Origin: Chrysochromulina tobinii
Lineage: Eukaryota > Haptophyta > Prymnesiales > Chrysochromulinaceae
Reading direction: 5' to 3'
NCBI GenBank assembly: GCA_001275005.1
Contig: JWZX01003315.1
Span: 1-42,032 of the forward strand
Length of the DNA: 42,032 bases
Shown here: positions 1-42,032 of the stretch, piece after piece
How the letters are laid out: each line of letters opens with the position of its first letter
Position numbering within the stretch: the stretch's first letter is position 1
Program-made: the position numbers and the translations under genes
Notes under the pieces: generated by a model
What the model saw: the letters and a program-made list of their open reading frames with translations, nothing else
Databases searched by the model: none
Told to the model about the DNA's origin: nothing

Positions 1-173
1 TACATCGAGATACACCTCAAGATACGTATCTCGAGCCCTACTTGCGGCCGCGCTTGGATACCCCCAAACCCCCGAGATACGTGTCCCGGTAAAGGTGTTA
101 GCACGGGTTGTGTCGGCCACACCTCCGTCCATAGCGACAGTGGCCCTCGTGCTTGGGGGTCCGGAGCGTGTGC

Positions 174-226
174 GCGCGTTGTGTTGAACAGCAGCAGCAA
201 TTGCGCGTTGTGTTGAACAGCAGCAG
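174..226. repeat. Two-copy 24-bp direct repeat
   Basis: Two identical 24-nt copies start at 174 and 203 (period 29). Both begin GCGCGTTGTG and end CAGCAGCAG. They lie 39-91 nt upstream of the chosen start of the first gene, so they fall in its promoter or 5' leader. The rest of positions 1-173 shows only scattered GATAC and GTGTCCCGG words and no gene. Confidence 0.7.
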
Positions 227-264
227 GTGTGCCTCTGCGTTGCGGACCGGGCCGTTCGGAAACA

Positions 265-1047
265 ATGGGGATGGGAAAAACGGCGAGGGTCCATATCGTG
301 GGCGGCGACGAGGAGGCTCGAGCCCGCGATGACGCCATCGAAGAGGCCATCAAGGCCACCACCAAAAGCAAGTATCTGGCACAGGACAAGGAAGTCTCTT
401 TTTGGCAGGCTCACTGGCTCTTCCTGACCTTTGAATGGCTCAAACTCGGCGACAAGGTGCATACCACGGAAAGCGGCAACACGATCAAGGACAATTTCGT
501 CAACGTCGGTGTCGTCGCCGCACTTCTCTTCACCATGGTTACATTAGACGCGACGGCTGTCGGTCCAGAGATCGCGCAGTTCTCCTCTGGCATCGTGACC
601 GAGGAGACTAGCGGCAAGGTCTACGTGTTCATCAACTCTCTTGCAATGTGGTTCCTCTTTGGGGCGGTGCTCCACTCCATGTACCTGTACTGCCAACTCA
701 GCGAGCTCCAGACCTCCACCGAGGTCGGCTACTGGTCCGAGAGCATGGGATTCATCATGTTGAATTTCCACTTGTTCTACCTGGTTGTCGGTTTCGTCTT
801 GTACATCTTGGCCCAAGCGTGGCTCGTCCTGACGTATCTCGGCCTCATCGCGGGGTTCGTCTCCATCGGTATTGCGATCTTCTTCATGGCCGTTCCCCTG
901 GTCTACGCCTCGACCAAGAGCGTCCAGGCGATGTACAATGCCAGGCAGAAAATGGTGAAGGCCGAGGCAACGCTCGCGAAGCCCAAGGACTCGAGCGTTG
1001 AGGGAGGTGACCATGCTGTGCGACCGGAGATGGAGACGCCAACGTAG
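265..1047 (+). CDS. Four-helix integral membrane protein, unknown family
   Basis: I do not recognise the family. The frame is open from 229, but the ATG at 265 sits in a better context (AAACAATGG) and is preferred, giving 260 residues. A hydrophilic, charged N-terminus of about 75 residues is followed by four hydrophobic segments. These start near VNVGVVAALLFTMV, then VFINSLAMWFLFGAVLH, IMLNFHLFYLVVGFVLYIL and LVLTYLGLIAGFVSIGIAIF. The tail is hydrophilic and rich in K and E. No signal peptide or catalytic motif is visible. Segments 3 and 4 are nearly contiguous, like a hairpin. It is followed by a GA-rich simple-sequence stretch (about 1080-1110) before the next gene on the same strand. It is probably a real gene because the frame is long and the hydrophobic pattern is regular; function and location are unknown. 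Confidence 0.75.
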   Translation: MGMGKTARVHIVGGDEEARARDDAIEEAIKATTKSKYLAQDKEVSFWQAHWLFLTFEWLKLGDKVHTTESGNTIKDNFVNVGVVAALLFTMVTLDATAVGPEIAQFSSGIVTEETSGKVYVFINSLAMWFLFGAVLHSMYLYCQLSELQTSTEVGYWSESMGFIMLNFHLFYLVVGFVLYILAQAWLVLTYLGLIAGFVSIGIAIFFMAVPLVYASTKSVQAMYNARQKMVKAEATLAKPKDSSVEGGDHAVRPEMETPT

Positions 1048-1226
1048 CCGTTGGCGAGGATAAGGCGCGTCGGGATGGACGCGAGAGCGAGAGACAGAGA
1101 GAGAGAGCCTGACCCTGAGCCTGTCGCTGACCCTTGGCCTATCTCAGCCCTCGTGACGGTGGAATGTGACTTCAAATCAAGGTGGAGCGGAATAGTGTGT
1201 AGAGGCCAGAAATAATGCGCCTCCCA

Positions 1227-1238
1227 GGTACCGGTACC
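1227..1238. promoter_or_regulatory. Perfect 12-bp palindrome containing TACCGGTA
   Basis: GGTACCGGTACC is its own reverse complement and lies about 190 nt upstream of the hydrolase start at 1430. It is followed by two shorter look-alikes (AGGTACCCTAATAG and CCTAATAG). The core octamer TACCGGTA recurs at 11856, 12026, 28851 and 35712, mostly in intergenic DNA, which suggests a binding site. Confidence 0.35.
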
Positions 1239-1429
1239 CTATTACAGGTACCCTAATAGCAATGCCTAATAGGCCCGCGGCAACTTCTCTCTCTCACTTC
1301 ACAGACACGTCGCGCGCGGTCTCGATGAAAGGAGCGATGGTGACGCTGAGGTGCCCCACCTCGGAAGCCCAAACATGGTCAGGGGCCGAGTCTTCACGAC
1401 TTGACTTTGACTTCACAGACGGCTTCAAA

Positions 1430-2770
1430 ATGCCCCTCCTACTGCTCGTGCTCTCCATCGGGGTCGCGTCTCAAGCTGGAGTCTGCCCCGCGAACTGCGC
1501 TGAATGCCCGGGCAGCAGAGGCGGGTGCGCGCCGATTGAGGCCGGTATGGCAGTCGATTGCTGCGGCGATGGGACAGCGTGTGGCACAGGCTACACTTGT
1601 GGCCAGCATACCAGACCGGACACAATGGTCCCAGAGCCGGCTTGCATCGCGCGGACATGGGAGGCCAGCGCCGCCAACGACGATGATACGCCACTTCCAA
1701 TGGGCACGGCCGGCTGGCAGCCCCGCTACAACCTCTGCGACCCTCTATGGCCTGATGCAGAGTCGTGGTTGTTGTATCTCGACTTGGGCGACGGCTTGCG
1801 ATTTCCCTATTACAGCAACGTGGGGCCAATCGCGGGCGCGTTGGCAGGCGTCGAGCTCGCGCTGATCGCGCAGCACGGTGCCGGCCGTAACGCCGACGAC
1901 TACTTCTGCAGCGCGGCCAAGGCGGCCAACATGTCGAAGCTCGCAGGCCGCGTAGCCGTCTTTGCGCCGCGCTTCATGCAGAAGGAGGATAGCGCTCCGG
2001 TCGGCGTGGCTTGGTGGAACGAAAGCTACCCAAACGGCTGCTGGAGGTGCGGCGGGCAGAGCGATCCGTCCGCCTCCAGCTCCGGAGCCACCGTGTCCTC
2101 GTTTGAAATTCTCGATCGGATGGTGGGCGAGCTGCTGAGGACGGCGCGACGCCTGGGGGTGAGGAGCAGCCTGCGCGCGATCACGATCGCGGGTCACTCG
2201 AGTGGCGGCCAGATTGTGCAGCGGCACGCGATCTATTCTCACGTGGAGCCGCCCGACATAGCGTCTGCTGGCGTCCAACTGCGCCACGTACCTGCCAACC
2301 CCTCAAGCTACGCTTACCTCGATGCGAGGCGCTGGGTGCACAACTGGTCGGAGCTGCGAGTGCCTGATGACGCGATGATTGCCAGCTGCCCCACGTACAA
2401 CGCCTGGCACTTCGGGCTCGAGGGCGGGCTACCACCGTATGTGAACGGTACTCCCGGAGGCAACCGCGCCGCGATCGAGCGCTTCGGCAAGCGTGACGTC
2501 GTCTATCTGCAAGGGCACAACGACACGTGCCCGTGCAACCCTGGCGATGCGGGGTGCAGGTGTGACTCACACGATCTCGAGGTGACCTGTGCAGACGAGA
2601 TTGGAGGGCCGTTCCGACTCAAGCGTGGCCGGCTGTACTTTGAAGCGCTCCAAACAGTGTTCGGCACCAACGGCAGCACGCACGCGTTGTACGAGGTGGC
2701 GAATGTGGGGCACGACCACGCGATGATTTGGCAGAGCGATGTCGGCCTGCATGCGCTCTTTGACTTTTGA
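1430..2770 (+). CDS. Secreted alpha/beta-hydrolase-like protein
   Basis: The frame is open from 1262, but the ATG at 1430 begins a clean signal peptide (MPLLLLVLSIGVASQAG), so I start there (446 residues). A Cys-rich segment of about 70 residues follows the signal (CPANCAECPG...CCGDGTACGTGYTC). The catalytic part has the nucleophile elbow G-H-S-S-G-G, with Ser about residue 257. A candidate acid lies in QGHNDTC and a candidate His in NVGHDHAMIW (about residue 428). Many paired cysteines and N-x-S/T sites fit an extracellular or lumenal enzyme. The order Ser-Asp-His matches the alpha/beta-hydrolase fold; the overall shape recalls secreted esterases or depolymerases, but I cannot name a substrate. 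It is the second of two same-strand genes and converges on the next one, with 346 nt between their ends. Confidence 0.7.
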   Translation: MPLLLLVLSIGVASQAGVCPANCAECPGSRGGCAPIEAGMAVDCCGDGTACGTGYTCGQHTRPDTMVPEPACIARTWEASAANDDDTPLPMGTAGWQPRYNLCDPLWPDAESWLLYLDLGDGLRFPYYSNVGPIAGALAGVELALIAQHGAGRNADDYFCSAAKAANMSKLAGRVAVFAPRFMQKEDSAPVGVAWWNESYPNGCWRCGGQSDPSASSSGATVSSFEILDRMVGELLRTARRLGVRSSLRAITIAGHSSGGQIVQRHAIYSHVEPPDIASAGVQLRHVPANPSSYAYLDARRWVHNWSELRVPDDAMIASCPTYNAWHFGLEGGLPPYVNGTPGGNRAAIERFGKRDVVYLQGHNDTCPCNPGDAGCRCDSHDLEVTCADEIGGPFRLKRGRLYFEALQTVFGTNGSTHALYEVANVGHDHAMIWQSDVGLHALFDF

Positions 2771-3116
2771 TGAGTCGCCGACGCGTGTTTCGTCTTTCAT
2801 TCTAAACAAGGAAACGGGCGAGTCAAACCATCCAAAATCCCACCCGGAGCTATCTCGAGGAGCTATCAGAACGTTCTGACGGATACATGCTGACGGTGAC
2901 GCGGATCGGCACGACTCGTATCGTTTACACCGCGCCGGCCCCGTGCCGACACGTTGTAGTACTGTACTACAAAACACACACACACACATTCAGCCACCCT
3001 TTGAACTTGCTCCGATGTGGCTAGCATGTCTCTGCTCGCACGAGCCAAGCCGTCCGACCCGTCGATTAATCTGTCGAGCCGCAGTGGATTCCTACAACGT
3101 CGCTTGGGCTCCATCT
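2771..3116. other. Convergent intergenic region with a 19-nt palindrome
   Basis: This 346-nt gap lies between two convergent stop codons. At 2954-2972 there is a 9+1+9 palindrome (TTGTAGTAC-T-GTACTACAA) followed by a short CA run. An RNA copy from either strand could fold into a hairpin, so it may mark 3' ends for both genes. Related AGTACT words occur in the convergent gaps near 9627 and 21310. Otherwise I see nothing. Confidence 0.4.
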
Positions 3117-5969
3117 TCATGGCTGCATCTCTGGCCACGCACCAGCCCAAGACGATGTTGGCGCGGCGGCGCAAAAGCCGCCAGTGCGCATGACTGGAGG
3201 TGAGGTGGCCTGAGGGGGTGGCACCGGCGGCAGCTTGCTGGGGGAAGACGCTAACTTCGGGGGGGAGGAGGGCGCAAGTTTGGCGGGCCTGCCGAAAAGC
3301 TCTGCGAAGAGATTGGCCGAACTTTTTTCCTCTGCCTCCTCCTGGTCCTCTTCGTCCTCCTCGTCCTCGTCCTCCTCGTCCTGGTACTCTTCCTCCTCTT
3401 CAGACTCGTCGTCCGTCTCGTACCCTGTCGGCTTCATGCCCACTTTGAAGCCCATGTCGATCGGCGTGACGCACCGTGGGCGAAGGACGGTCGGCGTCGT
3501 CGGAAGGCCGAGCAATGGACCGACCCTCGCCGGCAGCCCGCCATCTCCCCCGAGTCGAGGGGTCACCTGTCCCGGCCGAGCGGACGGGGGAAGCTCACGC
3601 GCGAGCTCATCGCGCAGCGCCTCCTTCTCGGCCTCCTTCGACGCCATCGCAAAAGCCGCGGCAAAGGCCGCGGCACCCGCCGGGACCTCATCCTCCTCAT
3701 CCTCTTCGTCGGATGCAACACCCCTAGCAGCCTCGGCCGCAGCCTTCTCGGCAACAGCCTTCTCGGCCTCAGCCTCCTCGGCCGCAGCCGTCTCGGCCGC
3801 CGCCTTCTCGGCCGCCACTGCCTCATCAACTGCTGCCACCGCGACCTCCTCAACTGGATAAACAATGGGAGCCGCCCGCGATGCGGCGCCGAGAGCCACG
3901 GAATTAACGGAACTGGGAACCACCAACACTGCCGCTTTCAGCGCGCGCTGTGAACGCTCCTTGAACCGGACGAGCTCCGACTGCCTCTTCTTCGCCGCAA
4001 ACGTGGCCCACTCGATCTGAATCACAAGGGCGGCGTGAGCCTCACGATGCTCGAGGCGCAGCGCGAGCTTCTGCCGAGCGAGCCCCTGCAAAGTGGACGC
4101 GAGTCGCGAGGCCGAGGTGACCATGCTGAGCCGCTGCCGCTTGAGCTCGGCTCCGCCCTTGCGTTCCTTGGCCGGCGTGATGCACAGAGCACCTCCCTTG
4201 ACGTCGCAGACGGCGGCGACGTGGTGGGGCAAGCCGCGCAGCACGAGCGCGTCGCCCACAAGGAGCTTCATAGCATTGAGTGCGCTTTGATTCTTGACGG
4301 GTACCGTTCGCTTGTTGACGGTCGTGCGCACGACCGTGACCGACTTTGGCAGCGCGAGCTGCCCGACAGTCATGTTATTCACACGCTTGTCGACCGTCGC
4401 AGTCATCTCCAACGCCCCTGTGCTCAGCACTCCCAAGGGAGAGAGAGGGAGAGCTGGCTTGCGCTTCTTCGCCTCCGGCGCCGCACCGAGGTACCGGTTG
4501 ATGCTCGCCGTGTGCGCTTTGCTCGTGGCCGCCTGCGTGGTGTAGCGCAAGCTCAGGCCCGGATGCGAAGTCGCCCACGCGCGCTGCGCCGCCAGGCTCT
4601 CAATCGCATCCTCTGCGGCCGTAGGCTCGAAGCATGCTTTGGTGCAGATTGGCTCGTTGTGTACAGCTGCGAGCAATGCAGCCATCAGCCGCCGCGAGCG
4701 CAGCTTGGCCGCCCGCTGCGTGGCTCGGTGTGCCTCTAGCATCGGCTTCGTCTCGCGGCGCTGCAGCTGGCCACGCCGCACGCACTGCAGTCGGCGTGCA
4801 GCATCATGAATACGCCGCTTGGCCCGTATGCTTTCCATCTTGTGACGCACGACGGGAACAAGAGCCTTCTTGAGAGTTTCGGCCGCGCAGATGAGGGCTT
4901 GGCGCTCCCGTTGGATCTCTTTCGTGATCTTGTCGCGATCGTGCCGCGGAGCGAGCACGAGCTTCTTCGACTTTTCCACCGCCACGGCCGCAAGCTGGTA
5001 TGGCAGGCCTTTGAGGACAAGCTCGTCACCCATCTCCACCTTGGTCGAGGGCAGCGTGCCCACGTTGGTTTTATTGCTCTTGGGACGGCGCACGGCTACG
5101 AGCGTCACGTTGCGTGAGAGCTGCAGCGCCGAGACCGTCGAATGGTCGTGAGCCGCGTCGACTTGCACCACAAGCTCCACCGGCTTCTCATGATAGAGTA
5201 GCTCCGCGGGGGATCTGTTCCAGCCAAATGTCTTGTTTACGCGAATCGCGTACGACGCGGCGGCGAGCCCACGTGCCCTAGGATCCAGCATGCGCAAGAG
5301 GAGCTTGTTGGCCCCGGCCGATACATCCGCCTTGAGAATTGCGTCGCCAACGACTTTCTTGAATGATCCTTCGGACGAGGTAGCTCCTCCAGCACCCTTC
5401 TTGAATGATTCGGCCTCCGTCGGCTTCGATGTCGGCGGCCTTCGCGGCGAAGGCGCCTTTCCTTTTGGCGCCTTTGCTGGCGTGCTTTTGGCCTGCTGCG
5501 ATCCACCCTGCGCAGCCGTGGTTCCACTCGTCGTCGGCGCCTCCCCTTTTCCAGCATTCGCTCCCGTCGGCCGTGCTGGTGCGGCTTCCTCCGTCGGCTT
5601 CGATGTCGGCGGCCTTCGCGGCGAAGGCGCCTTTGCCTTTGGCGCCTTTGCTGGCGAGCTTTTGGCCTGCGATCCACCCTGCGCAGCGGTGCCACTCAGC
5701 GCCTTTCTCCCTGGTGACGCTCGGCCCACCTCATCCTTCTTTGATGGCGTTTGAGGCTTTGCGGGCGACTTGAATCGACTGGGAGCTTTAGCAGGTGAGG
5801 CATTCTGCTCCTTATGCGGCTTTTGTGCCGGCGGCATGGTCGCGTCTGGATTGGACGGTCGTCGCACTGCCCCTCCAGTAGCGCGTGCAACGCCGCCCCT
5901 TTCACTTTTGGAAAGCCGAGCACGAGGCTGGCTGCTCAGCACAACGAGTTTTGTAAAACTGAGGGCCAT
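3117..5969 (-). CDS. Ala/Lys-rich protein with two RCK_C-like repeats and IQ-like helices
   Basis: The frame is open to 6191, but that would run over the divergent monooxygenase gene. The ATG at 5969 (950 residues) or the one at 5837 is more likely the start. The N-terminal third is basic and disordered, with a duplicated block around KAPSPRRPPTSKPTE (copies about 60 residues apart). Two related modules follow, about residues 264-338 and 520-598. Each runs L..SV/NV-T-(L/V)-V...(R/T)...GD-(E/A)-LVL-(K/R)-GLP-(Y/H)-x-(L/V)-AAV, which resembles the TrkA-C (RCK_C) regulatory fold. Each is followed by a basic helix, the first with a near-IQ motif (RRLQCVRRGQLQRR). The C-terminus has an Ala/Glu-rich stretch and a run of Asp/Glu (about 850-880). 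It is likely a soluble scaffold or nuclear/cytoskeletal protein; the RCK_C assignment is by eye and tentative. Confidence 0.6.
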   Translation of the reverse strand: MALSFTKLVVLSSQPRARLSKSERGGVARATGGAVRRPSNPDATMPPAQKPHKEQNASPAKAPSRFKSPAKPQTPSKKDEVGRASPGRKALSGTAAQGGSQAKSSPAKAPKAKAPSPRRPPTSKPTEEAAPARPTGANAGKGEAPTTSGTTAAQGGSQQAKSTPAKAPKGKAPSPRRPPTSKPTEAESFKKGAGGATSSEGSFKKVVGDAILKADVSAGANKLLLRMLDPRARGLAAASYAIRVNKTFGWNRSPAELLYHEKPVELVVQVDAAHDHSTVSALQLSRNVTLVAVRRPKSNKTNVGTLPSTKVEMGDELVLKGLPYQLAAVAVEKSKKLVLAPRHDRDKITKEIQRERQALICAAETLKKALVPVVRHKMESIRAKRRIHDAARRLQCVRRGQLQRRETKPMLEAHRATQRAAKLRSRRLMAALLAAVHNEPICTKACFEPTAAEDAIESLAAQRAWATSHPGLSLRYTTQAATSKAHTASINRYLGAAPEAKKRKPALPLSPLGVLSTGALEMTATVDKRVNNMTVGQLALPKSVTVVRTTVNKRTVPVKNQSALNAMKLLVGDALVLRGLPHHVAAVCDVKGGALCITPAKERKGGAELKRQRLSMVTSASRLASTLQGLARQKLALRLEHREAHAALVIQIEWATFAAKKRQSELVRFKERSQRALKAAVLVVPSSVNSVALGAASRAAPIVYPVEEVAVAAVDEAVAAEKAAAETAAAEEAEAEKAVAEKAAAEAARGVASDEEDEEDEVPAGAAAFAAAFAMASKEAEKEALRDELARELPPSARPGQVTPRLGGDGGLPARVGPLLGLPTTPTVLRPRCVTPIDMGFKVGMKPTGYETDDESEEEEEYQDEEDEDEEDEEDQEEAEEKSSANLFAELFGRPAKLAPSSPPKLASSPSKLPPVPPPQATSPPVMRTGGFCAAAPTSSWAGAWPEMQP

Positions 5970-6049
5970 ATCCACGTTAGATGACCGGGTGACCCAAGCA
6001 ACCTGGCTTATTACCAGGCCGTTACTCGACACTTTGAGTTCATGAAAAA

Positions 6050-8065
6050 ATGCCCGTGACGGCGCCTGCGATGGCGACGACGACGCCGACGGCCACGGCC
6101 ACGGAGACTCACAACTTCGACGTGGTAGTGATAGGAGCAGGCTTTGTGGGCGTCTCAGTCGGCGCCGGCCTCGCAAGCCACGCAGGGGCATGCCGCGACA
6201 ACGACGGCCTGGACCACAGCCGCGTGCAAATCATCGAGCAGGGCCCAGAGTGCGGGGCATTCTGGCTCGGCGGGCACGAGGCGTTGTCGCTGCACAGTCC
6301 GCACCACCGCCTGCCGCACGACGGTGGGCTAGCGTACGACTACCCGATGTTCAAGACTAAGCACGAGGTGCGTGACTACATGAACCGGTATGCCCAGAAC
6401 AAGGGACTCGCACAATGCATGTCCTTTGGCGAGACGGTGCTGCGCATAAGCCACGAGCCCGAAGTCGACAAGGACCGGCCGTGGCGCGTCGCTACTGACA
6501 AGCGCGAACTCCGAGCGCGGCGCGTCGTCGTGGCCACGGGGCTCAACCGGCAGCCCCATATTCCCCACATCCCAGGCAGCGAGGAGCGTGCCGCACACGG
6601 CGCGCGCGCCTTGCGGCATTCGTGGAGCGTGTCGAGCTGCGACGAGTACAAAGGCGAGCGCGTGCTGCTCGTGGGGAGCGGCAACTCCGCGGCCGAACTC
6701 GCCGTGGCGCTGCACCATTCGGGCGCCAAGTCGATCGACATTCTGGTGGACGGGCCGCGCCACTTTGTGAGACGCAGCACGATGGGGCAGATCTTTCGTC
6801 TCTTTCCGTACTTGAGCCTGTCGACGGAGAGCATGGTGCACGATCTGCACCGGTGCACATTTGGCGAGCACACGGCGGATGCCAAGGTGGTCACCGCATG
6901 GGAGCGCTTCCAGGAGGGGCAAGATGAGTTCATAAGGCTTCTTTCCGTCGATCTCGGCCCCTTCGGTATCCAGCGGCCACCGAGCTGGCGGCACGCCGAG
7001 CAGCAGAGCGTCGCTCCTCGCATCCCCGTGTACGACGTGGACCAGCAGCGGTTGCCGCGCTCTGCCGGAGAGGGCGGCATCGTCGGCGGATCCGCAGCAG
7101 TTGGCTACGGCGTCATCGACCTCATTATGAGCGGTGCTGTCGGCATCAAGCGAGGACGCATCCAGCGCTTCACGAGCACCGGCGTCGTCATCGAGGAGGG
7201 GGCCTCGCGTCACGTGACAGCGCGGGCGGGAGCCACCAAAAGTTTGACAGCGGAGGCTGCAACGATGAAGGCGGCGACGGCGGAGGCTGCGACGGCGGAG
7301 GCTGCGACGGCGGAGGCTGCGACGGCGGAGGCTGCGACGACGGCCCCGCCGGGAGGGACGCACCACGCCTACGACGCAGTCATTCTCGCGACCGGCTTTC
7401 GCCACCGCATGGCCGACTTTCTGTGCGCTAAGGACGGGTTGCTTCACACGGCCGCCTCCTTTGGTGCCGCGGACGACGCCGAGGGTGCTCCGATCATCGA
7501 CAGCTGCTCGCGCTCGCGCGTGATCGACTCCATCTACTTTGTGGGCATGGACCAATTCAGGTCGACGGCCTCTCTCGATTGGCCTCCCTGATGACCTCCC
7601 TGATGACCTCTGATTGCCCCCTCTGATTGCCCCCCCCGCTTCAGGTCGACTCTCTCGATTGGCCTCCCTGATGACCTCCTTGATGACCTCTGATTGCCCC
7701 CTCTGATTGCCCCCCCCCGCTTCAGGTCGACTCTCTCGATTGGGCCCGTGCTCGGGTATCGTGGTTACGACGTCGGCGCGGCGATCGCGACCGATTTGTA
7801 CGGTCCGCCCACGAACCCGCTGCGTTTCCCCTCCCTACCGGCCGACGAGCAAGAAGGGAGCAACCCGATCCTGACGCCGAAGCACGCGCTCAAGGTCCTT
7901 GCGGCTGGGGTACTTGTGGGGATAGCTGGCACCCTCGTGATGGGGGCGCTCAAGCGGAAGCCGCGGCCGACAGCTCTGTCAGCCGCCCGAGGCCGCACGG
8001 TCCTCGAGAGCAGGCTAGCCCGCTTCAGCACCGAAGAGCGGCCTCTGACGAAGCCGAGGCCGTAG
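6050..8065 (+). CDS. Flavin-containing monooxygenase-like protein with C-terminal membrane anchor
   Basis: Two exons, 6050-7560 and 7726-8065, join in frame (phase 2) to give 616 residues. FAD is expected to bind G-A-G-F-V-G (residues 29-34) and NADPH G-S-G-N-S-A-A-E (about 209). A-T-G-F (about 447) is the late FAD-site motif of this family. Exon 1 alone stops inside the intron soon after VGMDQFRS; joining to exon 2 restores a plausible C-terminus (RSTLSIGPVLGYRGYDVG). It ends in one hydrophobic helix (LKVLAAGVLVGIAGTLVMGAL) followed by basic residues, as in a tail anchor. Between the two nucleotide sites and the end lies a 15-bp coding minisatellite (about 7271-7340) giving repeated A-T-A-E-A. 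The substrate is unknown; such enzymes oxygenate soft N or S centres or act as Baeyer-Villiger oxygenases. It is divergent from the preceding gene, 80 nt from the start at 5969. Confidence 0.8.
7561..7725 (+). other. Tandemly doubled minisatellite intron of the monooxygenase gene
   Basis: Two near-identical units, 7561-7644 (84 nt) and 7645-7725 (81 nt), both begin GTCGAC and end CCGCTTCAG. Each contains CTGATGACC and CTGATTGCCC decamers and a C-run. Every unit boundary is CAG|GT, so the middle one can serve as both acceptor and donor. Removing all 165 nt keeps the frame. Removing only the first unit leaves a stop (TGA), so the whole block must be spliced out. The exon sequence after the intron again starts GTCGAC-TCTCTCGATTGG, matching the intron's own start. 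Confidence 0.85.
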
Positions 8066-8309
8066 TAAAAGTAGCAGGAGCAAGACGAGAGCCTGTGCTC
8101 CTCTATGATCAACCCAGCAAGAGACTCTGTGCTCTGTGCGCTGCCTCGTCCGGTGAACGCACTTGAGAATCGGAGAGAAAACAAGGTTGCACGCTTCGCA
8201 CTAACTGTACGTTCTTTTTTACAAATGTACTCAAATCATCTTCTTGACGCATGCAATGATTTTTCCTCACATGAAACTTGCATAAACGGGGAAAGCTCAA
8301 GTTCTTGAA

Positions 8310-9371
8310 ATGCTGCTCAGCAAATGCGCCGTGCTTTTGCACAGCAGCGATCGCAATGAGAGCCGGCCCTTTTGGCGCCCGATCTTGGTGACACTGGATC
8401 GTCACTTCCCGCCCGGTCTGTGCGATCTTCACTTTTCGTATGGCGTCGCAGACGCTGAGGCGCACGCTGCTCTCGATGGGCTTCAGCAGCCGTTTACACT
8501 CATCCGTCGCGGCGATGGCGACCAGCTCCTTGGATGGAGCGGAGCACTGCTCAAAGATCTCGAACGGCTTACGGCTTACACCTGGATTTTCCATCTGATG
8601 GACGACGCCATCATCCCCGATCCCATCTCAAGGTTTTCGATCTCCGCAGTGCTCGATGTTGCCCGGAGACGCAACGCGTCCACCATCGCGTTAAACTACC
8701 GAGCCATCTATTACTGGCTCCGCCACACAGTCCTTCACCCTCAAGGTGCCACAGACCATGTGCAGCTTTTCCCACTGGCCTTGGTGACCAGCTCCGAGGT
8801 TGCCTCCGCGCCCGGCGTCAACTCCACACTCAACTTTTATCTTGCCCACCTGGGAAAGTTTACCTTCTCGCGATTCGTGGTCCAGCAGAACTTTGCGCTC
8901 TGGCGACGCGACGCGCTTGCCTGGACACTCCGCGACGCAGGCCCCCAGTCCAACCCACATGAGTGGGAAGCCCGCTTCGCCAACTATGCGAACCTCATCA
9001 GATGGCCTGGAGCCTCACAGGCCCTCGCTGTCTGGTTTCGAGGGCCTGACGGCATGCTGGGCGTCGAGGACACGAGCAGCCTCGGCCGAATCAAGGGCGG
9101 ATTCCCGGCGTGCGCCTGGCTCCGTGCAGCCTCGCGCGTCGGCCTGTCACCCGACTCGGTCCCGGGCGGCAAGGAAGCTGCCTCGCAAACCGGCTACAGG
9201 TTTTGCTACGCGGACGGCTTGCACGGGCTTGGAGCCCAGTTTCTGACGGCAGTGGCCTTGCAGCCAGGGCGCTGCGGCTGCGTGCACGACCACAGGGCCG
9301 TTTCGTCCAGCACTTGTTCTTGCCATGATGCTGGCCTGGAACTGTTGAGATACAACTCGAGCAGTCTATAG
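8310..9371 (+). CDS. Glycosyltransferase-like protein
   Basis: 353 residues from the ATG at 8310. Features resembling a poorly characterised nucleotide-sugar transferase group are a W-S-G-A-L-L-K-D-L segment followed by FHLMDDAIIPDP, with the acidic DD pair at 98-99 where such enzymes bind the metal-nucleotide sugar. Later comes Q-Q-N-F-A-L-W-R-R-D-A-L (about 192-203), with a downstream H-E-W-E (about 217-220) typical of a substrate-binding/base segment. The C-terminal 80 residues are Cys-rich (RCGCVHDH...STCSCHDAG). No signal peptide is clear, though the first ten residues are fairly hydrophobic. It follows the monooxygenase on the same strand after 244 nt and converges with the next gene. 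The family is assigned by pattern only; another Rossmann-type transferase is possible. Confidence 0.55.
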   Translation: MLLSKCAVLLHSSDRNESRPFWRPILVTLDRHFPPGLCDLHFSYGVADAEAHAALDGLQQPFTLIRRGDGDQLLGWSGALLKDLERLTAYTWIFHLMDDAIIPDPISRFSISAVLDVARRRNASTIALNYRAIYYWLRHTVLHPQGATDHVQLFPLALVTSSEVASAPGVNSTLNFYLAHLGKFTFSRFVVQQNFALWRRDALAWTLRDAGPQSNPHEWEARFANYANLIRWPGASQALAVWFRGPDGMLGVEDTSSLGRIKGGFPACAWLRAASRVGLSPDSVPGGKEAASQTGYRFCYADGLHGLGAQFLTAVALQPGRCGCVHDHRAVSSSTCSCHDAGLELLRYNSSSL

Positions 9372-9643
9372 CGCATGGATCCGTCGTCCAAACGAGCCTT
9401 CGTGCTGCTCGTCCACCGCAGAGAGCGGTCGACCGTCCCGGCACGGTGAAGCACGGTGGTTGTGGTCGTCTAGGCTCTAGCTGCGCGATGAGGGTTGAGG
9501 CGACCTGACAGGGTCCGGCGCTGTAACATCGGTGTACCGTACTGTACCCGAGCTGTGCGCGGGTGATGACCTTTGGCCCGTTATTTTTAAGAACGTTGAA
9601 CAGGGTCTAGACAGTTTACCTTTTGTATAGTACTCCATACTGA

Positions 9644-11860
<2,217 letters not shown>

Positions 11861-11874
11861 GTAACGCGTGTCCC

Positions 11875-11978
11875 GTGAACGTTAACACGACAGACGCGAC
11901 AACCGTGCTACGGCACTGTTACTGCCCGCTCAAAATACACACCGTGTGAACGTTAACACGACAGACACGACAACCGTG
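11875..11978. repeat. 33-bp direct repeat, two copies 71 bp apart
   Basis: Copies at 11875-11907 and 11946-11978 differ at one base. Each contains GTGAACGTTAACACGACAGA and ends CGACAACCGTG; the core GAACGTTAAC is a near-palindrome. Both are upstream of the fused dehydrogenase gene (minus strand), so paired regulatory sites or a local duplication are both possible. Confidence 0.6.
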
Positions 11979-12501
11979 TGTGTCCCGTGTGTGTCCCGTG
12001 TGTGTCCCGGCTCCCCCCGGTGTCTTACCGGTAACAACATTCACAGCTCACCACCGAACACGACACGTACAACAATTTTTCTCCCTCCCTAGCCGAGCAC
12101 GCCACATCATACACACAAGTTCCACAGCAAACGACCGTCGCGCACATGGGCCACATCCACGCGTCATCACCGAAGCCACGAGCCCTCTATACCTGCCTGC
12201 CTGCCTACCTGCCACACTGCGCCCCTGTTGCTCTTCCCGAAATGCACCGTTCGACGCGAAGAGTCGTGTCCACTCGAACGCGGCGCGAGAACGCGGCAAG
12301 GGTCGTAAAACTGTCGTAAAAGCTGCGACCACTTGCCAAAAATGGTCTCTTGCTGGCATTGGTCATGCCGTCCCCCCGTCCCATGCCTTGTCCATTTCAC
12401 TTCCCACATCTCCCTGCGCTGGTTGGCGCAAGCCTCTCATCTCTCAAGGTTTCAGGACGGAGTGCATGCAGAGCATGTCCATTCGACACGTCCGTCGGAG
12501 A

Positions 12502-15500
12502 TTACGTCGGAGATTGCTCGACCTCGCGCTCGACTTCGTCAACTTCTTCATCGCTCGCGCCGGCCTCGATAAGGAGACGCATGCAATTCAGATGGCCGCG
12601 CAACGAGGCCAGCATGAGAGCCGTGTGGCCGCATGCATCGCGCGCGTCGAGCTCGACATCCTCGGTTCCGAGCAACACGCGCACGATGTCTAGATAGCCC
12701 TCGAAGCTCGCGATATGCAGCGCGTTCTGGTTGCGCCCGTCGCACACACCCACCTTGGCGAGTAGCGATCGGAGGCAATCAGCGGCAATCAGTGGACCAT
12801 TGGAGGCAATCAGAGACCATCAGAGACCATCAGAGACCATCAGAGGCAATCAGAGGTCATCAGAGGCCATCAGAGACCATCAGAGGCAATCAGAGACCAT
12901 CAGAGACCATCCGAGGACAATCAGTGGACCATCCTAAGCCTACCCGGGCGCCGCGCCACACAAGCGCCTGGACGGTCGCAAAGTGGCCCTGCTGGCAAGC
13001 GTGCAGCATGGCCCAGTCCTGCTTGCTCTGGCTGGAACAGCGCCAGATGGGTTGCATGCCACGCACACGCACGCGCTCGGACCCGGGCACGGGATCCTCG
13101 ACGGTACTCGGCCTGTGCACGACCACGTGCGAGAACTGCATCGAGACGACATCAGACGGGTTAGGGTGAGGGTTACCATAGGGTGAGGGTCGAGGCTACC
13201 TGCATCGAGACGACCTCGACGTAGGCGCGCAGGTCGAGTAAGATCGAGGGCAATCAAGGGCAATCAAGGGCAATCAAGGGCGATCAAGAGCAATCACGTT
13301 ACATCAATTATGGGCATTCAACGGAGATCGCACCTGCATCGAGACGACCTCCAGGTAGGCGCGCATGTCGAGGGCGTACGCGTACCATGTGCGCCAGCAC
13401 CGATGGAGCTGCCGGCTAAGTAGGTACCCGACGCCCTGCAAGAACAGCCTCGTCTTGCGGCGACTCAAGCTCCAATAGGCGATCCAGGAGAGCCATGCGC
13501 GTGCGAGATGCCGTCGGCCTATCAGGTGGATCAGCACGCGAGTCATACTGCCGAGCGACTTCCGAAGCTCCATGGCGGTCATGGTGGCGTGCCGCCAGTT
13601 ACCAAAGGCATGCGCGGCGCGCCGCATCGCTAAAAAGGTGACGACCTTGCTCACCTAATGAGGGAGGTCATCAGAGGTCATCAGTGGCCATCAGTAGCAA
13701 TCATTCATCAATTCGAGGGCGACCTCGCGCACCGTCCGCATCGACGCCTTGAGCGCCGACGCGGACTCGACCCAAGCGTTCCAGCCCTTGTGGAGCGGAC
13801 GATGACGGAAGTGGCTCATGCTACTCTGGATGGCTTTGAGCTTGAGCGTGCGCATCTCGTGGTACGCGATCCAAGCTGCGCAGCCACGCGCGAGGTGGCG
13901 GCTCGACAGCTGCCGGATGACGCGCGTCATCAGCGAGCGCAAGCGCTCACTTGCTCGCTTCGTCACGCACAGCGCCTTCCAGCTGCCGAACGCGCGCGCG
14001 CCATGCCGGTTCAAAAAGGAGCCCACGCCCATGCGGACGAGTTGCACCTGATGAGGGAGGTCATCAGAGGTCATCAGGGGCAATCCGCGGCAATCAATCA
14101 TCATCGCGCCCAAATCGCGCCCAGGCGGACGAGTTGCACCATGTGCTCGCGTCCCGAGATCAGATCCACCCAATTGACGAACCCCCTCGCCATATGGAGG
14201 CTCGTCAAGTGCATCAGGCTACGCGTCAACGACGCCCGCAACGACGCGCGCGCCGCGGCGCGCCGTTGGACGTGTGAACGCCAGCTGTGAAACGCCTTGG
14301 ACTGGCCGTGATGGAGTGTGAAGCGCAAGCCTTGGCGCATGAGCGCCGAGAAGGTGCGCGCATGGCCGCCGTACTGCGAGCTCTTGCCCGCCGCCTCGGC
14401 CCAGGAATTCCATCCCTTACCCAGATGCAGGCTGCGCAGCAGCGCGACGGCTCGCGTGACGTGGCGCACGTTGGCCTGACGAGCGTCGACGAAGGCCACC
14501 CAGCCCGCGACGGCACGTGCCTCGCGCTGTCTCCTCAGGACGCGCGCCGTGCGGCCGATGAAGGTGAGCAACTGAAGCTGCCTCGAGCATGCCTCGGCCC
14601 ACGTGCGCAGGGCGCGTGAGAGGCCCCGATGACGCTGGCTGCCCACGACACGTTGGAGTGAGTTGCCCACTTCGCTCTTTCGCCATTCGAACTCGATCCA
14701 GAGGGCCTTCCACACATTGAAGCCGCGCGCGAGGAGGTGGTCGGAGAAGACTCGAACGGCGTCCGTGAATAGAGCCGCGCCGCGCCGGCGCGCCAAGCGC
14801 ACCTTCGTTGCATGCAAGAGGGAGGCAATCAGCATGCAATGGGGAGGCACTCAGCATGCAATGAGGGAGGCACTCAGCATGCAATGAGGGAGGCACTCAG
14901 CATGCAATGAGGGAGGCACTCAGCATGCAATGAGCGCACCTTCGTTGCATGCGCCCACGACGCGAAGCTGCGAGAGAGCGAGTGAGAGGTGAACAAGGCG
15001 ATGCCCTTGCCGAGCAACTCGAGCGCCTCGGCGCGTGTCGCAACCAGCTCAGCCCACGCGTTCCAGCTGCGAGCCATCTGGCGGTGGACGAGATATGCGA
15101 GCATGCGCCGTAGCGACGCGAGCAGTGCTCCCTGCTCCTCGACGCGCTCATGCCACGCATGCCAGCCAAGAGCCATGAGCCGATCGGCCATGCGCCCAAT
15201 CGCGCGACGCGTGGCGATGAATTGGGCGTCGGAGGCGTAGTGGCGTTCGGCCCACGTCGACCAAGCGCGAGCGAGTGCGCTGGAGAGCAAGTGTGCGAGG
15301 GCTCTGCCGACGCGCGCACGCCCCGCCCCGCTGAGTGTGGAGGCCTCCATCCACGTGTTCCACGCGCACGAGAGGGTGCGTGCGCTCAGATGGCTGATCC
15401 CGTGCCTCATTACGTCAGCTGCGTGAGCGTGCGAACGCCAGGTATCGGCCCACGTGTGGTACCCACGTGTCAGGCCGCGCTTGGTGAAGCGGATGAGAAT

Positions 15501-18500
15501 CGCCGACGCCTTCATCAGCTCCGCCCCAATGGCCACCTGCCGCTCCCAGCGAGCGCGCCATACGAGCCAGCCGCGTCCGAGCTCATGCTGACACAAGAAC
15601 GAGAGGACGCGCTTGGCGAGGCGACCACGCGCCGCCCATGCCTCCCAAGCGCGCAGGCCGAGCTTGGCCTTGCGCTCGAAGACGAAGCTGCCCGCCGAGC
15701 GCAGCCTGTGTTTCTCATCCGCCCAGAAGTCAAGGGCGTCCAGCCAGCAGTTCCACGCCCGAGAGATCTGGTGGCCTGTGAGTAGACCGATGGCGCGGCG
15801 CAGTGCCGCGAATGCGTTCTCACGCGCGGAGACGGCGGCGCGCCACGACGACCACCCATACTTGAGCTTGCGCAAGAGCAGGAGGGTGAGCACGCGACGC
15901 ATGGCCGCGAGGCGGTCCGCGCTCTCCCGAGCGGCACAGCATGCGTCTACCCAGCCGCCAAAGCCGCGGCCCATCCGGTGGTGGATCATGTACAAGAGAC
16001 CGCCTCGCAGTGTCTCGCGCATCGCGCCGAGCTCGAGCGCGAACAACGTCCACGTATTCAAAGCTCGTGCGACATGCTGGTGCGAGAGGTACTGCACGAT
16101 GCGTCGAAGTGCGTCGAGCGTACCAGCACGCTCGACGGCGGTCGCGCGCCACGTGTTCCAGCAGCGCGAGAGCGACTGCTGCCTCAGCAGCCGCAGAGCA
16201 TGGCCGGTCAGGGCATCTGCACCGCGCTTGAAATCGCGCTGGAATCGTTGCGATTGCGTCCAGCTCGCAAACGCCCACGCCGCAGCCAGGTGCAGAAAGA
16301 AGCTGGCGGCCCGTTGCACGAGTCGGACGGTCACTGATCGAACGCCACAAACCTCGCGCCACTTGCGCCAGCCTTGCGAGACGCGGAGAGTGATCGCCTT
16401 GCGCACGCCCTGGTGCACCCAGCGCGCGAACTGGCGGCCACGCTCGCGGCACTCAGTCCAGCGAGTCCAGCCACGCACTTTGAGGCAGTTGATCAGGTAG
16501 CGCAGCGCGCACTTCGTCATCTGGCGGCAGGACGCGAGTTTCAGGCACCACCTCGAGAAGCCGACTGCGAGCTTTCGGTTGACCAGGAAGCCTTGCTGTG
16601 GCCAGGCGCTCGAAACCATGTGAATCGGCACCGGCGGCCGCCGGCTCGCACCGAAGAGGCCCGCACGCGACGACGCCACCGAAGAGGCCCGTGATGACAG
16701 GTCCATCGGCGATTGTAGCCACGGCGGCGCGCTACCCCACATCGCACGCGGCGATGCCTTTGAGAGCGGCGGCGTTGTTGCGCCACGAGGCAGCGCACCA
16801 GTGCCACCGGTGGGCATCGTGCAGGCGTTGCTGGGGGGGGGCGTGCCGGCGCGCGACGATGGTGACATGCGTGCCCCCATGTATCCGCCCATCATGACAC
16901 TCGTCTTCAAGTCTCGTGACCCTCGGCTTGAGCTCGGCACCGCTTCGAACGAGGTGGCCATCGAGGCGGCCATAGAAGAGATGATGGAGGCGCTAAAGAC
17001 GGTGGTGAAGGGGGTGGTCTGAACGATGGACATCTGCGACACCGTGGTGTTCTCCTCCTCATCTGCACGCGCGCTGTCGCGCGAACCGCGGCGCGACACT
17101 CCCTCAGACGAGCGCCCCGAGGGCGGTGTGGGCCAGCCGCGCGTTGTCGCCTCCTCCGCCTCGGCCAAGAAGGCAGCTGCCGACGCGGCCAAGGTTGCGT
17201 CTGCTTCGATGCGATCCTTGGCCTCTGAAGCCCTCCGGGCCGCCTCCTCCTCGGCCTTTGCTTTGATTGCCGCTGCTTCCTCCGCCTTCTGAAGCCAAGC
17301 TGCGCGGAGGAGAAAGGCCGCTGCAAGGCGCCCCTTCTCATCCTTCTCCTCCGCCGCCGCCTTCGCTGCCGCGGCTTCGGCGGCGACACGCTCCTCCTCC
17401 TCCGGCAGGGAAGGCGGCAAGGAGTAGGAAGGCAGTCGCTGGGAAATTGGCGACGCCTTTGCTGCCGCTGCTGGAGGGGTACCACTCCCTGCGAGCGGGA
17501 ACGCCGTAACCAAGGCGTCCAATGCAGCCGCAAGCCGTGCGTCCTCCTGCTCCTCCGCCACCCTGACTGCGGCGGCCTCTTTGGCTTTCTCAGCTTTGGA
17601 AGCAGGCTTCTTTTCCATCGCAAGGTGAGCCCTCTCCTCCGCCTCGAGGCCAAGCTTGCGCTTGGCCTGCTGGACGCAACTCTCGAGGAGGGTGCAGAAG
17701 AACGTGTAGAACTCGTCGATCTGGATGAAACCGTCGCCGCTCGAGTCGCTCCGCGCAAAGAGCTCTTCACATCGCTCGTCGCTCGGCATCGCCAGCTCGA
17801 AGCGCTTGCACACCTTGCCCACGCACGCAATCGTCTCGCCCCTGTCGAGCGTGCCGTCGCCGTTGGCGTCTGCAGCGGCGAACTCGGCGTTGCACAGCGC
17901 GCGCCGCACAGGCTCGGTGGACAGAAGGAGGCTTGCCCATTCGACACCCTTGGCTTGTGCCACCTCTCGGAAGGGGAGTGTCGACGACGACGGAGTGCGC
18001 TTGTAGAGGGGCGCGGGCGGCAGCGTGGGCGGCGGCGTCGACAGGGGGGCGGTGCAGAGCGTCGAGGGAGAGGGGAGGGAGAGCGTTGAGAGGCGCTGCA
18101 CCATGCCGACTTCCTCTAGCGGAGTCCAGGAGTGCGCAGATGCCGCCGCCGCTGCTGCCGCCGCTGCCGCTGCCGCTGCGGCCATGCGTGCTTCAGCTGC
18201 CTCGGCCGCTTCCGCCAGGGCTGCTTCGACCTCGGCCTTCGGCTTGAAGTGATCCTCGACGACGGCAAGGTGCATGCGATTAGTAACACGGACGGCACCT
18301 TCACGTGACCGCGCGGCATCCTGTGGGCTTGAGAGCGTCGACGGAGAGGGTGCCGCGTTAGCCGCGAGCGTGGGCGGCAATGGGCGCGACGCCTTATTGG
18401 CATGCGACGGCTTGGTCGCCGCCTCGTCCTCGGACGTCGCCGCCGCGTGTCGCGCGTCGTACTCCGACTTAGCCTTCTTGACGCAAGACTCGAGCACGCA

Positions 18501-18929
18501 CTTGAAGTACCGCTGGTACTCATCAACCTGAATCAGCCCGTCGCCTGACTTATCGCACAGGGCGAAGAGCTGGGCGCACTTGTCGGCGAGCGGCATCGCG
18601 AGATGAAACCGCACGCACATTCGCTCCACGCTCGTGTACGCCTCGATCTTGCCGAGCGTGCCATTGCCGTCAGCGTCCTGCACCTTGAACTCGGCCTCGC
18701 ACAGTCGGCGGCGCTCATCCTTGTCGCTGAGCACGGCCATGGCCCACTGCATGCCCTTGAGCTGCGCCTCATCCTTGGCCACAGCCTCCTTCACAGACGC
18801 CAGGCTGGACTTGAGTTTTTTTATTTCCTTGACCTTAGCAATCGCCCCCAGCTTATCGCCCTTGGTGCGCAAGTGCACGGCCTCAGCCTTTAGAGCCTCG
18901 CACGTGGCCTCGGTCGCGGCGGGCTCCAT
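12502..18929 (-). CDS. Giant EF-hand / Sfi1-repeat / ankyrin protein, six exons
   Basis: Exons (minus): 18929-14940, 14802-14140, 14047-13724, 13654-13334, 13135-12944, 12753-12502; all junctions are phase 0 and the product is about 1913 residues. Two duplicated EF-hand pairs lie at the N-terminus, with loops at about 85-96, 126-137, 354-365 and 395-406, all with the D-x-(N/S/D)-G pattern. An Ala/Glu coiled-coil and Ser-rich linker follow. From about residue 790 there are roughly 29 Sfi1-type units of 31-34 residues, each with a core like G-W-x-x-W or A-W-N-T-W. These continue unbroken through exons 1-4, which supports the splice sites. Exons 5-6 encode ankyrin-type repeats (LHACQQGHFATVQALV, ALHIASFEGYLDIVRVLL, ALMLASLRGHLNCMRLLI). 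Sfi1 repeats bind centrin along a helix in centrosomes and basal bodies. Here calcium-binding EF-hands of centrin type are in the same chain. Confidence 0.88.
12754..12943 (-). other. Intron 5 of the Sfi1-repeat gene, decamer array
   Basis: 190 nt, from GTAGGCTTAGG to CTCGCCAAG, phase 0. It is made of about 15 tandem 10-mers on the sense (minus) strand: TCTGATGGTC, TCTGATTGCC, TCTGATGACC and TCTGATGGCC. It joins ankyrin halves (WRGAR to VGVCDGRNQNALHIA). The edges share only GGTxGG, the weakest flanking repeat of the set. Confidence 0.85.
13136..13333 (-). other. Intron 4 of the Sfi1-repeat gene, stacked double intron
   Basis: 198 nt, phase 0, starting GTGCGATCTCCG and ending GATGCAG. An internal CAG|GT at 13200/13199 splits it into 134- and 64-nt parts. 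Three copies of the 15-mer CTGCATCGAGACGAC (plus strand) sit at 13136, 13200 and 13334, with periods of 64 and 134 equal to the two part lengths. The first part has four CTTGATTGCC-type units. The second holds a degenerate telomere-like stretch (CCCTCACCCTA and CCCTAACCC). Confidence 0.85.
13655..13723 (-). other. Intron 3 of the Sfi1-repeat gene
   Basis: 69 nt from GTCGCCCTCGAA to CTCCCTCATTAG, phase 0, with CTGATGGCCA, CTGATGACCT and CTGATGACCT units in sense. A second acceptor choice 9 nt further on (GTGAGCAAG|GTC) is also in frame and would better match the AGGTCG repeated at the donor. Confidence 0.8.
14048..14139 (-). other. Intron 2 of the Sfi1-repeat gene
   Basis: 92 nt, phase 0, ending CTGATGACCTCCCTCATCAG. 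A 23-bp direct repeat with one mismatch (plus strand 14026-14048 and 14118-14140) has period 92, the intron length, so the intron begins with a copy of the next exon's start (GTGCAACTCGTCCGC). Sense units are TGATTGCC and TGATGACC. Confidence 0.9.
14803..14939 (-). other. Intron 1 of the Sfi1-repeat gene, 23-bp array
   Basis: 137 nt, phase 0, joining WAHATK to VRLARRRG. Four copies of a 23-bp unit (sense CATTGCATGCTGAGTGCCTC plus CCT) fill it. A perfect 20-bp direct repeat (plus strand 14796-14815 and 14933-14952) has period 137, equal to the intron length. The acceptor is AAG. Confidence 0.9.
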
Positions 18930-19160
18930 TACTCTTGCGGATCTCTTGCGTGCGGCCGTTCACACTACCAAATCGAGGTCCGAAATAATTGCATGCCCAC
19001 GAGCACCCTCCCGGAAGTCAGTCGAATTTACACATATCCGGAAGTCATTCAGTTACCCCTTCCTCAGTCAATTCACACTCCCTTGAAGAGATTCACGAGG
19101 AGGACGCCCAGGCAGGGGTGAGGCCAGCAAGAGAGCCCGATCGCGCACTTTCCACCATCC
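18930..19160. other. Divergent promoter region
   Basis: 231 nt between the starts of the Sfi1-repeat gene (minus) and the prolyl-hydroxylase gene (plus). Two CCGGAAGTCA decamers (about 19013 and 19050) are each followed by a T/C-rich stretch with TTCACA or TTACAC; they could be shared upstream elements. No gene seen. Confidence 0.4.
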
Positions 19161-20168
19161 ATGCATTTGTCCGGCAGAAGCGCGCTCATCGACATCACCT
19201 TCATCGATGCGCACCTCTTCCTGTGCGAGAGCACCGGCTCGCGGCCGTCGACGCGCTGGGTGTTTCTCGATCAGCTTGCGAAGGATTGCGGCGTGCCTCT
19301 TGCAGCATGCGAGTTGGTTGGTGACTTTTCAGCGGCAATGCACAGCATCACCGCTGAGGCGGATTCGCTGCGCGATGCGGGCATGGTCGGACACCACCAG
19401 GAACTTGTTAGCCAAATCGAGCACCTGCGTGAGCAACGCGCCGAGTGTTTGCAGTCATCCATCCGCCGATCAGCTTCCCGCATTAAGCCTTCGGCAGTGC
19501 GCCTTGGACCGTCGTCATCGTCGTTGTGGGATGTGGCCGCCGTCGCAGCCGAACTCAAGCGTGAGCACTGCTGCGTGATCGACGACTTTGTGGGCGCCGA
19601 CGAGGCGGCGCCGCTTCGGGAGCATCTGGGCTCCATGCGCTCGTCGGGTGCGCTGAAGCCCGGAGAGGTGAGTGCCGGGTTGCAGCAGCAGCGGCGCGGC
19701 GACCTGATGGCGTGGGTGAGCACTGAGGCGGGGGCACAAGCACCGCCGCTGCGTGCGCTGCTCCACTCCATAGACCGTCTCGTCGGTGCGCTCGGCCAGC
19801 AGCCTCTGGTCGCCGACGACCTCGGCCCCCAACGGATGCTCTGCCGTCATGAGATGCAAGTGACGTGCTACCCAGGCAACGGGGCGCGCTACGTGAAGCA
19901 TGTGGACGACCCGCACGGCTCGCGAGGCCGCGTACTGACGCTCATCGCGTACAGCAACCCGCGATGGGAGCCCGGCCACGGCGGTGCGCTGCGGCTGCAT
20001 GTGCCGAGCGGCGCGCGCGACGTGGAGCCACGTGACCGACGGCTCGTCCTCTTTTGGTCCGACGCACGCGCCCCGCACGAGGTGCTCCCCGCGCACCGCG
20101 AGCGGTACGCCGTCTCGGTGTGGTTCTCCGATGCACAGGCGGTCGCCGCGGGCGCGGCGAGTAAGTAG
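19161..20168 (+). CDS. EGLN/PHD-type 2-oxoglutarate-Fe(II) prolyl hydroxylase
   Basis: 335 residues from the ATG at 19161. The C-terminal half is a prolyl-4-hydroxylase-type double-stranded beta-helix. M-Q-V-T-C-Y-P-G-N-G leads to the iron ligands H247-x-D249 (KHVDDP) and the distal His306 in W-S-D-x-R-x-P-H-E-V-x-P. Arg315 (RYAVSVWF) should bind 2-oxoglutarate. The spacing and the strings around P-G-N-G and F-W-S-D match the HIF prolyl hydroxylase (EGLN) branch rather than collagen P4H. In that family the enzyme hydroxylates a proline on a partner protein in an oxygen-dependent way; the partner in an alga is unknown. Residues 1-130 are unrelated and contain a helical segment (about 66-100). 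Divergent from the Sfi1-repeat gene; followed by the PLPBP gene after 131 nt. Confidence 0.88.
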   Translation: MHLSGRSALIDITFIDAHLFLCESTGSRPSTRWVFLDQLAKDCGVPLAACELVGDFSAAMHSITAEADSLRDAGMVGHHQELVSQIEHLREQRAECLQSSIRRSASRIKPSAVRLGPSSSSLWDVAAVAAELKREHCCVIDDFVGADEAAPLREHLGSMRSSGALKPGEVSAGLQQQRRGDLMAWVSTEAGAQAPPLRALLHSIDRLVGALGQQPLVADDLGPQRMLCRHEMQVTCYPGNGARYVKHVDDPHGSRGRVLTLIAYSNPRWEPGHGGALRLHVPSGARDVEPRDRRLVLFWSDARAPHEVLPAHRERYAVSVWFSDAQAVAAGAASK

Positions 20169-20190
20169 CGTCGAAAGGTACCAAAATCAC

Positions 20191-20223
20191 CCTTTCACCC
20201 TTTCACACTTTCACACTTTCACC
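20191..20223 (+). repeat. CTTTCAC heptamer repeats
   Basis: About four tandem copies (CCTTTCACCCTTTCACACTT and onward) lie between the hydroxylase stop and the PLPBP start, 77-109 nt upstream of the latter. They could be part of the short promoter or leader of that gene. Confidence 0.5.
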
Positions 20224-20299
20224 TCGCGTGTCGTGTTTTCCACACAGGAAAACAGCTGAATTCACACCAATCTTCACACCCCCGTTCTCTGCCCTCTCG

Positions 20300-21190
20300 A
20301 TGGCGCGGTCCGAAAATGCGTTCGTCGTTCTCGTCGTCGCTGCAAGCGCCCTCTATCTCATGGTGCGACGTCGTAGGCTTCTCTCCGGCGACGTACGGCT
20401 GCCTGCACAAGCTGCGCCCGTGCAGCAGCTGGACGTAGTCGCCAAGGACGTCGTAACGGTGGAGGAGTCGGACGTAGTCCACAACCTGAAGAGTGTGCGC
20501 GCGCGAATGGCCGCTTCCGGACCCGCTACGGCGACGCTCGTCGCTGTTTCGAAGACGAAGCCCGTAGAGCTGCTCCGTGAGGCATACGACGCAGGCCAGC
20601 GCGACTTCGGGGAGAACTACGTGCAAGAGGTGATTGATAAGGCGCCGCTGCTGCCGGGCGACATCCGCTGGCACTTCATCGGCCACCTCCAGTCGAACAA
20701 GGTCAAGGATCTGCTCAAGGTGCCCAACCTGTACGCCGTGCACACGGTCGACACGCTCAAGCTCGCGCAAGAGCTCCAAAAGCGCGCGGCGGCACTGCGG
20801 CCACCCGAGCAGCGGCTGCGTGTCTTCGTACAGGTGAACACCTCGGGTGAGGAATCCAAGTCGGGGTGCGCGCCGGCCGACTGCCCGGCGCTCTGCCGCG
20901 CCGTGCGCTCGAGCTGCGCGGCGCTCGACCTCATCGGGCTCATGTGCATCGGTAAGTACTCAGCTGAGGAAGGCGGTTCGGACGTTGACTTTGCATGCCT
21001 TCGGCAGTGCCGTGTGGCCGTAGCAGGCGATCTGGGCCTGGGCACCCCAGAGGAGCTCGCCATGTCGATGGGCATGTCGCACGACTTCGAGGATGCGCTC
21101 ACGGCTGGCGCCTCGCACGTGCGGGTCGGTTCAACCATCTTCGGCGCGCGGGCTCCCAAGCCAACGGCCAAATCGACGCAGGCCACGTGA
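20300..21190 (+). CDS. YggS/PLPBP pyridoxal-phosphate homeostasis protein with N-terminal anchor
   Basis: The frame opens at 20228, but the ATG at 20300 is the sensible start (296 residues). The family binds PLP on a single TIM-barrel domain and buffers it. Seen here: the PLP lysine in V-A-V-S-K-T-K-P (Lys85), then FGENYVQE, WHFIGHLQSNK, V-N-T-S-G-E-x-S-K-S-G, L-M-C-I-G, S-M-G-M-S-x-D-F and the phosphate loop V-R-V-G-S-T-I-F-G-A-R. All family signatures are intact. Unusually, residues 7-21 form one hydrophobic helix followed by R-R-R-R, then a linker of about 35 residues. That looks like a signal anchor or organelle leader, whereas the bacterial and animal proteins are soluble. Confidence 0.93.
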   Translation: MARSENAFVVLVVAASALYLMVRRRRLLSGDVRLPAQAAPVQQLDVVAKDVVTVEESDVVHNLKSVRARMAASGPATATLVAVSKTKPVELLREAYDAGQRDFGENYVQEVIDKAPLLPGDIRWHFIGHLQSNKVKDLLKVPNLYAVHTVDTLKLAQELQKRAAALRPPEQRLRVFVQVNTSGEESKSGCAPADCPALCRAVRSSCAALDLIGLMCIGKYSAEEGGSDVDFACLRQCRVAVAGDLGLGTPEELAMSMGMSHDFEDALTAGASHVRVGSTIFGARAPKPTAKSTQAT

Positions 21191-21515
21191 GAGGGAAATG
21201 AACTGTCGCCACGAGGCCTGCGTCTGACTCGGGCGCGGAGATGGGCGGCGTAATGGCAGTGCGATGCTTAGGCCAAGTTACAGTGTAGATTATGTTGGAC
21301 ACGTTGTACTATAAAGTACTAGAGTAATAGTTTGTGAAAATATATGAGAGAAACACCCTCATATCATAACGTACACACCGCAGCGATCGGCCCACAGCCG
21401 CCGACCCCTGGCCCTGCTCGTCGTCCGTCCCTGCCCTAGAGCGGAGCGCGGCGAGACGGGTTGACTGGTCAGAAGACTACGAGGTAAAGCTCTATGTCGT
21501 CCGTCGGACTCGTCG
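21191..21515. other. Convergent intergenic region
   Basis: 325 nt between convergent stop codons. It contains an AT-rich stretch with GTTGTACTATAAAGTACTAG (about 21304-21323), an imperfect inverted repeat similar in core to the palindrome at 2954. No gene seen; probably the 3' ends of both neighbours. Confidence 0.4.
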
Positions 21516-22904
21516 TCAGTCGACTGATGCCCACCGTACGTCGTTCGTGGGGTGGGGTCGAGGCGGCGCATGTAGCTCTACTGAAGGAGGCAGTGCTGTC
21601 GCTCCGCTCTGATCGAAATCGATCAAAAGGCTGCCCTCGTCTACTGAAGGGGGGGGCAGTGCTGCCTCGCTGCTCTCGTCGAAATCGATCAAGAGGCTGC
21701 CCTCGATCTGTTGAAGCAGCTGCCTGCCCTCGAGCCGCCTCCTCGCCTCATGCACACTCAGCACGCCATCCACTGCGATCTCTTCAATGACCTCTGCCGC
21801 CGCAGGAGCATCCGAAGCGGATGATGCCGCCGCCTCCGTCTCTTTATCGGAGGCGGTCGTGCGCAAAGCCGCCTTCGCAGTCGCGATGACGAACTCTCGT
21901 CGTCCTAGCATCGTCACGTTCAATGCTGTAAGCGCGGCCTCGCCCACTGCCGTAATGCGACGTAATCAGTGGCGATCAGTCGCAATCAGTCGCAATCAGA
22001 CGCAATCAGACGCAATCAGACGCAATCAGTGGCAATCACCTGCCGTGCATGCGGCGTGCGAGCACTGCCCCGCCTCGTCGCCCCACTTGTGGCGCACCGC
22101 CGCCTCGACCACCGCGCCGCTCGTCTTACCGATCTCGACCGCGGAATGTTCGAGCTCCTGCCCAATCGTACAGATGGCGGAGATCGAAGCACCGCCGATC
22201 ACCTTAAGTGCCGCGACGGTCGGGGTATCCGGCTGGTTCGTAGCAAGATGCTGAGCTGCTGCCGTGCCGATGGCGCCGGCGACCGCAGCGACGCCCGAGC
22301 CCACCATGCCCGTGAAGCGCAGGGCGGCGTTGGCGACGGTCCGGGTCGTGTTGACTACCTGTATCACCTCGGGAGCCACGAAGGCCTCCCTCTCATCTGG
22401 CTGCACGTGGGTTCGGATCTCGGACAGAGCACACACGAGCCCGTCGGTGATGACGGCGGCGCCGCTTTTGATGCACCGAGCCGCCGCTTGGCCGCCAATC
22501 TGGATCGACATTGCCGCCTCCTCTGCCACCGCTGCCGCAAACAAGCCACCCTCATCGACATCGTTGGAGAGCTCTGACGGCGGAGGCAGACCCAGCATCA
22601 TCGCAAGCCGTTCGCGCGCAGGAAAATCAGAGTGCTCAAAGCGCAGCAATGTGATACCGCCGCCTTGCATGGAGCAGCCCAGCTCAATGCAAGGGACGGT
22701 CCAGAAGATGGCACAACCGTCATCGTCGAGGCTGCGGTCCCACACATCGACGGCTTGGTTGTCAGGTCCATCTGGTGATGGCACGTGTACCAGCCGTCTG
22801 CCTTTCACGATCAGCGATCCCGTGCATTGGACGAAGTGGGTGCCGTCGCCGAGGAGCGCTACGCGAGCGACCGCCTCAAGAATGTGGAATTCGGACGGCA
22901 CCAT
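21516..22904 (-). CDS. Senescence/spartin-domain protein, two exons
   Basis: Exons 22904-22040 and 21946-21516 join in phase 1 to give 431 residues. The region about 165-330 resembles the plant senescence (ERD7) and animal spartin domain. An opening A-P-E-V-I-Q-V-V is followed by alternating small-residue and hydrophobic helices, then (V)RHKWGDEAGQ, where relatives have (V)-x-H-R-Y-G-x-x-A-G. The residues after that motif are split by the intron (CTA/VGEAALTALNV) and only align with the family once the intron is removed. Such proteins associate with lipid droplets or membranes under stress. The N-terminal 160 residues hold the usual upstream beta-rich region (THFVQCTGSLIVKGRRLVHV). The C-terminus has a duplicated S-L-L-I-D-F-D motif, a possible short linear interaction motif. 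Confidence 0.82.
21947..22039 (-). other. Intron of the senescence-domain gene, decamer array
   Basis: 93 nt from GTGATTGCCACTG to ACGGCAG, phase 1. Sense-strand units are CTGATTGCGT and CTGATTGCGA with close variants, about seven copies. The heptamer CTGCCGT (plus strand) is repeated at 21947 and 22040, period 93. Protein-family alignment across the junction supports removal. Confidence 0.9.
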
Positions 22905-23383
22905 TTTGTCGAGCAGTAAACGTCAATGACATCCCTCATCAAGGGGCGGGCGGGCCCTCTGTGAGGGTGACTCATCAGAGGGAAACGATAAGGCCTGCAT
23001 TTTTCTTGTTCACGAACGACGCGCCGGAGACGCGAAGAAGTTTGTACAGTAGTACTTCTCGCAATGTCTCAGGAAAAAAAATGAAGGTGGGGCATGTCTC
23101 ATGTGTGTAGGAATCTACACCTTGTTTCGGCCCGCGGGGACCACCAATACACCAACGCACCCGCGAACTCACTCACTCAACATTATTTGAACTCTTGTAA
23201 CGGCAGAACATACAAGTTTCAACAAAAATCCTTATTTATCGACCTTCTCATTCTCCTTCTCATTGCCAAGGCACGCCACAGCAGCAGCCCTCATTCCTGC
23301 CCTGCTACACGAGGACAGAGACAGTGACGTCTCTCAGAGGCCCAGTTACCATTCTCGGCGCCTAGGCGGAGTTCGCAAAGCAG
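22905..23383. other. Divergent promoter region
   Basis: 479 nt between two divergent starts. It is markedly more AT-rich than its surroundings from about 23160 to 23260 (CATTATTTGAAC, AAAAATCCTTATTTATCG). An AGTAGTACT word lies at about 23048. I see no gene. Confidence 0.4.
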
Positions 23384-24421
23384 ATGGAGCTCGTAAAGTC
23401 GATGGAAGAACGGTGGGCTGCAGAAGAACGGTGGGCTCTCCGGCAGTTGGCACAGGATTCATCAGAAGAACTCGACGAGCTGCAGGAATTGCGGCTCCTG
23501 CTGCAAAGCGGACCGCCGTCTGATCGGCGCCCCATGGTGCAAAGCGGACTGCCGTCTGACGAGCGGCGCAACCTGCGCAGCATCAGGGAGGACGAGATGA
23601 CAGACAAATATGCCAGTGCACACGCTTTCTTCCCAGTTAGCGGAGTTACCTCCTGGCGGTCCTCGGCAAGCAGCGGCGCGACGAGCGACGGCGCGACGCG
23701 CGGCGCGACGCGCGGCGCGACGAGTGGCGCGACGAGTGGCGCGACGAGTGAAGGCCACCGCCCTCTCCATCTTCTCCGCCCTGTAGCCCAGAAGAAGCGT
23801 CATCCGGCGGCCACCGCGCACGGCATGAAGGCTCAGCCGCGGGTAGATGATGTACAGTCGCCGTCGCCATCACCGTCCCCATCACCGTCGCCATCAGCAC
23901 CGCCGGCACTGCCGGGTGCTGCCGGGCAGATCCCCCCTGGTGCCGGCAAGCGCGCCGTCACGAGCGCCTCAACAGAGCGCCGCACGCACGCTTCCGATCC
24001 ACTCTGCGCCCGAGCAGGTGTGACGAAGCCGAGGGCAGGTGTGGCGGCCCAGTCGGCTGATGATGCACTCTGGGCCCCTGGTGCGGAGCCATCGCCCACT
24101 TCGATCATGGAGTTGATGGCGAAAGTGGCAGAGGCGAAGGCGGGGAAGGCGCCTCGACCTGCAGCCCGAGCGGACCCAGCGCCTCGAACGAGCCATGAGA
24201 AAGAGTCCCTCATGAACGTCACTGGAACATCCAGCGCCACCCAGCACAACGACCCAAAGAAGGTGACCGAGGCGCTCAAGGGTATCTCGGTGCGAGCGGC
24301 CCCCAACCAGCCGTCCCTGCCATCGCCACCGCCACCGGCAATCTCGCCGCCACCAGATTCGTGGGCCCACCAGAAAGGGAACACGCCACGTGGCTACTTC
24401 ATGCGCCTGCGCAAGATGTAA
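23384..24421 (+). CDS. Low-complexity hypothetical protein
   Basis: 345 residues, not recognised. A short charged helix (EERWAAEERWALRQL) is followed by a duplicated Q-S-G-(P/L)-P-S-D-(R/E)-R segment. Next come 12-bp coding repeats giving G-A-T-(R/S) (about 23690-23755), then repeats of Ser-Pro (about 23865-23905). The last 120 residues are Pro/Ala-rich, with one amphipathic helix (SIMELMAKVAEAKAGKAPRP). It is probably intrinsically disordered. A frame with this much repeat could be fortuitous, but its length and the adjacent AT-rich promoter-like gap favour a gene. No counterpart function is suggested. Confidence 0.45.
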   Translation: MELVKSMEERWAAEERWALRQLAQDSSEELDELQELRLLLQSGPPSDRRPMVQSGLPSDERRNLRSIREDEMTDKYASAHAFFPVSGVTSWRSSASSGATSDGATRGATRGATSGATSGATSEGHRPLHLLRPVAQKKRHPAATAHGMKAQPRVDDVQSPSPSPSPSPSPSAPPALPGAAGQIPPGAGKRAVTSASTERRTHASDPLCARAGVTKPRAGVAAQSADDALWAPGAEPSPTSIMELMAKVAEAKAGKAPRPAARADPAPRTSHEKESLMNVTGTSSATQHNDPKKVTEALKGISVRAAPNQPSLPSPPPPAISPPPDSWAHQKGNTPRGYFMRLRKM

Positions 24422-24778
24422 GCTGCTTGCTGCAGCGACGCGAGCAAATGCGCCCACATGGAGCAACAGAGTATGTCGTGTGGCCCTACACGCCACGCGC
24501 AGGTGGGAGTGATCGCAGCGGAGCGCGTTGGCCTTACACGCCACACCGCACGCGGAGGGAGCAGCAGAGCGCGCTCGAGACGGCGCTCGAGAGAGCAGCG
24601 CCACTGGATAGGCAGATGCAGCGTAACTGCCGACTGGATAGGCTCGGGTCGGCTGGTCGCGGCGCGGGCTCGTGAACATCCCGCGCCGCGCCGGGCGCGG
24701 TTGCCGCAGCGGTTCCTCGAGCCGTCACACAGTCACCGCGGAGTACGAGTGAATACAAGCGCGTGAACCAAAAGTGTT
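24422..24778. other. Convergent intergenic region
   Basis: 357 nt between convergent stops. Contains near-repeats CTACACGCCACGCGCAG and TTACACGCCACACCGCAC, and a doubled GCGCTCGAGA. No gene or strong signal. Confidence 0.35.
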
Positions 24779-25393
24779 TCACAGGCGCCGCGCGATATGC
24801 ACCGACGCGAGCAATAAGACGACCACGGTCACACACATAAGGCACAATCCGCAGTACATGTATTGCCACAAGGATTGCAGGGCCACATAGCGCTCATATT
24901 CCATCCTGGTCACCTCCGCCGTTTGCACCTTTTGCCGATTGCCGAGCGGATGACTGCGCGCAGCACGTTTGACGCCCTGCACGAGGGCATTGTAACCGTT
25001 CCATCCGCCCTCCACCCCGCTCGACCGAACGTCCTGCTCCAACTCGAAGCGCAACCTATCACTCCGAATTCGGTCGCGCTGCATCTGCTCGAGCCTTTCT
25101 ATCTTCTGCAGCAGCGCAGAAGTTTGAGCCTGGGCAGCGCCCGCAAGGAAACCCTCCAAGTCGCCGCGCGTGCGCGCGAATTCGGCGGCCAAAAGTCTCT
25201 TCTGCTCGACCGCTGCCGCGCCGGGCATGGTCGTCAACAGCTCCTCGGTCTCCTCGTTGTAGAAGAGAAGCTGGCCGGTTGGGCCGCAGCGGCGGTCCAA
25301 GACGGCGTGCCAGCCCTCTGGAAGCGGGCCTGGCACCGTTAGGTTGCACAGCTCGCCCGTTTGCAAGTCGAACACCGGTTCGGAGGTGGCCAT
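24779..25393 (-). CDS. WW-domain, coiled-coil, tail-anchored membrane protein
   Basis: 204 residues. Residues about 24-57 fit a WW domain: L-P-E-G-W-H at the front, then G-Q-L-L-F-Y-N-E-E-T, ending in T-T-M-P, with both tryptophan/aromatic positions and the closing proline in place. WW domains bind Pro-rich ligands. A helical coiled-coil region follows (about 65-125), then a basic stretch and a single hydrophobic helix near the C-terminus (MYCGLCLMCVTVVVLLLASV) with a short basic tail. That is the layout of a tail-anchored protein facing the cytosol. Pro-rich neighbours exist in the window, but no partner can be inferred. Start chosen as the first ATG of the frame (25393). Confidence 0.7.
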   Translation of the reverse strand: MATSEPVFDLQTGELCNLTVPGPLPEGWHAVLDRRCGPTGQLLFYNEETEELLTTMPGAAAVEQKRLLAAEFARTRGDLEGFLAGAAQAQTSALLQKIERLEQMQRDRIRSDRLRFELEQDVRSSGVEGGWNGYNALVQGVKRAARSHPLGNRQKVQTAEVTRMEYERYVALQSLWQYMYCGLCLMCVTVVVLLLASVHIARRL

Positions 25394-25558
25394 CCTCGGT
25401 TTTGCAGTGGTGTCGAATTTACAAACATCTTGACTGTGAACGGGTATTGTGTGCTATGAATTAGTTTCGAGTTGAAAAGGTCCGAGTTGGGCGTACGCGT
25501 CAGCAGTGACCTCCCTCCGCTCACTCTCACACACAAAACCACGTCGTGACGACCTCGA

Positions 25559-28357
25559 CTACACCGTAACACGATGAGAGACAGACGAGGGCCGCAACGC
25601 CACCTGCTCCTCAAACACGTAGCACGGCCTTCGGGTGAGAGGCACTCTCGGAGTATGGTGTGAAAGCCGCGGCGCGTGGTGCCCTGGGGAGCCCAGCTTG
25701 ATCCTTGGTCTCCGGCCTATCGGCGGGCCTATCGGCGGGCCCACCGGCGGGCCCACCGGCGAGTGGAGCGGGTGCCCCATCTTAGGGGCCTGCCCCATCG
25801 TCCACACCTCTGCGTCCTCTTGTGGGGTGGGCGCTGCCGGCGTGGATGGCGTCCCTGATTCCATGCTGATTGCATTCCTCATCAGGTGGGCTCCCTCACG
25901 GCGCCGCCGCACGATCGAAAGCAGATCTTCTCGCTCTTGGAGCCAGCTGCTATTGGCCTTCTGCCACAGCTGCCATCTGGCTTCGAGCTCCGTGTGCGCC
26001 CTGTTGCCTTGCCCCAATCTGCTCACCAATCTGCTAGGATGCGACTCGGCGCCCGGTATGGCGCTCGACTTGGCGCTCTGCTCGGCGCTCTTCTCGGCGA
26101 TTCTCGAGAACGCCGAGTTCGCGAACGGGCCGGCGGGCGTGCGAGCTTGTGGATCAGGCCACCGACGCACCGAGATCGGGTCGGAACCAAACAAGGTGAA
26201 GCCATCGGAACAAGGTGGAGCGCGATTCCATCGTCTCGCTAGCGGAGACCCATCGGCTCCAAATAAGACGTCATTATCGTCGCCGAGGGCATGCGACTCC
26301 AAAGACTGCCGTGGCCGCACTCGACCCACTCCTCTGATTGCATGCTGATTGGGTTCCTCATCAGGTGGGCTCCCTGGCCGCACTCGACCCACTCCCGGCT
26401 GCCTCGCTGATGGGCGCGCGGACGACGCGCGTACTGGCTTGAACGGCACGTCGAGCCTCGTGGACAACACCATCTGTGCCACTGTCTGTGCCACTGTCTG
26501 TGCCACTGTTTGTGCCACTGTCATCTCTTTGCCGACCTCTTTCACTGTGTTTGCCAATGCCCTCTCTTCGCCGACCCCTTCAACTGTGTGTGCCACTGTC
26601 TTCGCTTCGCCGACCTCTTCGCGGGGAATGCGATTTCTCCGACTGCGCGGCGTCAGCTTCTCGTCAACCTTCGCGACGACCAAGTCGGGCGGGCTGATGA
26701 ACACGTCATCGCCTCCGGCAGACTCAGGTGCGGGCGTGACGGCTACTCCCTCAATGCGCGGCCACTCCCTCAAAGCCTTCTTGAGCTTCGCTACCACGCC
26801 CGCCTCCTTGAGCTTTGCTGCCGCTCGTGCTGACGACGTGACCCGCGCCTCGATGGCCGCCTTCACCACTCTGGCAACGGCTTCCTCCTTGGCACGTCTG
26901 GCTGCAGCTAGCTCTTCCTGCTTGGCTGCCTCTTCCTTCTCGATCTTGTCCGCAGAGCCCTTTTGCGCCTTTGCCCACGCCGCTTCTTGCGCCACGCGTG
27001 AAGCGTGCAGTTCCTTGAGTGCCTTTGCAATCGCTGCTCGCTTCGTAATCAAGCGATTGCGATTGCGTTGCGCTGCCTTTGCCGCCGCCGCCCGTTGCTC
27101 CTTTTCGGGTAAGAAGGAGGTGGCGGCCAAGAAGGAGAAGAAGGAGAAGCCTTCTCCTTCTCCTTCTTTGCTCGGCTTTCTTGCCCGCCTCCGCTCAGCC
27201 TCCACAGCTTCCTGCCTCCGCTCAGCCTCCACAGCTGCCTGCCTCCGCTCAGCCTTCACAGCTGCCTGCCTCCGCTCAGCCTCCACAGCTGCCTGCCTCC
27301 GCTCAGCCTCCACAGCTGCCTGCCTCCGCTCAGCCTTCACAGCTGCCTGCCTCCGCTCAGCCTCCACAGCTCCCTCAATCATCTCCGCCATCTCCGCCGC
27401 GGCCGCCCGTTGCTCCTTTTCGAACAACGAAAAGGAGACGCCTTTTTCTTGTTTGCTCGGCTTTCTTGCCCGCCTCTGCTCAGCCTCCACAGCTTCCTCA
27501 GTCTTCTCCGCCATCTCCACTGTCGTCACCGCCATCGCCACCGCCTTCTTCGCCACCGGCGCCGCCGTCGCGATCCGCCGGCGGCGCCCCAATCGCCGTC
27601 CCCCTGACTGCGGCTGCCCCCCTGACTGCGGCTGTCCCCCTGTCCCCCTGTCCCCCTGTCCCCCTGTCCCCAATCGCTGTCCCCCTTGGATGACTGCGGC
27701 TGCCTTGCCAGAGCGCATCTGCTCGAGGATGGCTCCGCGCGCATAGCGCAGCGATGCGAGAGCCGTCAATGTGACGCTGATCGAGGCGACGCGCTTGCCA
27801 TGACGATCGAGGACGTCAATGGCCTGGTTTGTCGGCTCGTGCTCACGCTTCAGCAGGTCCTTGAGGTTCACGTGCGCCAGACCGAGCTCCTGCTCATCGT
27901 CGATCGCCGCCGCCATGACGGCGTCGACGGGAGTGCTCAGCCCGGGGGCTGTTACATGTATCACCTCGTCTGGGTGCTCGGCGTTCAGGCCGGCCTTGAG
28001 CACAAAGTACACGTCCGAGTCTTGCTCCTCGACCGAATTGAGCGCCTCGCACATAGGCTCCCACAGCGGCGTCCCCGGCGAAAGGGGCAGTAGCTCGTGC
28101 ACGTCGAGCAACACCGGGTCGAGCGAGGCGGGGCGAAGCCGGCTTGAGCGGAGCCGTACCTCGAGCTCGTGGGCTCGACCAAACGGGTCGATGGATATCC
28201 ACACGTGCTGCTTCGTCTGCTTCAGCTCTCGCAGCAACGGCGGCTCAAGCTGCAGCGTGTGCACCGAAAGCGTGATCGGCCCGGTCGGTGTTCCTTCCCT
28301 GTCGCCCAACTGTTTGGAAGCCTGCTCGGGCTCGTGCTCTGGAGTCAAGCCAACCAT
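25559..28357 (-). CDS. C2-domain (RPGRIP1-like) and coiled-coil repeat protein
   Basis: 932 residues in one frame. Residues about 27-205 look like a C2 beta-sandwich. The ending, E-L-G-L-A-H-V-N-L-K-D-L-L then V-A-S-I-S-V-T-L-T-A-L-A-S-L-R-Y, resembles the C-terminal C2 domain of RPGRIP1 and its ciliary relatives. An IQ-like helix (ILEQMRSGKAAAVIQ) follows. The middle is a long basic/acidic coiled coil containing a 9-residue repeat A-E-R-R-Q-A-A-V-(E/K), encoded by a 27-bp minisatellite, and a 12-bp repeat giving A-Q-T-V. The C-terminal third is disordered and Pro/Arg-rich. Two antisense copies of the intron-like 42-bp element are read as protein here. By analogy a role at the ciliary base is possible; this is an inference from one domain. 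Confidence 0.6.
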   Translation of the reverse strand: MVGLTPEHEPEQASKQLGDREGTPTGPITLSVHTLQLEPPLLRELKQTKQHVWISIDPFGRAHELEVRLRSSRLRPASLDPVLLDVHELLPLSPGTPLWEPMCEALNSVEEQDSDVYFVLKAGLNAEHPDEVIHVTAPGLSTPVDAVMAAAIDDEQELGLAHVNLKDLLKREHEPTNQAIDVLDRHGKRVASISVTLTALASLRYARGAILEQMRSGKAAAVIQGGQRLGTGGQGDRGTGGQPQSGGQPQSGGRRLGRRRRIATAAPVAKKAVAMAVTTVEMAEKTEEAVEAEQRRARKPSKQEKGVSFSLFEKEQRAAAAEMAEMIEGAVEAERRQAAVKAERRQAAVEAERRQAAVEAERRQAAVKAERRQAAVEAERRQEAVEAERRRARKPSKEGEGEGFSFFSFLAATSFLPEKEQRAAAAKAAQRNRNRLITKRAAIAKALKELHASRVAQEAAWAKAQKGSADKIEKEEAAKQEELAAARRAKEEAVARVVKAAIEARVTSSARAAAKLKEAGVVAKLKKALREWPRIEGVAVTPAPESAGGDDVFISPPDLVVAKVDEKLTPRSRRNRIPREEVGEAKTVAHTVEGVGEERALANTVKEVGKEMTVAQTVAQTVAQTVAQMVLSTRLDVPFKPVRASSARPSARQPGVGRVRPGSPPDEEPNQHAIRGVGRVRPRQSLESHALGDDNDVLFGADGSPLARRWNRAPPCSDGFTLFGSDPISVRRWPDPQARTPAGPFANSAFSRIAEKSAEQSAKSSAIPGAESHPSRLVSRLGQGNRAHTELEARWQLWQKANSSWLQEREDLLSIVRRRREGAHLMRNAISMESGTPSTPAAPTPQEDAEVWTMGQAPKMGHPLHSPVGPPVGPPIGPPIGRRPRIKLGSPGHHAPRLSHHTPRVPLTRRPCYVFEEQVALRPSSVSHRVTV
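25855..25896 (+). repeat. Intron-like 42-bp element, copy A, antisense in a coding frame
   Basis: Starts CTGATTCCATGCTGATTG and ends CCTCATCAGGTGGGCTCCCT. It matches copy B (26334-26375) at 39 of 42 positions and shares CATGCTGA-TTG and CCTCATCAG|GT with the introns in the Sfi1-repeat gene. It lies opposite to the host gene, so it is translated rather than spliced. Confidence 0.65.
26312..26395 (+). repeat. Intron-like element copy B (26334-26375) between 21-bp direct repeats
   Basis: The element is preceded by a 21-bp sequence (TGGCCGCACTCGACCCACTC plus C, at 26312-26332) that recurs at 26375-26395, period 63 = 21 codons. It therefore sits in the host frame as an in-frame duplication. In protein terms the flanks both read GVGRVRP. 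Copy B is read in a different codon frame from copy A, so similarity is at DNA, not protein, level. Confidence 0.7.
27187..27372 (-). repeat. 27-bp coding minisatellite
   Basis: About 6.5 tandem copies of CCTCCACAGCTGCCTGCCTC plus CGCTCAG (plus strand), alternating with a CCTTCACAGC variant every third copy. They encode the A-E-R-R-Q-A-A-V-(E/K) repeat of the coiled-coil protein. Confidence 0.8.
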
Positions 28358-28754
28358 TCGGCCAGCAGTTTCTGTTCGATCTGATCGTCAATTCGGACGC
28401 GGTTGTTCAAGGTCATGAAGGAAATGCATGCGGAAACCAACACTCAAGATTCCAAATTAGTCACATCGAGAACACAACAGTACACGGCCTTCGTACGCAT
28501 GCTTCGCTGGCATAACTGATGTCATCTCTCACGCGCTCAGAAGGCGTTGACGATCGTCACGGCTGGTCATGTCGCACAGACGAGCAGAAGAGAGAAGTGC
28601 TACCTTCACCACTACACGGTGCGCGCGCGGACCCGTCATCTCATCTGTGCGCAGGGTGAAACTGCTGCCCAAGGACCTTGCCTATAGAGTCATCTGGGGT
28701 ATCATCTGGAGAATGGTTGACTGGATGACTGCCGTCCGATGATGGTGTCCAGAG
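28358..28754. other. Intergenic region between two minus-strand genes
   Basis: 397 nt. Its upper part (about 28680-28754) holds the first of three copies of a GACTGCCGTCCGAT word (near 28726, 28804 and, as GACCGCCGTCCGAT, 28911). The other two copies fall in the C-terminal coding part of the armadillo/IQ gene, where they encode R-T-A-V. No other gene seen. Confidence 0.4.
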
Positions 28755-30013
28755 TCATGCTGGGGACCACTCCGGGACGGCCCCTTCACCTGGAGCATGG
28801 TTGACTGCCGTCCGATGACGTCGCCCGTGCGGGGATGGGCTGGACCCAAATACCGGTAAGTCACGGATGGGCTCAACCGGGGTCGTGACAGAGTCATCTG
28901 GGGCAGGGCTGACCGCCGTCCGATTACGTCCCGCGAAGCGGCTTGCGGGGGCTTGCCTGCTTGGAGAGAACGCGGAGGTAGAGCTTTTGATGGCAGAGAG
29001 GGCGGAGGTGGAGGCGGAGCGTAAGGGGGCTAATACAATTGAGGCGGATCGTCTGATGGTCTGCAAAGTTTCCGAGGCTGAGTGGCTGAGTCTGACGAGA
29101 GCCGTGCCCGTCTTCTCTCGCTCCGCCTCCGCCTTCTCTGCCGCCACACGCTCCGCCTCCGCCTTCTCTGCCGCCAGACGCTCCGCCTCCGCCTCCGCTC
29201 TTGCCGCTGCCGCTCGCTTCGCCTCAAGCTTTTCAAATTGGCCGCGACGTACCCGCCTGCCGCGCGCGGCCGCCTGGAGCCGGACGGTGGAGGCTCGGCG
29301 GCTGACCCAGCGAGTTGCTGCCCGCTGCACGATATTGATCGCCTTTCCAGAGCGCATCTGCTCGACGATGGCGGCAAGCCGCCGCCTACGGATGGCCTCG
29401 TCAAGCGCCCCGTCGGCGACGGGATTGGGATCGTGCGCGCGCAGATTGGCTAGCACTGCCGTCGCGTAGCTTGCGAGAGTCTCATTGTTTGACGAGAGGA
29501 GCGGCTCGAGGTCGGTCATGAGGCCTCGGCTTCGAAGAGTTTGGCAAAGAGCGTCCGGGTCCAGGGACGTGGCATTCTGGAGCACCGCACACACATACAG
29601 TTGAATGCCCCGCTCGTCTCGCCGGAGCGCACCCTGTAGCGAATCGAGACCATCATGCTCAATGAAAGCTGCGAGCGACAGATCAGCCTCTGGGTCGAAG
29701 ACGTCCGTCGAACAGGTTGCCGACGAGTGCCAACGCGCCCTGGGGGGAGCTCATCACTCTTTGTAGGATCCCCATCATATGTGTTGATGCAGGCGATTAG
29801 CGCGCGTATGCCGCCGCTCTCACGCACTGCCGCAGCGAGGGCGGCAGCATCAGCGCCGTACGAGTTGTCAGCCACACTGTTGAGCTGATCGAGTGCATCG
29901 CTTCGCGTGTCATCGCTGATGGAGTGAACGAGACTGGCGACGAGGACATTGGCTCGAGCGCGGGTCGCCTCAGCCACCCGCTCCGCGCGAGCGCTAAACG
30001 GCGTCGTGGCCAT
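28755..30013 (-). CDS. Armadillo-like / IQ / Ala-Glu coiled-coil protein, joined across a frame break
   Basis: Two overlapping frames belong together. 30013 to about 29758 encodes the start (helical, ending ESGGIRALIACIN). The frame ending at 28755 is open from about 29756 and continues it (AAFIEHDGLDSLQGALRR, YVCAVLQNAT, LASYATAVLANLRA). These look like armadillo/HEAT helices. Next comes E-Q-M-R-S-G-K-A plus an IQ-like motif (VRLQAAARGRRVRRGQFEK), then Ala/Glu coiled coil and a Ser-rich tail with a twice-repeated R-T-A-V. A 68-nt intron (29757-29690) would restore one frame of 396 residues. Alternatively two single-base indels in short homopolymers would do so, and the sequence in between reads well as armadillo (GALALVGNLF) in the third frame. 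The start at 30013 is supported by the promoter-like element 127 nt upstream. Confidence 0.6.
29690..29757 (-). other. Possible intron or frameshift site in the armadillo/IQ gene
   Basis: Donor AAGA|GTGATGAGC and acceptor GACCCAG|AGGCTGAT give 68 nt, length 2 mod 3, which is what the frame change requires. It lacks the decamer array seen in the other introns of the window, and the interior is codon-like. A sequencing or real indel pair (in the six-C run near 29745 and in a TT near 29716) is an equal alternative. Confidence 0.35.
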
Positions 30014-30129
30014 GCGGCTTGTAGGTGTTGTGAGCAGGTCACGCGAGGGGCAGCATTTTTGTGGGGGGACGCCTCACTCGAAAATTGAAACGGCGGAAAT
30101 ACTTACAGGAAAAAAGAGGCAAACATATA

Positions 30130-30480
30130 TTAGGACAAATAAGGGGTTCGGTTGTTCGCTTGATGCATGCCACTAACAACTTCTCTGAACCACGTGGTCC
30201 TGCGGTCAACGATCTGGTTGTGCAGCTCGTGGCTTACGCACAGCGCGGCGTTGCGCTGTGCGGATGCTGCCTGCACAGCTGCTAAGCCGCCTGTCGAATC
30301 TTCCGGCTGCGCCATCAGCATCCGGAGGGCAGCAAGCCCCGCCGCATCCGCCGCCTGCTGCGGCACGTGAAAGGTTTCGCTGTAATTGTGTTCGTGCCAG
30401 CCGGCGGCCGCATCGAGCGCCATCACGTCGAGCAGCTCGATGCACATCTGGGCAGCGACGCGCCGCACGATGGCATCCAT
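30130..30480 (-). CDS. Doubtful small hypothetical protein
   Basis: The frame is open back to a non-ATG codon at 30567, immediately after the neighbouring gene's stop. The first ATG is at 30480, giving 116 residues. The text is helical and Ala-rich (AADAAGLAALRMLMAQ) and not recognised. Its last dozen codons overlap the 19-bp promoter-like element at 30140-30158, which argues that the frame is fortuitous or that its 3' end overlaps the next promoter. Confidence 0.3.
   Translation of the reverse strand: MDAIVRRVAAQMCIELLDVMALDAAAGWHEHNYSETFHVPQQAADAAGLAALRMLMAQPEDSTGGLAAVQAASAQRNAALCVSHELHNQIVDRRTTWFREVVSGMHQANNRTPYLS
30140..30158 (-). promoter_or_regulatory. 19-bp upstream element, copy 1
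   Basis: Minus-strand CGAACAACCGAACCCCTTA. Its downstream edge is 127 nt before the ATG at 30013 of the armadillo/IQ gene. An identical 19-mer stands 127 nt before the next gene's ATG (31927). Similarity continues on the upstream side (GCATG, then TTGT-AGT). Confidence 0.6.
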
Positions 30481-30577
30481 TCGTAAGAGCGACTCGAGCT
30501 GATGGTCCGCAACCGTGAGTCCATAGCGGCGTAGGTCCCGCGTCCCTGCGTGACAACTGCGCAGCACGAGCCTGCCC

Positions 30578-31927
30578 TTAAAGCTTGCCCCGCAGCTTCA
30601 GCATTGCTGCACGCAATTTCGCTTCAAAGCCCGCGTAGATCGCGTCATCGGAGAGGCGGTTGCTATCCGGGACGCAGGGGACGCCCATTACCTTGACCGT
30701 TGTGTTGCCTTTCAAGTAGGTTCCGTTGCGAAGTTCCTCCAGATAGACGAACGCACGCTCGGCCGGCGGAGAGTGGCAGTGCTCTGGGCTCGAGAAGCCA
30801 AAGTAGTACTCACTTTTGTTGATGTGCGGCAAATCCCATGCACACGCATTGAAGATGATGACGGCCGGCGCGCTCCGATTCTCAAAATGGCGACGCGTCA
30901 CGGGGTGTGCGTCAAAGGCATCGCTTGACAGCAGCATGAGTGTCGGGGTTTTTGGAGAGCGTAGGCGCCACTCGGGGTAATGGAACCGTTGGCGAAAGTT
31001 GGCGAGTACGTGATCGAGCTTGTGCAAGTCGAGACCTCGCATGAAGCGAAACGAGAGCAGCAGCGGACTCAAAGTTGCGTTTGGATCACGCATGACCGAG
31101 CGGCACCGATGGTTGGGTAGCCACTCAAAGACAGTGTCTTTGTCCTTCTGCAAGCCGCGGTCCCGCACGCCTATTCCATCGACGTGTGGATGGACGATAG
31201 AGAGGTTGAAGCCGCGATGCCCGATCACGCGCCGTGCGCCCTCGTATACGTGCCGATGCGTGCTGTCGCCCATGAACAGCACCCATTGCCCAGCGAGGTG
31301 CTGCAACATCTCGCACTGGCAAAACCCAGCCCCCAAGATCGCGCGCACGGGGCCACGGGCACGGGACATCTCGAGCTGATGGCGTGTCACGTCGGGGTAG
31401 CGGAGGCTGCAATGCCCGCAAGCAGCAAACGTTACGGGGCTACAATTGGCGCAGCTGGGCAGGCAACTCAGCTGGTTCACGTTCACGTCGTAAGTTCGCC
31501 CTCCTCTCGGCATGCCGCGCCTCTTGCCACCTGGCGTGCGACCTTTGGGGTGCGGGGGCATCTCAGATCCAGAGGGCATCTCCAGCTTGCCGCCAATCGT
31601 GTGGTTCTTGTCCGCTTTGTGGCGCCGCCACCTTGCACCCGCCGTGGGACCGGCGGAGGTTTGATTGCTGCCAGGATCGTCGGTGAAGGGCCTCGACGCC
31701 GCGTACGGAGGCTTCTTCATGTGCTTCCATAGCCGGACATACTTTGAGTAAACTTCGTGTGTATGGACTCCGGCGCAGAGCTCACACGTGCCGCAGGCGA
31801 CGGGACAGTGGGCCATCGGGCATCGTCCCGAGTCGGCCCCGAACGCACATCGGCCCATAGCTCCGGGTTCAGGCCACGGGCCCGGGCAGCAGGTCCCGAG
31901 GAGAACGAGCGAAACGTGACGCGTCAT
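30578..31927 (-). CDS. Secreted ShKT-domain and GDS-esterase-like (TBL/PC-esterase type) protein
   Basis: The frame opens at 31972, but the ATG at 31927 begins a short hydrophobic signal (MTRHVSLVLLGTCCPG) and lies at the same distance from the 19-bp element as the neighbour's start, so it is chosen (449 residues). Residues about 27-51 are a ShKT-type Cys motif (CAFGADSGRCPMAHCPVACG then TC). After a basic linker comes a second Cys-rich segment (CLPSCANC...CGHC). Then W-V-L-F-M-G-D-S-T-H-R follows, the G-D-S nucleophile block (Ser about 222) of trichome-birefringence-like / PC-esterase acetyltransferases. Those act on glycans in the secretory path. Later F-N-A-C-A-W-D-L-P-H and several N-x-S/T sites also fit. 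The catalytic Asp-His pair cannot be placed with certainty. Confidence 0.65.
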   Translation of the reverse strand: MTRHVSLVLLGTCCPGPWPEPGAMGRCAFGADSGRCPMAHCPVACGTCELCAGVHTHEVYSKYVRLWKHMKKPPYAASRPFTDDPGSNQTSAGPTAGARWRRHKADKNHTIGGKLEMPSGSEMPPHPKGRTPGGKRRGMPRGGRTYDVNVNQLSCLPSCANCSPVTFAACGHCSLRYPDVTRHQLEMSRARGPVRAILGAGFCQCEMLQHLAGQWVLFMGDSTHRHVYEGARRVIGHRGFNLSIVHPHVDGIGVRDRGLQKDKDTVFEWLPNHRCRSVMRDPNATLSPLLLSFRFMRGLDLHKLDHVLANFRQRFHYPEWRLRSPKTPTLMLLSSDAFDAHPVTRRHFENRSAPAVIIFNACAWDLPHINKSEYYFGFSSPEHCHSPPAERAFVYLEELRNGTYLKGNTTVKVMGVPCVPDSNRLSDDAIYAGFEAKLRAAMLKLRGKL

Positions 31928-32053
31928 TCGTCCGGTCGTAATTGCAGAACCTATCCGGATAACACGCGCCATGCAATCTTTTTTATTTGAGTAACCAGTT
32001 TAACAAACTCCGCCGCTCTGGAATTTGGTCACATACTAGCTTGCAGATGTAAG

Positions 32054-32072
32054 TAAGGGGTTCGGTTGTTCG
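32054..32072 (-). promoter_or_regulatory. 19-bp upstream element, copy 2
   Basis: Identical to 30140-30158 and placed 127 nt upstream of the ATG at 31927. It also lies 32 nt past the stop codon of the TTLL gene, so a role in 3'-end formation of that gene is the alternative reading. Confidence 0.6.
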
Positions 32073-32103
32073 TGCATGCTACTTACAACTGCCCGCCTCT
32101 TCA

Positions 32104-35100
32104 TCATCCTTTTCTCTTCTTGCGCCGCTTCTTGCGCCGCCTTTGGGCCTTTTTCAGGAGCTTGCGAGCGAACCGTGCAGCAGGATCGCTCCGCGCAAGA
32201 AGGCGCGCGGCTCCCGACCCGGCACCATCTGCCTGCTCCTCCTCTCCGCCCTCATCGGTGCCCTCCGAATCACTCTCGTCGTCCTCCGCGCCGTCGGCAC
32301 CGTTGGGAGCTGTCGCGGCTCGGCGGTCTCGTTCGGTCTGCTCGCATGCAAGGTTGCCGTTGGAGGCGGATGGAGCACAGAAGCTCAGGCTGCCGTTGGG
32401 TGGAGCACAGGAGCTCAGTCGGCCCACGTCCTCTCTAACCAAGGGTCGAGGCATCCGCTCGCAAGACTCTCGCTGTGAAGAGCTCTCGCTGTGAAGAGGC
32501 ATCCGCTCGGAAGACTCTCGGCTCGCTGTGAAGAGCTCACGGCTCGCTGTGAAGAGCTCTCGGCTCGCCCAATGCCCCAAGCCGGCCGCCTTGGATCCAA
32601 AATCCTCGTGAGTGTCCTCAATATAGGCACGACGAGAGGCTTCGAGGAGCTTCTCATATTGGGTCTGGAGCGACGCGTGAGGCGAAGGGAAGATGAGTTC
32701 GAATTCTCCGCGATTGGCGCTCTCGTACTCCGAACGGAGCGTGATGAGCTGGGACAGCAGTGCCCGGGCCTGATGGCGACGCGCGTACGCTCGCCCCCCC
32801 GAGCCGCTGTAATCGACACTTTCGGAGGAGCCCGCCGACGTGAGAGCTCTGTAATGGGCACTTTCGGGGGAGCCCGCCGACGGGTGAGCGCTGTAATGGG
32901 CACTTTCGGGGGAGCCCGCCGACGGGTGAGCGCTGTAATGGGCACTTTCGAGGGAGCCCGCCGACGGGTGAGATTCCGGTGTCGAGAGCGCGGAGGTGGG
33001 GCCCAGCGCAGCGCTCACTTGACTGCCACTGCTGCCGCTCATCGCTCGGCTCGGCGGATGATGATTCTTGATGATGCTGAGCAGCTCTTCCTCCGCAGCC
33101 GAGAAGGAGGCGAGGCGCATCGTGTCGGCGAGCAGCTTGGTCTTGAGACTGCTGTCGATGGGCGTGTCGCACGAGAGCGAGGGCGAGTGATTCACTTCCA
33201 CTAGCCACGGCTTACCGGACTGGTCGATCAGCAAGTCGAACCCGAGCATGAGATGGCAATCAGAGGCAATCAAGGCCCATCAAGGGAGATCGCACCTGAT
33301 CGATCAGCAAGTCGAACCCGAGCAGCTCAAAGCACGAAAAGGGATGCGCATCGTGCGACGGCCGGCACGACGCGTAGGCGTGCGCGAGGTCCGGCTGGAC
33401 AGCAATGAGAGTCTTGACGATCAGTTGCTGGCAGTCTCCCCACAGCGCATCCACGTCGAAGCCAGCCTCGCGCGAGATCGTGTCGAACACATGCCCGAGC
33501 CGCCGCTTCGCGCCGTCGACCCCGGCGGTGAAATCCTCGTGTTGCTTGTTGATCGCATAGTTGGTCAGATGGCGCTTGCGCCAGTCGCTCGCACTCGTGG
33601 CGGCGGCGATGCCGGCCGCTGCAGTTAGGTCGAGCTGCTCGCCGGAGGAGACCACCTGATACTTCTCCGTGCAGAGCCGCGCGAGCCCGTCGCGGTAAAT
33701 GTGGATGCGAAGCGGCGAGCAAGAGGTCACAAGCACGTACAGGCGCAGATCGAACTTGTACCCTTCGAGCAGTAGCGGCCTGTCAATGTACATTTGCGCG
33801 ACGCCCTCGGCCCAGCGCCCATTCTGCTGCATCACGTGCTGAAGCTCCTCGTGACTTCGGCAGATCGAGATCCCAGCGCCTTGGCTCCCCTTGCTCGGCT
33901 TGACAATGAGCACAGGCGGCTTGTGCGCCTTCATCAGCCGCGTGAGCTCCGCCTGGTCCTTTGGCAATGTCCACGAGGCCGGGAAGAAGTCGAACGCTTG
34001 GGCCGAGAAGCGGAGGTTACGGTTGAGCACGCTCGCCGCGGACGCCTTGCGACAGATGAGCGTCATGCCCACAAAGTGGTTCAGTTTCTGCAGGGGCCCC
34101 AATGCGCTCGCACGCGCGTGGCTCACCGACGTATCCACCCAATAGATGTTCCACGGCGTCGAGTATTTGTAGCACTCGTTCGCCATGTCAAGGGCTTTGG
34201 CGCTCGCGGCAGCGCTCGCGGCAGGAGCGCCGCCCGCATTCGACATCGCCTTGAAAGACGGCCGATCGATGTACATTCGGGTGTGCGGCCCTCTCGGGGC
34301 GACGAAGCTTGAGGCGAGTGGAGAGGCGATGGGCGCAGTGGAACTGACTGCGGCGGCCGCTTCCCTGACCGACGAGTACCTGGACGAGCTCGCGTCGACC
34401 GTCATCTTCATCGGCTCGGTTCTTGAGGCGCGGATTCGATAACCTTCCATGCTGCTGCGCTGAGATGCAAGCCGCTCTTCCACAGGTAGTGCCGTTGGCG
34501 TCTGCGGTGGCTGCGGTGGCCGAAATTGAGCTGGCGGCGGCTGAGGCGGTTGCTGAAGCAGTTGCTGTGCTGGTGGATGAGGAGGTGGATGAGGCGGTGG
34601 ATGAGGCGGTGGATGAGGCGGTTGCTGAAGCATTTGCTGAAGTGGTTCCTGAAGCAATTGGTACAGCGGCATCGGCGGTGGCGCCGGGTGCTGTTGCAGT
34701 GACAGGTGCCGTCGCTGTGGCCACTGCGACAGGTTCTGTTGCTCCTGCAATGGCAGCTGAAGCAGGTGCTGGGGCGGCAGCAGTGCTGGCGAGAGCGAGC
34801 GCGGCAGCTGCGTCGCCCACGCCGATGATGGAGCGCTCTGGAGCTCGAGTGTAATCTGTCGACGAATCTCCTCTGTTGGTGAATCGGTTATGGCGATGTC
34901 ACCGCACGGCACTGGCTCGCTCGACGCCCCTTGCTCGCCGCATCTCGTTGCCAGCTCGGCCAAGGCTCTCTCCAAGGCTGCCTGTGGTGCACCAAAGGGC
35001 AAGGCTGCGTCCAATGATACGTCCAACTCTCCGATTTCGTGCCTCGCGGGCACACGACCACGGCCGATGGGGCTGACCTGTGCGCCTCGAACGTCGGGAA

Positions 35101-35284
35101 GCAGGCAGTAATTCCGTAATGGCGCAGAATGGCCCATCTGGCTCGCAGTGATGGACGCCATCAGCTCCCGGTGAACGCTCGAGACGTGAGGAGCGGCTTT
35201 GCTTCGCATCGTCGATGATGCGGCGCGTAAGCGCGACAACGTTGAGATGAACGCGTCGCGCTCATATCCGACGCGGTCTACCAT
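32104..35284 (-). CDS. Tubulin tyrosine ligase-like (TTLL) enzyme, two exons
   Basis: Exons 35284-33296 and 33219-32104 join in phase 0 to give 1034 residues. The TTL domain occupies about residues 370-690. It shows N-H-F-V-G-M-T-L-I-C-R-K, W-T-L-P-K-D, V-K-P-S-K-G-S-Q-G-A-G-I, Y-I-D-R-P-L-L-L-E-G-Y-K-F-D-L-R-L-Y-V-L-V-T-S, H-L-T-N-Y-A-I-N-K, and G-F-D-L-L-I-D-Q joined by splicing to K-P-W-L-V-E-V-N-H-S-P-S-L. These are the ATP-grasp motifs of TTLL glutamylases and glycylases, enzymes that add amino acids to tubulin tails in flagella. The first 330 residues are Gln/Pro-rich, with an H-P-P-P run from GGTGGATGAGGC repeats near 34580-34615. The C-terminus is disordered and includes four 14-residue repeats and a basic end (KKAQRRRKKRRKKRKG) that may bind microtubules. 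Confidence 0.92.
32817..32972 (-). repeat. 42-bp coding tandem repeat in the TTLL C-terminus
   Basis: Copies of CACTTTCG-(G/A)-GGGAGCCCGCC begin at 32817, 32859, 32901 and 32943 (period 42). They encode S-A-H-P-S-A-G-S-P-E-S-A-H-Y with variants. Confidence 0.85.
33220..33295 (-). other. Intron of the TTLL gene
   Basis: 76 nt from GTGCGATCTCCCTTGATG to GATCGACCAG, phase 0, with TTGATTGCCT and CTGATTGCCA units in sense. A 29-bp direct repeat with one mismatch (plus strand 33220-33248 and 33296-33324) has period 76. The intron therefore ends with a second copy of the preceding exon's end, and the predicted protein reads straight through a conserved TTLL motif. Confidence 0.93.
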
Positions 35285-35850
35285 AGGGCAGCCAAGGGTT
35301 CCAGGAGGAGGCCGCCAAGAGGCGAGACCCGACCGACGAAGAGCCGCGCGTGCGCCCAGGGACTTGACGTTTCAAAACTTTTCCACTATGACGAGCTCAT
35401 GTTCAAGTTCAAGTTCCATGTCGAGCTCGCCCGACGGCCGTGCCTCCACAAAAAGCAGTGTACGTGTATACGTGCGTCAAGATCGGCGCGCTCCAGGCGA
35501 GGGCGCGCTCCTCGAGGCGCTCGTGCCTGATTACAATGTACCTCAAGCACGCACCTCGCGAGTATGCGCAGTACATGTATTCATACTACTCGATGTGAGA
35601 GTTTCTTGTCTTTTCATGAAGAGTTCAAAATATCCATACGGTATGGTTGTGAGGTTCGGCCGTCCGTGTGTCCCGTGTCGTGAGTGTCCCCGGCTCCCCC
35701 CGTTGTCTTTTTACCGGTAGTTGTCAACGAGCCGAGGCCTCTTCACATACATGCCTCTTCATAGAAGCCCCTTCTCTCGTGTGGCGGTCGGGCTGACTGT
35801 CGGATCCGCGTGGCGCGTCGCTCGGCTTGACAGAGACAGACGATCAGCGG
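35285..35850. other. Divergent promoter region
   Basis: 566 nt between divergent starts. At 35684-35719 it carries GTGTCCCCGGCTCCCCCC then GTTGTCTTTTTACCGGTAG, close to 12000-12035 (same words with small gaps). The stretch 35380-35440 has repeated TCAAGTTC and GAGCTC words. No convincing gene. Confidence 0.45.
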
Positions 35851-36555
35851 ATGTCGCACATCGCTGTCGTTAACATCGTACGAGCGTGCCGAGATGTGGG
35901 TCGCACCTTTTCCAAGATGTGCCAGCGTCTGCAGCTCACCGCACGCCTCTACTATCGTCCCACGGATGATGCAGCATGGATCCATGCGCTGCTCATCATC
36001 GAAGGGACCGCTCCGAGTGTCGATGCTTTCATCGAGGACCTCAGACAGGCCAAGGATGCAGAAAGACCTCTAACATGCAGCGGTGTTAGCACACTGCTCC
36101 GCCAGTGGTCGTACACGCTTGCGGAGATGCCAGCTGAACGCCACACATGGGGCTATAAGGATTGGTTGAACGAAGCGGCACGGGAACTACACGAGCTTGG
36201 CCCTGCGCCGCCGCAAGAGCTTGACACTGTGTCGCAACTCACAGTGCAAGATCGCGTGCTTGGCCCCTTGAGTTTCAAAGCAGCCGCCTTTGAAGACTGG
36301 GATGCCCTCATCGCCACTCGACTGGAGAAGCTCGGGCTCGGCTGTGATTGGGGCGAGGTCGTCATAGCTGCGCAGCTCGCATGTGCTCCCGCGCAGACGA
36401 CAGAGGACGGTGGAGGCGGTGCGCGAAAGCGGAGTCGCGTTTTGGACGAGCCCTTGCGTGCAGCGCGAGCGCCGGCTGTCCAGGGCGATGACCCCGAACT
36501 TGGCTCGGTGGGCGAACAGTTAACGGAGCTGCGAGTTGCGTCCACCAGAGCGTAG
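35851..36555 (+). CDS. Unrecognised soluble protein
   Basis: 234 residues from the first ATG of the frame (35851). I do not recognise it. The first 90 residues alternate beta-like and helical text (IAVVNIVRAC, ARLYYRPTDDAAWIHALLII and then EGTAPSVDAFIEDLRQA), a pattern compatible with a small alpha/beta sandwich. The middle is Trp/Glu-rich (WGYKDWLNEAARELHELGP). The last 55 residues are disordered with a G-G-G-G-A-R-K-R-S-R basic patch that could be a nuclear signal. No membrane segment. Base use looks like neighbouring genes. Followed by another plus-strand gene after about 210 nt. Confidence 0.55.
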   Translation: MSHIAVVNIVRACRDVGRTFSKMCQRLQLTARLYYRPTDDAAWIHALLIIEGTAPSVDAFIEDLRQAKDAERPLTCSGVSTLLRQWSYTLAEMPAERHTWGYKDWLNEAARELHELGPAPPQELDTVSQLTVQDRVLGPLSFKAAAFEDWDALIATRLEKLGLGCDWGEVVIAAQLACAPAQTTEDGGGGARKRSRVLDEPLRAARAPAVQGDDPELGSVGEQLTELRVASTRA

Positions 36556-36764
36556 ATAGAAGATGACAAATAGTCTACTAGTCTCACAAGCGTAGCGTAG
36601 AGGCGGGTGAGCGGGTGGGACCTAGATTTCTAGATTTTCTATTCATCACGAGCCTTGCGACGGAGTCACGCCCTGGACAAGAACGCGTTTTATCTTATCT
36701 AAAAGTAGCGGTGGATCGTTCACATTCACATTCACAGCCAGTTTCCGCGGTGAGGGCGGTATCC

Positions 36765-38150
36765 ATGCATGACCAGCGCGTGCGAGAGCCCAAGGCTCGG
36801 ACAGAAAGGACGGCGACGCCGAACTACCGCACCTGGGCCGGCTTCGACCCGTACTCAGAGAACATCGGCTGCGCCATCCGGGTGGCGAGGCGGCCGAGCA
36901 GCCTTGTCGCGCCTCCGCGTGTAAACCAGCGCAAGGATGCGGCTGTTATGTTGCATGCAGAACGGCCCAAGGCGATGGGAGGGTCGCCTGGCCGACACGA
37001 TGCTGCAACGGCGCAATCGCTCATAGCGACGGCCAAGCTGGCACGGCGAGCGCCTGCCCAGCCATCGCCGCCACCGCCACCAGACGTCAATGCTACTTTT
37101 CGTGCTATGTGCGAGGCGGCCGATGAGCGCTTGCACGTGACATGCACGCACGTGACGCCGCCCAGTAATAGCCTCATCTCCCTGCTACCATCGGGTGAAG
37201 GTGAAGGTCTTTCGGCCCTCGAGGGCGATGCCGCGGAGATGCCGTGGCATCTCGGAGATGCGGCCGAGATGCCGCCAGCAGGCGTGCCGCTGGCTGCCGT
37301 ATCTCCGTTCCCAATGCCGCCGCCCGTGCCGTCCTTCCAATCGAACCCCTTGCTGGGCGCAGCGATGCCCAGGCAGCCGGAGGCCGCGCCGCATCCGTTG
37401 CCGCTGACGTTCCCCGCCGCGGCCGTGGCGCACGCGACGTCTCGCGCGTCGAGCAGCGCGTCGAGCAGAGGGCCCTCGGCAGGCGACCGCGCTGAGCTCG
37501 CCGCGAGCGCCCCCTCGCTCCTGGGGCTGGAGGAGCTCGACACGCTGCTGCAGGAGCACCAGTTGCAGCTGCGCCGTCGCGTCGAGCAGCTCCGGAACGA
37601 GAAGCTGCGCCAGCATTCCGACTGGTACCAGAGCATCGAGCCGCTCATTCCGACGCCTGAGCGACCGAAGCTTCCATATTTGGATCGCCCTCCCACCGGC
37701 AGGCCGCCCGCCGCAGCGCTCGAACCGCCCTCGCACTCCATATTTGGATCGCCCTCCCAGCCGCCCTCCTCGCCCCAGCCGCCCTCCTCGCCGCCCTCAC
37801 GTGGGACGGCTCCAAATATGGAATGGACGGCTCCCGATCCAGCTGGCTCGCTCACACCGCCGCGCTTCAAGTGCGGCCGCTTCGAGGAGCCTCGGGGCGC
37901 CCACTACGGCGCCCACCGCGCCGGACCACCCCAGCCTGCACGTAGCGACTCCTTAGCCCCGAGCGGCGCCGTCTCGAGCGGCGCCGTCTCGCCGGCGGGG
38001 GCGGCAAACGGCGGCACCACCTCGCCGAAACGATCGTCCCTCGATTCGCTCGCGGAGCTTGAGGCTCTACTCGAGGAGCAGCATAACCAACTGATCGCGC
38101 GCGGGTTCATCGCGCCCGAGCACTCATGGCGCGCGACGACGGCTCCGTAA
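36765..38150 (+). CDS. Pro/Ser-rich protein with two short leucine-rich helices
   Basis: Not recognised. The frame is open from 36615, but the first ATG is at 36765, after a TTCACATTCACATTCACAG leader stretch, giving 461 residues. The N-terminal 40 residues are conserved-looking (NYRTWAGFDPYSENIGCAIR). Much of the rest is Pro, Ala and Ser. Two related helical motifs, LEELDTLLQEHQLQLRRRV and LAELEALLEEQHNQLIARG (the last near the C-terminus), look like copies of one coiled-coil or docking segment. Also repeated are A-A-E-M-P (about 37230-37270) and S-I-F-G-S-P / P-N-M-E-W text from a TCCATATTTGGA word seen three times. It is probably a disordered scaffold. Confidence 0.5.
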   Translation: MHDQRVREPKARTERTATPNYRTWAGFDPYSENIGCAIRVARRPSSLVAPPRVNQRKDAAVMLHAERPKAMGGSPGRHDAATAQSLIATAKLARRAPAQPSPPPPPDVNATFRAMCEAADERLHVTCTHVTPPSNSLISLLPSGEGEGLSALEGDAAEMPWHLGDAAEMPPAGVPLAAVSPFPMPPPVPSFQSNPLLGAAMPRQPEAAPHPLPLTFPAAAVAHATSRASSSASSRGPSAGDRAELAASAPSLLGLEELDTLLQEHQLQLRRRVEQLRNEKLRQHSDWYQSIEPLIPTPERPKLPYLDRPPTGRPPAAALEPPSHSIFGSPSQPPSSPQPPSSPPSRGTAPNMEWTAPDPAGSLTPPRFKCGRFEEPRGAHYGAHRAGPPQPARSDSLAPSGAVSSGAVSPAGAANGGTTSPKRSSLDSLAELEALLEEQHNQLIARGFIAPEHSWRATTAP

Positions 38151-38656
38151 CCCGCGGTGCACCAGCCTCGCGTCGTGCGGTCGCGGTACGGCTTTAGCTC
38201 AACACGCCAACAGAGTGCGCTGTGTGAAGTCGAAAGCTAGCGAGACCGACGACGCTCCGTCCGAGCTCTACCGCTCTTGCACACGCGCCTTCTCCCGACG
38301 CTCTGGACTCTCCGACCCCCCGTCTGGAGCTCTGGACAATGAGGTGTGTTCTGATAGCTAATCATAGTAAGTGGGGTCATACGCAGCGAGATCAGCGTAG
38401 GTTCATAATCGTTAATCCCGCGGACACGTCAGAACGTAACGATGAATACCAAATCAAGACCGTTCGATCCACTGACACCCGTCACGGGCACCTCCCACCT
38501 GTGCACGTTTACAACGACCCAGACAGCACCTGTTGGCTGTTCGCTCGCCCTCAGGTCTCAGGACGTCAGGATCGCTAGCGGCGGGCTCTCAGCATGCCTG
38601 GGTCCAGGATCCTTGCCACGCGAGTCCTGGCCGCACAGCGGCGTGTGTTACTCTAC
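38151..38656. other. Convergent intergenic region
   Basis: 506 nt between convergent stops. Contains a run of short CTCCGA/CTCTGGA words near 38280-38340 and no recognisable gene, hairpin or repeat of note. Confidence 0.4.
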
Positions 38657-39278
38657 TTACGAGCGGCGAGCTCTCACGGGCGCATCATCGCTGCCGAAGA
38701 TGAGGCCCTGCACGTCCGCTGCGGAGAGAATCGGTGCCGCTGCCGCCGCCGCCGCTGCCGCCTGCTCTTGCTGCTGCTGCTGCTGCTGCTGCTGCTTCAC
38801 AAAGTCGATAGCTGGCTCGGGTGCGACGAAGAGCATTGGCCTCCAGTCCTGGTTTCGATCGAATTGCATCTGCCAGGCGATCGTGCGCAGGTCGGTCACC
38901 TGCACCGCAGGCAGCGAGTCGATCGAGCCCCCGCTCGCCACCCACGCCACATGCAGGTCGCTCCGCCTGAAGAAGAGCGGCAGCATCGTCGACTCCTCCT
39001 CCTTCTCGTCGGCGGCGTCGGCAGCGGCAGCCGTGCCTGCAGGACGCTGAAAGCGGATCTGACTTCGATCTGGATCTGGATCTGGATCTGGAGGAAGCTG
39101 GAAGCGGATCTGGTCAGATCCAAAAAGTGGAATTGGACCCTGGAGCACGTTGCGCCGGCGCAGCAGCGGCGGCACGGGCGACTTCTTGAGCAAGCCGCGC
39201 ACGCTCTCCATCTCCGCGCGCGCCGCCTGAAGGCGCACCTCTATGCTCGCCTCAGCGACATTGCCTGCATCACCAAAG

Positions 39279-39317
<39 letters not shown>

Positions 39318-39787
39318 AAATACTCATCGTCAAGGTCGGCGGCAATGTCTTCGGCCCCCGCGGCACCCAGCGATTCCTCAATCGGCGTCTGCCACTCGCA
39401 CAGGGCGAACGCTGTGCCGAGAGGCGTGACTGCCACGTCAATCATGGCGTTCGGGTTGTTGCTGCGCAGCTCCTGGAGGGCCGCCTTCGCGTCGTCGATT
39501 TCGAGATAGAAGCGGCATGCAAGCTCACCACTTTCCTTGTCAGGCGTCTGCACCATCTGTTCGGCTCCGTTTACGATGCTGAACACGGGCACCGCGTTGA
39601 GCTTGTCCACGACCTCCTGTCGGCTTAGGCAACGGAGGCCAACAGGTGGGTTCACAGGCAATTCGTCAACCAAGCAACGTAGCCTTCGGCTTGTCCGACA
39701 CGAGCGCTCACTCGACCAAGTGTGTATAGGTACGTACGCTGCCGCGCGCACCAGCGTCACGAGGACGAGCACGACACGAGGAGCCAT
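38657..39787 (-). CDS. Tic22-like plastid protein-import factor with bipartite leader
   Basis: The frame is open to 40081, but the ATG at 39787 starts a signal peptide (MAPRVVLVLVTLVRAAA) cut before Y-V-P and followed by a Ser/Arg-rich transit-like stretch. That is the secondary-plastid bipartite leader; the product has 376 residues. The Tic22 domain (about 50-140) shows V-V-D-K-L-N-A-V-P-V-F-S-I-V, C-R-F-Y-L-E-I-D-D-A-K-A-A-L-Q-E-L, and I-D-V-A-V-T-P-L-G-T-A-F-A-L. Tic22 is an intermembrane-space chaperone of plastid protein import. A second weaker match of the same type lies near the C-terminus (LHVAWVASGG...LRTIAWQMQFD). Low-complexity inserts are striking: eleven Asp from a GTC run (39281-39313), nine Gln, a nine-Ala run, and D-P-D-P-D-P. 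Confidence 0.8.
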
Positions 39788-40257
39788 TGTGGAACCCCGC
39801 GACACTTTTTTAAAAGTCGAAAGTATGACGCCCTGTGGGGGTGTGCAGTCAAACGCCGAGAAGCCTGCACATCTGAGAGGAGCCACCGTGACACTCTTAG
39901 ACGAAAAATGTGAGCCGTCTTCGCGTTGCCCGTTCGTTTCACCATTTGGGAGTGCGCATTTTTGTCGCAACTCCAGTGCGGTGCGGTAGCGAGCCGCATG
40001 CAGCAGCGGACGTATTTTCGCGCGGTCCGTCTTGAATACATAGGCTTGGGCCCTTGATGTTGAGGGCAACAGCGCGCACATACGCTAACCTCATGGAATG
40101 TTGGTGGACCCTTTATAGTTGCCCGACTGTCCCGCTACTCCCCTCCCGTGAGTCAGCACTGGTCGCAAAACCACTACGAGTGATGACAGCTCCTCCCATG
40201 GCGGCGCACGTGGCGACACGCCTCGTGTGCATCAGCATGCGCAGCGTGGCGCGAGGC
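39788..40257. other. Promoter region of the Tic22-like gene
   Basis: 470 nt between two minus-strand genes. The reading frame extends upstream of 39787 by chance to 40081. No other gene is seen; on the minus strand the 60 nt just before the ATG include a CTTTTAAAAAAGTG A/T-rich patch. Confidence 0.4.
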
Positions 40258-40617
40258 TTACAGCTTGCCCTTGATCGCCTTCACGCAGTCGGCGGGGGTC
40301 GTCATCGTCTCGGCCTCCTCATCGGGGATCTCGATGTCGAACGCCTCCTCGATCGCCATGATCAGCTCGACGGCGTCGAGGGAGTCAGCGCCCAGGTCCT
40401 CGGTGAAGGACGCGCCCGGCAGCACGGTGTTGAGCTCGACGCCCAGCTGCTCCGCGATGATGCCCTTCACCTTGTCCTCCACCTCGTCAGCCATGGCGAC
40501 GACAGCGGGGGCGCGGATGGCAGCGCGCGCGATGGCCGAGGCACCGACGGCGGACACCGGGGCGTTGAACGCCGAGACGGTGGCGAAGAGGGCGAGGACG
40601 ACGATGCGGTAGAGCAT
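40258..40617 (-). CDS. acpP: Plastid acyl carrier protein
   Basis: The start is the ATG at 40617 (119 residues), although the frame is open to 40737. A signal peptide ([16 protein letters not shown]) is followed at once by F-N-A-P, the classic ASAF-type cleavage junction of secondary red plastids, and then a transit-like stretch to about residue 42. The mature part is a full [15 protein letters not shown] carries the phosphopantetheine serine (Ser79), preceded by [10 protein letters not shown] and followed by [14 protein letters not shown]. It carries acyl chains for plastid type II fatty-acid synthesis. Same strand as the Tic22-like gene, 470 nt apart. Confidence 0.96.
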
Positions 40618-40901
40618 TTTTTTTGTGCGACGCGAGTGCGAGATTCGGGAGGTGGAGCCTCGCGAGGTACGGGACCCAGGATCTCTTTCCACAGTGAAAG
40701 ATGCACTATTTTGTCTCAAGAACCACACCGATTTCACTACTATTCACGTTGAGTCCAGTGTGTTTTCTCGTCTCCCCGCGGTGTGAAGGTTTGCGACTTG
40801 ACTTGACGCGTCTTGATTTGCCTTCATCACGCCTGGGCGCGTTGCGGAACTTGGCGAAAGACAAATGGACACGAAAGCCGGTGGGTAAGTGCAGTCCGCG
40901 A

Positions 40902-42032
40902 ATGCCGCTCATGGCCGGTGGCTTTGCCTCGGCGGTCGATGACATGGAGGCGCTTCAGCAGATCATGGAAGCCAATAGGAGGCTCATGGCGATCTTGAGG
41001 ATTCAGGACTTCCTCAAAGACGTGCGAAAGCGGAGGGAGGCTCGGAAGGAGGCTCGTGCGAGGCGGGAGCTGGCTATCCAAGCGAAAGAAGCTCGAGAGC
41101 AGAGGCAGCTCGATGCTGAATATGAGTTCTCGATGCTCAAGAGGCAGCTCGAGAAGGCCACGACGACCGTGACCAACGGCTACCAAACGCTCAACGACGA
41201 AGAGGACGTCAAGGCCGCTGCCAACGCCACGTTGACCTCCACTGTGGCACCATCTGCGTCAAAGTTTGCCACGACGACGACCGTGACCAACGGCTACCAA
41301 ACGCTCAACGACGAAGAGGACGTCGAGGCCGCTGCCAACGCCACGTTGACCTCCACTGTGGCACCATCTGCATCAAAGTTTGTCGGACCATGCTTGGTTT
41401 TGCTCGGCATTAGCGTTTTGGTTTTCATTGCAGCAAGCCTCTTCGCGACATCACCGGTGCCAGCGGATGCTCCTCCGTCGCCGATTGCGCCGCCGCGGCC
41501 GAGCAGTCCGCCTCCGCCGTCCCCAGTGCCACTTTGGCCGCCTCCGCCGCCTCTGCTGCCTCCTTCATCTCCATCACCGCCGCCTCTGCTGCCTCCTTCA
41601 TCTCCATCACCGGCTCCTCTGCCTCCACCTCCATTGCCACCTCCGAGCCCGCACCCGCCTCCACCTCCATTGGTACCACCTCCGAGCCCGCACCCGCCAC
41701 CACCTCAACGGCCACCGCCACCCTACACTCCTATTTCCACGCCTGAGCCGCCGCCGCCGCCGTCGCCACCGCCAGCTTTACCACCCCCGCCGCCGTTACT
41801 GCCGCCTCAGCATCCGTCGCCGCAACCTCCGCCGCCGCCACTCGCACCACCTCAGCCGCACTCACCGCCATCGCCAGCGTCACCGCCGTCTCCCCCGCCC
41901 GAGACCCCGCCTTCCTTTCCTCCTTCGCCACCATCGCCACCACCTCCTGATCCCTCTCCCTCGCCTCGACCGCCTCCACCGCCGCCGCTCTCGCACGCAC
42001 GGCCCGTCACCGCCTCGCCTCCACCGCGACAC
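40902..42032 (+). CDS. Single-pass membrane protein with Pro-rich ectodomain (partial, runs off the end)
   Basis: The frame is open from the ATG at 40902 (next ATG 40911) to the window end without a stop, at least 377 residues. A charged coiled-coil head (about 1-90; RKRREARKEARARRELAIQ) is followed by two tandem 38-residue repeats, then one hydrophobic helix (VGPCLVLLGISVLVFIAASL). After that comes pure Pro/Ser-rich text of the P-P-P-S-P type for at least 190 residues. By charge rule the head is cytosolic and the Pro-rich part extracellular, resembling cell-wall or scale-associated hydroxyproline-rich proteins of algae. The minus-strand frames opposite it are shadows of the Pro codons. Confidence 0.75.
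   Translation, partial: MPLMAGGFASAVDDMEALQQIMEANRRLMAILRIQDFLKDVRKRREARKEARARRELAIQAKEAREQRQLDAEYEFSMLKRQLEKATTTVTNGYQTLNDEEDVKAAANATLTSTVAPSASKFATTTTVTNGYQTLNDEEDVEAAANATLTSTVAPSASKFVGPCLVLLGISVLVFIAASLFATSPVPADAPPSPIAPPRPSSPPPPSPVPLWPPPPPLLPPSSPSPPPLLPPSSPSPAPLPPPPLPPPSPHPPPPPLVPPPSPHPPPPQRPPPPYTPISTPEPPPPPSPPPALPPPPPLLPPQHPSPQPPPPPLAPPQPHSPPSPASPPSPPPETPPSFPPSPPSPPPPDPSPSPRPPPPPPLSHARPVTASPPPRH
41165..41382 (+). repeat. 114-bp in-frame tandem duplication
   Basis: The segment beginning GACCGTGACCAACGGCTACC at 41165 recurs at 41279, nearly identical to about 41382 (one Lys-to-Glu codon and one synonymous change seen). The period of 38 codons keeps the frame of the Pro-rich membrane protein, and the high identity implies a recent event. 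Confidence 0.85.

What the first reader, a model, noticed from the sequence alone, without database searches (positions are those of the whole stretch)
12754..14939. An intron family built from tandem decamers that look like branch-point arrays
All five introns of the Sfi1-repeat gene, and those at 7561-7725, 21947-22039 and 33220-33295, are filled with copies of a short unit. The unit is TCTGATTGCC, TCTGATGACC, TCTGATGGTC, CTTGATTGCC or CTGATTGCGT, or a related 23-bp unit in 14803-14939. Seen directly: phase-consistent GT...AG ends, and protein families (Sfi1, ankyrin, TTLL, senescence) that read through only after removal. Inference: each unit holds CTGAT or TTGAT, fitting the yUnAy branch-point consensus, so the array may be a repeated splicing signal. 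Introners are known from Micromonas and Aureococcus; a minisatellite-type introner with branch-point arrays is not one I know of.
Basis: partly seen in the sequence, partly recalled or inferred. Interest (0 to 1): 0.92.

Follow-up and report, generated by a model that had tools for sequence, protein, structure and literature searches.

The report
Mobile introns built from decamer repeats
In the genome of an unnamed haptophyte-like alga, short repetitive DNA elements carrying a likely splicing signal have inserted themselves into genes over and over, duplicating about 20 letters of the gene each time, and the cell appears to remove them as introns, so this is a rare close look at how new introns are made.

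Summary
All eight introns are GT...AG introns at the stated coordinates. Of 64 arrays in 292 kb, 62 lie inside modelled introns. Genome-wide, three-CTGAT runs give 11,693 overlapping hits against 15 in the reversed control. Removal looks exact: a 568-aa homologue from a 2,175-nt contig matches 558 of 561 aligned residues of a heavily invaded dimethylglycine dehydrogenase gene and lacks the arrays of the stretch it covers.

Element copies fetched by terminal motif carry a direct repeat of exon sequence, median 22-24 bp: U class 16 of 19, D class 8 of 20 above control p99. D copies end in CTCCCTCATCAG and borrow a GT from the duplicated exon. U copies start with GTGCGATCTCCC and borrow an AG. 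One intron holds 28 nt of another gene's exon.

These are introners of a repeat-array type; the main introner survey filtered low-complexity families by hand. The last CTGAT is a plausible branch point. That the whole array works as redundant branch points is only weakly supported.

The parts
12754..12943 (-). array intron 5 of the EF-hand/W-repeat/ankyrin gene (phase 0, 13 units); flanking duplication not detected
   Evidence: p 0.351; junction gap-free against homologue P0241 (WRGAR|VGVCDG vs WRGALVGVCDG)
13136..13333 (-). array intron 4 (phase 0), U class: starts GTGCGATCTCCG, units CTTGATTGCC, ends in a copy of the upstream exon (GTCGTCTCGATGCAG)
   Evidence: p 0.003; junction VSMQ|FSHVV matches P0241
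13655..13732 (-). array intron 3 (phase 0, 4 units), D class: starts with a diverged copy of the downstream exon, ends CTCCCTCATTAG
   Evidence: p 0.017
14048..14139 (-). array intron 2 (phase 0, 3 units), D class: starts with a copy of the downstream exon, ends CTCCCTCATCAG
   Evidence: p 0.001
14118..14140 (-). duplicated target copy 1 (GTGCAACTCGTCCGC.TGGGCG), supplies the 5' splice site
14026..14048 (-). duplicated target copy 2, retained as exon
14803..14939 (-). array intron 1 (phase 0) with the 23-bp unit CATGCTGAGTGCCTCCCTCATTG; splice sites lie inside a 20-bp duplication GCATGCAACGAAG|GTGCGCT
   Evidence: p 0.001
33220..33295 (-). array intron of the TTL gene (phase 0), U class: starts GTGCGATCTCCCTTGAT, ends in a 29-bp copy of the upstream exon (one mismatch)
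   Evidence: p 0.000; gap-free junction in the TTLL6 alignment
33220..33248 (-). duplicated target copy 2 (TGCTCGGGTTCGACTTGCTGATCGACCAG), supplies the 3' splice site
33296..33324 (-). duplicated target copy 1, retained as exon
7561..7725 (+). array intron of the FMO-like gene (phase 2): two tandem 80-bp copies, each with its target copy TTCAGGTCGAC..TCTCTCGATTGG
   Evidence: p 0.007
21947..22039 (-). array intron of the senescence-domain gene (phase 1), unit CTGATTGCGT; weak duplication ACGGCAG
   Evidence: p 0.087

Best explanation
These introns are insertions, many of them recent, of short mobile elements (introners) into exons. Each insertion goes in at a staggered cut, so it is flanked by a direct repeat of about 15-40 bp of exon. 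The element carries one splice site at its terminus plus a run of CTGAT-bearing units that can serve as branch point. The other splice site is borrowed from the duplicated exon. D class: the duplicated exon starts with GT and the element ends (CTGAT)n..CCTCCCTCATCAG. U class: the element starts GTGCGATCTCCC(TTGATTGCCC)n and the duplicated exon ends in AG. Splicing at equivalent places of the two copies removes the element and one copy, so the mRNA is unchanged. After insertion the arrays, and sometimes whole element-plus-target units, expand by tandem duplication. Shown: intron status by models and protein comparison, exact removal at tested junctions, termini, duplications in part of the copies, dispersal. 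Inferred: the branch-point role of the units, the insertion enzymology, and the slippage.
For: Exact removal: P0131 (568 aa, 2,175-nt contig) aligns over residues 1-566 to L012 at 558 of 561 codons with one gap, across 10 cleanly placed introns (9 with arrays, 1 ordinary) plus the last array block. Of 13 modelled junctions in L012, nine show no gap at the junction in the 4pab alignment (eight array introns, one ordinary; E 1.8e-105), two fall in a gap caused by a false mini-exon of my model and two lie outside the alignment or in a mis-modelled stretch. The TTL junction is gap-free (6vzt). All five junctions of the finding's own gene are gap-free against P0241. All 47 modelled array introns would give an in-frame stop if retained.

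Insertion: sites picked by terminal motif show duplicated exon in 16 of 19 U and 8 of 20 D sites above the p99 (14 of 20 nt) of between-site controls. Lengths, over 17 U sites (one intron counted twice) and 11 D sites with 14 or more matches, run 16-75 (median 24; the longest run into array) and 7-31 (median 22). In modelled introns 16 of 47 pass p<0.05 and 12 of 47 p<0.01. At 12 U sites a frame is open after removal (150 nt) in 10 and before removal (150 nt plus intron) in 1.

Dispersal: CTCCCTCATCAG 1,799 copies against 6 control, 1,208 of them followed by GT; GTGCGATCTCCCTTGAT 65 against 0, 54 preceded by AG. 28 nt of a helicase-like exon (L058) sits inside a dehydrogenase-like gene's intron (L069) next to an element start (gene names by eye). 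Sites without the intron: TTL homologues P0006 and P0008 (69% and 58% identity; molecule type unknown) read through the intron site. An array-less family (587 exact 20-mers against 0) shows downstream duplication above the control maximum in 3 of 6 testable copies, one more equals it, so insertion does not seem to need the array.

Branch point: U2 snRNA is present with GTGTAGTATCTG; the last YTGA motif lies a median 20 nt from the end of the AG, most often 16 nt (10 of 47).
Against: 12 of 20 D sites and 3 of 19 U sites show no duplication above control p99, and 31 of 47 modelled introns are not significant: old copies or another origin. In the U control one mismatched pair reached 20 of 20. 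I cannot tell whether P0131 is a transcript or an intron-free copy. No RNA reads were available. CTGAT, not other branch-like motifs, is arrayed, which fits descent from one sequence as well as function. In 17 U introns (one counted twice) the last YTRAY lies 14-58 nt from the AG end, some rather far. No transposase or reverse transcriptase was looked for. The assembly may be a composite of organisms.
Confidence: 0.82

Rival explanations
1. Double-strand-break repair: staggered breaks in exons were filled in (giving direct repeats) and patched with filler copied from a common satellite; splicing then rescued those that happened to carry splice sites. No mobile element as such.
For: Direct repeats of variable length flank many inserts. 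Daphnia intron gains with direct repeats were explained this way (passages of PMC3443670). Window intron 13136-13333 also holds telomere-like CCCTAA-type filler. One intron contains a piece of another gene's exon.
Against: The inserts share exact termini at many sites (1,799 and 65 copies), placed at the junction with the duplication in the copies examined; filler would not. Three U copies also share a distal segment ..ATGAGCTTCGTC.
Confidence: 0.12
2. In-place growth: ordinary old introns whose own branch-point region expanded by slippage, independently in each intron, converging on CTGAT. The exon duplications would be secondary.
For: The unit spacer differs between introns (CTGATGACGC, CTGATGGCTC, CTGATGATGT and others). 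Core mismatch is a little lower than spacer mismatch. Most D sites show no clear duplication.
Against: Shared termini and a shared extended unit, by my reading CTGATKRC; duplications in register with the splice sites in part of the introns; homologues that read through the sites; next to no arrays of other branch-like motifs.
Confidence: 0.05
3. Target-primed reverse transcription of a short RNA (SINE-like): one fixed end, one variable end, variable duplications of 16-40 bp. The U class would be the antisense insertion. This is a sub-hypothesis on enzymology, compatible with the best explanation.
For: Fixed element end next to the duplication and variable opposite end in both classes; duplication length is variable and longer than the 3-9 bp listed for previously known introners.
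Against: The copies were chosen by the fixed end, so the asymmetry is partly by selection. Three U copies share a distal end. No source RNA or matching reverse transcriptase was sought.
Confidence: 0.3

Closest known systems
Introners with target-site duplications (Gozashti et al. 2022, PMC9860276; start of the text with abstract, and sections 7, 15, 16, 17 and 23 read)
   Same: Many similar introns at unrelated sites, insertion into exons, duplication at the splice sites, one site carried and one borrowed (their Fig. 2B, 2C legends; the latter from Chrysochromulina sp.), mRNA length mostly unchanged.
   Different: Here the body is a tandem minisatellite with a branch-like core, the duplications are mostly about 16-40 bp instead of 3-9 bp, and both borrowing modes occur in one genome. 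Their pipeline removed low-complexity families by hand (section 17), so this type would tend to be excluded by design.
Introner elements of Amoebophrya (PMC7789003; passages seen)
   Same: Invasive introns with direct repeats at the exon borders.
   Different: Those have 3-5 nt direct repeats, 8-20 nt inverted repeats and mostly non-canonical splice sites; here GT...AG with long direct repeats. Inverted repeats were not systematically tested here.
Intron gain by tandem genomic duplication of AGGT (PMC3443670 passages; PMC4974935 listing only)
   Same: Splice sites are recruited from two copies of a duplicated exon stretch.
   Different: There the intron interior is the duplicated exon itself; here it is a foreign, dispersed array.
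Daphnia intron gains by break repair (as described in PMC3443670, passages)
   Same: Direct repeats flank new introns.
   Different: Here the inserts belong to families with fixed termini.

Membership tests
Introner (introner-like element) | many copies of similar introns at non-homologous sites in one genome | tested here: met
   1,799 copies of the D terminus, 65 of the U start, 11,693 CTGAT triplets against 6, 0 and 15 controls; host genes examined are unrelated. Intron status of the genome-wide copies was not checked one by one
Introner (introner-like element) | similarity running from one intron end to the other | tested here: inconclusive
   Each class shares one terminus plus the array; the other end is locus-specific duplicated exon. 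Three U copies share a distal segment as well
Introner (introner-like element) | insertion into an exon that leaves the mRNA unchanged | tested here: met
   gap-free junctions; homologues that read through the sites
Introner (introner-like element) | target-site duplication of 3-9 bp (present in only part of known families, so not required) | tested here: not met
   A duplication is present but longer, median 22-24 bp; the 3-9 bp range is from section 7 of PMC9860276
Introner (introner-like element) | splicing shown by RNA | tested here: inconclusive
   P0131 behaves like a spliced copy, but its molecule type is unknown
DNA-transposon (MITE-type) introner | terminal inverted repeats | not tested
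   no systematic test made
Tandem-genomic-duplication intron (AGGT) | intron interior consists of duplicated exon sequence | tested here: not met
   the interior is the dispersed array
Break-repair intron (Daphnia type) | direct repeats around unrelated filler | tested here: not met
   direct repeats present, but the filler belongs to families with fixed termini
Retroposon made by target-primed reverse transcription | variable duplications, one fixed end, other end truncated | tested here: inconclusive
   pattern seen in motif-selected copies only
Retroposon made by target-primed reverse transcription | partner reverse transcriptase and source RNA | not tested
   no search made

The most novel reading that the evidence does not exclude
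A class of introner in which the mobile body is a branch-point minisatellite: tandem CTGAT units give any new insertion several ready branch points at varying distances, so that it is spliced at once with a splice site borrowed from a 15-40 bp target duplication. The array is then the adaptation that lets the element live in exons, and this class makes up most introns in the genes it has invaded.
Probability: 0.4. Interest if true: 0.9.

Novelty: new variant of a known kind. Interest (0 to 1): 0.78.

Why it matters
Where new introns come from is a long-open question. Here one genome holds well over a thousand exact copies of one element terminus, copies with high-identity target duplications, two mirror-image ways of completing the splice-site pair, an array-less sister family as internal control, and a donor-recipient trace. 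The genome-wide survey of introners discarded low-complexity families by hand (PMC9860276 section 17), so this type may be under-counted elsewhere. The unit number varies naturally from a few to over 20, which makes the question 'how many branch points does a new intron need?' directly testable.

Tried and rejected
A first gene finder with self-trained splice matrices drifted to 1,381 introns and was dropped. The first setting of the next bridged genes with long false introns; the final one limits introns to 480 nt. Of its L012 introns, the one at 4740-5093 was wrong (4707-4964 by P0131) and the last two are one block; P0131 showed this. The aligner itself split that last block in two with a spurious piece; that it is one GC...AG intron is my reading. 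The counts (47 introns) still include those three and some poorly supported L032 models. Two loci (L017, L023) were left out of the set, and for L012, L019 and the window only the regions were used.

A local-alignment test of flanks printed 2 of 33 clusters at p<0.01 against its pooled control. I judge its second control bad: random places in array-rich loci hit the same duplications. Against the between-locus pairs alone (p99 23) 12 of 33 exceed. I rely instead. In one search two U loci (L057, L059) are the same intron on two contigs; one search drops L059 and leaves two paralogous pairs out of the control. One control value of 20/20 remains; I take it to be the exon piece shared by L058 and L069. 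The U sites are 20 of the 28 places, a pattern that also asks for a second TTGAT; the D sites are 20 of 1,208, one each from the first listed contigs. Pentamer counts are doubled by pooling strands and are not used.

Considered and rejected: coding minisatellite (periods divisible by 3 rarely have the core, 7 of 99 against 50 of 86 for other periods); chance; antisense or intergenic satellite.

Paper searches whose listings showed no description of tandem branch-point introners: 40 of 67 listed; no hit; open-licence papers only. PMC12768974 was seen as passages, PMC11782384 as outline with abstract.

Full report
WHAT IS THERE. A gene model driven by codon usage and simple GT/AG context, run on regions and strands that I chose, finds 12754-12943, 13136-13333, 13655-13732, 14048-14139, 14803-14939, 33220-33295, 7561-7725 and 21947-22039. 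The host proteins are an EF-hand/W-repeat/ankyrin protein (Pfam finds EF-hand and ankyrin, no Sfi1 model at 1e-3), a tubulin-tyrosine-ligase-like protein, an FMO-like oxidoreductase and a senescence-domain protein. The genome is an unnamed 53.15-Mb assembly in 2,253 contigs. Among the hits that bear an organism's name, the best for the TTL and for the dimethylglycine dehydrogenase protein is the haptophyte Prymnesium parvum (54% and 68% identity), so I take the organism for a haptophyte. The assembly may be mixed.

MORE THAN CHANCE, AND IN INTRONS. In 292,032 bases there are 64 arrays of three or more [CT]TGAT, against a total of 1 in ten shuffles. With strands pooled, CTGAT forms the most arrays of all 1,024 pentamers (51); GC-rich words such as CCGCC come next (47). 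Without asking for the motif, 30 of 37 period-10 tandem repeats carry [CT]TGAT. 62 of 64 arrays lie in modelled same-strand introns (with the L012 models mended by P0131), and all modelled introns cover 11.6% of strand-bases. By codon score 26 of 30 clusters are on the sense strand; one of the four exceptions, L012 4882-4924, lies in an intron later confirmed. Genome-wide, CTGAT x3 gives 11,693 overlapping hits against 15. Density is very uneven: 11 of 26 sequences have arrays and L012 alone has 27.

EXACT REMOVAL. L012 carries a dimethylglycine dehydrogenase gene; twelve of its thirteen modelled introns are of the array type. The spliced product matches 4pab (E 1.8e-105): nine of the thirteen junctions (eight array, one ordinary) show no gap at the junction, two fall in a gap made by a false mini-exon of my model, and two lie outside the alignment or in a mis-modelled stretch. 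P0131, 568 aa from a 2,175-nt contig, matches at 558 of 561 codons with one gap, across 10 cleanly placed introns, nine of them with arrays, plus the last array block; it starts downstream of intron 1. The last junction falls in a duplicated CGCAACGGCAG and implies, by my reading, a GC...AG intron. The genomic span is about twice that contig, so P0131 is either spliced RNA or an uninvaded copy. The TTL intron falls in the ligase domain and its removal restores the TTLL6 alignment. The five introns of the finding's own gene are gap-free against P0241 (38% identity). Junctions 4 and 5 lie in near-identical sequence; 1-3 lie in repeats where register is less telling. Retention would give an in-frame stop in all 47 modelled array introns.

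THE DUPLICATIONS. Test one: compare the sequence around the 5' splice site with that around the 3' splice site in the same register, for 47 array introns, against pairs from different loci; 16 of 47 reach p<0.05 and 12 of 47 p<0.01, the other 31 do not reach p<0.05. Test two: 20 genomic sites for each terminal motif were fetched without regard to duplication and searched for the neighbouring 20 exon bases on the other side. U: 16 of 19 independent sites above the control p99. D: 8 of 20. Where a duplication is called, its median length is 24 (17 U sites, one counted twice; 16-75, the longest running into array) and 22 (11 D sites; 7-31). In the D class the intron begins with the copy, whose GT is the donor, and ends with the element's CTCCCTCATCAG. 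In the U class it begins with the element's GTGCGATCTCCC and ends with the copy, whose AG is the acceptor. Of 1,799 D termini 1,208 are followed by GT; of 65 U starts 54 are preceded by AG. Whether this reflects target choice or loss of unspliceable insertions I cannot say. Phase 0 is favoured, 29 of 47 (p 8e-5 against one third), as expected if in-frame [AC]AG|GTG codons are the targets (inference).

MOBILITY. Shared termini in unrelated genes, close-relative proteins that run into the same TTL intron (P0001-P0005 all end ..LLIDQVRSPLMGLDCL) and more distant ones that read through the site (P0006, P0008, P0009; P0009 is an annotated protein, so its intron could have been removed by annotation) speak for insertion. 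P0007 and P0010 end near the same site in tails that could also be array translation; that is a guess. 28 nt of an exon of a helicase-like gene (L058) lie inside an intron of a dehydrogenase-like gene (L069) beside an element start (gene names are my reading of the frames): a copy from one gene seems to have brought flanking sequence to another. Three U copies share a distal segment (L056, L068, L072). A third family without any CTGAT array (GCATGCAAGTGCTCACCACG..CCCCACAG; 587 exact 20-mers against 0) shows the same downstream duplication above the control maximum of 14 of 18 in 3 of 6 testable copies, with a fourth at 14; the control is small (34 pairs) and a seventh copy had no acceptor by the script. 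So the insertion process does not seem to need the array.

THE BRANCH-POINT QUESTION. CTGAT fits the CTRAY consensus (recalled). The U2 snRNA gene has GTGTAGTATCTG, canonical from recall. The last YTGA motif places its A a median 20 nt before the end of the AG, most often 16 nt (10 of 47), as in ends of the form CTGATTGCCTCCCTCATCAG, with a pyrimidine stretch between. That one unit serves as branch point is likely. Evidence that the extra units matter is weak: the core mismatches less than the spacer (135 of 1,801 against 188 of 1,861, 44 arrays), but the per-array sign test is 27 to 14 (p 0.06). Other CTRAY words are next to never arrayed, and the spacer also shares a CTGATKRC pattern, as expected from common descent. 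My reading: the element carries a branch-point unit, and slippage multiplies it at little cost.

COMPARISON. The closest known kind is the introner. Gozashti et al. (PMC9860276; abstract and sections 7, 15-17, 23 read) speak of 3-9 bp duplications and of families that carry one splice site and borrow the other, including one in Chrysochromulina sp. They removed low-complexity families by hand. This is the same kind of thing with a different body and much longer duplications; hence 'new variant of a known kind'.

Noticed in passing
window 13157-13190 (minus strand), inside intron 13136-13333: Telomere-like ACCCTCACCCTATGGTAACCCTCACCCTAACCCG lies inside array intron 4, between two copies of the duplicated exon end; possible repair filler.
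   Followed up: no
L019 3287 and 5689; L016 5494; L031 7758; L032 2912; L038 361; L069 539: A second, array-less repeated intron family (GCATGCAAG[CT]GCTCA..pyrimidines..CAG) with the same kind of downstream duplication in part of the copies; 587 exact 20-mer copies genome-wide.
   Followed up: partly
L069 152-179 versus L058 6-33: 28 nt of a helicase-like exon embedded in a dehydrogenase-like gene's intron next to an element start, a possible donor trace.
   Followed up: partly
window 11992-12026; also L009, L025, L026, L027, L030: Dispersed repeat around CCCGGCTCCCCCCGGTGTCTT, with a second one (GTGTGAACGTTAACACGACAGAC) near 11874 and 11942 shared with L021 and L030.
   Followed up: no
L012 2201-3001: About ten tandem copies of array plus target copy (CGCAACGGCAG) in one intron, apparently GC...AG.
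   Followed up: partly
window 14048-14067 (minus strand): The terminal TCATCAG is the reverse complement of the unit CTGATGA, so the last unit and the 3' splice site could pair as a hairpin (CTGATGA-CCTCCC-TCATCAG).
   Followed up: no
P0007 and P0010: TTL homologues of 58% and 57% identity end near the same intron site in tails (..SPDCT..ASDCF) that may be translated arrays; possible repeated insertion at one site or shared array introns in relatives.
   Followed up: no
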